From Thermodesulfobacteriota bacterium (GTDB lineage: Bacteria > Desulfobacterota_D > UBA1144 > Nemesobacterales > CSP1-2): 47,333 nt of DNA. The stretch's first letter is position 1; the number at the start of each line of letters is the position of its first letter. Both the position numbers and the translations under genes were made by a program. Positions 1-47,333 of the stretch are shown piece after piece. The stretch lies in assembly GCA_035559815.1 (NCBI GenBank), contig DATMAT010000079.1:1-47333 (forward strand), given 5' to 3'. The notes beneath the pieces were generated by a model, which did no database searches, was not told the DNA's origin, and saw only the letters and a list, made by a program, of their open reading frames with translations.

Positions 1-111
1 AAGGTAACAGTCAGTATGGTTATGCACGGCGAGACCGACCCGGACTGTTGTCCGACGTTAAAAGTGGTTAAAACTTATCAGTTACAAGGTGGCAACTTGG
101 TAGAGCAGTGA
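1..111 (+). CDS. C-terminal end of a secreted or lipoprotein-like protein (partial)
   Basis: Frame 1 is open from the first base to a TGA at 109-111 and gives 36 residues. The string HGETDPDCCPT followed by a K..KTYQL..G strand resembles the C-terminus of LppP/LprE-like secreted proteins of unknown role. In that group an HG..DP.CCPT core precedes a final beta strand. The start lies outside the window, so signal peptide and length cannot be judged. The assignment rests on this short motif alone. Confidence 0.5.
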   Translation, partial: KVTVSMVMHGETDPDCCPTLKVVKTYQLQGGNLVEQ

Positions 112-286
112 TAACCGGATGTTTTCTTTTTCCTTTCATTCTTGACTTTCGCTGGCTTCTTTTAGATGTAAGCCAGAGTCGTTCTACAAAAAATAATTTT
201 TACAATTCTAGTTTAACTGGATAGTTCCATGTGGCTTAGAAGTTGCTGCATGGTTTCTGCTCTCATCGCTATCCCTACTCCTCCCT

Positions 287-376
287 GTCATTGCGAGCCG
301 CCGTCTTTTTGGCGGCGCGGCAATCTCGTCTTTCTTTCAACGGATTGCTTCGGTCGTTTCATTCCCTCGCAATGAC
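287..376. repeat. 90-bp MITE-like element with perfect 11-bp inverted termini
   Basis: The element begins GTCATTGCGAG and ends CTCGCAATGAC, an exact inverted pair, with a GC-rich internal hairpin (GCCGCC/GGCGGC) near the left end. It belongs to the repeat family that recurs at 25080, 28485 and, in degenerate form, at 21852 and 21974. It lies in the 544-base gene-free stretch 112-655. Apart from this and the adjoining repeat at 436, I see nothing else in that stretch beyond the leader of the next gene. Confidence 0.8.
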
Positions 377-435
377 GTACCTGAGGGGGATCGCTTCGTC
401 GCGGAGTCTACCCTGAGCCTGCCGAAGGACTCCTG

Positions 436-503
436 GCAATGACCTGTAAGACCGCTTGCGCGGGTATTAATAGTCTGCGGCTTGCCGAAAGGAGCTTCAT
501 TAG
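436..503. repeat. About 70-bp repeat unit starting GCAATGAC and ending TTCATT, copy 1
   Basis: This stretch aligns by eye with 28635-28703 and 25348-25416. All three start at a GCAATGAC-type terminus and run through a variable AT-rich middle into a TGCGG-loop-CCG(C)A-like hairpin, ending GGTTCATT or GCTTCATT. Each lies on the outer side of a GTCATTGCGAG-family element, so the two parts probably form one composite repeat. Confidence 0.6.
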
Positions 504-655
504 TTAAGAGTTAAAAACTCTAGTTATTTAGTCAGGTATATCCACATTCTCTTCACCAATATTTGATCCACATCGGAGACCGTGATGGGATTCACCAGGT
601 AGAATAAATCCTTTAGATAAATCATTCATCAAATAGTTCTAAAGGGGTATCGTCG

Positions 656-2926
656 ATGGTAAATACGGTCGATTATTTACTGATTGGAGGGGGGCTGGCC
701 AGTGCAACTGCTGCGGAGACATTGAGGAAAGAGGGGGCAGGGGGAAGAATCGTTATCGTATCGGAAGAAAACTATCCACCCTATCATCGTCCTCCGCTCT
801 CCAAGCGTTTTCTCCTCGGCAAACAGAAAAAAGAGAGGATCGTAGTTCTCAAAGAAGGTTATTATAGAGAAAACGATATCGAGCTGGTACTCGGCACTAA
901 AGCCCTCTCGGTTGACCCTAGGGAAAGAATAGTCAGGACCGATAATTCTGGAGAGCTTCGTTATAAAAAACTACTCATAGCTACTGGCTGTAGAATAAGC
1001 AAACTATCCGTTCCTGGTTCGAGCTTACCCGGCATATATTATCTTAGGACGTTGGATGACGCCGAGGCATTGAAACAAGCTATTGAAATAGCGAGCAGGG
1101 TTGTGGTCATCGGGGGAAGTTTCATCGGAATGGAGCTTGCGTCGACCTTTAGGCAAAAAGGTAAAGAGGTGACAATTATCACCCAGGAAGAAATCATCTT
1201 CGATAAGCTGTCCTCCCCGGAGGTCTCTGAGTTCTTCAGGGACTACTATAAAGCACACGGCGTGAGCGTAATTTCCGGGGAAACGGTGAAAGAATTTATA
1301 GGAAAAAATAGTGTAAATGGTGTTATTACAAACACCGGAAAGGAATTTCCCTGTGACCTGGTTGCAGTCGGGATAGGGGTTGTTCCCAACACTGATTTTC
1401 TACTGGGGAGCGGAATAAAGCTGGATGATGGTGTAGTTGTGGATGAATACATGCAAACAAATAACCCGGATGTCTTTGCTGCGGGGGATGTAGCCAATTT
1501 TTTCGACCGGGTATTTGGGAGACGGCGCCGAGTCGAACACTGGGATAATGCTATGAAGCAGGGACAAGTTGCCGCTAGGAATATGATGGGGCACAAACAG
1601 CCGTATCGTACCGTTTCCTATTTCTTTTCGGATGTGTTTGATCTTACTTTCAATTTTCTCGGAGACACGGCGGATACAGGTGAAAGGGTGGTGAGAGGTT
1701 CTATAAAGGAGAAGTCATTCTCCGTTCTTTATCTGAAGGATGGAGTCTTGAAGGCGGCATTTTTGTTGCGAAGACCGCCCGACGAGGATAAATCGGCGGG
1801 CTCGCTCATACAAAACCGGGTTAATCTGGAGAAAGTAAAAGGTAAATTATCGGAAGTTAGTTTCAAGCTCCACAGAATACCGACTCAGACGGTGCTCATT
1901 CTTCAAGGGGGCGGCGCCCTGGGGGCATTCCAATGCGGTGTGGTTAAAGCGATGGAGGAGAAACAAATCTACCCGGATATCGTGGCCGGTGTCTCCATAG
2001 GCGCATTTAACGGGGCAATAATAGCCGCGAATCCAAGGAATGCGGCAAATGCTCTAGAGGCGTTCTGGGATGAGATTACTGTGAATATTCCCAACGTCCC
2101 AAAGGAAGGAAATCGTCGGCTAGTCTCATCTTGGTATTCGCTTATTTTTGGCTCACCCAAGTTTTTCCGCCCCAGGTGGTTGATGCCCGTTTTTAATCCT
2201 AATGAATTGCCCATAAACTGGACCAGTTTTTACGATCCCTCTCCGGTGAGGGAGCTTCTTCTTAAGTACGTTGATTTTGACAAATTAAGAGATAGCCCGA
2301 CTCGGCTGATCATAGGCGCCGTGGACGTGGAGACATCAGAGCTTGTGGCTTTCGACAGTTACGTTGACGAGATTACACCGGAGCATATTATGGCCAGCGG
2401 CAGTTTGCCCCCAGGATTTCCGTGGACGACGATTGATGGAAAACACTACTGGGACGGCGCCCTTGTAAGCAATACGCCCCTTGATTTGGTCACCGAGCTA
2501 TGCGGTTTAACCCAGAAAAAGGTGTATGTGGTTAATCTCTATCCGACAAGGAAGGCCCTCCCCCAAAACTTGCCGGAGGTGCTTGCCAGGAGGGATGAAA
2601 TCTTTTTCTCGGAGAAAATAAGGAGAGACATACATACCAAGGAGCTTATCGAAAACTACAGAAAATTGGTCGAGGAGATAATGAGCTACATCGAGCCGGG
2701 GGTGGCCCAGCAGATAATGCAGAGGCCGCTCTATATTCGTACGATGGGAGAGCTTACCCCGATCTCCATAACTAGGATCGTTCATGAAGGAGAGGAGGGT
2801 GAACCCTCATCGAGGGATTATGATTTCTCCTGGAGGACAGCCCGTCAGCACATGGAGGAGGGTTATAGCGTGGCTAAGAAGGTGCTGAAGAGGGAGGAAA
2901 AAAAGAAAATGGAGAAATCTTACTGA
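656..2926 (+). CDS. FAD-dependent pyridine nucleotide oxidoreductase fused to a patatin-like phospholipase
   Basis: This is one continuous 756-residue frame holding two unrelated enzyme domains. Residues 6-375 are a ferredoxin/rubredoxin reductase-type flavoprotein. It has an N-terminal FAD-binding GGGLASATAA (11-20), an NAD(P)-binding VVVIGGSFIGMELA (149-162), the second FAD motif AAGDVA (275-280) and an HWD (295-297) typical of the ferredoxin-reductase branch. Residues 411-750 are a DUF3734-type patatin: oxyanion loop GGGALGAF (418-425), nucleophile elbow GVSIG with Ser447, and catalytic Asp600 in WDGAL. All catalytic residues of both halves are present, so both should be active. About 35 residues link them. 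AAAGGGG lies 7 bases before the ATG. The patatin half should cleave acyl esters of lipids; the reductase half passes NAD(P)H electrons to an unknown acceptor. There is no signal peptide, so it is probably cytoplasmic. Confidence 0.9.
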   Translation: MVNTVDYLLIGGGLASATAAETLRKEGAGGRIVIVSEENYPPYHRPPLSKRFLLGKQKKERIVVLKEGYYRENDIELVLGTKALSVDPRERIVRTDNSGELRYKKLLIATGCRISKLSVPGSSLPGIYYLRTLDDAEALKQAIEIASRVVVIGGSFIGMELASTFRQKGKEVTIITQEEIIFDKLSSPEVSEFFRDYYKAHGVSVISGETVKEFIGKNSVNGVITNTGKEFPCDLVAVGIGVVPNTDFLLGSGIKLDDGVVVDEYMQTNNPDVFAAGDVANFFDRVFGRRRRVEHWDNAMKQGQVAARNMMGHKQPYRTVSYFFSDVFDLTFNFLGDTADTGERVVRGSIKEKSFSVLYLKDGVLKAAFLLRRPPDEDKSAGSLIQNRVNLEKVKGKLSEVSFKLHRIPTQTVLILQGGGALGAFQCGVVKAMEEKQIYPDIVAGVSIGAFNGAIIAANPRNAANALEAFWDEITVNIPNVPKEGNRRLVSSWYSLIFGSPKFFRPRWLMPVFNPNELPINWTSFYDPSPVRELLLKYVDFDKLRDSPTRLIIGAVDVETSELVAFDSYVDEITPEHIMASGSLPPGFPWTTIDGKHYWDGALVSNTPLDLVTELCGLTQKKVYVVNLYPTRKALPQNLPEVLARRDEIFFSEKIRRDIHTKELIENYRKLVEEIMSYIEPGVAQQIMQRPLYIRTMGELTPISITRIVHEGEEGEPSSRDYDFSWRTARQHMEEGYSVAKKVLKREEKKKMEKSY

Positions 2927-3020
2927 TTTTGAAGTTTAAGATTCCTTATAAACTTCCTCACAGGTGTTTATTTCTGCGCTTTGCTCAGGACAAGCTCTAA
3001 GCTATGGTTCCCCCTCTCCG

Positions 3021-3098
3021 CATGTCATCCCCGAATTCTTTTATCGGGGATCCATTTTGTGAGAAACTGGATTCCCACTTAAAGCATGTGGGAATGAC
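3021..3098. repeat. GTCATCCCCGA...GGGAATGAC repeat, copy 1
   Basis: This 78-bp unit is almost identical to 16231-16311. Both share the CCCCGAATTCTTTTATCGGGG hairpin and a TGGATTCCCACTTAAA block. Diverged copies lie at 12141-12216 and, inverted, at 8793-8865. The remaining bases between the fusion gene and the phosphofructokinase gene contain only an AT-rich inverted repeat (GAAGTTTA/TAAACTTC) just after the stop at 2926, without a T run. Confidence 0.75.
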
Positions 3099-3194
3099 AA
3101 AACAAGGAAAGATCTCAGTTTACGAGAAATCCCGAAAAATAACTATGTGAGTTGTCATTTCGAATACTAAAGGGAGAAATCTTAAAAAAGCAGT

Positions 3195-4469
3195 TCATTC
3201 TAAATAATCTCCCACCGCCTTGGAGAAATACTCCACAAATTCTTTGGGTTTCATATTTGCAGTGTGTGCGAGTTTTCTTAACTGTTTGGGATTTTCAAAA
3301 TCCTCTCTTTTGAGCTTTATCATGTACTTCACCGGAACCTCGTAGGCCTCGGTTTTTATGTCGACATAGCGTATTCTCGTTGACCCGGTTTCCGGGTTTA
3401 TAAGCTCGGTGAAGAATATAGGAACCATTCTGCCGGTCTGTATGCTGATCATAGCTCCGGTCCCGCCCTCGAACAAAAATTTAACCGCACAATACCCCAG
3501 GTCCCGGGCGTATTTGGCATCGAATGGGATTGGCGGAGCCGACCTGAGCTCATACCCTATGCTCTTGTCTACTATCCTGGCTTTTATCCCCTTTTTTGAA
3601 AGACGTTTCTTAGTTTCATCTTTGAGGAGCCTTCCGAGGTCAACCTCGGAGAGTCTTATTCGTCCGTGTTCGTCTCTGTCTAAATCGTCTAACTTTTCCA
3701 GTTCTTCCTGGTGCAATTTCTCTATGAGTCCTTCGGCCAGGATCGCCACCCCGTCTTCCCTACCCATGCTTAATCTTTTTATAATGGCTCCCTCAAGAAC
3801 GGAGACCATCCTGTCCAGCGGGACTTTTCCCCTGCCGAACTCCTCCGGGATCATGGTGAGCGTTGCTCCAGATGCCTTTCCGATCCCCAGTGCCAGATGG
3901 CCGGTTTTCCTTCCCATGGTGGTGACGAAATACCATCTGTTCGCGGTTTTTGCATCCTCCATAAGATATTGGACAGTTATGGTTCCTAGATGCCGTGCTG
4001 TTTCGAATCCAAAAGTGGGAATATAGTCGGGTAGGGGCAGGTCGTTATCGATGGTCTTTGGTACGTGAGCTACTTTAATTTGTCTCTTTGCTTCTTCTTC
4101 TACGCGGTGAGCGAGAAACATAGTGCCGTCTCCGCCTATGGTTATAAGGTATCTTACCCCAAGCTCATTCAGGACCCTTATTGTATTTCTCATCCTCTCC
4201 GGACTGGTCAAGGGGCTTTCTCTGGATATCCCTATCAAGGAACCGCCGGTGAGATGTATACGGGAAGTGTCTTCTATGGTTAGTTTACGGATGTGGGTTT
4301 TATCTCCCTGGGCGATCCACCTGAACCCATCCAAGATTCCTATCACCGTTTTTCCCCGATTAATTGCCTCTATGGTAGCGGCGCTGATAACCCCGTTTAT
4401 TCCCGGAGCAGGGCCGCCGCCAACTAGGATAGCCATCACGTCTGAAGAATTTTTGCGAGGAGAAGCCAT
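3195..4469 (-). CDS. pfkA: 6-phosphofructokinase (ATP-type signature with a PPi-type lysine)
   Basis: This enzyme phosphorylates fructose 6-phosphate to fructose 1,6-bisphosphate in glycolysis. In the 426-residue frame counted from the TTG at 4475, GGDGT (114-118) is the phosphate-donor loop and PKTIDND (139-145) carries catalytic Asp143. GFETA, MGRKTGHLALGIG and PEEF are further substrate-site blocks of the family. Gly117 in GGDGT is the ATP-type residue, where PPi enzymes have Asp. Lys140 is the residue found in PPi enzymes and in trypanosome or plant-type ATP enzymes, where Escherichia coli PfkA has Gly. I therefore expect ATP use in the long, non-classical group. The ATG at 4469 is preferred because GGAG lies 7 bases upstream; the TTG at 4475 is only 1 base from it. 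Length 424 residues. Confidence 0.9.
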   Translation of the reverse strand: MASPRKNSSDVMAILVGGGPAPGINGVISAATIEAINRGKTVIGILDGFRWIAQGDKTHIRKLTIEDTSRIHLTGGSLIGISRESPLTSPERMRNTIRVLNELGVRYLITIGGDGTMFLAHRVEEEAKRQIKVAHVPKTIDNDLPLPDYIPTFGFETARHLGTITVQYLMEDAKTANRWYFVTTMGRKTGHLALGIGKASGATLTMIPEEFGRGKVPLDRMVSVLEGAIIKRLSMGREDGVAILAEGLIEKLHQEELEKLDDLDRDEHGRIRLSEVDLGRLLKDETKKRLSKKGIKARIVDKSIGYELRSAPPIPFDAKYARDLGYCAVKFLFEGGTGAMISIQTGRMVPIFFTELINPETGSTRIRYVDIKTEAYEVPVKYMIKLKREDFENPKQLRKLAHTANMKPKEFVEYFSKAVGDYLE

Positions 4470-4513
4470 ATTCAATCTCCGTCAATTAAGATATATCGAA
4501 GTACACCGCTGTA

Positions 4514-4830
4514 TAAGATAATTAAAAACCAATAGATTCACCCTTATAAAACAAGGTCTTTGGATAGATAAAAACAAAATCAGGTTTCTATCTTTAATGT
4601 TTGCTATGCAAGCGTTCTCCTAATCCTATTCACTTATTAGCCATTCTAACACCCTAATCCCTTCCCCCCTTGACGGGGTCAGGATGGGGGTGAATGGAAA
4701 TAGCTCCCCCCACCTTAAATCCTCCCCCGCGAGGGGGAGGTGAGAAAAGGGTTCTTCTTTATCCATCATTGAAGTCCTTTGATTACCATCAGGCCAACTC
4801 TTACAATCAATCTCTTATCTAATACCGGTT
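4514..4830 (+). repeat. About 320-bp dispersed element, copy 1 (direct)
   Basis: By eye this stretch matches the reverse complement of 15100-15434 over its whole length. Landmarks in order are TAATTAAAAACCAA, GATAGATAA, AAATCAGGTT, TGTTTGCTATGCAAG, then two strong hairpins. The first is CTTCCCCC with a GGGG partner; the second is CCTCCCCCGC with GAGGGGGAGG. After them come GAAGTCCTTTGATTA, CATCAG and CAATCAATC. No reading frame is conserved. It fills the 424-base gene-free stretch between the phosphofructokinase and rhomboid genes. Confidence 0.75.
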
Positions 4831-4899
4831 TGATCAAACTACAATTTCAATTATTAAGGACGATTGCAAAACACTGGAATTAATAACTAAGAAATTCTT

Positions 4900-5598
4900 C
4901 TAATTATGGTACCTGCCGGACCATCCGGTGCGATAATATCCCTTCTTGATGAAGAACCTGGTTAGGACGAGCCCGACAACAAATCCCCCTACATGGGCCC
5001 AGAAGGCGACACCGCCGGTATCCCTCGATGCAGCGAGCGTTGCCACGCCACTAAAAAATTGCATTATAAACCAGATGAGGAGGAATACCGCAGCCGGAAT
5101 CTCCACGATGTGTAAGAAAAAGAATATCGGCACCAGTGTAACAATCCTGGATTTTGGGAATAATAATATGTAAGCTCCCAATACTCCGGAGATTGCGCCG
5201 CTTGCTCCCACCATTGGGATTTCGGAACGCACATTGGTGATGATTTGGGTAAAAGCCGCTCCCAACCCGCAAATCAAATAAAAGAGGAGATACTTAAAAT
5301 GACCCATCCGATCCTCGACGTTGTCCCCGAATATGTAGAGGAATAGCATGTTTCCTATCAGGTGAAACCATCCCCCGTGAAGGAACATAGAAGTAAAAAA
5401 CGGATAAAAGCGATCAACAAAGCCTGTGTTCGAGTAGAATACTACTTTCGCCGGAATAAGACCATATTCGTGTATAAAGTGCTCCAACTCACCGCCCAGT
5501 GAGACCTCGTAGAGAAAAATAAGCGAGTTTAATACGATGAAGATAATGTTAATAAACGGGAAGCTGCTTGAAGGGATTTTATCGCGAAGAGGAATCAT
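4900..5598 (-). CDS. Rhomboid-family intramembrane serine protease
   Basis: A 232-residue polytopic membrane protein. The opening MIPLRD.IPS is the standard N-terminus of bacterial rhomboids. HGGWFHLIGNMLFLYIFGDNVED (from residue 74) is the loop 1/TM2 signature with His79 and Asn83. GASGAISG holds nucleophile Ser133, and AHVGGF holds catalytic His202. Together they form the Ser-His dyad that cuts transmembrane helices inside the bilayer. Six or seven membrane segments are visible. There is no Shine-Dalgarno sequence before the ATG, and the promoter at 5609-5637 would start transcription only a few bases upstream, so the mRNA may be leaderless. The substrate is unknown. It is divergently oriented to the KdsC-like gene. 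Confidence 0.93.
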   Translation of the reverse strand: MIPLRDKIPSSSFPFINIIFIVLNSLIFLYEVSLGGELEHFIHEYGLIPAKVVFYSNTGFVDRFYPFFTSMFLHGGWFHLIGNMLFLYIFGDNVEDRMGHFKYLLFYLICGLGAAFTQIITNVRSEIPMVGASGAISGVLGAYILLFPKSRIVTLVPIFFFLHIVEIPAAVFLLIWFIMQFFSGVATLAASRDTGGVAFWAHVGGFVVGLVLTRFFIKKGYYRTGWSGRYHN

Positions 5599-5608
5599 AG
5601 TTTAACCC

Positions 5609-5637
5609 ATTATACATAACCCCTATTCGACTTCAAA
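5609..5637 (-). promoter_or_regulatory. Sigma-70 promoter of the rhomboid gene
   Basis: On the minus strand TTTGAA (5632-5637) and TATAAT (5609-5614) are separated by 17 bases. A start point 6-7 bases after the -10 box falls near 5602, against a start codon at 5598. Two near-identical TTGTTAACA/TTGTTTAACA words at 5642-5661 lie just upstream and could be an operator; that part is speculation. Confidence 0.55.
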
Positions 5638-5734
5638 AAAATTGTTAACACTTGTTTAACATCATGGGTCTTGCCAGGTTCTATTTTAGCACTTAAAATG
5701 ACAGCCAGTTCCATTAAATCCAACCGGGTGACGA

Positions 5735-6244
5735 ATGCTTCTAAAATTGAGGACGGACTTAAGAAATAAGCTTTCTCGGATAAGACTTATTATCATAAAC
5801 GCAGACAGCTTTCTCAACGAGAACCTGGTTTCCTATAGCGTAAAGAACCTCAACCCTAGTAATGGTCATAGTGTAAGCGCATTAAAAAGGCTGGGCGTGG
5901 ACACGGTGGCTTTCTCTACGAAGAGGTCAGAAGCGCTTTTGCCGATCATAGACCGGCTGGGTATCGAAACGCTGCATCAGGGGATCACTCAAAAGTCTGC
6001 CCTTTTTTCCACACTTAAGGTCCAGCACTCGGTGCAGGATAAAGAAATAGCTTTATTCAGCGGAGACTTAACCGACCTCCCAATGATAGAAAGGGTAAAT
6101 TTCCCTGTGGCCCCTGCCGACGCTCCGCTTGAGGTCAAGGCTAAATCCTATTATGTGACCTACGGGGTGAGAGAGGAGGCGGTATGCGAGGTGGCGGAAT
6201 TAATCATTAAAGCCAGGAATCACCCTGGTAGCTCGCACGAGTGA
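5735..6244 (+). CDS. KdsC-like HAD-superfamily protein with a lost nucleophile
   Basis: A 169-residue protein with the layout of 3-deoxy-D-manno-octulosonate 8-phosphate phosphatase (KdsC, Kdo synthesis). It shows a first strand IRLIIINADSF, then FSTKRSEALLPIIDRLGIETLHQG, GDLTDLPMIERVNFPVAPADA and YYVTYGVREEAVCEVAELII. In KdsC the first motif is DxD, with the first Asp as nucleophile. Here it is N22-A-D24, and the usual GDD.NDL metal site reads GDLTDL. These changes should abolish phosphatase activity, so the protein is either inactive, a regulator, or has another role. The gene stands alone rather than next to kdsA or kdsD. The start is not certain because the ribosome site is weak. Confidence 0.7.
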   Translation: MLLKLRTDLRNKLSRIRLIIINADSFLNENLVSYSVKNLNPSNGHSVSALKRLGVDTVAFSTKRSEALLPIIDRLGIETLHQGITQKSALFSTLKVQHSVQDKEIALFSGDLTDLPMIERVNFPVAPADAPLEVKAKSYYVTYGVREEAVCEVAELIIKARNHPGSSHE

Positions 6245-6430
6245 TCCCTAATTCTGATAGACCTATTGCTTAAAGTAGACTCTTTGAAGTAGGGGCACGC
6301 TGCAGCGTGCCCCTACAAATCCTGACGCCGAAAGTTGTTATTGCCTAGCTGCTTTTTACCATTAAAAAGCATTTGACTGCTGAAGTCTCGAGTTAGTTCC
6401 AACCGTTTTATGAATTGGAGGATTGATCGA

Positions 6431-6466
6431 GTGTCGGATGCCAATAACGAGGCCAGGCTCCCTTAA
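6431..6466 (+). CDS. Possible 11-codon leader or former start of queG
   Basis: GTG at 6431 lies 9 bases after GGAGG (6417-6421), the best-placed start in this region. It opens MSDANNEARLP and then meets TAA at 6464-6466, out of frame with queG. It could be a translated leader, or the original queG N-terminus separated from the rest by a frameshift. It may equally be chance. Confidence 0.25.
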   Translation: MSDANNEARLP

Positions 6467-7691
6467 TTGGCTATGCAGTGACCACCGTGATAAACTAACC
6501 GTTGTGGACACAGCAAGCCTTACCAATTCCATCAAGGCAAAAGCGTTAGAGGTCGGGTTTGACCTGGTAGGGATATCCCCTGTCGGGCCGTTTCCGGAAA
6601 ATCAGTTCTATAAAGAGTGGCTGGCTAGAGGGTTTGCCGGTGAGATGAAGTACATGGGGAGGGAGCCGGAAAAAAGAGAAAATATTCTGAACGTGCTTCC
6701 CGAGGCCAGGTCGGTTATATCCTGTGGCCTCAATTACAATACCGATTATCCCTACTCGACCAGACAGGATGATAAAAGGCGAGGATGGATTTCCCGCTAC
6801 GCCTGGGGAGATGATTACCACGAGGTTTTAAAGTCAAAGTTATCGCTGGTGCTGGATTTTATTGAAGAGGTTGTTCCTCAAGAGGTTAAGTCCCGCTTGT
6901 ATGTGGATACCGGGCCGGTGCTGGATAGGGTTTACGGCAAATATTCCGGCATAGGCTGGTACGGGAAAAATACCTGTTTAATAAATCAAGAAATCGGCTC
7001 TTGGATTTTTATCGGAGAGATAATAACAAACCTCGAGCTTGATTATGATAGTCCAGCCCTCGACAGATGCGGCACCTGCACGAGGTGTATTGACGCATGT
7101 CCCACCGGTGCGCTTTTGGAGCCTTATGTCCTAGATTCAAGGCTGTGTATTTCCTACCTCACTATTGAGCAGCGCGGTGGAATTCCCATAGAACTCAGGG
7201 AGAAGGTAGGTAACAACATATACGGCTGTGATATCTGCCAGGATGTCTGCCCCTGGAATAGAAAGGCCGAGGTAGCAAACGACCCATCGTTCCAGCCCAG
7301 GGATGGTCTATACAACCCCGATTTATCTACATTTTCAAATCTGTCTGAGGAGAAGTTCAGGTGGATTTTTAAGGGCAGTGCGATAAAGAGGGCAAAGAGG
7401 AGCGGATTCCTCCGGAACGTCACGGTGGCTATGGGCAATTCTGGGGATAAGGATTTTATCCCATATGTTAAAGAATATTTAAAGAATGATGACCCACTTG
7501 TTAGAGCACATGCAGCATGGGCTTTGTGGAGGCTTGATGGTGAGGGTTCTTACAGAGCCCTGTCAGACCAGCTTGATGCGGAAACCGATCCTATAGTTCG
7601 AGAAGAGATAGTTGCTATCTTAGGCGGATATGGGGATACAGAAGCCAGAATTCAGAATTCAGAAGTTAGTAAGGCTTCTTCTGACTTCTGA
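6438..7691 (+). CDS. queG: Epoxyqueuosine reductase QueG
   Basis: It catalyses the last step of queuosine synthesis, reducing epoxyqueuosine in tRNA with cobalamin and two 4Fe-4S clusters. The evidence is the KALEVGFDLVGI opening, YVDTGPVLDRVYG and GIGWYGKNTC, then ferredoxin-type CGTCTRCIDACPTGAL and the second set CDICQDVCPWN. A HEAT-like C-terminal part follows (VRAHAAWALWRL). Conserved homology begins only around base 6510. Start candidates are TTG 6423 (1 base from GGAGG, too close), ATG 6438 and GTG 6504 (395 residues, nearest the family length but without a ribosome site). The last 17 or so codons run into a tandem TTCAGAAGTTAG/CTTCTGACTTCTGA repeat, so the native C-terminus seems to have been replaced by repeat sequence. 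Confidence 0.93.
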   Translation: MPITRPGSLNWLCSDHRDKLTVVDTASLTNSIKAKALEVGFDLVGISPVGPFPENQFYKEWLARGFAGEMKYMGREPEKRENILNVLPEARSVISCGLNYNTDYPYSTRQDDKRRGWISRYAWGDDYHEVLKSKLSLVLDFIEEVVPQEVKSRLYVDTGPVLDRVYGKYSGIGWYGKNTCLINQEIGSWIFIGEIITNLELDYDSPALDRCGTCTRCIDACPTGALLEPYVLDSRLCISYLTIEQRGGIPIELREKVGNNIYGCDICQDVCPWNRKAEVANDPSFQPRDGLYNPDLSTFSNLSEEKFRWIFKGSAIKRAKRSGFLRNVTVAMGNSGDKDFIPYVKEYLKNDDPLVRAHAAWALWRLDGEGSYRALSDQLDAETDPIVREEIVAILGGYGDTEARIQNSEVSKASSDF

Positions 7692-7732
7692 CTCCCGACT
7701 TCTGCCTTCCTCTTTTTTATGCGAGAGGTTTT

Positions 7733-8155
7733 ATGTCTGACCGGTTTGAAGATGTAGCCAAGGTTAATGAAACCTTTTACGTTGCCCTGGAAAGCGGGGA
7801 CCTGGCGCTGATGGAGAAGGTGTGGTTAAAGGACTCAAGGGCAAAATGCGTCCATCCAGGCTGGCCCATGCTTTTAGGATGGGAAGCAATAAGACAGAGC
7901 TGGAAGAATATCTTTGACTCCGGAGGCCCGACCAAGATTCAGATTTCAAATATCAATGTGGAAATATCCGAAGACATAGCGTGGATTACCTGCATCGAGC
8001 ATATAACCCATATCGTGAAGCAGAAGGTTCACAAAAGCCTGGCCCAGGCGACCAATATATACGAGCGGCGTGGCTCCCGCTGGTTCATGGTTCACCATCA
8101 CGCCTCGCCCATACCGACCATGGGCGGAGACATGGCCGAGGATAAGCTGCAGTGA
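7733..8155 (+). CDS. SnoaL-like/NTF2-fold protein
   Basis: A 140-residue protein with the cone-shaped NTF2/SnoaL fold pattern: N-terminal helix FYVALESGDLALMEKVW, then CVHPGWPMLLGWEAIRQSW and the beta strands IQISNINVEISEDIAWITCIEHI and GSRWFMVHHHASP. This matches the SnoaL_3 group often annotated as ketosteroid isomerase-related or DUF4440. The histidine run VHHHASP near the end is common there. No substrate can be named. It lies 41 bases after queG on the same strand. Confidence 0.8.
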   Translation: MSDRFEDVAKVNETFYVALESGDLALMEKVWLKDSRAKCVHPGWPMLLGWEAIRQSWKNIFDSGGPTKIQISNINVEISEDIAWITCIEHITHIVKQKVHKSLAQATNIYERRGSRWFMVHHHASPIPTMGGDMAEDKLQ

Positions 8156-8306
8156 CTTTTTAGAAGTAACACACATGTTTGTCTTGTACAATGAAGGCTG
8201 TCTTTACCAGAGACAAAGTCTCGAAGCAATCGAGGTAAGTAGCAACATTAGATATTAGGGACAGAGTCCCTAATAAGTTGCATAGATAAACGGCAATTCA
8301 CAGCCT

Positions 8307-8369
8307 GTCATTCTGAACCGAAGGTGAAGAATCTAAATATTATTAGATGCTTCACTTCGTTCGGCATGA
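8307..8369. repeat. GTCATTCTGAAC...GTTCGGCATGAC inverted-terminus repeat
   Basis: The ends form a 12-bp imperfect inverted pair around GAAGAATCTAAATATTATTAGATGCTTC, itself partly self-complementary. It is another member of the small GTCAT/ATGAC family. The gene-free stretch 8156-9344 holds this unit, a fragment around 8540-8575 (ATCGCTTCG...GCGATGAC), the inverted GTCATCCCCGA repeat at 8793-8865, the broken antitoxin-like gene at 8947-9141 and a possible 41-codon frame at 9239. Confidence 0.65.
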
Positions 8370-8792
8370 CAACCATGACGGCCATATTCTCCGCAGAGTT
8401 CAAGCTGAATTTCAGCAAAGGATTGGGATGACAAACTAGTTTATCCTCATTGGAAAGGGTCGAAATTATTTGGATAGGGTATTCAGATTTAACTTGTGGA
8501 GACATTGTCCATCTGATCAAAATCAGACTTTCGCACCTTGAAATATGAGATCGCTTCGCTAACGCTTGCGATGACAACATCGGGTTTTAAATCTTTTCCT
8601 ACAGTTTCCTGTCTACAATACCAATTGCTAGAGTCTTTAGCGGATAATTTGTTTAATCCAACTCTCATAGGCTTTCTGGGAAGTTTCGGGTTGTTCATAG
8701 GTGTACTTAACGCTGTATTATAAAGTTATCATTCCCGTACGTTCCTCGATTATACATTCGATTACAGGCTTTAGCGGAAATCCACCGATTAA

Positions 8793-8865
8793 TCATTCCC
8801 ACGGAAGTGGGGATCCAGTCTTTCAAAAAATGGATCCCCGATTAATACGTTCGGGGATGACATGC
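8793..8865. repeat. GTCATCCCCGA...GGGAATGAC repeat, inverted copy
   Basis: Read on the minus strand it begins GCATGTCATCCCCGAACG, continues ATTAATCGGGGATCCATTTTTTGAAA and ends CCACTTCCGTGGGAATGA. This aligns with the copies at 3021, 12141 and 16231 but in opposite orientation. Confidence 0.7.
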
Positions 8866-8946
8866 GGAGAGGATCCCCGATAGCCTCCTGGTTTAATCGG
8901 GAAAAGGACAGGTATGACTAAATGAATGATGCACTTTGTGAGTCGC

Positions 8947-9141
8947 TTAGCTTATAAGCTTCAATACATCTCGGTGTGGAATTACTTCAGATGGTTTTCT
9001 TAACCTTTGCTCTAATCGTTTTCTAAATGCCTCTTTCAGTTGAAGACCTCAATCCGGATCCCCAATAATTTCAAGAAGTTTTTGCTCTATAAAATTCTCT
9101 AGGTCATCAATCGACATATCTTTTATTTTTACTTTAGCCAT
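8947..9141 (-). pseudogene. Small antitoxin-like gene interrupted by an in-frame TGA
   Basis: From ATG at 9141 the frame reads MAKVKIKDMSIDDLENFI, continues through LLEIIGDPD and meets TGA (9049-9051). The same frame then continues LQLKEAFRKRLEQRLRK, PSEVIPHRDVLKLIS and stops at 8947-8949. The GDPD.GL.L...F..RL pattern followed by .IP...V is that of small acidic antitoxin-like proteins found beside RelE/ParE-type toxins. Because similarity continues after the stop without a frame change, this is probably a 64-residue gene broken by one nonsense change. No toxin partner is visible on either side. Confidence 0.55.
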
Positions 9142-9238
9142 TATCGCTCACGTTTTTCGATAGGTTTAGTTAAGAAACTTATCTTTATTTTATCTATGAT
9201 TTCTACTTCTTTAAGAATAAAGAGTTGTAGGAGGAAAA

Positions 9239-9364
9239 ATGAGAAAAAAGACTCGATCACATCTCTTGTCCCACACCCTTTTCCTGAGTACTATTACCCA
9301 CTCAATTTTTGTGACATTTCAGGGTAAAGAACGGAGGAATTACCATGGGTTCGTGGAGAGATAA
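9239..9364 (+). CDS. Possible 41-residue small protein ahead of doxX
   Basis: An excellent GGAGG lies 5 bases before ATG 9239. The frame gives a basic, then hydrophobic 41-residue peptide (MRKKTRSHLLSHTLFLSTI at the start) that ends 20 bases inside the doxX gene. No family is recognised. Translational coupling to doxX is possible but unproven. Confidence 0.3.
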   Translation: MRKKTRSHLLSHTLFLSTITHSIFVTFQGKERRNYHGFVER

Positions 9365-9767
9365 GAGTCTGAACATCGGACTTCTCTGGCTTAGGATGCT
9401 AATGGGTCTGGGCATTTCCGTGTTTCACGGCTACGGGAAAATATTCAACGGGCGAATGGAGCAATTTACGGAAGGCGTGGCAAAATTGGGGTTTCCCACG
9501 CCGGAGTTCTTTGCCTGGTCAGCGGCATTGTCGGAATTCCTGGGCGGGATACTGTTGGTTTTGGGGTTGGGCACGAGATTGGCCGCATTCTTCGTCTTCA
9601 TCACCATGAGCGTGGCTGCCTTTATCCGACATGCGCCCGACCCTTTTGACGTGAAGGAAACGGCTTTACTATACTGGACGATTTCGTTGGCGATTGTGCT
9701 CTTGGGCCCCGGTCTTTTTTCATTGGATAATCTGATCACTAAATACCTGAGGAAGAAGATTAGTTAA
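9345..9767 (+). CDS. DoxX-family integral membrane protein
   Basis: 140 residues with four predicted membrane helices. LLWLRMLMGLGISVFHGYGKI opens the DoxX domain. Next come FFAWSAALSEFLGGILLVLGLGTRLAAFFVFITMSVA and the last helix ISLAIVLLGPGLFSLD. The FHGYGK, SE..GG.LL.LGL.TR and LLGPG.FSLD blocks are family hallmarks. Members serve as membrane subunits of redox or thiosulfate-related complexes or remain uncharacterised, so the exact role is open. GGAGG lies 7 bases before the ATG. The dedA gene follows after 15 bases, suggesting an operon. Confidence 0.88.
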   Translation: MGSWRDKSLNIGLLWLRMLMGLGISVFHGYGKIFNGRMEQFTEGVAKLGFPTPEFFAWSAALSEFLGGILLVLGLGTRLAAFFVFITMSVAAFIRHAPDPFDVKETALLYWTISLAIVLLGPGLFSLDNLITKYLRKKIS

Positions 9768-9782
9768 AATGTTTTCCACTCC

Positions 9783-10367
9783 ATGGAATTAGTCGTTCAC
9801 TGGATTACACAACATGGCTATCTGGGCATATTTTCCTTGCTCGCCATCGGTGTTTTCGGAATTCCGGTGCCGGATGAAGGGGTGCTCGGATTTTCCGGTT
9901 ACCTCGTTTACAAGAACAAATTAAATATCGTTCCTGCTTTCATCTCCGCTTATCTGGGCAGTGTATTCGGCATCACTATGACTTATGGATTGGGACGGAT
10001 TTTCGGTAAGGGCTTGGTCGCCAAATACGGTAGTACTTTTCACGTAACCGAAGAGAAATTAAATCGCATTCACCGCTGGTTTAATCGTATGGGGAGATGG
10101 GTACTGTTGTTCGGTTATTTCATCCCGGGCATGAGACAAATAGCGGCTTTCACTGCCGGGACGTCCAAACTGGGATTTCCGGTGTTTTCACTATTTACTT
10201 ACACCGGAGCCTTTCTCTGGTCTCTGGCTTATATAGCGTCGGGGTATTACTTAGGAGAGGAATGGATTAGGGTATCGACAAACATACGTCATGTCCTTGT
10301 GGCCTGTTTGGCGGTACTGGTCTTATCACTGGGGTGCTATTTATTAGTCAAACGAAATGTAGCTTGA
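9783..10367 (+). CDS. DedA-family (VTT domain) membrane protein
   Basis: 194 residues. The re-entrant loop FGIPVPDEG (25-33) and the GYFIPGMRQ motif (111-119), with its essential Arg118, are diagnostic of the DedA/SNARE-associated family. These proteins are now linked to flipping of undecaprenyl phosphate or phosphatidylethanolamine across the inner membrane. Four hydrophobic segments are visible, the last near 170-190. No separate Shine-Dalgarno sequence is obvious, so translation may couple to doxX. Confidence 0.9.
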   Translation: MELVVHWITQHGYLGIFSLLAIGVFGIPVPDEGVLGFSGYLVYKNKLNIVPAFISAYLGSVFGITMTYGLGRIFGKGLVAKYGSTFHVTEEKLNRIHRWFNRMGRWVLLFGYFIPGMRQIAAFTAGTSKLGFPVFSLFTYTGAFLWSLAYIASGYYLGEEWIRVSTNIRHVLVACLAVLVLSLGCYLLVKRNVA

Positions 10368-10513
10368 TTAGAGATTTCTTTTATATAAGACCGGAAGATA
10401 ATACTGAGAATAAACCTCTCTTCTATGCCAGGTATCTAAGGAATCTAGGCTGATATTACTGTTCACGCAAATGTACTAACTGAAGATTGGGGTAAGAAAT
10501 AACTTCTCTGGGC

Positions 10514-10882
10514 TTAGTAGTAGCAGGCCCAGTGTCCGGGAACCCAGTGCCAGTAGCCTTGCCAACCGCGGATCCAGTGACCGGGTATCCAGGTTCCGCA
10601 AGGTCCATGGGGCGGCACCGCCCATCCTCCGGGCACCCATACCCAGCTATTCCCCTCCTTCCAAGTCCAGAAACCAGGCTGCCACACATGCTGAGGAGAA
10701 GGCTGTGTTGGTACGACATCCGCTTGCGGGGCCGCTGGTGGCGCCTCTTTTACCGCCAATGGTTGTGAGCCAGGAGGCGGGGTTTGTGCTGTCTCTTCCG
10801 CGGCCATGGCCTGGATGCAACTAATACTCGGAATAAACGTAATGGCCACAAGTAAAATCACCAAAAGCTTTTTGTGTATCAT
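10514..10882 (-). CDS. Exported protein with WxPGxW (YXWGXW-type) repeats
   Basis: The frame stays open further upstream, but ATG 10882 has AAGGAG about 9 bases before it and opens a normal signal peptide (MIHKKLLVILLVAITFIPS). Signal peptidase I would cut after AMA near residue 30; a nearby Cys lacks a good lipobox. A proline/alanine-rich linker follows. Then four tryptophan-rich units come in succession: VWQPGFWTW, WVWVPGGWAV, GTWIPGHWIRG and WHWVPGHWAC. Such YXWGXW/BcpO-type repeats occur in small exported proteins of unknown role, thought to bind at the envelope. Final length is 122 residues. Confidence 0.75.
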   Translation of the reverse strand: MIHKKLLVILLVAITFIPSISCIQAMAAEETAQTPPPGSQPLAVKEAPPAAPQADVVPTQPSPQHVWQPGFWTWKEGNSWVWVPGGWAVPPHGPCGTWIPGHWIRGWQGYWHWVPGHWACYY

Positions 10883-11099
10883 GGTGCCATGCTCCTTCTG
10901 CGAGGATTTGGTCTCTACCATAAATCTTCAAATTCAAAGTGTCAAGTGAGAGGATTACAAAAATGAGCGCTATGATTTAATTTGGGAATTCACCGTAGCT
11001 TGCTAGAGCGTTACAACTACTATATTGTCATCTGGGTTGCTGTTCCCTAACTATACTCCCTTGCTACGCCCCCACTGCACAGACTCTATGGTTACATCC

Positions 11100-11220
11100 G
11101 GTCCCGGCGAAGTAATCTATTTAGATTCCTCACAAGTTCACTCACATTCGTTCGGGACAGGGGTGAGAAATCTTAGACTTCGAGAAATGATACTTTTTCA
11201 GATTGCTTTGTCACAGCGTC
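11100..11220. repeat. Degenerate GAAGTAATCT...GATTCCTCAC repeat
   Basis: The string CCCGGCGAAGTAATCTATTTAG, continuing TTCCTCACAAGTTCACTCACATTCGTTCGGGACAGGG, matches the inner parts of elements at 21852 and 25080. The following GAGAAATCTTAGACTTCGAGAAATGA matches 21974 and 25250. Clear termini are missing. The gene-free stretch 10883-11482 holds only this remnant. Confidence 0.55.
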
Positions 11221-11482
11221 TATCCCTACGCTTTCCCTCCTTAGTTTTTTCTAATTATAAGAAGGGAACCGTTTATACTTAACCCCTTTTTAACATAATT
11301 CCTCAGGACAGATTCTAAGTGAAATCTGAGGACTCATGGCAATGTTCCTCTATTTAACCGGGACCAAGACGCCATAATTGTATGACCATACTCTACCGCT
11401 TCTCGAGATGTAGTTGATTCAGGTAACTGAAATATTTGCGTTGTGTTATATTATCAAACTACATTATCCAGACTCGGTAAAG

Positions 11483-12115
11483 ATGACAGGGCGGAAATAC
11501 TTGGTGAAAGTAGCAGTTCTGGTTTTAATCCTTTTGGGCTGGGGGCTTTTCTTCTTCCAGTACTTCCAAGCCAGCAACAGAGACGTATACCACGGCATTC
11601 TTTATAAAAAGGAAGCACCCAGTTTTACTCTTACCGCGCATGACGGGAAGAAGGCGACCCTCTCCCAGTTTCGGGGTAAAGTTACCCTTATCGTCTGGGG
11701 ATACACCCACTGCCCGGATATATGTCCGTTAACCCTTTCCATGCTCAGGGGTGTGATGAATGAGCTCGGCCAAAAGCAAGACCAGGTTCAGGTTTTGTAT
11801 ATAACGGTTGACCCGGAGAGGGATACGGTGGAAAGGTTAAGAGCTTACATCCCCCACTTCCATGAGAGTTTTATCGGACTGACCGGGACAAATCAGGACA
11901 TAGAAAAGGTAGCTAAGGATTACGATGTTTTTTACATCAATCACGGCGATTCTTACGGGAGGAGCGAGTTCGATACCTGGGCAGAATATCAAATGACCCA
12001 CACCAGTACTATCTACCTGGTGGACCAAGAGGGTAAATTATTCATGACATATCCTTACAATAAATTCGACTCGAAGGGTATAGCGCAGGATATAAAGAAG
12101 GTCTTGAATAACTAA
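11483..12115 (+). CDS. SCO1/SenC/PrrC-family copper metallochaperone
   Basis: A membrane-anchored thioredoxin-fold protein that inserts copper into the CuA site of cytochrome c oxidase. The ATG at 11483 gives 210 residues and puts a single N-terminal anchor at about 8-25. CPDIC (Cys77, Cys81) and His173 in MTHTSTIYLVD are the complete copper-binding set. The TLSQFRGKVTLIVWGYTHCPDICP block and YITVDPERD are typical. The frame extends upstream to a TTG at 11414, but that part has no family match. PCuAC follows after 183 bases, a frequent partner in CuA assembly. Confidence 0.92.
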   Translation: MTGRKYLVKVAVLVLILLGWGLFFFQYFQASNRDVYHGILYKKEAPSFTLTAHDGKKATLSQFRGKVTLIVWGYTHCPDICPLTLSMLRGVMNELGQKQDQVQVLYITVDPERDTVERLRAYIPHFHESFIGLTGTNQDIEKVAKDYDVFYINHGDSYGRSEFDTWAEYQMTHTSTIYLVDQEGKLFMTYPYNKFDSKGIAQDIKKVLNN

Positions 12116-12140
12116 AGCACGTTAACGCACTGCACGCGTT

Positions 12141-12216
12141 ATGTCATGCCCGAATGTATTAATCGGGCATCCAAAAACGAGCAAATTAGATGGATTCCCA
12201 CTTCCGTGGGAATGAC
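12141..12216. repeat. GTCATGCCCGA...GGGAATGAC repeat, copy 3
   Basis: It starts ATGTCATGCCCGAATGTATT, continues AATCGGGCATCC and ends GATTCCCACTTCCGTGGGAA before TGAC. The CCCGA/TCGGG pair differs from copies 1 and 2 (CCCCGA/TCGGGG) on both arms, which preserves the hairpin. Confidence 0.7.
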
Positions 12217-12298
12217 GTATAGCCGTCGACAAACTAGCTCTTATAAAAAAAATGCTGCTCGATTATGTATAACTCGGGTATCCAGGAGGGGATATTAA

Positions 12299-12760
12299 AT
12301 GGTTAAATGGCCGGAAGTTATATTGAGTATAACTTTACTTATCCTTATTCCCCTCGTGTCGCTGGGGGCTTCGAAGATCGAGGTTAAGAAGCCCTGGGTA
12401 ATGGAGGTTCCCCCCGTCTCGACCGTGACAGCGGTATATATGGTAATAGAAAATAGCGGCGACGAGGACGACAGGCTTATCGGAGTGAGCACGGGCGCTG
12501 CGGATAGTGCTGAAATTCATACCACGGCGGTCGACGAAAGGAGCATCGTCAGTATGAAGAAATCCGCATCCTTAGACATACCCTCCGGCGGTGTTGTTGA
12601 GTTAAAACCGGGCGGGTCTCACATCATGTTGATAGGGTTGGAGAAGCCCCTCGAAAAAGGAGGTCAGGTGGAACTTGACCTCAAATTCGAGAAATTCGGT
12701 GCGGTCAAGGTGCGCGCTTTTGTGATGGGTATGGACAGCGGCGAATTGCATGGTCATTAG
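12299..12760 (+). CDS. Periplasmic copper chaperone PCu(A)C
   Basis: This 153-residue exported protein delivers Cu(I) to SCO1 and the CuA subunit of cytochrome oxidase. The copper site H-X11-M-X21-H-X-M is complete: His74, Met86, His108, Met110. An N-terminal signal helix (about 6-23, ending near SLGA) is followed by the WVMEVPPVSTVTAVYMVIENSG strand typical of the family. AGGAGGGG lies 8 bases before the ATG. It completes a copper trio with SCO1 upstream and the multicopper oxidase downstream. Confidence 0.92.
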   Translation: MVKWPEVILSITLLILIPLVSLGASKIEVKKPWVMEVPPVSTVTAVYMVIENSGDEDDRLIGVSTGAADSAEIHTTAVDERSIVSMKKSASLDIPSGGVVELKPGGSHIMLIGLEKPLEKGGQVELDLKFEKFGAVKVRAFVMGMDSGELHGH

Positions 12761-13054
12761 TTGGTTAACCGGATAGCCCTCTATATGTCCTGTCTGAGCC
12801 TTTTATCTGCGGCCTCAAATTAGGGTTTTCGTTGCTTCCCTGTTCCGGTACTTCTCCAAACATTAAAAGCTCGGCTTCAAACAAACTTATCCAAAATAAG
12901 TGATTACTTCGCCACAAAAGAAAGGATAGAATTTTTTGAGGTATTCGCCCTTCGACTCCGTCCTTCGTCAAGCTCAGGACGAACGGGTCTTTTATTCATG
13001 ATTATTTTGGACAGTAGTGAGCTTCAAATTTGGTTAAGTTCTGTAAAATGCCCC

Positions 13055-13084
13055 TTGACATAAATATCGCCAATATGCTATAAA
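13055..13084 (+). promoter_or_regulatory. Strong sigma-70 promoter upstream of the multicopper oxidase
   Basis: TTGACA (13055-13060) and TATAAA (13079-13084) are separated by 18 bases. This is the most consensus-like promoter in the stretch 12761-13397. It would create a roughly 300-base leader before the oxidase gene. A short ACTACAAAAAATGTAGT inverted repeat lies just after the -10 box. The first part of the stretch holds only a remnant of the CCTTCG...CTCAGGACGAACGGG repeat near 12945-12990. Confidence 0.6.
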
Positions 13085-13119
13085 CTACAAAAAATGTAGT
13101 AGTCGTTAAGGATGGGGAT

Positions 13120-13176
13120 ATGATGTCTGGTTGTTATTTCTTTGATTATCTAAACAATTTAAAGAAGTACAACTAG
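13120..13176 (+). CDS. Possible 18-residue leader peptide
   Basis: ATGATG at 13120 follows a purine-rich AAGGATGGGGAT and opens an 18-codon frame, MMSGCYFFDYLNNLKKYN, ending with TAG at 13174-13176. It is the first frame after the strong promoter. A regulatory leader is conceivable; chance is equally possible. Confidence 0.22.
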   Translation: MMSGCYFFDYLNNLKKYN

Positions 13177-13397
13177 CGTCAAGTAATTGTTACCTTCCTC
13201 AGGCGCTCCATTAAGCCTCCTTTTCCGCTAATATCCTCGTCGGTATCATGAAACGTTCTTTGTCGGTGCTTTTAACTTGTGAAATGGTGATGACAGGAAA
13301 TAGTGAGTAAACGTGCACACAGGCTATTGATTGTGTGTAGTGAATTTTTACTCTCATTTTATAATTCTTTTGAAATTAATGTTAAAGGAGGCAATCC

Positions 13398-14918
13398 ATG
13401 GAGGAATCAAAAGCGGCTCGTATGGCAGAGAGGGCCACTGAGCCGGGATGCGGGATCGGTAGCCCCAACAGCGACGGACAAATCAGGATTAGAGTTTTGC
13501 TTGGATTGATATTCCTGTTAGCGTTTTCTCTCTCTTCTTGTTTCGATTTCTGGGACGATGATGGCGGCGGCAAGAAGGAGACCTTTCAGAATCCGGAGGA
13601 AATATCCAGCGTAAACGGCGTGCTGGACACTACGCTGGTTGTTGATTTTGCGGAATTCAGGATAGGAAACAGAAGGGTTACAGCCAGGGTTTATAATGGG
13701 TCTTTTACCCCGCCAACCTTACGGGTTTTCCCCGGGGATTTAATAAGGATCAGGCTTGAGAACCTTATCGACCAAATGACCAGCCTGCATACCCACGGAC
13801 TCAACGTTTCTCCGCTTAGCCCAGGGGATAACATTTTTATCATGATAACGCCCAATTCGGCATTCGACTATGAGATTCAGCTACCCGACGAGCACCCCGA
13901 AGGAACCTTTTACTATCACCCTCACTTATACGGCTTAACTGAATTTCAAATAATGAGCGGTATGTCCGGTACCCTGATCGTCGAAGGACTGCTCGATCCC
14001 TTCCCCCAGCTTCAAGGCATCCGAGAATTGGTAATGAATTTAAAGGACATTCAGATAGACTCGGACGGCCAGGTCCCTATGGATATCGACCCCGGTGCTC
14101 CGACCCATATCACCCTGAACGGCCAGATAAACCCGAGGATCAGGATTCGTCCCGGAGAGACACAGTTATGGCGGATAGCCAATATTGGGGCGGATCATTA
14201 TTATCCCCTGGTGCTGGAAGGTATGCCCATGTACATAATAGCCCGGGACGGGAATCGTCAAAACCAGCTAGTGACCATACCCCCTGGTCAAACCTTTCTG
14301 TTACCGGTAAGTTCCCGTATCGATGTGTTGGTACAGGGTGGGCCCAAAGGGACTTATCGGTTCAGGACTTTGCCATTCAATACCGGACCGGTTGGCGACA
14401 ATTACGAAGGGGCTACACTTGCCACTGTGGAATCAAGGGGAAATGCGGTGGACCTTATTCCACTTCCTGACCCATCCCAATTCCCGCCTTTAGAGAATTT
14501 ATGTAATCAGCCTGTCGATGAAGAAAGGACTATAGTGTTTTCCGAGAGTGAAGACGGCAATACCTTCTTCATAGACGGAAAGGAGTTCGACCCGGATCGA
14601 ATAGATACCACGGTAAGTGTGGGCACTTTGGAGAGGTGGACGGTGCTGAATGCCTCCGAGGAGCTGCATGTCTTCCACATTCACCAAACGGATTTTCAAG
14701 TCTGCTCGATAAACGGAGTACCCCAGCCTTTCGTCGGCTACCAGGATACGGTTAATCTACCTTATGAGGGACAAGACCCGGACTTGGAAGGCCCGGGCGA
14801 AGTGGAGATCGTAATCAACTTTAGGGACCCGATAATCGCGGGGAAGTTCGTCTACCACTGCCACATCGGCGAGCACGAGGATAACGGTATGATGGCAGTG
14901 ATTGAGGCTGTTGATTAA
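13398..14918 (+). CDS. Multicopper oxidase (laccase-like), lipoprotein
   Basis: A 506-residue enzyme that oxidises a substrate (phenol, Cu(I), Mn(II) or other metal) and reduces O2 to water. All four copper motifs are present: HTHG (131-134), HPH (174-176), H424-x2-H427-x-H429, and HCH-x3-H-x4-M (Cys488, His493, Met498). The T1 axial ligand is therefore Met, which usually means a lower potential. Three cupredoxin domains fit the spacing. LSLSSC (Cys48) is a lipobox preceded by a hydrophobic stretch, so it is probably an outer-membrane or periplasmic lipoprotein, with an acidic WDDDGGG tether. AAAGGAGG lies 6 bases before ATG 13398, which fixes a start giving an unusually long N-region of about 30 residues. 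Its position after SCO1 and PCuAC suggests a copper-related role. Confidence 0.92.
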   Translation: MEESKAARMAERATEPGCGIGSPNSDGQIRIRVLLGLIFLLAFSLSSCFDFWDDDGGGKKETFQNPEEISSVNGVLDTTLVVDFAEFRIGNRRVTARVYNGSFTPPTLRVFPGDLIRIRLENLIDQMTSLHTHGLNVSPLSPGDNIFIMITPNSAFDYEIQLPDEHPEGTFYYHPHLYGLTEFQIMSGMSGTLIVEGLLDPFPQLQGIRELVMNLKDIQIDSDGQVPMDIDPGAPTHITLNGQINPRIRIRPGETQLWRIANIGADHYYPLVLEGMPMYIIARDGNRQNQLVTIPPGQTFLLPVSSRIDVLVQGGPKGTYRFRTLPFNTGPVGDNYEGATLATVESRGNAVDLIPLPDPSQFPPLENLCNQPVDEERTIVFSESEDGNTFFIDGKEFDPDRIDTTVSVGTLERWTVLNASEELHVFHIHQTDFQVCSINGVPQPFVGYQDTVNLPYEGQDPDLEGPGEVEIVINFRDPIIAGKFVYHCHIGEHEDNGMMAVIEAVD

Positions 14919-15099
14919 AAAGAATATGGTCATTGATTGAATCCATGATCTCTATCATGTTTTTCCTTTTGCCTTGGGGTGTGTTCGGAAAGAAACATAT
15001 CCCAAGGCATTTTCACAGATAATGCCTAAAAGTTGCTTCTGGTTGATATAACAGCAATTCCAAATTATCTTTCAATCATGTACTTGTCCAAAATAAGGG

Positions 15100-15434
15100 A
15101 TTGATTGTCGGAGTTGGACTGATGATAATCAAAGGACTTTAATGACAGACAAAGAAGAAGCAACCCCTCTTTAATTCCCCACTTACTAAGGGGGTGGACA
15201 CAAGGGGGGTTAAATTCCTTCCCCCTTGTGGGGGAAGGTTAGGATGGGGGGTAAATACAAGTTATCCCCCCCACCGTTAATCCTCCCCCGCAAGGGGGGA
15301 GGAGAGACAGAGTTAGGACAGCTCTTGCATAGCAAACATAAAAGAGGGGAACCTGATTTTTGAAAGACGTTTGTTATCTATATAAAAACCTTCTATTACG
15401 AGGGCAAATCGTTGGTTTCTAATTATTTTAGACT
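15100..15434 (-). repeat. About 320-bp dispersed element, copy 2 (inverted)
   Basis: This is the inverted partner of 4514-4830, with the same landmarks in the same order on the minus strand. It has an extra insertion with a CCCCTTAGTAAGTGGGG-like hairpin between the hairpin pair and the AAAGTCCTTTGATTA block. The hairpins CTTCCCCC/GGGGGAAG and CCTCCCCC/GGGGGGAGG are kept, although the copies have diverged elsewhere. It occupies most of the gene-free stretch 14919-15472; nothing else is visible there. Confidence 0.75.
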
Positions 15435-15472
15435 GCCGTGCTTTCAATCATAAGGCTGAAGTTACATTTGGA

Positions 15473-16036
15473 ATGATGAATCTTATGTTAGTTAGTGAAC
15501 TGCTCGATATGATTAAGCCCAAAATAGCCAGGTTTGAGCCTTGCATCAGGGAAGAAGATTTTGTTCTTAGGCGTTATGAACTGAAAGACATATTTGCTTT
15601 ACGCCCTCTCTTTAATCCGGAGCTTTTTCTTAGTGCCAACGGACTGGAACGCAGGGCTTTTGGCTCGTTCTTTTCCTTTTTCAGATGGATGGTAACAACT
15701 TTTCAAGTGTTTTATGTATGTGAAATCGAGGTACCTCGGAGATGTCGAGTGGTCGGCTTTGTCGGAATATACGACCTTGAAATAGGAAGAAGCCTTTATT
15801 TAGCCATTGCCGTTTTTAATCCGGAAGACAGGGGACGGGGGTATGGAAGCCGAGCAGTCAGGCTTCTTTTGAATTATCTCAACAAGCACGGCGTAGCTGA
15901 AAGGGTGTGTGTGGAGGTCTTAAAGACCAACTTAGAATCTTTACGGTTTTTCGAGAAATTAGGTTTTGAAGTTTGCGGGCAGGACAAGGATACTCTCTTA
16001 CTGGAGAGGAGTCTTTCGACGCCGATACTAAACTGA
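15473..16036 (+). CDS. GNAT-family N-acetyltransferase
   Basis: 187 residues with the GNAT core: RRYELKDIFALRPLF (strand and helix 1), VVGFVGIYDLE, LYLAIAVFNPEDRGRGYGSRAVRLLLNYL and VCVEVLKTNLESLRFFEKLGFEV. The DRGRGYGSRA loop is the acetyl-CoA pyrophosphate-binding motif A (R/Q-x-x-G-x-G/A). It resembles RimJ/RimL-type enzymes that acetylate N-termini or small molecules; the substrate is unknown. Two adjacent ATGs (15473 and 15482) could serve as start, and the ribosome site is weak. Confidence 0.85.
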   Translation: MMNLMLVSELLDMIKPKIARFEPCIREEDFVLRRYELKDIFALRPLFNPELFLSANGLERRAFGSFFSFFRWMVTTFQVFYVCEIEVPRRCRVVGFVGIYDLEIGRSLYLAIAVFNPEDRGRGYGSRAVRLLLNYLNKHGVAERVCVEVLKTNLESLRFFEKLGFEVCGQDKDTLLLERSLSTPILN

Positions 16037-16230
16037 TAAAGTATTAGGAAAGATTTTTGTCTCCTCATAAGTGACGTAAAATCGGATGAGATAATTTACG
16101 AGAAAATACAAACTGTTCTTTTTAGATTCCTCACAGAGTTTATCGTGGTCGATGATCCCCTGGTTAAACCGGGGAAGGGGCTCAGGCTCCGAGCGATGGC
16201 TAAACCGGGGGATCAATCGGGGATACTCTC

Positions 16231-16311
16231 CGCATGTCATCCCCGAATTCTTTTATCGGGGATCCATTTTTTGAAAAAACTGGATTCCCACTTAAAACAT
16301 GTGAGAATGAC
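16231..16311. repeat. GTCATCCCCGA...GAGAATGAC repeat, copy 2
   Basis: Nearly identical to 3021-3098, differing by a handful of bases. It is preceded at 16155-16225 by GGTTAAACCGGGG and TAAACCGGGGGATCAATCGG words, which recur near 20945. These repeats make up the gene-free stretch 16037-16491; only the leader of the next gene remains. Confidence 0.75.
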
Positions 16312-16491
16312 AGGACGGAGAAAATATTTGGTAGGTCGAGGGGCTCAAATGATATCTGAGGCCATTGCATAGGGATTGACAACCTGTAGCTTGCCCCAGG
16401 TAGGCTTATTGGGAGTTCAAATTAATAAGGTCGACTAAACAGCGAAAATGTTCAAAATGAAAAATCAAGTTAAAGCGAGGAATATACATAT

Positions 16492-18300
16492 ATGAATCAT
16501 TTTCTGTTCTTTTTAAGCAGACGAATAATGGGTGGTTCTCTGATTATTCTGTTGGTGATTGTTCCCGTTTCTCTTTTAGCGGAGAATCAAACCACGACCG
16601 CTGATAAAACAAGCAATGCACGGATATTGAGCGAAGGGCCTGCCGGGAACTCCAACTGCAGTGACGGTATAGATAACGATAAAAATGGTTTGACCGACCT
16701 GGCTGACTATAAATGCCGGAGGGCAATAATCATAGACATAGACGGCCTAAGATGGGACTCGTTCAACGACGCGTTGAAATCAGGTACCTTGCCTTCCTTT
16801 CAGAAATTGCTGGGCGGAGATGAAAAGTGTGAGACAAGTTCGGTCTTCTTCGACCGGGCTACCACTATCTTTCCCTCGGTAACCCTTGCCGGACATGCCT
16901 CCATCTTCACCGGTGTTTACCCCGGCCAGCACGGAATCGCCGGCAATCAATGGTTTGACCGAACCGGAGAGGCTTTTAAGCCCCCGTTCATTCCATCCGA
17001 GCCGTTTGATTACATGCATCCCTGCTCTCAGCTTTGCATCTACGTTACCGAGCCGCCCCTTACGAGTGAGATGAAGGAAATAGCTTTCCTCAGATGCCAT
17101 TCATTATCGTCTAAACAGGACCTGCTACTCTCCTGTTCAAACCCATCTCCTCCCGGCCTGGTGAATAAGCATCTAAAAGCGCAAACGATTTACGAAGCAG
17201 CGGGGGAAGCGGACAGGTCGAGCGCGGTCATTTTCAGCCAATATTGGAAGGGCGTTCCGGAGGAAAACGTAGTTCATCCCAATCAGGTAGAACAATACCT
17301 TTACGGGATAACCGAGACAAAGTTCCTTCCCGATCCTCAGAATTTTGCTGAATTCGACCGGGGTATGATGCTCCATGCAATAGACAAGATTAATGCAGAT
17401 GGGTTTCCGGATATTCTGACTGTCTACTTCTCGGGACTAGATGCTACCGGCCACATGCATGGAATAAAATCACAGATGAATTATCTTAGCAAATCCGTCG
17501 ACCCGGCCGTAGGCGATTTATTGCTGGAATTAGAAGGTCGCGACCGGAGTTGGTGCAGGAACACTTTGTTTGTCATCGCCGCCGACCATGGCCAGATGCC
17601 GATCGACAAAGAGAACGAGGCATCTCAAAGTGCAGTTAACTCTGCCCTGGACGGTGCCGGTTTCAAGAAAAATTATGTCGTTGCCGTAAACGGCGGAATG
17701 GCCCATATCTACCTTAGAAACAGGTCGACTTCTAAATGGTCTGACTCACCCCGATTTGATAAGGATATAATCCCTGCTGCGGAGGCTTTGTGCGGCAGGA
17801 TCGATGATAACAGATTATGGAAGATTTTGGTCAGGGCGGATGACGGCATGTATAAGGTTTATAATGCCAGCAAAAAGGAGAGCGGGGATAAGGATGTATG
17901 TAAAACCATAGGTACTGTGGAGCTTTCCCAGGACCAGGATTTAAAATCGCCGGATAACTTAAATATCATTGAGCTAGTCAATGAGTTAAATTCGGAAAGG
18001 AGCGGAGATATTTTGATATTATTGCAGCCTTCCTCCTATTTTGAGCATGGTGATCTTTTAAGGTGGGGTAAAAAAGCGGACCACGGCAGCCTTCACGAAG
18101 GAGGGTTAAAGATTCCTATCGTCCTTGCAGGCGGTGGTGTGAGACTGGATTCGGAGAAGTGCAAGGTAATAAACAAGGAAAACCACTGTGACGACGTCGT
18201 AAGAAACGTGAACGTTGCCAGAACAGTTGCCCGGTATCTCGGGTTCGAAGATAAATTGAAAGAGGCTAAAGAAGCCCTGCCGGTCAAATTTTCGGAGTAA
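16492..18300 (+). CDS. Exported type I phosphodiesterase/nucleotide pyrophosphatase (alkaline phosphatase superfamily)
   Basis: 602 residues. A signal peptide ends after VSLLA (residue 30). Residues 79-150 form the first metal site and nucleophile region: IDIDGLRWD (Asp82, Asp84), then SVTLAGHASIFTGVYPGQHGI with Thr131 as probable nucleophile. Later come FSGLDATGHMHG, IAADHGQM and a final ADHGSLHEGG, which supply the remaining Asp and His zinc ligands. The enzyme should cleave phosphodiester or phosphomonoester bonds in the periplasm; the substrate is not readable. Residues 56-75 hold a CSDGIDNDKNGLTDLADYKC module, a Cys-flanked Asp-rich loop that looks calcium-binding and is common at the N-termini of exported bacterial proteins. 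It stands alone between repeats. Confidence 0.87.
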   Translation: MNHFLFFLSRRIMGGSLIILLVIVPVSLLAENQTTTADKTSNARILSEGPAGNSNCSDGIDNDKNGLTDLADYKCRRAIIIDIDGLRWDSFNDALKSGTLPSFQKLLGGDEKCETSSVFFDRATTIFPSVTLAGHASIFTGVYPGQHGIAGNQWFDRTGEAFKPPFIPSEPFDYMHPCSQLCIYVTEPPLTSEMKEIAFLRCHSLSSKQDLLLSCSNPSPPGLVNKHLKAQTIYEAAGEADRSSAVIFSQYWKGVPEENVVHPNQVEQYLYGITETKFLPDPQNFAEFDRGMMLHAIDKINADGFPDILTVYFSGLDATGHMHGIKSQMNYLSKSVDPAVGDLLLELEGRDRSWCRNTLFVIAADHGQMPIDKENEASQSAVNSALDGAGFKKNYVVAVNGGMAHIYLRNRSTSKWSDSPRFDKDIIPAAEALCGRIDDNRLWKILVRADDGMYKVYNASKKESGDKDVCKTIGTVELSQDQDLKSPDNLNIIELVNELNSERSGDILILLQPSSYFEHGDLLRWGKKADHGSLHEGGLKIPIVLAGGGVRLDSEKCKVINKENHCDDVVRNVNVARTVARYLGFEDKLKEAKEALPVKFSE

Positions 18301-18439
18301 GCAGGGTTGTTTTGGCCGAGGCTGGTTACGAAATTGAAGTCACTGAATGGGGTAGTCTAGAAGCACCAAAGAGACAAAAAGGAAGATAATACAAATTCAA
18401 CTAATAGATTCCTAAAGCTAGTATGTGAGTATTATGATT

Positions 18440-20344
18440 TTATATCTCGACCTCTGTACCGATTTCGATTACCCTATTAGGAGGGATGCCGAAATGGACA
18501 AGTGGTGTCTGTGCATTCCTAGACATTAGGGCAAATAACTTCTTTCGCCAGCTAGACATCTTTTTTGATTTCCCCAATATTAAGGTCTCGCGACCAAGGA
18601 AGAAAGTCGTTTCCATAAGATTAAATTCTATTTTGTAATCCACTTCCGCCAGGCGCAGAATCGCTGGTACATTGGCATTCTCCATAAAACCGATATGTGC
18701 AATAATTCTAATGACATTGGGTGTGATCTCTTTAATTTCAAGTTTCTTGGATCGAGGGATACGCGGCACCTCCTCGGTGACTATTGTCAGTAGGATTACA
18801 CGCTCGTGAATGACTTTATTATGCTTTATATTGTGGAGCAAGGCTTGAGGTATACCTCTGGGATTGCTAACCATGAATACCGCGGTTCCCGGCACTCGGC
18901 TTACTGAATTACTGCTATCCAAATCAGCCAGAAGGATTTCAATTGGCACTTCCTCCTTTTGGAACTGCTCTCTAAGGATAGCCCGTCCTTGATTCCATGT
19001 AGTCATTAAGAAGTAGATAACAGCCCCAACTAGAAGCGGAAACCATGCCCCCTGCCCGAGCTTGAGCATGTTCGCACCGAAAAAGGCAAGATCAATAACG
19101 AGAAAGAACGTTGTGACGGACGCGGCTGTCAAAATGCTCCAGTCCAGGTGTGTTCGTGCATATACAAACATAAGAATGGCAGTGACAACCATCAATGCCG
19201 ATATAGCTACTCCGTAGGCACCGGCCAGGTTTTCCGAGGATCGGAAGCCCAGAACCAGGCCGACAGTACCAACCAAAAGTATCCAGTTCATCGAGGGGGT
19301 GTATACCTGCCCAATCTCTTCCGGGGAGGTGTGGCGGACTTCGAGGCGAGGCAAGTAACCGAGTTGTATGGCTTGACGGGTAAGAGAGAATGCCCCGGAA
19401 ATTACAGCCTGAGATGCAATGATAGTTGCTGCTGTTGCTAGCCCAATGAGCGGGTATAATCCCCAAGATGGCGCAAGCAGATAGAAGGGGTTTCTTATGG
19501 TCTCTGGCTTGCTGATGAGTAATGCCCCCTGCCCAAAGTAATTGAGAAGCAGTGCAGGTAGTACCAATACAAACCAGGCCAACCGGATCGGTTGCTTTCC
19601 AAAATGTCCTATATCGGCATAAAGTGCCTCACCTCCGGTTACCACGAGGAAAACGGCACCAAGAACGACAAAGCCCCTGTAGCTATTGTTAGCAAAGAAT
19701 TCCACAGCATGAAGTGGATTTATAGCTCCAAGCACCTCTGGAACCTTGATAATTTCCAGTGTTCCAAGAATTGCCAGAGTAATAAACCACAGGAGCGTAA
19801 TAGGCCCAAAAACCTTGCCTACTCCGCCCGTCCCTCGTTTCTGGAAAAGGAACAAGGCAACTAATATTCCGACTGTGATAGGGATTACATAAGGGTCAAA
19901 GATTGATGTTCCGACCTTGAGCCCTTCGATTGCGCTGAGTACCGAGATAGCAGGTGTTAGCATTCCATCTCCATAGAAGAGGGCGGCTCCAAAGAGGCCG
20001 ATAACGAGTAATACACTACCCTGCGCAGGTTTGACCTTGCGCTGGGGAACAACCAGGGTAAGCAGTGCCAGAATACCGCCTTCTCCTTCATTATCCGCTC
20101 GCAGCACAAAAGCTAAATACTTAATAGAGATGACGATTATTAGTGACCAGAAAATTAGTGAAAGCACACCAAGGACGTTTTCATCGGTAACCCTGAGATT
20201 ATGTTGTGAGGAGAAGCACTCTCGAAATGCATAAAGCGGACTCGTCCCAATATCTCCAAAAACAACACCAAGCGCGAGAAGAGCAAGAGAGTAGGTTCGA
20301 GGTTTATGCGGCTCTGATGGAGCTGAGTTTTTGATGACGTTCAT
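18440..20344 (-). CDS. kup: Kup-family potassium uptake transporter
   Basis: A 634-residue K+/H+ symporter of the KUP/HAK/KT family. GVVFGDIGTSPLYAF (26-40) is the signature of the first helix, with Asp31. YGDGMLTPAISVLSAIEGL, GTGGVGKVFGPITLLWF and LTRQAIQLGYLPRLEVRHTS are further family blocks. About 12 membrane helices are followed by a roughly 170-residue cytoplasmic C-terminal domain (from about 460), the usual layout. A cyclic-di-AMP riboswitch lies upstream in the 5' leader on the same strand. High c-di-AMP should therefore lower potassium uptake, as known for other ydaO-controlled kup genes. Confidence 0.95.
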   Translation of the reverse strand: MNVIKNSAPSEPHKPRTYSLALLALGVVFGDIGTSPLYAFRECFSSQHNLRVTDENVLGVLSLIFWSLIIVISIKYLAFVLRADNEGEGGILALLTLVVPQRKVKPAQGSVLLVIGLFGAALFYGDGMLTPAISVLSAIEGLKVGTSIFDPYVIPITVGILVALFLFQKRGTGGVGKVFGPITLLWFITLAILGTLEIIKVPEVLGAINPLHAVEFFANNSYRGFVVLGAVFLVVTGGEALYADIGHFGKQPIRLAWFVLVLPALLLNYFGQGALLISKPETIRNPFYLLAPSWGLYPLIGLATAATIIASQAVISGAFSLTRQAIQLGYLPRLEVRHTSPEEIGQVYTPSMNWILLVGTVGLVLGFRSSENLAGAYGVAISALMVVTAILMFVYARTHLDWSILTAASVTTFFLVIDLAFFGANMLKLGQGAWFPLLVGAVIYFLMTTWNQGRAILREQFQKEEVPIEILLADLDSSNSVSRVPGTAVFMVSNPRGIPQALLHNIKHNKVIHERVILLTIVTEEVPRIPRSKKLEIKEITPNVIRIIAHIGFMENANVPAILRLAEVDYKIEFNLMETTFFLGRETLILGKSKKMSSWRKKLFALMSRNAQTPLVHFGIPPNRVIEIGTEVEI

Positions 20345-20492
20345 GTTTCAAGCTCGACTTGACGTTTCTCAAGTTAGGTTCCTTTACTTCCTACTTCCAC
20401 TTATTCATACAGCAAGACCCTTTGCCCAAAGAAATCTAAGGAAAGATTAAGCCCTAAGGGAATAAGCCCTTTCATGCAGAACTTACCCATAG

Positions 20493-20561
20493 CTAGTAGG
20501 AAAAGAAATCTCTTAGGGTTGTGGTATTGATAATTAAGAGGTCAAAGAGGCGGTATTTCAT
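20493..20561 (-). CDS. Possible 22-codon leader ORF after the riboswitch
   Basis: ATG 20561 follows AGGAGGAAC, whose purines form the 3' edge of the riboswitch aptamer. The frame reads MKYRLFDLLIINTTTLRDFF, then SY and stop. The 3-base spacing is short. If translated, aptamer folding could hide the ribosome site. I see no convincing intrinsic terminator between here and kup, so the expression platform is undefined. Confidence 0.2.
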   Translation of the reverse strand: MKYRLFDLLIINTTTLRDFFSY

Positions 20562-20564
20562 GTT

Positions 20565-20692
20565 CCTCCTGACGCCTACGAGGTTAGCTGACGGGCTCGG
20601 GTCGAAAGGATAACCCTACATCCCCCTGGATGACTCGCCCCAAAATCTCGGGTCCCCCGCTTTCTCAATTTGTGAGAAATTCGGCGCTCTCA
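20565..20692 (-). promoter_or_regulatory. ydaO-yuaA riboswitch (cyclic di-AMP sensor)
   Basis: On the minus strand the conserved landmarks appear in order. These are GAGCGCCGAATTT, AAAGCGGGGGACCC, TTTTGGGGCGAGTC, AGGGTTATCC, CGAGCCCGTCAGCTAACC and TCGTAGGCGTC. They match the Bacillus subtilis ydaO aptamer nearly block for block, including the pseudo-symmetric GGGGGACC and GTCAGCTAACCTCG cores. The opening GCGCC can pair with the closing GGCGT as P1. kup begins about 220 bases downstream, the classic target: c-di-AMP binding normally turns K+ importer expression off. Most described examples are in Gram-positives and cyanobacteria, though other phyla carry it. Confidence 0.88.
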
Positions 20693-20883
20693 CATTTTAG
20701 GTTGTTTAGTTTAATACGTCGAACTTTCTTGTCAATTTAATCGCATTGATTCATCAGAAATCTATCTGAGTAAGAACCGTTGCCTCATTTAAGAATTTCT
20801 TTAAGCCGTTTTGACTGAAACTGTTGAAGCGCGGAAATCACCCTTCGACACAAGCTCAGAGCCCGTCCTGAGTGCGACGAAGG

Positions 20884-20911
20884 ATTTAGCGGATTTACAC
20901 ATCCGCTAAAT
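20884..20911. repeat. Perfect 11-bp hairpin ATTTAGCGGAT/ATCCGCTAAAT
   Basis: A 6-base loop (TTACAC) separates exact inverted arms. It lies inside a patch of CCTTCGAC...CTCAG repeats (20838-21010) and shares the AGCGGAT/ATCCGCT core with hairpins at 29461 and 38927, and with AGCGGATTCTCGTCCGCT near 21013. The gene-free stretch 20693-21225 is entirely such repeat material plus a GTCATTGCGAG remnant near 21090. Confidence 0.7.
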
Positions 20912-21225
20912 CTCAATATGATGCTGTTCGTCCTGAGCCAGGTCCCCCAGTTTAACCGGGGGAAGAGCGAACACCGCCTATTTAACCCATCCTTCGATTA
21001 GACTCAGGATGAGCGGATTCTCGTCCGCTAGGTATGAGGAATCTAAATAGATTGCTTAGTTGTTTAACTCCTCGCAGTGACAAGACATGGGGTGTCATTG
21101 CGAGACAATCTCGTATTTTGGGCAAGTTTGCTAACCTTTAAAACTTAAGCCTTCAAAACCATTGATACTTCATCGAAAAGCGGATAGTGTATGTGACCAA
21201 ATCAAATCGGAAGAGGTTAACCGGG

Positions 21226-21780
21226 ATGAAAATATTCTCAAAAAAAATATTGTTAGCTATGTTAATCTTCGCACTCGATTTTGACCTATCTGCCGATGAA
21301 AAGGAGCCTGCACCTACCGAGGCAGATTATCACCATATGTTATCGACGGACTTGATAAATACTGCTCAGTACGCAGGAGCCCTACGCGACTTGGCGGCCG
21401 GGGGTGGCCTCAAGCAAAACCTGGAGCTGGTTAAAGCGCAGGTAAAACAGATCGGCAATAGCCTGGACTCTGCAGAAAAAGACCTGACCGCTATCATGAA
21501 CAACACGGAAGGAGAAATGAACGGGGCACAGGAGCATTTCCAATCCATAAAGAAATCCCTCGATTTAGCCGAAAATGCTTACGATGGAGTGCTATTCGAA
21601 GTTAATAGCGGCGATATGAACGCCGACGTTATACGCGATAATGCGGCGACTATACATGATGCGGCCAAGGACGCTGAAGAGAATCATCACCGTAAGATAA
21701 TGGAGATGGTTGGGGTATTTGAAGCGCCGCTGGATGCACCGCCGGATATCAAAGAGGACCTGGAAATAGAAGATGAATAG
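21226..21780 (+). CDS. Exported protein of unknown function, helical
   Basis: ATG 21226 gives 184 residues; the frame extends to a GTG at 21187, but the signal peptide MKIFSKKILLAMLIFALDFD starts here. AGAGG lies about 10 bases upstream. After cleavage near LSADE the protein is acidic and almost all helical. A long central segment (about 45-120) has heptad-like spacing (LVKAQVKQIGNSLDSAEKDL) suggesting a coiled coil. Two histidine spots (DYHHM, ENHHRK) might bind metal, which is only a guess. No family is recognised. Confidence 0.7.
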   Translation: MKIFSKKILLAMLIFALDFDLSADEKEPAPTEADYHHMLSTDLINTAQYAGALRDLAAGGGLKQNLELVKAQVKQIGNSLDSAEKDLTAIMNNTEGEMNGAQEHFQSIKKSLDLAENAYDGVLFEVNSGDMNADVIRDNAATIHDAAKDAEENHHRKIMEMVGVFEAPLDAPPDIKEDLEIEDE

Positions 21781-21851
21781 GGGAGAGCTATCGTGAATTT
21801 TAGTTTAATAATTCATTGTGACTTGCTATAGGGTTTCGAGTGTACTGTTTT

Positions 21852-21933
21852 GTCAATGCGAACACAACGAAGCAATCAATTTAGATTCCTTACCTGCTCC
21901 CTCACCTTCGTTCGGGACAGGGTTCGGAGTGAC
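21852..21933. repeat. GTCAATGCGAA...TCGGAGTGAC repeat
   Basis: Ends are a degenerate version of the GTCATTGCGAG family. The interior GAAGCAATC...TTTAGATTCCT and TTCGTTCGGGACAGGGTTCGG are shared with 25080-25185. Together with the next unit it fills the gap 21781-22162. Confidence 0.65.
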
Positions 21934-21973
21934 AAAAGTGGTTTTGCTGTATAGGACACACAAATAGGGTACT

Positions 21974-22058
21974 GTCATTTCGACCAAAGGGAGAAATCTT
22001 AGACTTCGACAATGATACCTTTATCAGATTGCTTCGTCGCTTTACTCCTTGCAATGAC
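21974..22058. repeat. GTCATTTCGA...CCTTGCAATGAC repeat
   Basis: The interior GGGAGAAATCTTAGACTTCG and AGATTGCTTCGTCGC recur at 25250-25355. The ends are an imperfect inverted pair of the same small-element family. Confidence 0.65.
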
Positions 22059-22162
22059 CATGATGATATTATCGTTATACGACCATATCCCTTTTGTTGC
22101 GAGGTTATTGATTTACATATTTATAGAATTGAAATTCATGACTTTCTATTCATGGCTCTTTG

Positions 22163-23848
22163 ATGCGAAATGAAAAGAACCTAATACTGGATTCTCTTCT
22201 TTTAGGTGTGGTCGGGGCTCTTAGCGCCCAGGTATTCACGTTTCTGTTAAATCTCTGCCAAAATTTCTTTCTCACCTGGATGGCCGGATATACCCCTCCC
22301 GGTCTGCCCAACGAGGGCGGAAGGTTAGCCCAGGTCATTGGCAGCCACGGTCTATATCTGATCCCTTTAGTCACCGCTTTGGGTGGTTTGATTTCCGGTC
22401 TTCTTGTGTATACGTTCGCGCCCGAAGCGGAAGGACACGGGACCGATTCTGTGGTGAAGGCCTTCCACCGCGCCGGGGGGTACATACGCCCGAGGGTAGC
22501 GCCTATTAAAATGCTGGCGTCGGCTATAACCATCGGGTCCGGCGGTTCTGCCGGACGAGAAGGCCCGATAGCCCAAATCACCGCCGCCGTCGGGTCTATA
22601 TATGCCACCCTCAGCCATCGCTCGGACGAGGAAAGGAGGCTGATAGTCCTTATAGGTATGGCCGCCGGTCTATCGGCCATATTTCGCTCTCCTATTGGAA
22701 CGGCTTTTTTCGCCGTAGAGGTTTTATACGGCAGGATGGAATTCGAGGGACGCGCCCTTCTCTACACCATGCTCGCTTCCATAGTGGCTTATGCCGTTAA
22801 CAGTCTTTTTGTGGGCTGGGAACCCCTTTTCCGGGTCCCGGCAGACATCGGAGTGACCAGTATATTTGGCTATCTTTGGTACGTTCTGCTGGGTTTAGCC
22901 AGCGGCTTGATAGCGACCATATTGCCTTTTGTTTTCTATAGAGTCCGGGATCTATTTCAGAGTATTGCCATACCACCTCATATCAAACCGGCGATCGGGG
23001 GCCTTTTAGTGGGTTTAATAGCTATAGCGCTACCCCAGGTGCTTGGCGGGGGCTACGGCTGGATACAGGAGGCAGTTAATGGCGGTCTGACCGCTAAGTT
23101 GTTTCTTGCTCTTCTCTTTGCCAAGATCATCGCCTTCAGTCTGACGGTATCGTCCGGCGGTTCCGGCGGAGTCTTTGCCCCCAGTCTTTTTGTAGGCGCT
23201 ATGCTCGGCGGATTCATAGCACAGCTCTTTAACCTGCCTCAGGCCGGGCTGGTTATAGTGGGTATGGCGGCCGTATTTGGCGGAGCAACCCGAGTGCCGA
23301 TCGCCACTTTGCTGATGGTGACCGAAATGACCGGCGGGTATCAGTTGCTCGTGCCGGCGGCCCTTGCCGTCATGCTCAGCTATCTGATTCAGGTTAAGTT
23401 ATCGAGCGGCCTCAAGTATAAGAGTTTATATGAGGCACAGGTGCCCGGTCCTGATGATTCTCCGGCTCACTATGTTGGCGAGGTGCAGAGCGCCTTACGT
23501 CTTTTTGACGAGCACCGTGTCTCGGCCCCGGCGGAGATTGGACATCTGGAACTGCAGTCACTCTTGCAATCCGGTGTAGGGGTGGACCTTTCGGACGGCA
23601 AGCAATTAACCATCGCTGCACTCAAGCCGGAAAGCCCTTGCACCGGCAAGCCGATAAAGGCCGGTTGCTTGTACGAGCCTGGCGACACTCTAGAGATCGT
23701 GGCAATCATGCGAGGAAAAGAGGTTTTATTACCCCATCCGGAGATTGTACTCAGGGCAGGAGACCGAATACTATTTATAACCACGCCCCATGGAAGGGAA
23801 CGTCTTTCACGGCATTTCTCGGATATACCAAAAGAAGAAAAGAACTAG
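22163..23848 (+). CDS. ClC-family chloride channel/transporter with C-terminal RCK_C (TrkA-C) domain
   Basis: From ATG 22163 (the preceding TTG is not needed) 561 residues result. GSGGSAGREGP (125-135) carries the gating glutamate Glu133. GGVFAPSLFVGAMLGG is the second selectivity loop, and RVPIATLLMVTEMTGGYQLL the third conserved block. The usual GSGIPE is replaced by GHGTDSV (91-97), a variant seen in a separate ClC branch. After about residue 440 the last domain (LTIAALKPESPCTGKPI, then YEPGDTLEIVAIMRGKE, ending LRAGDRILFITT) has the RCK_C fold that binds ligands in K+ systems. CBS domains, the usual ClC regulators, are absent. Chloride, nitrate or fluoride could be carried. Confidence 0.92.
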   Translation: MRNEKNLILDSLLLGVVGALSAQVFTFLLNLCQNFFLTWMAGYTPPGLPNEGGRLAQVIGSHGLYLIPLVTALGGLISGLLVYTFAPEAEGHGTDSVVKAFHRAGGYIRPRVAPIKMLASAITIGSGGSAGREGPIAQITAAVGSIYATLSHRSDEERRLIVLIGMAAGLSAIFRSPIGTAFFAVEVLYGRMEFEGRALLYTMLASIVAYAVNSLFVGWEPLFRVPADIGVTSIFGYLWYVLLGLASGLIATILPFVFYRVRDLFQSIAIPPHIKPAIGGLLVGLIAIALPQVLGGGYGWIQEAVNGGLTAKLFLALLFAKIIAFSLTVSSGGSGGVFAPSLFVGAMLGGFIAQLFNLPQAGLVIVGMAAVFGGATRVPIATLLMVTEMTGGYQLLVPAALAVMLSYLIQVKLSSGLKYKSLYEAQVPGPDDSPAHYVGEVQSALRLFDEHRVSAPAEIGHLELQSLLQSGVGVDLSDGKQLTIAALKPESPCTGKPIKAGCLYEPGDTLEIVAIMRGKEVLLPHPEIVLRAGDRILFITTPHGRERLSRHFSDIPKEEKN

Positions 23849-23923
23849 TTAATCCAGATGATAGTTGAAATTTCGTTTTTAGCGTGTGTAATAAAGTCGG
23901 TTCATTAAAGAGGGTAAAGATAG

Positions 23924-25030
23924 ATGAAAGCCATTGCCATTGTGCCGGGGACAAAGATAATCCAACTGGAAGATCGTCCGGAGCCGTCGATTAGCGTCCC
24001 GGATGAGGTCAAAATCAGGATGAAGCGAGTGGGTATATGCGGCACCGACCGCGAAGAAGCGGCCGGGGGGCGCGCCTTGGCACCTACGGGCCAGAAGAGT
24101 CTCGTGATTGGTCACGAGATGTTCGGGCAGGTAGTAGAGGTGGGTAAGGACGTTACCCAAGTAAGACCGGGAGATTATGCCATCTTCACCGACCGCCGGG
24201 GGTGCGGCAAATGCATGCCTTGTGCTATGAACCGTTCCGATATGTGCAACACCGGCGATTTCCGGGAAAGGGGCATCTGGGGGCTCGATGGATTCCAGGC
24301 GGAATACGTGGTGGATAAAGAGCAGTATGTTGTTCGTGTGCCGCCTGAGCTGGAGTCCGTGGGGGTGCTTGCAGAGCCTCTTTCCGTGGCGGAAAAGGCC
24401 ATAGACGAGGCGGTAAGGGTGCAGTTTGCCCGTTTGCCGGATGCAATGGCCACACCGGACTGGCTAAATGGACGGCGTTGTCTGGTGGCTGGACTAGGGC
24501 CAATCGGTCTATTGGCTGCGGTGGCGCTTCGTCTCCGCGGCGCGGAGGTATACGGTATGGACATAGTAGATGAAAACTCCCCGCGCCCGGAGTGGCTTGA
24601 GAAGCTCGGCGGGAAATACATAGACGGCCGCACCGTATCTCCGGATAAGATAGGCGCCATGGTCGGTCCCATGAATCTGATATTTGATGCCACCGGGGTG
24701 GCTAAGCTTGAATTCAACCTCTTGGATGCACTTGCCTATAACGGTGTATATGTGCTGACCGGGATTCCCGGCGGCGGACGTTTGTTGGAGGTCTCCGGCG
24801 CAGAGCTTATTCGTCAGTTGGTGCTGAAGAATCAACTGGTTATAGGGAGCGTCAACAACCCTCGCGCCTACTTCCAGATGGCCGTGGATGATCTAACAAC
24901 GGCACGTCTACGCTGGGAAAATCACCTGGAACGCCTCATCACCCACCGTCATCCCTACACCGACTTTGCTGCGGCATTGGAACATCATGGAGATGATGAG
25001 ATAAAGGTGGTATTGGAATGGTCGGCGTGA
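23924..25030 (+). CDS. Glucose 1-dehydrogenase, zinc MDR family (Sulfolobus type)
   Basis: A 368-residue medium-chain dehydrogenase that oxidises glucose to glucono-1,5-lactone with NAD(P)+. Catalytic zinc ligands are readable: Cys39 and Thr41 in GICGTD, and His64-Glu65 in IGHEMFG. Structural zinc comes from the GCGKCMPCAMNRSDMC cluster (Cys94, 97, 100, 108). LAEPLSVAEKAIDEA and AGLGPIGLLAA (cofactor-binding) follow, then FDATG and NGVYVLTGIPGG, all characteristic of archaeal-type GDH. The gluconolactonase and gluconokinase lie 1.8-4.2 kb downstream on the same strand, which supports the substrate call. It follows the ClC gene by 75 bases and has its own leader. Confidence 0.88.
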   Translation: MKAIAIVPGTKIIQLEDRPEPSISVPDEVKIRMKRVGICGTDREEAAGGRALAPTGQKSLVIGHEMFGQVVEVGKDVTQVRPGDYAIFTDRRGCGKCMPCAMNRSDMCNTGDFRERGIWGLDGFQAEYVVDKEQYVVRVPPELESVGVLAEPLSVAEKAIDEAVRVQFARLPDAMATPDWLNGRRCLVAGLGPIGLLAAVALRLRGAEVYGMDIVDENSPRPEWLEKLGGKYIDGRTVSPDKIGAMVGPMNLIFDATGVAKLEFNLLDALAYNGVYVLTGIPGGGRLLEVSGAELIRQLVLKNQLVIGSVNNPRAYFQMAVDDLTTARLRWENHLERLITHRHPYTDFAAALEHHGDDEIKVVLEWSA

Positions 25031-25079
25031 AAGAATTAAACTTAGGAATTCCATGTGGCCTTGCCACAGTGTTTCCGAT

Positions 25080-25185
25080 GTCATTGCGAGCACATTCGCT
25101 CAGCTCAATGTATACTTCGCTGAGCAATCTGTTTAGATTACTCACAAGCTCCCTCACATTCGTTCGGGACAGGGTTCGGAATGAC
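25080..25185. repeat. 106-bp GTCATTGCGAG...TCGGAATGAC element
   Basis: The left end is the exact family terminus GTCATTGCGAG and the right end its diverged partner. The interior ATCTGTTTAGATTACTCAC and ATTCGTTCGGGACAGGG match other copies. It lies in the 458-base gene-free gap 25031-25488, which otherwise holds the two repeats listed next. Confidence 0.7.
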
Positions 25186-25249
25186 AAGAGCGTTTTGTAG
25201 TATCGGAAACACAATTAACGTTTTGTTCCTTCGACCATGCTCAGGACAG

Positions 25250-25355
25250 GCATTTCGAGCAAAGGGAGAAATCTTAGACTTCGAGAAATGAAACCTTTTG
25301 TCAAATTGATTCGTCGCAGCGTATCCCGAGAAATCGAAGGACTCCTCGTAATGAC
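25250..25355. repeat. CATTTCGAG...CTCGTAATGAC element
   Basis: It shares AAAGGGAGAAATCTTAGACT and the CGTCGCAGCGTATCCCGAG block with 21974 and 11160. The right end is an imperfect family terminus. Confidence 0.6.
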
Positions 25356-25416
25356 ATATGAGGCTAATTGTACAAGTATGGATACCATGCGGCTCGCTGC
25401 GGAGAGGTTCATTTTT
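25348..25416. repeat. About 70-bp tail repeat, copy 3
   Basis: It starts at the GTAATGAC end of the preceding element and runs to GAGAGGTTCATTTTT, with a TGCGGCTCGCTGCGG hairpin-like core, as at 436 and 28635. Confidence 0.5.
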
Positions 25417-25488
25417 CGGGATCATATTTAACTTTTATAGGTTCACATCCTTGGTCATGCACCGGAATGTGAATCAGGGCGGCTCTTT

Positions 25489-26172
25489 ATGGCACAAGAC
25501 CAGGTAGTATTCTTGCTTGACGTCGATAACACCTTACTCGACAACGACCGTGTGGTCATCGACCTGATGCGCTATCTCGAACGCGAGGTGGGGCAAGAGC
25601 GACAACAACGCTACTGGGAGATTTTCGAGCAGTTGCGGGCCGAGCTAGGTTATGCAGACTATTTGGGGGCGCTTCAGCGCTACCGGGTAGAGAACCCGCG
25701 AGATTCCCACCTTCTTACCGTCTCCCATTTTCTGATTGACTATCCGTTCGCAAACCGTCTATTTCCGAACTCGCTTGATGTGATTGACCACCTGAAGAGG
25801 TGGGGAAAGACGGTCATACTCTCGGACGGAGACGTGGTCTTCCAGCCGCGGAAGATCGAGCGGTCGGGTCTGATGGACGCGGTCGAAAAAAACATCCTGA
25901 TTTATATTCATAAAGAACAGGAGTTGGAGGATGTGGAAAGGCGCTATCCTGCCGACCATTATGTTTTGGTGGATGACAAGCTTCGCATTCTGGCCGCGGT
26001 GAAAAAGGTATGGGGCATGCATGTTACCACGGTATTTCCAAGGCAAGGCCATTATGCGCACGACCCGGAGGTACTTAAAAAATTTCCATCGGCAGACATA
26101 AACCTGGAGAGGATTGGAGACCTTTTGAACTACGACCTTGCCGCACTCCTCGCCGCCGGTCACGGCAGTTAA
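25489..26172 (+). CDS. HAD-family hydrolase
   Basis: 227 residues. DVDNTLLDND holds nucleophile Asp11 and acid Asp13. SDGD with Ser112 is motif II, HKEQELED with Lys142 motif III, and LVDDKLRI with Asp162/Asp163 motif IV. All catalytic residues are present, so an active phosphatase is likely. A helical cap between about 20 and 95 makes it subclass C1. Its position between the glucose dehydrogenase and gluconolactonase suggests a sugar phosphate or acid-phosphate substrate, which is only inference from context. Confidence 0.88.
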   Translation: MAQDQVVFLLDVDNTLLDNDRVVIDLMRYLEREVGQERQQRYWEIFEQLRAELGYADYLGALQRYRVENPRDSHLLTVSHFLIDYPFANRLFPNSLDVIDHLKRWGKTVILSDGDVVFQPRKIERSGLMDAVEKNILIYIHKEQELEDVERRYPADHYVLVDDKLRILAAVKKVWGMHVTTVFPRQGHYAHDPEVLKKFPSADINLERIGDLLNYDLAALLAAGHGS

Positions 26173-26250
26173 CGCACGGATGCGACGTAGCCTCATCGGT
26201 GGTTCTACTATCTTTTGCGTCTAACGTTATGAAGGAGGGACGGAGTAGTA

Positions 26251-26841
26251 ATGGCGGAGGCATCGGCAACACGAACGAGCAATCTCGAACTGGGCATTTT
26301 GCTGACTACCCTGGCGTTCTTCTTCGTCGCCGTCATGAGCGCTTTTGGAAAGATGGGGAAGGACGTGTTTAGCTGGGCTACCCCTCTAGCAATTCTGGCC
26401 GGTATCTTCTCGGCTATAGCGCTTGTTTCGGTTGGCCGCTTGAACACAACCGAGCCTTCTCTACGCATCCTCTTCTACTATTTCTTGATTTCCAGCATAC
26501 TGACGGTGCCACTCTTGGCAACCAAGTGGTCTCCGCCTGAACCGAGGGCCTGGGTTTACCTGATTGGCATAGGCTTGACTATGGCTATCGCTCAATTTCT
26601 TCTCATTCTGGCTTACGAGCAGGCTTCACCATCCCGGGTTTCACCGTTTAACTACTCTGTGGTCTTGTTTTCAGGGCTAATTGGCTGGGTCGTCTGGGAC
26701 GAGGTTCCCAACGCCTTGTCCCTGGTGGGAACCGTCCTGGTCTGTGCCGGCGGCATTCTCTCTGTAATCGGCCATCACAAGGTACACGGCCATCTTTCCA
26801 TGAATCAGGTAAGGAACGAACTACCGATAGGGCAAGGCTAA
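26251..26841 (+). CDS. EamA/DMT-type transporter lacking most of its first domain
   Basis: 196 residues instead of the usual 290 or so. Residues 12-36 (LELGILLTTLAFFFVAVMSAFGK, in parts) are the first helix of a standard EamA protein. From about residue 43 the text is the second EamA repeat: LAILAGIFSAIALVSVGRL, TEPSLRILFYYF, FLLILAYEQASPSRVSPFNY and LIGWVVWDEVPN. Helices 2-5 of the first repeat are missing without loss of frame, so an internal deletion of roughly 95-100 residues seems to have joined helix 1 to helix 6. Six helices remain. It may be non-functional or work as a homo-oligomer. GGAGGG lies about 8 bases before ATG 26251. The cargo, perhaps a sugar acid given its neighbours, is unknown. 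Confidence 0.75.
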   Translation: MAEASATRTSNLELGILLTTLAFFFVAVMSAFGKMGKDVFSWATPLAILAGIFSAIALVSVGRLNTTEPSLRILFYYFLISSILTVPLLATKWSPPEPRAWVYLIGIGLTMAIAQFLLILAYEQASPSRVSPFNYSVVLFSGLIGWVVWDEVPNALSLVGTVLVCAGGILSVIGHHKVHGHLSMNQVRNELPIGQG

Positions 26842-26855
26842 AAGGAGGAGATGAA

Positions 26856-27755
26856 ATGAAAGATAAGACCGTTAGCTCCGTCCCTGTTGAGTGCGTCTTT
26901 AGGGCTGAGGCGATTGTGGGGGAATCCCCTTTATGGTCTCCTCGGGAGCGAGTCCTTTATTGGGTGGACATTACCGGCCAAATACTCCATCGCTTCGACC
27001 CGAGGACAGCAACGGAGGACACATTCAATTTCCCTCAACCGGTAACTGCGGTAGGGCTTCGGAAGAAAGGGGGTTTGGTCCTGACCCTGCGGAAGGACTT
27101 CGCCTTCTTTAACCCCGATACCGGGGATTTGGAAATCCTCTCCGACCCGGAGGAGGACAAGCCTTATGACCGATTTAACGACGCCAAATGCGACCGGCAG
27201 GGGCGATTCTGGGCGGGGACGATGGATGACGTCAAATGGAACGCCCCTATGGGAAGCCTCTATCGGCTGGACCCGGATACCAAGGTTAATTGCATGCAGA
27301 CGGGTGTTATCTGTGCAAACGGCCTGGGCTGGAGTCCGGATGACTCGGTGTTCTACTTCACGGAAAGTTTTCGGTACGGCATTTATGCTTATGATTTCGA
27401 ACCGATATTAGGTAGCATCTCCAACCGTCGTCTCTTTGCCTCTCTAGACCGGGATTCGGATGGATTTCCGGACGGCCTTACCGTCGATGCCGAGGGGTTC
27501 GTCTGGAGTGTTCATAACTCTGTGGGCCGGGTGGTGCGCTACACCCCGGCAGGCACTGTAGACATGGTGATTGAACTGCCCGTGCCCCGTCCGACGAGTT
27601 GTATCTTTGGCGGGGAAGAACTTGACGTACTTTACGTTACCTCGGCAAGGGAAACCATGACCCCCGAGCAGATTGCCCGATTTCCACTGTCCGGGAGCTT
27701 ATTCGCCATAAGGCCCGGAGTACGAGGGCTGCCCGAACCCTATTTTGCTGGATGA
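26856..27755 (+). CDS. Gluconolactonase, SMP-30/LRE family
   Basis: A 299-residue six-bladed propeller enzyme that opens glucono-lactone to gluconate. The metal ligands of the family are readable: Glu23 in GESPLWSP, Asn155 in CANGLGWSPD and Asp206 in FPDGLTVDAEG. Asn108 in RFNDAKCDRQGRFWAGTMD is the substrate-side residue. AAAGGAGGAG precedes the ATG by about 6 bases, and the previous stop is 14 bases away. The stop overlaps the next ATG by 4 bases. With glucose dehydrogenase upstream and gluconokinase downstream it sits exactly where the pathway needs it. Confidence 0.92.
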   Translation: MKDKTVSSVPVECVFRAEAIVGESPLWSPRERVLYWVDITGQILHRFDPRTATEDTFNFPQPVTAVGLRKKGGLVLTLRKDFAFFNPDTGDLEILSDPEEDKPYDRFNDAKCDRQGRFWAGTMDDVKWNAPMGSLYRLDPDTKVNCMQTGVICANGLGWSPDDSVFYFTESFRYGIYAYDFEPILGSISNRRLFASLDRDSDGFPDGLTVDAEGFVWSVHNSVGRVVRYTPAGTVDMVIELPVPRPTSCIFGGEELDVLYVTSARETMTPEQIARFPLSGSLFAIRPGVRGLPEPYFAG

Positions 27756-28315
27756 CGGAGGGGACGAGGCGCTGCCCTGCCACTGCGCATTTTTATAGAG
27801 GCTGTGACAGAACCGTGGCTCAAAATACACTTATAATCATTCTGATGGGTGTCTCCGGTTCCGGCAAAACCACGGTGGGTAGGCTGCTTGCCGGGGAGCT
27901 GGGTTGGATGTTCTACGACGGAGACGACTTTCATCCTGAAGCAAATATCGAGAAGATGAAAAAAGGTATCTCTCTCACCGATGAGGACCGTAAACCCTGG
28001 CTTGACGCGCTCCAAAATCTGATTCTCGACTTGGTTAGAAACACTCAGTCCGCCGTCGTTGCCTGCTCTGCCCTCAAGAAGTCATACCGGGACATTCTGG
28101 TGAAGGACAAGGAGAATGTAGTATTTGTATACTTGGAGGGCAACTACGACCTCGTTCACCAGCGTCTTCTTGAACGGAAGGGTCACTTTTTCGATGTAAA
28201 GCTCCTGGAGAGCCAGTTTGAGACACTGGAGGAGCCGGAAGGCGTACTCACTATCAATATAGCCCAGGAGCCCGTGAAAATAGTTAGTCAGGTCAGACGA
28301 GGGTTGGGGCTATAG
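27752..28315 (+). CDS. gntK: Gluconokinase
   Basis: It phosphorylates gluconate to 6-phosphogluconate. P-loop GVSGSGKTT (33-41), FYDGDDFHPEANIEKMKKG, LTDEDRKPWL, SALKKSYRD and LLERKGHFFDVKLLESQFETLE are the near-invariant GntK blocks. The ATG at 27752 overlaps the gluconolactonase stop (ATGA), implying coupling. It adds about 21 residues (MTEGTRRCPATAHF...) that have no place in the family. GTG 27815 would give 166 residues, the usual size. I keep the longer frame but think the GTG start at least as likely. Confidence 0.93.
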   Translation: MTEGTRRCPATAHFYRGCDRTVAQNTLIIILMGVSGSGKTTVGRLLAGELGWMFYDGDDFHPEANIEKMKKGISLTDEDRKPWLDALQNLILDLVRNTQSAVVACSALKKSYRDILVKDKENVVFVYLEGNYDLVHQRLLERKGHFFDVKLLESQFETLEEPEGVLTINIAQEPVKIVSQVRRGLGL

Positions 28316-28484
28316 CTGAAACTAGAATAAGAACTGTTTTTGCTCTCTGATCTAAATCAATGATAACTCCCTCTTGCTTCTAAAGGGCTAATACTGTTTT
28401 GTCATAGCCACTTTCCATTGTCTGTGAAGAGTCCTTCGTCAGGCTCAGGACAGGCTCTACGACGAAGCGATCCCCCTCAGGCAC

Positions 28485-28642
28485 GTCATTGCGAGGACCC
28501 TGAGCAAAGCGAAGGGGACGAAGCAATCTGTTGAGATTCCTCACGTTCGTTCGGAATGACACTTCGTGTCAGATTGTTTCGCTGGGATCTGAGGTAGCGA
28601 TCAAGAGGGAGGAACTCAGGGAACCGCATCGCTCGCAATGAC
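28485..28642. repeat. GTCATTGCGAG...CTCGCAATGAC element, 158 bp
   Basis: Its outer ends form the same perfect 11-bp inverted pair as at 287-376. An internal TTCGTTCGGAATGAC (to 28560) suggests one element nested in or fused to another. The gene-free stretch 28316-28798 holds this, the adjoining tail repeat and a CCTTCGTCAGGCTCAGGACAGG fragment at 28432. Confidence 0.75.
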
Positions 28643-28703
28643 ATGTTAGAGTGCATGCGCATATATTGATCTCCTGCGGCTTACCGCAAGGGGGGTTCAT
28701 TTG
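28635..28703. repeat. About 70-bp tail repeat, copy 2
   Basis: It starts at the GCAATGAC end of the preceding element and ends GGGGGGTTCATTTG. Its core TGCGGCTTACCGCA is a perfect 5-bp hairpin, where copy 1 has TGCGGCTTGCCGAA. Confidence 0.6.
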
Positions 28704-28798
28704 TAAGGAAACTTGACTGGACAATAAATTTTCCATTATGATGATTTGGCGGTTTTGAGTAAAAGATTTCAAAGTTCTAATTCATCTTAGAGAAAATC

Positions 28799-29332
28799 AT
28801 GAGCGAAGAAAAACTCAACAGAGCCTGGCATGAAAAGAACAGGATGCCCGATAGACCGACGATGAAAGAACGGATCAAGTGGCACCTCGACCACGTCAGA
28901 AATTGCGGCTGCCGGCCGATACCGAACACGGTTTTGGAGGAGATTAAAAAGCAGGGTATAGGAATAACTAAGCGGAAACAAGGGAAAAAAGAGGCGAAGA
29001 AGCCGGTATTTGAGCCGAGGCATAAAGCCGTCCTCGACTCTATCCTTCTGAATCATCCCGATGTGGTGGGAGGAAGGATGTTCGGATACCCGGCCTACTA
29101 TGTTAATAAGAAGTTATTCGCCTGTGTTTATAGAGATGCTGTTGGAGTCAAGGTGCCGGAGGGAGTGGCTAGCCAGCTTTTATCAAGACCGCATATTACC
29201 CCATTCCAGCCCATGGGAAAGCCAAAGATGAGGGAATGGATACAGATAAATCGAAAAAGGTCGTCGGACTATGAGAAAGATATGGAAATTTTCGAGGCGT
29301 CGATAAATTTCGTGAAGAAACTATCGAAATGA
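28799..29332 (+). CDS. TfoX-N-domain protein with an N-terminal extension
   Basis: 177 residues. From about 77 on, AVLDSILLNHPDVVGGRMFG, then YPAYYVNKKLFACVYRDAVG, VKVPEGVASQLL and PMGKPKMREWIQI match the TfoX N-terminal/YjbR-like fold of small proteins related to the competence regulator Sxy. Residues 20-55 (MKERIKWHLDHVRNCGCRP, IPNTVLEEIKKQGI) form a separate helical piece with a CGC pair. A lysine-rich linker (KRKQGKKEAKKP) joins the parts. The function of stand-alone members is not known. The ribosome site is weak. Confidence 0.72.
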   Translation: MSEEKLNRAWHEKNRMPDRPTMKERIKWHLDHVRNCGCRPIPNTVLEEIKKQGIGITKRKQGKKEAKKPVFEPRHKAVLDSILLNHPDVVGGRMFGYPAYYVNKKLFACVYRDAVGVKVPEGVASQLLSRPHITPFQPMGKPKMREWIQINRKRSSDYEKDMEIFEASINFVKKLSK

Positions 29333-29400
29333 TAGTAAACAACTTGGCAAGCTCCGTTCACTGATTCGAAGGATGAAAGGATAGGTTCATTGTGGTGTTC

Positions 29401-29563
29401 ATCCTTCGATAGTTCGACAAGCTCACTACTCAGAATGAGCGGGTTTATTTTAGGTTTGCAGCGGATGCAAGCATCCGCTCATCCTGAGCTGCGTCGAAGG
29501 ATGTGGATTGTTGCGGAGCTCGCCCTTCGATAGTTCGACAGGTTCACTACTCAGAGCGAACGG
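29401..29563. repeat. Direct repeats of CCTTCGATAGTTCGACA plus palindrome
   Basis: Two copies of a roughly 40-bp unit (29401-29442 and 29523-29563) share CCTTCGATAGTTCGACA, TTCACTACTCAGA/CTCACTACTCAGA and a GAGCG end. Between them lies the perfect palindrome GCGGATGCAAGCATCCGC (29461-29478), then CTCATCCTGAGCTGCGTCGAAGGATG, itself an inverted version of the unit. These fill the gene-free stretch 29333-29761, with no other feature seen. Confidence 0.65.
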
Positions 29564-29761
29564 CGTTATCGAAAGATTGTTCACTAATTGTGAATTCTGG
29601 CTTTGACGAACGGTCCTTTACTGAACTAACAATAAGTAGCTTCTCAAGAACTTTAAACCTCGGCATGGGTAAGATTTTTCCATCCGGGTCCAGGAGGGCA
29701 GCTTATCCCTGGATAGAGCTTACGCCGGGATGATCTGAAACCTCAAATTCTGACTATTACA

Positions 29762-30253
29762 TCAGTCGCCGGCAGGCATAGTCTTGATGTAGTTCCTGAG
29801 TATCTCGCCGCGGCTCCTCACAAAGTCGTCCGGGTCCTGTTCGGCAATTGTTGCCGCCTGTTCCAGGACCGACCGGGATGCGCCCATATCCCGTAGCGCC
29901 ATCAATGCATCGCCGCGTGTGAATGCGCTGCCACCAATCTTACCGATCTTGAGCAGGACCGGAGTGGCCTGCTCAAGAAGATAGCGCTTGACCTCCGGAG
30001 GGCTGTTACCATCGGGGCGTCCCATCCAGGAAATCTTGTCTATTAAGCGACGCCTGTCCTCGTCCGTCTTTGCCTGCTTTAACGCTTCGACCAGGGGTTT
30101 CAGGTCGCGGTCAGGCGAGACGTTACCAGAATCGATTGCCTCTTCTGCCTGCTCGATCAACGCCTCGTAATCGGGGCCAACAGCTAATGCGTAATCGGCC
30201 GCCAATATAGTCGCGACTAGCAGAAAGAGGTTAAGATGTCGTTTCCATTTCAT
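29762..30253 (-). CDS. Exported HEAT-like helical protein of unknown function
   Basis: ATG 30253 is preferred; GTG 30256 directly before it is possible because GGAGG lies 6-9 bases upstream of both. A signal peptide (MKWKRHLNLFLLVATILAADYALA) is followed by about 140 residues of short helices. LKPLVEALKQAKTDEDRRRL, VKRYLLEQATPVLLKIGKIG and FTRGDALMALRDMGASRSVLEQA have the pattern of HEAT or Armadillo units. No catalytic motif and no known family were recognised. It is divergent to the helicase gene. Confidence 0.68.
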   Translation of the reverse strand: MKWKRHLNLFLLVATILAADYALAVGPDYEALIEQAEEAIDSGNVSPDRDLKPLVEALKQAKTDEDRRRLIDKISWMGRPDGNSPPEVKRYLLEQATPVLLKIGKIGGSAFTRGDALMALRDMGASRSVLEQAATIAEQDPDDFVRSRGEILRNYIKTMPAGD

Positions 30254-30392
30254 CACGCTTTTCCTCCAAGAGGTTCATTTGTAACATAATCTGCACTCAC
30301 CACAAAATACATTTTAATGCCAAAAAGTAATCATATATAATATTGGAAAGTTTATTTCTAAAAAATTCTGAGATAGCTTAAAACAAGTTAAT

Positions 30393-33300
30393 ATGGTTTT
30401 AGATAACTTCCATCAGGCCGTTATCAACTGGTTTCAAAGAGCCTTTGATACTCCCACCGAGATTCAGGCCAAGGCCTGGCCTGAAATCCAAAAACATCAC
30501 AATACCCTCATCGCCGCCCCCACCGGGTCGGGTAAAACTCTGGCCGCATTTCTGGCCACGATTGATTACCTGGTCAAGCAGGGATTAGCCGGTGAATTGC
30601 CCGACCAGACAGAGGTGCTTTATGTATCTCCGCTTCGGGCTTTGAGCAACGACATAGAGCGGAACCTCCAGGTTCCGCTTCGCGGGATTCGAGAAGAGCT
30701 TAGTAGGTTGGGCTTACCAGAAATAGAACTGAGAGTACTGGTTCGCACCGGAGATACTCCCGCATCGGCACGAACGGCCATGATAAAAAATCCTCCGCAT
30801 ATCCTGGTCACCACACCGGAGTCGCTTTATCTCCTTTTGACCAGCAAAAACGGTCGAGCAATGTTGTCTAGTGTAAATACGGTCATCGTCGACGAGATAC
30901 ACGCCCTGGTAGGAAGTAAACGCGGCTCGCATCTATCTCTCTCTCTGGAGAGGCTAAACGCTCTGACCGGGAGGGAATTGGTCAGGGTAGGGCTTTCCGC
31001 TACACAAAAACCTATCGAGACGATAGCTCGTTTTTTGTTGGGTAGTGGCGGAATAGACCAGTCCGGTCATTTGGACTGTGTAATAATCGATGCCGGGCAC
31101 AGGCGAAGGTTAGACCTGGGGATCGAGGTCCCTCGCTCGCCGCTCACTGCGGTGATGTCAAACGAGGTGTGGAGAGAGGTTTATGACAGATTAGAACAGC
31201 TCATACAAGAGCACAAGACCACTTTGATATTCGTCAACACCAGACGCTTAGCCGAGCGTATGACCCACAACCTGACGGAGAGGCTCGGCTCTCAGGTAGT
31301 TGCCGCCCATCATGGGAGCATATCGAAGGAACTCAGGCTCGATGCGGAGCAGAGATTGAAATCAGGATTGCTTAGGGCGCTTGTGGCAACCTCGTCATTG
31401 GAGCTGGGCATCGACATCGGCTCGGTAGACCTGGTGTGTCAGATAGGCTCACCAAGGTCTATTGCTTCGTTTTTACAGCGAGTAGGCCGTTCCGGGCATA
31501 CGGTCAAGGGAACTCCCAAGGGAAGGCTCTTTCCTCTCAGCTTGGATGATTTGGTGGAATGTACAGCGCTCCTGGATTCGGTAAGGCGAGGCGAGTTAGA
31601 CAACATTGTCATGCCGGAAAAGCCGCTCGACGTCCTGGCTCAGCAGATAGTGGCCGAGGTGGCCTCTCGGGAATACAAAGAAGACGAACTGTATCAGTTA
31701 ATTTGTCGCGCGTACCCTTACCGGAATTTAACCCGTGGTCAGTTTGACGATGTGATAAAAATGCTCTCCGAAGGTTATGCCACCCAGAGGGGAAGACGGA
31801 GCGCATATTTGCACCATGACATCATGAATGAGCGACTGAGAGCGCGTAAAGGCGCGCGACTGACAGCAATCGTCTGTGGAGGCACCATACCGGACAATTT
31901 TGATTATGACGTTATACTCGACCCTACCAATACCTTCATCGGTACGGTCAACGAAGACTTCGCCATAGAGAGTGTGGCCGGCGATATTTTTCTTCTGGGA
32001 AATAATTCCTGGAGGATACTGGGGGTCACCGGGGGCAAGGTAAGGGTGGAAGACGCCCAGGGCCTGCCCCCGACCATTCCGTTCTGGTTTGGCGAGGCCC
32101 CGGGAAGGAGCGCCGAGCTGTCGCTTTCCGTTTCCAGGCTGAGGGAAGAGATTTCAAACAGGGTAGGGGACTTGAAAGAAATTGGCCAGGAAGAAGATGG
32201 AATCGAAAATTCCTCAGACGATAGCTGGAAGAAAAATTCACTCGGTTGGCTCACCGACGAGATAGGATTGACACCGGAGGCCGCCGACCAGTTGGTAACC
32301 TATTTGGCCACGGTAAAAGCCGCTCTGGGTGTAATACCTACCCACAAGACCCTAGTGATGGAGAGGTTTTTTGATGAAGCGGGAGCGATGCACCTGGTCA
32401 TACATTCTCCATTCGGAAGCAGGCTCAACCGGGCCTGGGGTCTCGCTTTGAGAAAGCGTTTCTGCCGGAAGTTTAATTTTGAGCTACAGGCGGCGGCCAC
32501 CGAGGATTCGATAATTCTGTCTCTCGGTGCTACTCACAGCTTTCCGCTCGAGGAAGTCTATACATACTTACACCCCAAGACCGTTCGCGATTTGTTGATT
32601 CAAGCCATGCTTGACTCTCCCATGTTCGAGGTGCGCTGGAGATGGAATGCCACCACTTCTCTGGCAGTATTGAGACGAAGGGCCGGGAAGAAGGTTCCTC
32701 CGGCTGTACAGAGAATACAATCGGAAGACCTAATCGCCGTCATCTTCCCGGATCAACTGGCCTGTCAGGAAAATGTTGTAGGAGACAGGGAAATACCCGA
32801 CCATCCCCTGGTCAATCAGACGGTTCATGATTGCCTATACGAGGCGATGGATATAGAAATGCTTGAGGGTCTTTTGACCGACATACATGAAAACAAGATC
32901 GGCCTCGTAGCTCTTGACCTGAGGGAACCTTCGCCGTTGTCCGAACAAATCTTGAACGCCCGTCCTTATTCCTTCCTGGACGATGTGCCGCTCGAAGAAA
33001 GGAGAACCCACGCCGTTCAGAACCGCAGGTGGCTGGACCCGGCGGAGGCTTCTGATCTGGGCAAGCTGGATTTAGCCGCAATAAACGAGGTAAGAGAGGA
33101 AGCTTGGCCCCAGGTGGGGAATGCAGAGGAATTGCATGACACACTGGTTTTATGCGGGTTTCTGACTGTAGAGGAAGGCAAGAGGGGCGACGGCGTGAAC
33201 GGGTGGGGAGGTTATCTTGAGGAGTTGATCGAGGAAAACCGCGCCGTTCTTTTGCGGGATAAAAAAAGCGGGAAGGAATTTTGGGTAGCCGCCGAACGCG

Positions 33301-34805
33301 TATTGCAGATGAAGGAAATCTATCCTCAAGCTACTCTTATTCCGGGGATTCAAATGCCGGAGAGGTTGATAAAGCGTTCATCTTCCGACGAGAATCCTTT
33401 AGTAGAAATTATTCGAGGGAGATTGGAAGCCCTCGGCCCTATACGCGCGTATACGATTGCCGAGACGATGGGGCTTTCTCTCCCAGAGATTGAGCAGGCG
33501 CTTATGGCGCTTGAGAACGAGGGTTTCGTTTTTCGGGGTCATTTCACACCGGATTTGGATGAACTGGAATGGTGCGAACGCCGTCTCTTAGCCCGTATCC
33601 ACCGTTACACCTTGACAACATTGCGAAAGGAAATACAGCCGGTCTCCGCGGCAGATTTTATGCGGTTCCTCTTCTCCTGGCACCAACTGGATATCGAAGA
33701 CAAGCCGGAAGGTCCCGAAGCCTTGCAGGAGGTACTCAAGAAACTAGAGGGATTTGAGGCGCCCGCCGCTTCATGGGAAGGGGATTTATTGCCCTCCCGA
33801 ATGAAGGACTACGATTATGTGTGGCTGGATATGCTCTGCCTCTCCGGCAAGACGGTTTGGGGTAGGTTCAGACAACAGAGCAATTATTCAAATGGAAGTA
33901 AGAGCGCCGGTCCGATTAAGGCTACTCCCATTACCCTGGTCAACAGGACAAATTTGCCGATTTGGAAAAAATTAAGTGCACCTTCCAACGGCGGTTTGGA
34001 GAACTTGTCGCACGAGGCTCAGAAGGTTTTGGAATACTTGGCCAACCAGGGCGCTTCTTTCTTCGAGGATATCGTGGAGAAAACGGGACTAATAAGGGTG
34101 AAGGTAGAGGAAGCGATTGCCGAGCTTGTGGCTATGGGAATGGTTACGTCGGATAGCTATACCGGGTTGAGGGCACTTCTCGTTCATTCCAAATACCGTA
34201 CGGTCAGGGGGAGACAAAAGCGGTCGAATATAAGCTTTAAAATGGAGCAAGCCGGACGCTGGTCTCTTCTGCATACTAACGGGCAGCCGGAGAACGACAG
34301 GAAGCTTGACAAAGAATCTTTAATAACGATAGCCAGGGCATTGCTCAGAAGATACGGTATCGTGTTTCGAAGGCTCATAGAGCGGGAGAATGTTGCTCCG
34401 CCCTGGAGGGAGTTGGTTCGGGTTTTGAGAACATTGGAGGCGAGGGGTGAATTAAGAGGGGGAAGGTTTGTCGAGGGTTTCTGGGGCGAGCAATTTGCCT
34501 TGTCCGAAGCAGTGGCCATGCTCAGGGACAAGAGGAGGGAGGCCAAGAGCGGGAAGCTCGTCTCGGTGAGCGCCGCCGACCCGCTCAACCTGACCGGAAT
34601 CGTCACCCCGGGCAAGCGTGTTTCCTCTCTATTCAATAATCGCATTCTTTACAGAGACGGCGTGCCGATAGCGGTCAGAGATGGTAAAGAAATCAAATTC
34701 CTGGCCGAATTGGACAGGACGGAAAAATGGTATATCCACAGCGCCTTAATCAAAAGGAATATCTCGCCAAGGCTCCGAGCCTATTTGGGAAAGGGTGTGG
34801 TTTAG
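30393..34805 (+). CDS. lhr: Lhr-type large superfamily 2 DNA helicase
   Basis: A 1470-residue 3'-5' helicase of the Lhr family, linked to DNA repair. Residues 1-210 hold the first RecA domain: PTEIQ (21-25), Walker A PTGSGKT (43-49), DEIH (167-170) and LSATQKP (201-207). RecA domain 2 shows [31 protein letters not shown] and QRVGRSGH. A winged-helix and beta-barrel region to about 870 completes the Lhr core, and the roughly 600-residue C-terminal extension found in full-length bacterial Lhr follows. [20 protein letters not shown] and [11 protein letters not shown] are typical core blocks. No ribosome site is evident before the ATG. TATAAT at 30336-30341 is a weak promoter candidate. The 75-residue orphan follows after 12 bases. 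Confidence 0.95.
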
Positions 34806-34817
34806 CATCAACAATAT

Positions 34818-35045
34818 ATGGGCACGTTCAAGTTGTCCTTCTGGAAGTTAAGCCCGACAGAGCTTAGAATAATTTTTATAACAGGAAACATCGTCTTGCT
34901 CTACTATCCCAGTGTTAAAATCTTTGGAAGAGCATTTTTGCTTTATGATATTGTCGGAATCGTATCAATCGTGGTGATGTCTCTCATGCTCATACCCTCG
35001 GTAATCAAAAACACAAAGTCCCTATACCATTTAGAGCGGATTTAG
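34818..35045 (+). CDS. 75-residue membrane protein resembling the C-terminus of CDP-alcohol phosphatidyltransferases
   Basis: Two hydrophobic helices (about 16-33 and 42-61) follow KLSPTELRIIFITGNIVLLY and include LLYDIVGIVSIVVMSLMLI, ending IKNTKSLYHLERI. The pattern SPTELRI.....N...L..P....FG....L.D..G..........L....N...LY recalls the last two helices of some CDP-alcohol phosphatidyltransferases. The catalytic DG..AR....D part is absent, so this is either a remnant or a stand-alone small membrane protein. It follows lhr by 12 bases on the same strand. Confidence 0.55.
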   Translation: MGTFKLSFWKLSPTELRIIFITGNIVLLYYPSVKIFGRAFLLYDIVGIVSIVVMSLMLIPSVIKNTKSLYHLERI

Positions 35046-35219
35046 TAGTCCTAACTGGGTTACTCTTGGCTAACTCAAATCCTCGAAGAATCGGTGTCAA
35101 AGAGGAGAGGGGTGTTGAAATATCCGGTCTTTTTTTCTTCTCTGTTAATTTGGTTGCCGTATTCAAAGAATTTGATAAATATACTGGCTGCCATGAGTCT
35201 TAATGATTCGCAATCATAG

Positions 35220-35297
35220 ACCTATCACTGAATTTTAGTTGTAAGGAAAGCATATATGCGTTCCTTACATTTCGATTCACAAGGGCTAGTGATAGGT
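35220..35297. repeat. Nested inverted repeat (78 bp)
   Basis: The outer arms ACCTATCACT (35220-35229) and AGTGATAGGT (35288-35297) are exact complements. The inner arms TGTAAGGAA and TTCCTTACA flank GCATATATGC. The inner core recurs at 37445. It could be a mobile palindromic element or a two-way terminator between the converging small ORF and lectin gene, though no T run follows. It is the only notable thing between 35046 and 35339. Confidence 0.7.
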
Positions 35298-35339
35298 GTT
35301 AATTAGGGTTAGCTGTTAAAGACCAGGTCTGACTGTAGA

Positions 35340-35951
35340 TCATTTACACTTAAGCCTTCCGTTGTCGTTGTATATATCGCCGGAGCAATTCTTCCAGTTG
35401 ATGCCCGTGTCACGCCAGCCGCCGTCTATTTTTTTACATTCGGCTTTTAATTGTTTTCCGTCCACCCAGATATCCCTACAACTCTGCTTGTAGCTCCCCT
35501 TGGGCAGTTTCTGGGATTGATTACACTTTAGCCTTCCGTCATCGTTAAATATATCCCCGTCACAATCCTTATAATTGATGTCCGAGTATTTCCAGCCGCC
35601 GTCTTTTCTCCTGCAATCAGCCTTCAAGTATTTCCCGTCAACCCGAATGTCCTTGCATGTCTCTTTGTAGCTACCTTTAGGTAAATGAGCCGGTCTCCAC
35701 CGGTCACATTTCAGGTTTCCATTGTCGTTAACCACATACTCGCAGTCTCTATAATCTATCCTAGTCGCTGCCCACTCGCCGTTACGTTTTTGGCACTGGG
35801 CGATCAGAATAGGGCCAAGAACAGAGAAGTTTTTACACGTCTTGGTGAAGTCCCCGGGAGGTAGGTTTTGCGCATAGGTTGGGGCCGGTAGAGTAAGGGG
35901 AATTAGCAGTAAGGAAAATATTATTACAGGGTTAGTAAAATTTCTTTTCAT
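35340..35951 (-). CDS. Exported cyanovirin-N-type lectin with three tandem repeats
   Basis: 203 residues with a signal peptide ending at PTYAQ (about 28). Three units of about 52-57 residues follow, each built as LP.G...TC....V.G..L.A.C....G.W..T.I...DC...I.ND.G.LKC. They begin near residues 31, 89 and 147. The four Cys, the GxW and the DN/DDxGRLKC end are kept in each. A cyanovirin-N (CVNH) domain is normally made of two such halves, so an odd number is unusual. CVNH proteins bind mannose-rich glycans and have four Cys per pair, whereas here every unit has four. GGAG lies 8 bases before the ATG. It would act outside the inner membrane; the ligand is unknown. Confidence 0.85.
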   Translation of the reverse strand: MKRNFTNPVIIFSLLLIPLTLPAPTYAQNLPPGDFTKTCKNFSVLGPILIAQCQKRNGEWAATRIDYRDCEYVVNDNGNLKCDRWRPAHLPKGSYKETCKDIRVDGKYLKADCRRKDGGWKYSDINYKDCDGDIFNDDGRLKCNQSQKLPKGSYKQSCRDIWVDGKQLKAECKKIDGGWRDTGINWKNCSGDIYNDNGRLKCK

Positions 35952-36070
35952 CGTCTGTTCTCCTTCTATTACCGTCTGAATATACAGTTTTGCCTGTTAT
36001 TGTCAATTTTGGCCAACGGCGGTGTATTCAACTCGGTGGCGATGAACCTAATCCTGTTATAATTAAGTCC

Positions 36071-37342
36071 ATGCTTGAAAACCTCGAGCTTCTGCAATCG
36101 CTCCTCATCGCTCTGGCGCTGGGAATTCTGATCGGGGCAGAGAGGGGGATGGCCATTGCCCGTGAGGAAATAGAGGAGAAGAAAACATTTGCCGGGATTA
36201 GGACCTTTGCCCTGATCTCGCTTCTTGGTGCGCTTTCCCAGCATTTTACTAGCCAATTCGGAAGGCTTTTTTTTGTTTCCTCTTTTCTGGTTTTTGTATT
36301 ACTGGTTATTGCTGCCTACTTGCAGACGTCGAAGGAAGAGAAAGACTTGGGGACAACCACAGAAATAACGGCCGTGCTCACCTTCCTCTATGGTGCAATG
36401 AGCATGACCGAATATCGGTTGGTTGCCGTTGCCCTGACTATTTTTACGACCGTTATACTATATACCAAGAAATACTCCCACGCCTTCATAACCCGCGTAA
36501 CCGAGAGGGAATTCTATGCAACGTTGAAGTTTGCCATAATCGCTTTTGTTATTCTCCCGTTTCTACCACAAAATGATTATCTTGGATTTTTTAACCCCTA
36601 TAAGATTTGGGTCGTAGTAGTGATAATCTCGGGCATTGAGTTTGCCAGCTATATATTGATGAAGCTCATGCCCCCAAGGAAGGGAATTGCCGTAATCGGC
36701 TTACTGGGCGGCATTGTGTCCAGCACCGCTTTTGTGATGAATGCTTCCCAGAGGAGCAGAGAGGAAAAGTCTTTGACCCATTCTCTGGCCTTTTCCTCCA
36801 CTCTGGCCTCCTCGACTGTTTTTCTCAAACTGATTATCGAGGTTTATATATTCAACAAATCCATGGTCACGGAAGTTTCCATTCCGTTGGTGGCGATGTT
36901 CTTCTTGGGAATAGCCGGCTCTTTATTTCTCTGGAGAACAAGCATGAGAGAAGAAGAGATAGAAAGAATCGATTTAAAGAGTCCGTTCACCCTCGGTCCT
37001 GCTCTCAAGTTTGCGGCAATTTTTACGGCGATAATATTTTTTACCACGCTTGCAAGCACTCATCTGGGTACGGGAGGTATCTACCTTACATCGGGTCTGA
37101 GCGGGGTTGTTAACCTGGATGCCCCTACAGTCTCACTGGCCAATCTAGCCTATAAAGACATCACGGCGCAGGTGGCCACGCTGGGGATCGTCATAGCCGC
37201 ATGTGTGAACACCGTGTCTAAGGTGGTAATTGCGCTTTTATTGGGCACGAGGGAATTCTCACGTCTGGTGGCCCTCTCATTTTCTTTCCCCACGGTCGGC
37301 GGACTGATATACATAGCCCTGTCGATTGTAGGGTTGATTTGA
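36071..37342 (+). CDS. MgtC/SapB plus DUF4010 membrane protein
   Basis: ATG 36071 gives 423 residues, starting MLENLELLQSLLIALALGIL. The upstream frame back to 35990 overlaps the lectin leader and has no family match. The first 140 residues are an MgtC-type domain (LIGAERG, then FAGIRTFALISLLGAL). The rest is the DUF4010 region with long helices (GLLGGIVSSTAFVMNASQRS, GGIYLTSGLSGVVNLDAPTV). About 12 helices are visible. MgtC relatives affect magnesium homeostasis and membrane potential; the role of the DUF4010 fusion is unknown. It is divergent from the lectin, sharing a 119-base promoter region. Confidence 0.88.
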   Translation: MLENLELLQSLLIALALGILIGAERGMAIAREEIEEKKTFAGIRTFALISLLGALSQHFTSQFGRLFFVSSFLVFVLLVIAAYLQTSKEEKDLGTTTEITAVLTFLYGAMSMTEYRLVAVALTIFTTVILYTKKYSHAFITRVTEREFYATLKFAIIAFVILPFLPQNDYLGFFNPYKIWVVVVIISGIEFASYILMKLMPPRKGIAVIGLLGGIVSSTAFVMNASQRSREEKSLTHSLAFSSTLASSTVFLKLIIEVYIFNKSMVTEVSIPLVAMFFLGIAGSLFLWRTSMREEEIERIDLKSPFTLGPALKFAAIFTAIIFFTTLASTHLGTGGIYLTSGLSGVVNLDAPTVSLANLAYKDITAQVATLGIVIAACVNTVSKVVIALLLGTREFSRLVALSFSFPTVGGLIYIALSIVGLI

Positions 37343-37444
37343 TATTGATAACTCATATACAAAAAAATTTGATGAGTCGGGACTTACAGAAATCGTAGAA
37401 AAAAACCTTGAGGCACTTTCAAAATTGGGTAAAAAACGTTTTGG

Positions 37445-37464
37445 GGAACGCATATATGCGTTCC
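37445..37464. repeat. Perfect 20-bp palindrome GGAACGCATATATGCGTTCC
   Basis: All 20 bases are self-complementary. The right flank TTACAT also matches the inner arm of the repeat at 35220-35297. It lies in the 259-base gap between the MgtC-like and MFS genes, where nothing else is visible. Confidence 0.75.
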
Positions 37465-37601
37465 TTACATCCATTCGTATTCCGGAATATACCCTTCAAG
37501 GGGACTTGCTTAATCACTGCTAAATAATAATGTGTGTCCGGAACTTGATTATTCTCCCCAAGTGGGTATTAATTCCCTGTTTTAAACCATAAGTTAAGGC
37601 T

Positions 37602-38792
37602 ATGACCAGATATGTAAATGGCTTGAACGGAACCGGTGCGGACGAAAACCGGTCTATTATAAACCGCCAGTTCGTGCTGATTACCCTCTCCGGGTTTATT
37701 TTCTTTTTCAACTTTCATTCTTTTTTGCTCTTGCCCCTTCGTATCAAAGAGCTGGGTGGAACCGAGTCGGATATAGGGTTTATCATGGGAGCCGCTTCAC
37801 TCAGCACGATCGTTACCACCCCGGCGGTGGGTATATTGGTGGATAGATGGGGAAAAAAATGGTTCTTGGCCCTGGGCGGGTTAATTATGTCCCTTACCAC
37901 TATTCCGTTTGCCTATATTCACACCCTGGATTTCCTTTTTCCTCTGCTCAGGCTCCTGCACGGAGCGGCCTTTTCTCTCTGCTTCATAGCGGCGGGGACG
38001 CTTACGGCGGATGTCTCTCCGGCTTCGAAAAGGAGCCAGGCGCTCGGGCTTTTCGGCGTTTTTACCATCGTGAATTATGCCCTTGCTCCGTTTATCGGTA
38101 GGCGTCTCGTGGAGAATTATGGTTTCAGCGGATTCTTCCTGATTGTTTTCATATTCGGATTTCTTTCTTTTCTGATTGCCCTGTTCATAAAGGAGCCTGA
38201 GAGTGAAACCAGTGATATGGTTATCAGGAACGGAATCTTCACGACCCTATTTCGAAAGGGGGTATTTGTTGCCGCATTCACCCTGATGATATCCGGCTCC
38301 GGTTTTATTCCAACACTGACATTCATCCCGGTATTCGCCAAGGAACTGAGGATTGAATCGTTCGACGTCTTCTTCATAGCCTACACCCTATCTGCCCTTT
38401 TGATGAGGATATTCGGCGGGTGGATACCAGACCGGTTTGGCAAAAAAAGATCAGCCGCTCCTTCTCTCCTCTTCTTTGCCCTGAGTATAATCTGGATAAG
38501 CCATGCTGCGAGTGTAACCGATTTCATAGAATCTGGAATTCTCTTTGGACTTAGCCACGGGCTTGTCTATCCTTCGATCTATGCCCTGGTTATTGATCTT
38601 TCTCCGGAAGCGGATAGGGGGAAGGCGTTTGCTATATGTAGCGCCTCTTTCACACTAGGCGGAATGCTGGGCTCTTTCATATATGGCTTAGTTGCCGAAT
38701 ATCGGGGCTTTCCCATTATGTACTTGTCTGCCGGGCTAGTTTGTATGACCGGGTTTATCGCTTTTACCCTTTTTGGAAGGGATAGGCCTTGA
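37602..38792 (+). CDS. Major facilitator superfamily transporter
   Basis: 396 residues, 12 membrane helices in two six-helix halves. Motif A appears twice: GILVDRWGKK (77-86) and, in the second half, GGWIPDRFGKKRSA. LRLLHGAAFSLCFIAAGTLTADVSP is a motif-B-like helix 4 region with the substrate-linked Arg. It resembles drug or small-solute exporters of the YajR/TetA type, but the cargo cannot be named. AAGG lies very close to the ATG. It is a single gene with no partner in sight. Confidence 0.9.
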   Translation: MTRYVNGLNGTGADENRSIINRQFVLITLSGFIFFFNFHSFLLLPLRIKELGGTESDIGFIMGAASLSTIVTTPAVGILVDRWGKKWFLALGGLIMSLTTIPFAYIHTLDFLFPLLRLLHGAAFSLCFIAAGTLTADVSPASKRSQALGLFGVFTIVNYALAPFIGRRLVENYGFSGFFLIVFIFGFLSFLIALFIKEPESETSDMVIRNGIFTTLFRKGVFVAAFTLMISGSGFIPTLTFIPVFAKELRIESFDVFFIAYTLSALLMRIFGGWIPDRFGKKRSAAPSLLFFALSIIWISHAASVTDFIESGILFGLSHGLVYPSIYALVIDLSPEADRGKAFAICSASFTLGGMLGSFIYGLVAEYRGFPIMYLSAGLVCMTGFIAFTLFGRDRP

Positions 38793-38926
38793 TGCAGTTC
38801 TTATCTAAACGCAGCCGAATAAGTACACTAGCATCCTTCGAAGGACGAATACCTCAGGAACCACATCCTTTGATTGGACCCAGAGCCTGTCCTGAGTAGA
38901 TCCCCGATTAAATCGGGGAAGGAATG

Positions 38927-38944
38927 AGCGGATGTACATCCGCT
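38927..38944. repeat. Perfect 18-bp palindrome AGCGGATGTACATCCGCT
   Basis: It shares arms with hairpins at 20884 and 29461 but has a different centre. It is preceded by CTGAGTAGATCCCCGATTAAATCGGGGAAGG, another hairpin. The gap 38793-39110 is made of these repeats and a GGTCCCGGCGAAGTAATCTCTTATTTTGA remnant before the thioesterase gene. Confidence 0.7.
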
Positions 38945-39110
38945 AGAAAAACATTAAAAAACTGTCATTGTAGAGACTCTTCACCGAGTTTATTCCCGGG
39001 CAGTGTTTAGACTGACTGCTGCAAATCACTACCTCAGGTCCCGGCGAAGTAATCTCTTATTTTGATAAGTATGAGTTAAAATAATATAAGTTAATTTTCA
39101 GGAAATAATC

Positions 39111-39530
39111 ATGACCGACGGCATCAAGCATGAAGAGATAAAACTGCCCTTCCCTTCGCCGCCCTTCTGGGAGCTCTTGGGAATCGAGGTGACGGAGATG
39201 GGTGAAGGCTATGCCAGACTGGTTATGCCTTTTCATGAAAAACTTACTCAGCCCTACGGCATCGCCCACGGTGGAGCTCTCTTTTCCCTGGCCGATTCTG
39301 CCGCTGCCATAGCCATCTTGTCTGTTAGCGAGAGTTCAAAGAAATTTCTTACTGTGGAGATGAAAATAAATTTCCTGGCTCCGGTCAAGGAAGGAACTAC
39401 GGAAGCCCGGGCCAGGGTCTTGAGAAGGGGAAGAGTCGTTCCGGTGGAAATTGAGGTTTTGAACAACAACGAACTGGTTGCAAAAGCGATTGCAACATAT
39501 ATAATTCTTGATGAAAACAAAAAATTATAG
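39111..39530 (+). CDS. PaaI-family hotdog thioesterase
   Basis: 139 residues. QPYGIAHGGALFSLADSA (47-64) is the PaaI active-site block, with His53-Gly54-Gly55 and acid Asp62. The flanking FWELLGIEVTEMGEGYARLVMPFHEKL and LTVEMKINFLAPVKEGTTEARARVLRRGR complete the fold. It hydrolyses acyl- or aryl-CoA thioesters; the family Asn before the HGG is replaced by Gln47, as in some subgroups. It lies 190 bases before lysS. Confidence 0.9.
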   Translation: MTDGIKHEEIKLPFPSPPFWELLGIEVTEMGEGYARLVMPFHEKLTQPYGIAHGGALFSLADSAAAIAILSVSESSKKFLTVEMKINFLAPVKEGTTEARARVLRRGRVVPVEIEVLNNNELVAKAIATYIILDENKKL

Positions 39531-39720
39531 CCTTTTGATGCAAATAAAATTTAGAGACCTCGAGCCCCGAATCCCAAAAAATTTTCAAAGTCTAAATTCT
39601 CAATTCCAACGTTTAATTGGTCAAAAATTATAATTTGTTAAGGGTGTGGAGTTATGGTCGTCGGAGTGTTCATATCCTTGACGGCCACTCCCTGATTAGG
39701 TAGATAAGATAGCTCGAATC

Positions 39721-41184
39721 ATGGAAAATGAACTGATAGCGCAGAGAAGACAGAAATTAGAAGAACTAAAAAATCTAGGAATAAATCCATTCTCCAACGA
39801 TTTTAAACCTCTTAATGAATCGGCAGAAATTCTGGCTTCCTATGGGAGCTTTACCGAAGAGCAGTTGAAAGACTTAACCAGGGAGTTCTTGCTCGCTGGC
39901 CGTGTAGTAGCGATCAGGGATTTCGGGAAAAGTTTGTTTTTCCACCTCATGGACAGAACCGGGAAGATACAGGGATATGTGCGCAAAGACGTTGCCGGTG
40001 AGGATAGTCTGAATCTCTTCAAGGATTATGTCGACGTCGGGGACTTCATCGGGATTAAGGGAACCCTGTTCAAGACGAAGACCGGCGAGCTTACAATAAG
40101 CGTGAAAGACTTCCAGATTCTGACGAAGGCGCTTCGTCCTCTTCCGGAGAAATGGCATGGACTCAAGGATGTGGAAACCAGGTATAGGCAGCGATACCTG
40201 GATTTGATCTCGAACCCGCAAGCAAGGGATATCTTCGTCAAGAGAACAAGGATAATAAGACTATTAAGGCAGTTTCTGGACGATAAGGGCTTTTTAGAAG
40301 TAGAAACCCCCATACTTCATTCGGTGGCCGGGGGCGCTGCGGCCAGGCCTTTCAAAACCTATCATAATGCGCTGGATATGGAACTCTTCTTGAGAATTGC
40401 GCCGGAGCTATATCTAAAGAGGTTAGTTGTCGGCGGGTTGGAGAGGGTGTACGAGATTGGGAGAATGTTCAGGAACGAGGGAGTTTCCACCCAGCATAAT
40501 CCAGAATTCACCATGGTGGAGCTTTATCAGGCTTATGCCACCTATGAGGACCTGATGGGGTTGATAGAAGAGCTTATCTGTTTCATCACCAAAAACCTTT
40601 TGGGCACGTTGGAGTTTAAATACGGTGAGCTGAATATAAACATGAATCGTCCCTGGAAAAGAATCAATATTATCGAATCGCTGAGGAGTCAACTGGGAGA
40701 AGATGTTCTTAAAGATGAGCAGAAGCTTTTCCAAAAAGCCGATTCCCTGGGAATAGCACACAGGGGGATAAAGGGAAAAGCGATGGTGGAGATATTTGAA
40801 CATCTGGTGGGCACGAATATTGTTGACCCGACTTTTGTGTATGAATTCCCGCTCGACGTGTCCCCCTTGGCCAGGAAAAATGACCAGAACCCGGAGTTCA
40901 CGGACAGATTCGAGCTTTTCATAGCCGGACGAGAGATTGCTAACGCCTTTTCCGAGCTCAACGACCCTATTGACCAAAATGAGAGATTCGTCAAACAGCT
41001 TGAGTTGAAAGCTAGAGGGGAGGAAGAGGTGCATGAAACGGATAAGGATTTTATCACCGCACTGGAACACGGGATGCCCCCCACCGCCGGAGCGGGGATC
41101 GGTATAGACCGTCTGGTCATGCTTCTCACAAATTCACCCTCGATCAGGGAAGTAATTTTCTTCCCCCATCTTAGACCCGAATGA
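39721..41184 (+). CDS. lysS: Lysyl-tRNA synthetase, class II
   Basis: 487 residues, the usual length. An N-terminal anticodon-binding OB fold (about 55-140, GRVVAIRDFGKSLFFHLMDR) precedes the class II core. Motif 2 is RNEGVSTQHNPEFTMVE (251-267) and motif 3 GIGIDRLVMLL (459-469). Lysine-site blocks ARPF.TYHNALDMELFLRIAPELYLKRL and EIANAFSELNDP are present. The TGA stop overlaps the ATG of the next gene by 4 bases (ATGA), so lysS heads an operon with the outer-membrane genes. Confidence 0.98.
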   Translation: MENELIAQRRQKLEELKNLGINPFSNDFKPLNESAEILASYGSFTEEQLKDLTREFLLAGRVVAIRDFGKSLFFHLMDRTGKIQGYVRKDVAGEDSLNLFKDYVDVGDFIGIKGTLFKTKTGELTISVKDFQILTKALRPLPEKWHGLKDVETRYRQRYLDLISNPQARDIFVKRTRIIRLLRQFLDDKGFLEVETPILHSVAGGAAARPFKTYHNALDMELFLRIAPELYLKRLVVGGLERVYEIGRMFRNEGVSTQHNPEFTMVELYQAYATYEDLMGLIEELICFITKNLLGTLEFKYGELNINMNRPWKRINIIESLRSQLGEDVLKDEQKLFQKADSLGIAHRGIKGKAMVEIFEHLVGTNIVDPTFVYEFPLDVSPLARKNDQNPEFTDRFELFIAGREIANAFSELNDPIDQNERFVKQLELKARGEEEVHETDKDFITALEHGMPPTAGAGIGIDRLVMLLTNSPSIREVIFFPHLRPE

Positions 41185-42479
41185 AATACGAAATCTTCAT
41201 CGGACTTAGATACCTCCGGTCAAAAAGAAGGCAGGCCTTTGTGTCGATCATAGGCCTAATATCCATCCTCGGTGTATTCATCGGGGTAATGGCCCTAAAC
41301 GTTGTCCTCGGTGTCATGAGGGGGTTTGAGGAAGAGCTGAGGGAAAAGATATTGGGGGTAAACTCGCATCTGGTAGTCCTTAGCTACGACGGCCCGGTGA
41401 AGGATTATGAAAAAGTAACAAAAGAGGTATTGAACTTCAGGGATGTGGTCGGCGCTAGCCCTTTTGTCTATGGACAGGGAATGCTGGTCGGAGAAAACAA
41501 CGTATCTGGTGCGGTTGTTAGGGGTATAGACCCGGAGACCGCCGGGAGTGTAACCAATATAGAGGAGGCCATCGGAAGAGGCGTTGTGGGGAGGGAAGAA
41601 AAGGCCAAAAGCGAGAAACTTGTAAGCGTAGGCAAAGAGATAATCCTTAAGCTCGGGAAGGATACAAAATCAGGAAGACCTCCCATAATTATTGGCCGGG
41701 AGCTGGCCACCACCCTGGGCGTTTCTCTTGGGGACGTGGTCAACCTGGTGTCTCCTTTTGGCCGGGTTGGTCCATTCGGCCCCCAAGCGAAGATAAAAAG
41801 GTTTGAAATTATCGGCATATCCGACTATGGGATGGTTGAGTACGATTCTTCTATAGCCTATATCGACTTGACGGATGCGATGGAGTTCTTCGAGATGGGG
41901 AACAGCGTTACCGGGGTCGAGGTCAAGCTGAAAAATATATACGAGGCAAAAAAGCTAGGCGAGGAAATCAGCACTCAACTGGGATTCCCATTTTACACCA
42001 GGAACTGGGAAGAGGTTAATAGAAGCCTGTTTCGAGCACTCCGTCTGGAGAGGATGGCCATAGCTATATTTCTCGGATTCATAATACTGGTCGCCGCCCT
42101 GGATATAGTCAGCACCCTTACCATGGTGGTTATGGAGAAGGGCAAGGATATCGCCATCCTACGGGCAATGGGTGCAACCCGTCAGGAGATCATGACCATA
42201 TTCATAACGGACGGCATGATAATCGGGTTTATCGGGACCTTTCTTGGGACAATTGCCGGGCTGGGAATATGCTATCTGGTGAAAACTAGCGACGCCGTAA
42301 AGCAGCTCATTCCTTTTGATACCCAGGTCTATCCTGTTTCTGAGTTTCCAGTTAAAATTGAACCGCTTTATTTTTTGGCGGTGGCTTTTTTCAGCCTGCT
42401 GATATGTTTCTTGGCTACCCTGTATCCGTCGTATCAGGCATCCCAAAAGGATCCGGTCGAGGCATTGAGGTATGAATGA
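41181..42479 (+). CDS. lolC: Lipoprotein-releasing ABC transporter permease (LolC/LolE family)
   Basis: 432 residues. The opening YEIFIGLRYLRSKRRQAFVSIIGLISILGVFIGVMAL is the family signature, with the first helix at about 21-45. A large periplasmic domain (about 48-285) is followed by three helices (about 290, 345 and 390). MEKGKDIAILRAMGATRQEI is the coupling helix and PSYQASQKDPVEALRYE the usual C-terminus. With LolD it lifts outer-membrane lipoproteins from the inner membrane. A single permease instead of separate LolC and LolE is normal outside enterobacteria. It overlaps lysS by 4 bases and lolD by 8. Confidence 0.95.
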   Translation: MKYEIFIGLRYLRSKRRQAFVSIIGLISILGVFIGVMALNVVLGVMRGFEEELREKILGVNSHLVVLSYDGPVKDYEKVTKEVLNFRDVVGASPFVYGQGMLVGENNVSGAVVRGIDPETAGSVTNIEEAIGRGVVGREEKAKSEKLVSVGKEIILKLGKDTKSGRPPIIIGRELATTLGVSLGDVVNLVSPFGRVGPFGPQAKIKRFEIIGISDYGMVEYDSSIAYIDLTDAMEFFEMGNSVTGVEVKLKNIYEAKKLGEEISTQLGFPFYTRNWEEVNRSLFRALRLERMAIAIFLGFIILVAALDIVSTLTMVVMEKGKDIAILRAMGATRQEIMTIFITDGMIIGFIGTFLGTIAGLGICYLVKTSDAVKQLIPFDTQVYPVSEFPVKIEPLYFLAVAFFSLLICFLATLYPSYQASQKDPVEALRYE

Positions 42480-43158
42480 GGGAAAATTTATAGAGGTAAA
42501 GGGTTTAAAAAAGGTGTTCACCACCAATGGCAGCGAGGTTGCCGCTCTCAAGGGAATCGACCTGGAGATTAAAAGGGGAGAGACCCTGGCGGTCGTTGGC
42601 GTATCCGGGTCGGGAAAGAGCACGCTTCTGCACATACTGGGAACCTTAGACCGGCCCAGCGACGGGCTGGTGCTTTATGAGGAAAAGGACGTATTTAATC
42701 AGAATGAAAAGGAGCTAGCTATTTTTAGAAACCGGGAGATAGGGTTCGTGTTCCAATTTCATTATCTTCTACCCGAGTTCAGCGCAGTCGAGAACGTCAT
42801 GATGCCGCTTCTCATACAAAGAATCGGCGAGAGGAGTGCTAAAGAATCAGCCGTCGCCGTGCTAGAGAGGGTTGGACTAGGTAATAGACTGGACCATCGC
42901 CCGGGGGAGCTTTCCGGGGGGGAACAGCAGAGGGTGGCGATTGCCCGGGCGGTTGTGTTAAAGCCAAAGGTTATACTGGCAGATGAACCAACCGGTAACC
43001 TGGATTTAGAGACAGGGGTATCGATCCTGGAATTGTTCTTGAAACTTAACCAGGAAGAGGGGATAACATTAGTTTTAGTTACCCATAATCCGGCTGTGGC
43101 CACGCGGCTCAAAAGGAGAATTAAACTCTTGGATGGAAGAATCGTTGATGAAACCTAA
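42472..43158 (+). CDS. lolD: Lipoprotein-releasing ABC transporter ATPase LolD
   Basis: 228 residues. Walker A GVSGSGKST (43-51), Q-loop Gln95, signature LSGGEQQ (147-153), Walker B VILADEPT (167-174) and His205 in VTHN are all in place. ALKGIDLEIKRGE and LLPEFSAVENVMMPLLIQ are typical of the MacB/LolD branch. It powers the permease encoded just upstream, overlapping it by 8 bases, and its 3' end overlaps bamA by 11. Confidence 0.97.
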   Translation: MNEGKFIEVKGLKKVFTTNGSEVAALKGIDLEIKRGETLAVVGVSGSGKSTLLHILGTLDRPSDGLVLYEEKDVFNQNEKELAIFRNREIGFVFQFHYLLPEFSAVENVMMPLLIQRIGERSAKESAVAVLERVGLGNRLDHRPGELSGGEQQRVAIARAVVLKPKVILADEPTGNLDLETGVSILELFLKLNQEEGITLVLVTHNPAVATRLKRRIKLLDGRIVDET

Positions 43159-45448
43159 CAGCTCTGATGCCGGGCGTTTGATACTGTTCTTTATAACTAT
43201 CCTATTCAATATTGTTTTCTTCCCGGGCTTGGGACATGCGGAGGAGGAGAACGTAGTTGGTATTGATATAAGGGGCAATAACCGGGTGGAGACCGAGCTA
43301 ATAAGGGTCAACATATCCTCTAAGACCGGGGAGCCTCTCTCTCCCGGGACGGTCAGCGAGGATATAAAGAGAATCTACAAACTGGGATTTTTCGAGGACG
43401 TGTCTGCAAAAGTAGAGAAGACCGATGAGGGGTTGCTCCTTATTTACGAGGTTAAGGAAAAGCCGGTGCTGGTAGACCTCCGGGTCAGGGGAAATAAGGA
43501 AGTCAAGAGTGACGAGATCTTGGAGGTTGTGGATGTAAAAGAGGGCAGGATAATCGAGCTTGAAAAAGTGCAAAAAAGCGTCGAAGCCATACAAAAGCTT
43601 TACTCCGGAAAAGGCTTTCATGGTACGATCGTGGATTATAATATCGAACCCAAGGGTGAAGGAACCGTCGGCTTGACATTCGACATAAGGGAAGGCAAGG
43701 AAGCCTATATAAAGGAAGTGGAGATAATCGGAAATAAGGCAATAAAGACCAAAGAAATAAAGAAAGAGATTTCTGCCAAGCCAAGGTATTTCCTCTCCTT
43801 CATTACCAAAAGAGGCTTATATAGAAGGGAAGACGTGGAGAATGATACTGATAGGATCAGGCTTCTCTATCTGGATAAGGGATTCCTCGATGTTAACGTC
43901 AGCAAGCCGGAGGTAGAATACAGCGAGGAGAAAGAGGGATTCATAGTTACTTTCAGGATTGAGGAGGGCAGCCAGTATAACGTAGGCCAAATCGACTTCC
44001 AGGGTGATTTGCTCGAGCCAGCCGAGGAGTTGAGCAAGCTTCTTAAACTGAAGAGCGGCCAGGTTTTCAGCCGCGCCGACCTGGCCGAGGATATCACCAA
44101 GCTCACTACATTTTACGGAGACAAAGGTTATGCATTCGCCAACGTCGAACCGAGCTTCAGACAGTTTAAAGAGAATCTCACCGTAGATATAACCTTTAAC
44201 ATAGAACAAGGCCAGCAGGTGTACGTAAGAAACATAGACATAGTGGGAAACAGAAGGACCCGGGATAAGGTTATAAGAAGGGAAATTCCGATCGAGGAGC
44301 AGGAGCTTTTTAGCTCGACAAAGATACAAAACATCAAACCGCGGGTTTTTAGGTTGGGTTATTTTGAAGACAATATCGAAGTGGCCACAGAGCGGGTGCC
44401 GGAAGAGGATGATAAGCTCGACGTCAAGGTTAAAGTAAAGGAAAGGCCCACGGGCTTCTTTAGCGTTGCCGGGGGATTCAGCTCGGTTGAAACCTTTATC
44501 TTTGCCGGCCAGATTCAGGAGTCCAATCTTTTTGGGTACGGGAAGACTTTAACCCTTTCTGCCCAGATTGGCGGCGTCACCCGTCTCTTTTTCCTCAATT
44601 ACCAAGACCCCACTTTTCTCGATACTAACTGGACGTTTGATATAGTCGCCTTCAACACGGACAGAGAATTCCAGGATTTTGATAGGGCGTCTTACGGCGG
44701 GACCATAACCTTCGGCCGGGGAATATGGAAATACCTGGGGGGGAGGGTGACCTATAGGTATGAAAAACTGGACATAGAGGATGTGGCGGGAGACGCAAAA
44801 CTGATAATCGACGAAGGACCTAGGACAATAAGCAGCTTCGGTCTTGGTCTGATATGGGACAGCCGCGATAATTTAATAGACCCGTCAAAGGGGAATATTA
44901 GCCGGTCGTTTGTCGAGTTCGCCGGGCCTTTTGGCGGCGATACCGATTTTATCAAGTACACTTTGTCGACCAGGTTTTTCTTCCCGCTATGGTTTAATAC
45001 GGTGTTCTCAGTTTTAGGACAGTATGGCATAATAGACCTTATGAACGTGGGCGATGACCTGGTTGTAGGCGAGAGGTTTTTCCTGGGAGGGCCTAATTCG
45101 CTCAGGGGATATGAGTTCAGGAGGGTTGGTCCACGGGTTCCTACGGAGGATGGAGGCTTCGTGATCATAGGCGGGACGCAGGAGCTTCTATTTAGCGTTG
45201 ATTACATAATTCCGATACTACCGCAGGCCGGACTTAAAGGGGTTTTGTTCTTTGACATGGGCAACGCCTTTAATGATAACGAGGACTTAACCTTTAACCC
45301 TGCTGACCTCCGGAAAGACGTTGGCTTCGGGTTCAGGTGGGTATCGCCTTTGGGGCCTCTCCGGTTGGAGATCGGCTTTCCCATAGGTAAAAAGCTTTCC
45401 GGTGAGGATCCTTACGAGGTACAGTTTACTATAGGCACTTTATTTTAA
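43148..45448 (+). CDS. bamA: Outer membrane assembly factor BamA
   Basis: The ATG at 43148, with GGAAG about 8 bases upstream, is preferred over ATG 43133, which lacks a ribosome site. It gives 766 residues. The signal peptide ends at GLGHA (residue 31). Five POTRA domains follow to about residue 420, each with the beta-alpha-alpha-beta pattern (VDLRVRGNKEVKSDEILEVV, VEIIGNKAIKTKEIKKEI and so on). The Omp85 barrel then begins (TGFFSVAGGFSSVETFIFAG). LGGPNSLRGYEFRRVGPR is the conserved loop 6 RGY motif, and the terminal Phe in FTIGTLF is the usual barrel end. It folds outer-membrane proteins; the chaperone gene ompH follows. Confidence 0.97.
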   Translation: MKPNSSDAGRLILFFITILFNIVFFPGLGHAEEENVVGIDIRGNNRVETELIRVNISSKTGEPLSPGTVSEDIKRIYKLGFFEDVSAKVEKTDEGLLLIYEVKEKPVLVDLRVRGNKEVKSDEILEVVDVKEGRIIELEKVQKSVEAIQKLYSGKGFHGTIVDYNIEPKGEGTVGLTFDIREGKEAYIKEVEIIGNKAIKTKEIKKEISAKPRYFLSFITKRGLYRREDVENDTDRIRLLYLDKGFLDVNVSKPEVEYSEEKEGFIVTFRIEEGSQYNVGQIDFQGDLLEPAEELSKLLKLKSGQVFSRADLAEDITKLTTFYGDKGYAFANVEPSFRQFKENLTVDITFNIEQGQQVYVRNIDIVGNRRTRDKVIRREIPIEEQELFSSTKIQNIKPRVFRLGYFEDNIEVATERVPEEDDKLDVKVKVKERPTGFFSVAGGFSSVETFIFAGQIQESNLFGYGKTLTLSAQIGGVTRLFFLNYQDPTFLDTNWTFDIVAFNTDREFQDFDRASYGGTITFGRGIWKYLGGRVTYRYEKLDIEDVAGDAKLIIDEGPRTISSFGLGLIWDSRDNLIDPSKGNISRSFVEFAGPFGGDTDFIKYTLSTRFFFPLWFNTVFSVLGQYGIIDLMNVGDDLVVGERFFLGGPNSLRGYEFRRVGPRVPTEDGGFVIIGGTQELLFSVDYIIPILPQAGLKGVLFFDMGNAFNDNEDLTFNPADLRKDVGFGFRWVSPLGPLRLEIGFPIGKKLSGEDPYEVQFTIGTLF

Positions 45449-45467
45449 TAATTTTAAGGAGGCAAGT

Positions 45468-45995
45468 ATGAAACTTTTTATGTTAACTCTGAGTTTGCTG
45501 GTCGGAATTTCCGGCCTGGTATATGCCCAGTCCTCTGGAAAGGTAGGCTATATAGACCTCCAGCGGGTCATAAGGGAATCACAGGCGGGTAAGACGGCAA
45601 AGGCATCTTTCGAGAAGGAGTTTCAGCAAAAAAGGGCCATAATAGAGCAGAAAAAGCAGAGGCTCGACAGCATGAAGCAGGAGTTTCTCAGTCAAACCTC
45701 GGTCATGGGCGAAAGTGCCAGGAAACAAAAGGCCGAGGAGATTGAAAGGCTGGAAAAGGAATACAACAGAACAAGGGATGATTTTAGGGACGAGCTACAA
45801 AAGCGGGATTTTGAACTGACCCAAAAGATTCTATCGGAGCTGGAGAGTGTGATAAAAGAAATTGGGGATTCTCAGGGATACTCCATGATTTTTGAGAGGA
45901 CTGAGGCCGGTGTGGTATATGCCGGCAAGGACGGCGATTTAACCGACCGGGTCATACAGGCATATGACAGCAAAAAGGCTGGGGCTAAGAAGTAA
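45468..45995 (+). CDS. skp: OmpH/Skp-family periplasmic chaperone
   Basis: 175 residues. The signal peptide ends after LVYA (20). The GKVGYIDLQRVIRES strand, a charged helical arm of about 90 residues (35-125), then SQGYSMIFERTEAGVVYAG and LTDRVIQAYD are the Skp layout of a small trimer body with coiled-coil tentacles. It carries unfolded outer-membrane proteins to BamA, encoded directly upstream. AAGGAGG is 6 bases before the ATG. Confidence 0.92.
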   Translation: MKLFMLTLSLLVGISGLVYAQSSGKVGYIDLQRVIRESQAGKTAKASFEKEFQQKRAIIEQKKQRLDSMKQEFLSQTSVMGESARKQKAEEIERLEKEYNRTRDDFRDELQKRDFELTQKILSELESVIKEIGDSQGYSMIFERTEAGVVYAGKDGDLTDRVIQAYDSKKAGAKK

Positions 45996-46042
45996 TAGGA
46001 AGAATGAAATGGGTTATAATCCCCCTTTTTTGAGTGACTTAT

Positions 46043-46495
46043 ATGGTCGATAGTGCATTAAATACGGTAATGGACAAGGAGCAGATAAAGCGGCTTATTC
46101 CGCACAGGGAGCCCTTTCTCTTTGTGGACAAGGTAATTGACTTTGAGCCAGGGGTCAGAATTCTGGCGGTAAAGAGATTTGACCCAAAAGATTATTTTTT
46201 CGAAGGCCACTTTCCTGGAAAACCTATCGTGCCGGGCGTTATCATAGTCGAATCCCTGGCACAGGCCGGGGCTATCTTGGTTTACGCCTCCCAAATGGAG
46301 GAACTCAGGGGAAAACAACCAGCCTTGGTTGGGCTTGAAAGTGTTAAGTTCCGGAAACCGGTTCTACCCTCCGATGAGGTTAAGCTTCAGGTGCAAATTT
46401 TAAAGAAAAGGTCGCAGATGTGGAGAATGCATGGCGAAGCTTTTGTGGGAGAGGCTAAGGTCTCGGAAGCCGAAATACTAGCTTCTCTATTTTGA
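46043..46495 (+). CDS. fabZ: 3-hydroxyacyl-ACP dehydratase FabZ
   Basis: It dehydrates 3-hydroxyacyl-ACP in fatty acid synthesis and competes with LpxA for the 3-hydroxyacyl pool. IKRLIPHREPFLFVDKV is the N-terminal block. FFEGHFPGKPIVPGVIIVESLAQAGA carries the catalytic His and Glu. LVGLESVKFRKPVLPSDEVKLQV completes the hotdog fold. Starts at GTG 46034, ATG 46043 and ATG 46070 are all possible. The last gives 141 residues, the commonest length, but no start has a clear ribosome site. It directly follows ompH; lpxD, often found between them, is absent, and lpxA does not follow. Confidence 0.95.
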   Translation: MVDSALNTVMDKEQIKRLIPHREPFLFVDKVIDFEPGVRILAVKRFDPKDYFFEGHFPGKPIVPGVIIVESLAQAGAILVYASQMEELRGKQPALVGLESVKFRKPVLPSDEVKLQVQILKKRSQMWRMHGEAFVGEAKVSEAEILASLF

Positions 46496-46529
46496 ATCCC
46501 GGCCATTATACCTAATAGACCGCCAGGAT

Positions 46530-46559
46530 TTGACAAATTCGATAGATATATGATAGTAT
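46530..46559 (+). promoter_or_regulatory. Promoter of the tRNA-tuf cluster
   Basis: A perfect TTGACA (46530-46535) is followed after 18 bases by TAGTAT (46554-46559) in an AT-rich stretch. It lies about 85 bases before the first tRNA and after the fabZ stop, as expected for a stable-RNA promoter. Confidence 0.55.
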
Positions 46560-46642
46560 ATAACCTTTTATAGAATACTCACGTACCATTCCTAAATTCA
46601 ACTTGATGCAAAATACAAGAGAACTGTCTTCAGTGTTCGGAA

Positions 46643-46717
46643 GCTGGCGTAGCTCAGTGGTAGAGCAGCTGACTTGTAATCAGCAGGTCGGGGGTTCAAC
46701 TCCCTTCGCCAGCTCCA
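46643..46717 (+). tRNA. tRNA-Thr (anticodon TGT)
   Basis: Acceptor arms GCTGGCG and CGCCAGC pair fully. The anticodon stem CTGAC/ATCAG encloses a TTGTAA-type loop with TGT. GGTTCAACTCC is the T arm. CCA is encoded at 46715-46717. Confidence 0.95.
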
Positions 46718-46779
46718 CCGCCAAGATGCAGGATATTGCAAATAATATTGAAGACGTATCGTGCATCTTTTCTGACCAG

Positions 46780-46862
46780 GGGGAGTTGGCCGAGTGGACA
46801 ATGGCACCAGACTGTAAATCTGGCGGGGCAACCCTACGGAGGTTCGAATCCTCCACTCCCCA
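46780..46862 (+). tRNA. tRNA-Tyr (anticodon GTA)
   Basis: Acceptor arms GGGGAGT and ACTCCCC pair. CCAGA/TCTGG encloses CTGTAAA with GTA. The long variable arm (GCGGGGCAACCCTACGG region) marks a type II tRNA. CCA is not encoded. Confidence 0.95.
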
Positions 46863-46953
46863 AAACAATTTTGGATTTCGGATTGGGGATTTCGGAGGAA
46901 AAGGTAGTCTTTTAAAATCTGCAATCCGCAATCTGCAATCCGCTATTGAAACC

Positions 46954-47027
46954 GCGGGAGTAGCTCAGTTGGCTAGAGCGTCAGCCTTCCAAGCTGAGGG
47001 TCGCGGGTTCGAGTCCCGTCTCCCGCT
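46954..47027 (+). tRNA. tRNA-Gly (anticodon TCC)
   Basis: Acceptor arms GCGGGAG and CTCCCGC pair. TCAGC/GCTGA encloses CTTCCAA with TCC. GGGTTCGAGTCCC is the T arm. CCA is not encoded. The spacer before it holds a short CAATCCGCAATCTGCAATCCGC tandem repeat. Confidence 0.95.
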
Positions 47028-47040
47028 CTGCTGGTGTATG

Positions 47041-47113
47041 GCCCACGTAGCTCAGACGGTAGAGCACATCCTTGGTAAGGATGTGGTCGGCGGTTCGAGT
47101 CCGCCCGTGGGCT
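47041..47113 (+). tRNA. tRNA-Thr (anticodon GGT)
   Basis: Acceptor arms GCCCACG and CGTGGGC pair. CATCC/GGATG encloses TTGGTAA with GGT. GGTTCGAGTCC is the T arm. CCA is not encoded. tuf begins 46 bases later. Confidence 0.95.
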
Positions 47114-47159
47114 CCGGGTTCTTGGGAGTGTGATAACTAACTAAGGAGGTAAGGGTACG

Positions 47160-47333
47160 ATGTCGAAGCAGAGATTTGAGCGGGGGAAGCCGCATTTGAA
47201 CATAGGGACGATAGGGCATGTGGATCATGGGAAGACGACGTTAACGGCGGCGATAACGAAGGTATTGGAGAAGCAGGGGCGGGCGAAGTTTGTGAAGTTT
47301 GAGGAGATAGACAAGGCGCCGGAGGAGAAGGAG
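47160..47333 (+). CDS. tuf: Elongation factor Tu (N-terminal part, runs off the window)
   Basis: 58 codons are visible. After [19 protein letters not shown] comes the P-loop GHVDHGKT, then [10 protein letters not shown] and [11 protein letters not shown] leading into the missing switch I RGITI. AAGGAGGT lies 9 bases before the ATG. Position after the Thr-Tyr-Gly-Thr tRNA cluster matches tufB of Escherichia coli. Confidence 0.97.

Follow-up and report, generated by a model that had tools for sequence, protein, structure and literature searches.

The window, i.e., the complete stretch of 47,333 nucleotides analysed here, encodes a single polypeptide in which a flavoprotein of ferredoxin-reductase fold is joined in frame to a patatin-type hydrolase. 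The same architecture is conserved at full length in distant relatives, and most of these carry it next to genes of 3-hydroxybutyrate (3HB), acetoacetate or PHA metabolism. We consider it rather likely that the fusion protein is a cytoplasmic enzyme that mobilises PHB or oligomers of 3HB and carries its own NAD(P)H flavoprotein; within this reading, we infer the substrate, the direction of flow and the role of the reductase half.

An intact reductase-patatin gene

The 756-codon reading frame opens with an ATG behind a ribosome-binding-like site and has zero internal stops (Table 1); a promoter scan of the plus strand 5' of the gene gave no signal. Four Pfam matches, all above their curated cut-offs, divide the protein into Pyr_redox_2 (residues 6-303, 237 bits) and Reductase_C (residues 322-392, 36 bits) in the first half and Patatin (118 bits, cut-off 27.7) and DUF3734 (68 bits, cut-off 22) in the second. 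The initial annotation had described a flavoprotein and a DUF3734-type patatin in one polypeptide, and both parts of this description hold, with a single intact frame here and the same full-length frame in 19 other places. AlphaFold models the whole fusion protein with a mean pLDDT of 86.8 and a pTM of 0.76 and the patatin half alone with a pTM of 0.85, the latter model matching patatin-fold lipases in the PDB.

Table 1. Features of the window, with positions counted from its first nucleotide.
Feature	Position	Strand	Basis or remark
TCATTGCGAGC-type repeat, six copies	288-298, 365-375, 21095-21105, 25081-25091, 28486-28496, 28631-28641		
Ribosome-binding-like site AAAGGGG	641-647	+	Read directly; 8 nt 5' of the ATG
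Fusion gene, reductase + linker + patatin/DUF3734	656-2926	+	Pfam; 19 full-length relatives
Reductase half, residues 1-395	656-1840	+	Pfam and fold match to ferredoxin reductases
First FAD motif GGGLAS, residues 11-16	686-703	+	Alignment
NAD(P) Rossmann motif GGSFIG, residues 153-158	1112-1129	+	Alignment; Ser instead of second Gly
Second FAD motif AAGD, residues 275-278	1478-1489	+	Invariant in alignment
EHWDNA, residues 294-299	1535-1552	+	Invariant in 14/14 aligned fusions
Inter-domain linker, approx. residues 396-410	1841-1885	+	Alignment; length constant
Patatin domain, residues 414-611	1895-2488	+	Pfam; model matches PDB patatin-fold lipases
Oxyanion-hole loop GGGALG, residues 418-423	1907-1924	+	Alignment
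Predicted catalytic Ser447 in GVSIG	1994-1996	+	Invariant in 14/14 aligned fusions
Predicted catalytic Asp600 in DGA	2453-2455	+	Asp invariant in 14/14 aligned fusions
DUF3734 C-terminal domain, residues 649-753	2600-2914	+	Pfam
Phosphofructokinase neighbour	3195-4475	-	Context
Rhomboid protease neighbour	4900-5598	-	Context
Large membrane protein, Kup-like	18440-20344	-	3' of the riboswitch
c-di-AMP riboswitch	20558-20696	-	Rfam RF00379, 98.9 bits
Four-tRNA cluster	46643-47113		Rfam RF00005

Motifs and linker were compared in an alignment of 14 fusions, while the trees of the patatin halves include all 20. None of the 14 departs from the oxyanion GGG, Ser447 of the GxSxG box or Asp600, i.e., the serine and aspartate that had initially been read as intact are so throughout the alignment; the motif around Asp600 is DGA in the window and DGG in 12 of the 14 sequences. 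At the sequence level, the patatin half matches the patatin-like protein PlpD (E 3.5e-11).

On the reductase side, both FAD motifs are intact as initially read: GGGLAS is present in the window, and so are the FAD contacts ATG (residues 109-111) and AAGD, which are invariant in the aligned fusions. The claim of an equally intact NAD(P) motif stands in part. The motif is present, but it departs from the textbook GxGxxG in that a serine replaces the second glycine (GGSFIG) in 11 of the 14 aligned fusions including the window, and the glutamate that marks NADH use after the second strand is a threonine in the window and variable in the others. A Rieske-reductase encoded by a relative (L015) has the same serine, in the motif variant GASFIGME, which makes the serine look like a subfamily feature rather than obvious decay.

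In fold, the reductase half resembles ferredoxin reductases (TM 0.88-0.94 by target length, at 28-34% identity), with the NAD(P)H ferredoxin reductase 3fg2 as the closest solved structure at 34% identity in the structural alignment. In Pdr/BphA4-type ferredoxin reductases, the tryptophans of the PWFWSDQ stretch lie close to the flavin; W-F-W is kept in 3fg2 and 3lxd, whereas the window has SYFFSDV. No ferredoxin or rubredoxin gene recurs among the annotated or HMM-named neighbours of the fusion loci, and the ferredoxin encoded on the Sphingopyxis and Tardibacter plasmids is part of a dioxygenase cluster that contains a reductase of its own. Given the altered NAD(P) motif and Y-F-F in place of W-F-W, we do not file the reductase half as a ferredoxin reductase and describe it as a predicted flavoprotein of this fold with an uncertain preference for NADH or NADPH. 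The original assignment to the ferredoxin/rubredoxin-reductase type is thus borne out for domains and fold but not for the NAD motif or the W-F-W stretch.

Spread and origin of the fusion

Including the window, we found 20 fusions, of which the 19 full-length relatives show 46-69% identity. Three are encoded in genomes of the window's order (G005, G006, a Candidatus Dadabacteria genome, and G019), and others in Methylococcaceae, Xanthobacteraceae, Propionivibrio and two Massilia genomes. Five are plasmid-borne (Xanthobacter autotrophicus Py2, Variovorax, Sphingopyxis indica, Tardibacter and Cupriavidus), and six more carrier genomes came from samples around the Massilia and Methylococcaceae carriers. 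Carriers therefore span Dadabacteria-like genomes and Alpha-, Beta- and Gammaproteobacteria. The fusion is rare, with 4 carriers among ca. 57 genomes of the window's class; three samples of Pseudomonadota yielded 3 carriers in 399 genomes, 1 in 397 and 5 in 369, each count including the carrier genome used as sample centre.

The linker is the least conserved part of the protein (44-50% identity to the nearest relatives) and is ungapped in all 14 aligned fusions. The initial annotation had raised the question of whether related genomes share the fusion and its linker, which is what we found in G005, G006 and G019, with a linker length that is constant across the alignment. It had also named an assembly join, or relatives in which the two domains occur only apart, as grounds against a true fusion; instead, there are about 20 fusions in a single group. 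We therefore discarded an assembly artefact or chance join, and give a misassembly or sequencing error that merged two adjacent genes a negligible chance, despite the position of the fusion gene ca. 655 bases from a contig end bearing a dispersed repeat, since 19 independent sequences, finished plasmids among them, have the identical architecture and the aligned linkers are free of gaps.

In the tree of the patatin halves, all 20 fusions lie on one side of a single branch (support 93/98, recovered in 96% of bootstrap trees). For the reductase halves, two changes are required because a second copy in G019, the only one in the fusion group that lacks a patatin, sits inside this group. This patatin-less reductase (L059, positions 7493-8722) is 57% identical to the reductase half of the window and is encoded ca. 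7 kb from the G019 fusion. Selection was assessed between G005 and G006, synonymous sites against the window being saturated or nearly saturated, and dN/dS is ca. 0.14 for the reductase half (dN 0.195, dS 1.38) and ca. 0.07 for the patatin half (dN 0.145, dS 2.03), i.e., both are under purifying selection. From the grouping of the patatin halves and the constraint on both parts, the simplest reading would be one old fusion event with patchy horizontal spread and one later split in G019.

Gene neighbourhoods of fusions and stand-alone patatins

A 3HB, acetoacetate or PHA gene is adjacent to the fusion in 12 of the 19 relatives, and the remaining seven have no adjacent pathway gene. The 3HB dehydrogenase gene hbdH lies at most two genes away in nine relatives (L059, L060, L039, L069, L070 and L102-L105), seven of which also have the acetoacetate decarboxylase gene adc; an acetoacetyl-CoA synthetase adjoins the fusion in one (L061), a divergent phaZ in two (L071 and L100), and a phasin is encoded nearby in two (L069 and L070). 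The fusion of G019 is followed after a gap of 12 bases by adc and then hbdH, that of G006 has hbdH 3' of it, and that of G005 (L061) is preceded by the acetoacetyl-CoA synthetase. On the plasmids of Sphingopyxis and Tardibacter, a phasin gene (on the opposite strand) precedes adc, fusion and hbdH, while four loci of the Methylococcaceae-centred sample show adc, hbdH and fusion. The Methylococcaceae contig has the end of an hbdH directly upstream, and the PHA depolymerase gene is divergent from the fusion on the Cupriavidus plasmid and in G350. At L105 (G1032), the adc beside the fusion is matched in short pieces only (positions 9704-10216), and a frameshift or an error in sequencing may have disrupted it.

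Roughly estimated from a few hbdH genes among ca. 4,000 genes, the chance of such a neighbour is well under 1% per locus. Because the loci are related, they amount to fewer than 12 independent cases; at least five neighbour arrangements in distant branches agree. Taken as genomic context, these recurring neighbours point to PHB or ketone-body mobilisation.

Stand-alone DUF3734-type patatins share this setting. On 12 plasmids picked without regard to context, they have hbdH as an operon neighbour in eight cases, in seven of these together with adc, and one further plasmid has a phasin beside the patatin. With the same type of operon for both, the fusion occupies the position that the stand-alone patatin has elsewhere. 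Patatin-adc-hbdH operons (L073-L078, L110 and L113) are present on many plasmids with the patatin annotated as a phospholipase, a label that probably misleads about its role. We found no experimental work on these stand-alone proteins in the open-access literature.

No 3HB, acetoacetate or PHA gene lies beside the fusion in the window, where the contig begins 655 bases upstream; the neighbouring phosphofructokinase and rhomboid protease genes are found in the same order beside the fusion of G005. The acetoacetyl-CoA synthetase of the window's genome is encoded on contig 8, in the block that adjoins the fusion in G005, and is 81% identical to the fusion's neighbour there. Since the two blocks are separate in the window's genome, the adjacency in G005 may be a local rearrangement. 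No dehydrogenase of this genome exceeds the curated HBDH cut-off of 307 (best 222), and acetoacetate decarboxylase has a weak match of 49 bits. Support for the pathway reading thus comes from the relatives rather than from the window locus.

The window's genome encodes a class III PhaC (437 bits, cut-off 365) with PhaR/PhaE-like partners, from which its host is predicted to make PHA; at this locus (L082, positions 7821-10384), three small genes, two of them PhaR/PhaE-like, lie upstream of the synthase gene. PhaC_N is matched in six of the eight other fusion-bearing genomes, the exceptions being G005 and the small assembly G062.

Elsewhere in the window, a c-di-AMP riboswitch lies 5' of a gene for a large membrane protein that looks like a Kup-type potassium transporter, and four tRNA genes are clustered at the contig end. 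The dispersed TCATTGCGAGC-type repeat is present six times, where chance would give 0.67 copies; some copies form facing pairs, and one pair is located near the contig end upstream of the fusion.

Proposed role, alternatives and known systems

PHB is a store of carbon and reducing power. In the reading that we favour, the patatin/DUF3734 half would hydrolyse 3HB esters through a Ser447-Asp600 dyad in the manner of PhaZh1, the released 3HB would be converted by 3HB dehydrogenase to acetoacetate with formation of NADH, and either acetoacetate decarboxylase or acetoacetyl-CoA synthetase would then use the acetoacetate. NAD(P)H would be oxidised by the fused FAD reductase, which would hand electrons of the NADH made by the pathway to some acceptor or, alternatively, signal the state of NAD(P)H to the hydrolase. 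In reviews and a follow-up paper, PhaZh1 of Haloferax mediterranei is described as a patatin-like enzyme that degrades PHA to 3HB in vitro and whose gene adjoins bdhA (PMC11205408, PMC4823750, PMC7137286). Deletion of phaZh1 (PMC4823750) or of slr0060, the gene of another PHB-linked patatin (PMC7203880), left PHB mobilisation in vivo unchanged.

It is also conceivable, if fairly unlikely, that the patatin half is the working enzyme and the reductase a conserved but independent passenger, kept at a fixed ratio and without coupling. Stand-alone DUF3734 patatins manage without a reductase in the same operon, the close reductase copy of G019 suggests that this half can act alone, and the short linker is less conserved than the rest of the protein; on the other hand, the halves share broadly the same tree, have remained joined in about 20 lineages, and show strong constraint on the residues of the reductase.

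A version with tighter coupling draws on AIF-like flavoproteins, which are thought to sense the NAD(P)H/NAD(P)+ state. By analogy, the flavoprotein half could sense this ratio and turn the activity of the patatin half on and off, limiting PHB breakdown to times when the cell is in need of reductant. This redox gate is tentative and on balance doubtful, and we give it real weight because no ferredoxin neighbour recurs and the nicotinamide motif is altered.

The initial annotation had suggested deacylation of oxidised lipid, i.e., a phospholipase that strips oxidised acyl chains while the reductase half feeds a lipid-repair partner with electrons. Phospholipases are common among patatin-fold enzymes, PlpD and the phospholipases CapV/CapE are among the nearest solved structures, a phospholipase A gene is located ca. 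1.4 kb upstream of the fusion on the Sphingopyxis plasmid, and a ferritin-like gene follows hbdH in G006. However, the loci that we read have no recurring neighbour of the lipid-repair, peroxidase or methionine-sulfoxide-reductase type, and hbdH, adc, acetoacetyl-CoA synthetase, phasin and PhaZ genes recur instead, with 3HB/acetoacetate enzymes also beside stand-alone DUF3734 patatins, which renders this proposal improbable. An anti-phage effector with a CBASS-type phospholipase, as might be read from the best fold matches of the patatin-half model (CapV and CapE) and weak PADLOC matches to phospholipase effectors (33 bits), was rejected as highly improbable because the similarity is at the level of the shared patatin fold, neither a nucleotide cyclase nor any other defence gene was noted beside the fusion loci read, and a metabolic operon recurs instead.

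No paper on a reductase-patatin fusion or on the role of DUF3734 was found in the open-access literature, which omits most subscription journals, and within this literature the earlier statement that no described enzyme joins both activities holds. The sequence family itself is not new since databases already contain such proteins, labelled only "FAD-dependent oxidoreductase"; what would be new is their reading as a patatin-type storage-polyester hydrolase with a flavoprotein reductase attached. For DUF3734 patatins, which are annotated as phospholipases, the recurring patatin-adc-hbdH operon offers a testable role in the breakdown of PHB and 3HB. As an enzyme of PHB mobilisation, the fusion would directly and physically connect a flavin redox centre with the breakdown of a reductant store, and the matching of this breakdown to the cellular redox state could be tested with one protein.

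Among known systems, NAD(P)H ferredoxin reductases of the Pdr/BphA4/CYP199A2 type share fold and domain order with the reductase half, but the fusion differs from them in the serine of its NAD motif, the missing NADH-marking glutamate, Y-F-F for W-F-W and the absence of a recurring ferredoxin gene among its annotated or HMM-named neighbours. The Rieske-reductase flavoprotein has the GASFIGME variant in common with the fusion but is partnered with a Rieske domain instead of a hydrolase, and AIF-like flavoproteins match the fold of the reductase half with a TM of ca. 0.83. For the hydrolase, Slr0060 of Synechocystis is a patatin-domain protein found with PHB granules and encoded in an operon with a PHB-related protein, though no reductase is reported and its knock-out has no clear PHB phenotype (PMC7203880). 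Stand-alone patatins from Rhizobium, Mesorhizobium, Microvirga, Thioclava, Shinella and Paraburkholderia share the combination of patatin and DUF3734 (33-38% identity) and, in adc-hbdH operons, also the operon type, but lack the reductase half and form a group apart from the fusion patatins in the tree. Finally, a search of plasmid pHME505 yielded a protein (L109) that is presumptively PhaZh1 based on its GTSGG box, an upstream SDR gene and the replicon; it shows 25% identity to the fusion over 322 amino acids, a weak match at a level common to other patatins. PhaZh1 is a single-domain protein without a DUF3734 match above threshold or a fused reductase, but it resembles the patatin of the fusion in its patatin fold with a serine box and in a PHA-making host (PMC11205408), as is predicted for the window's genome; its gene lies beside that of a 3HB dehydrogenase, a position that the fusion has in nine of the 19 relatives.
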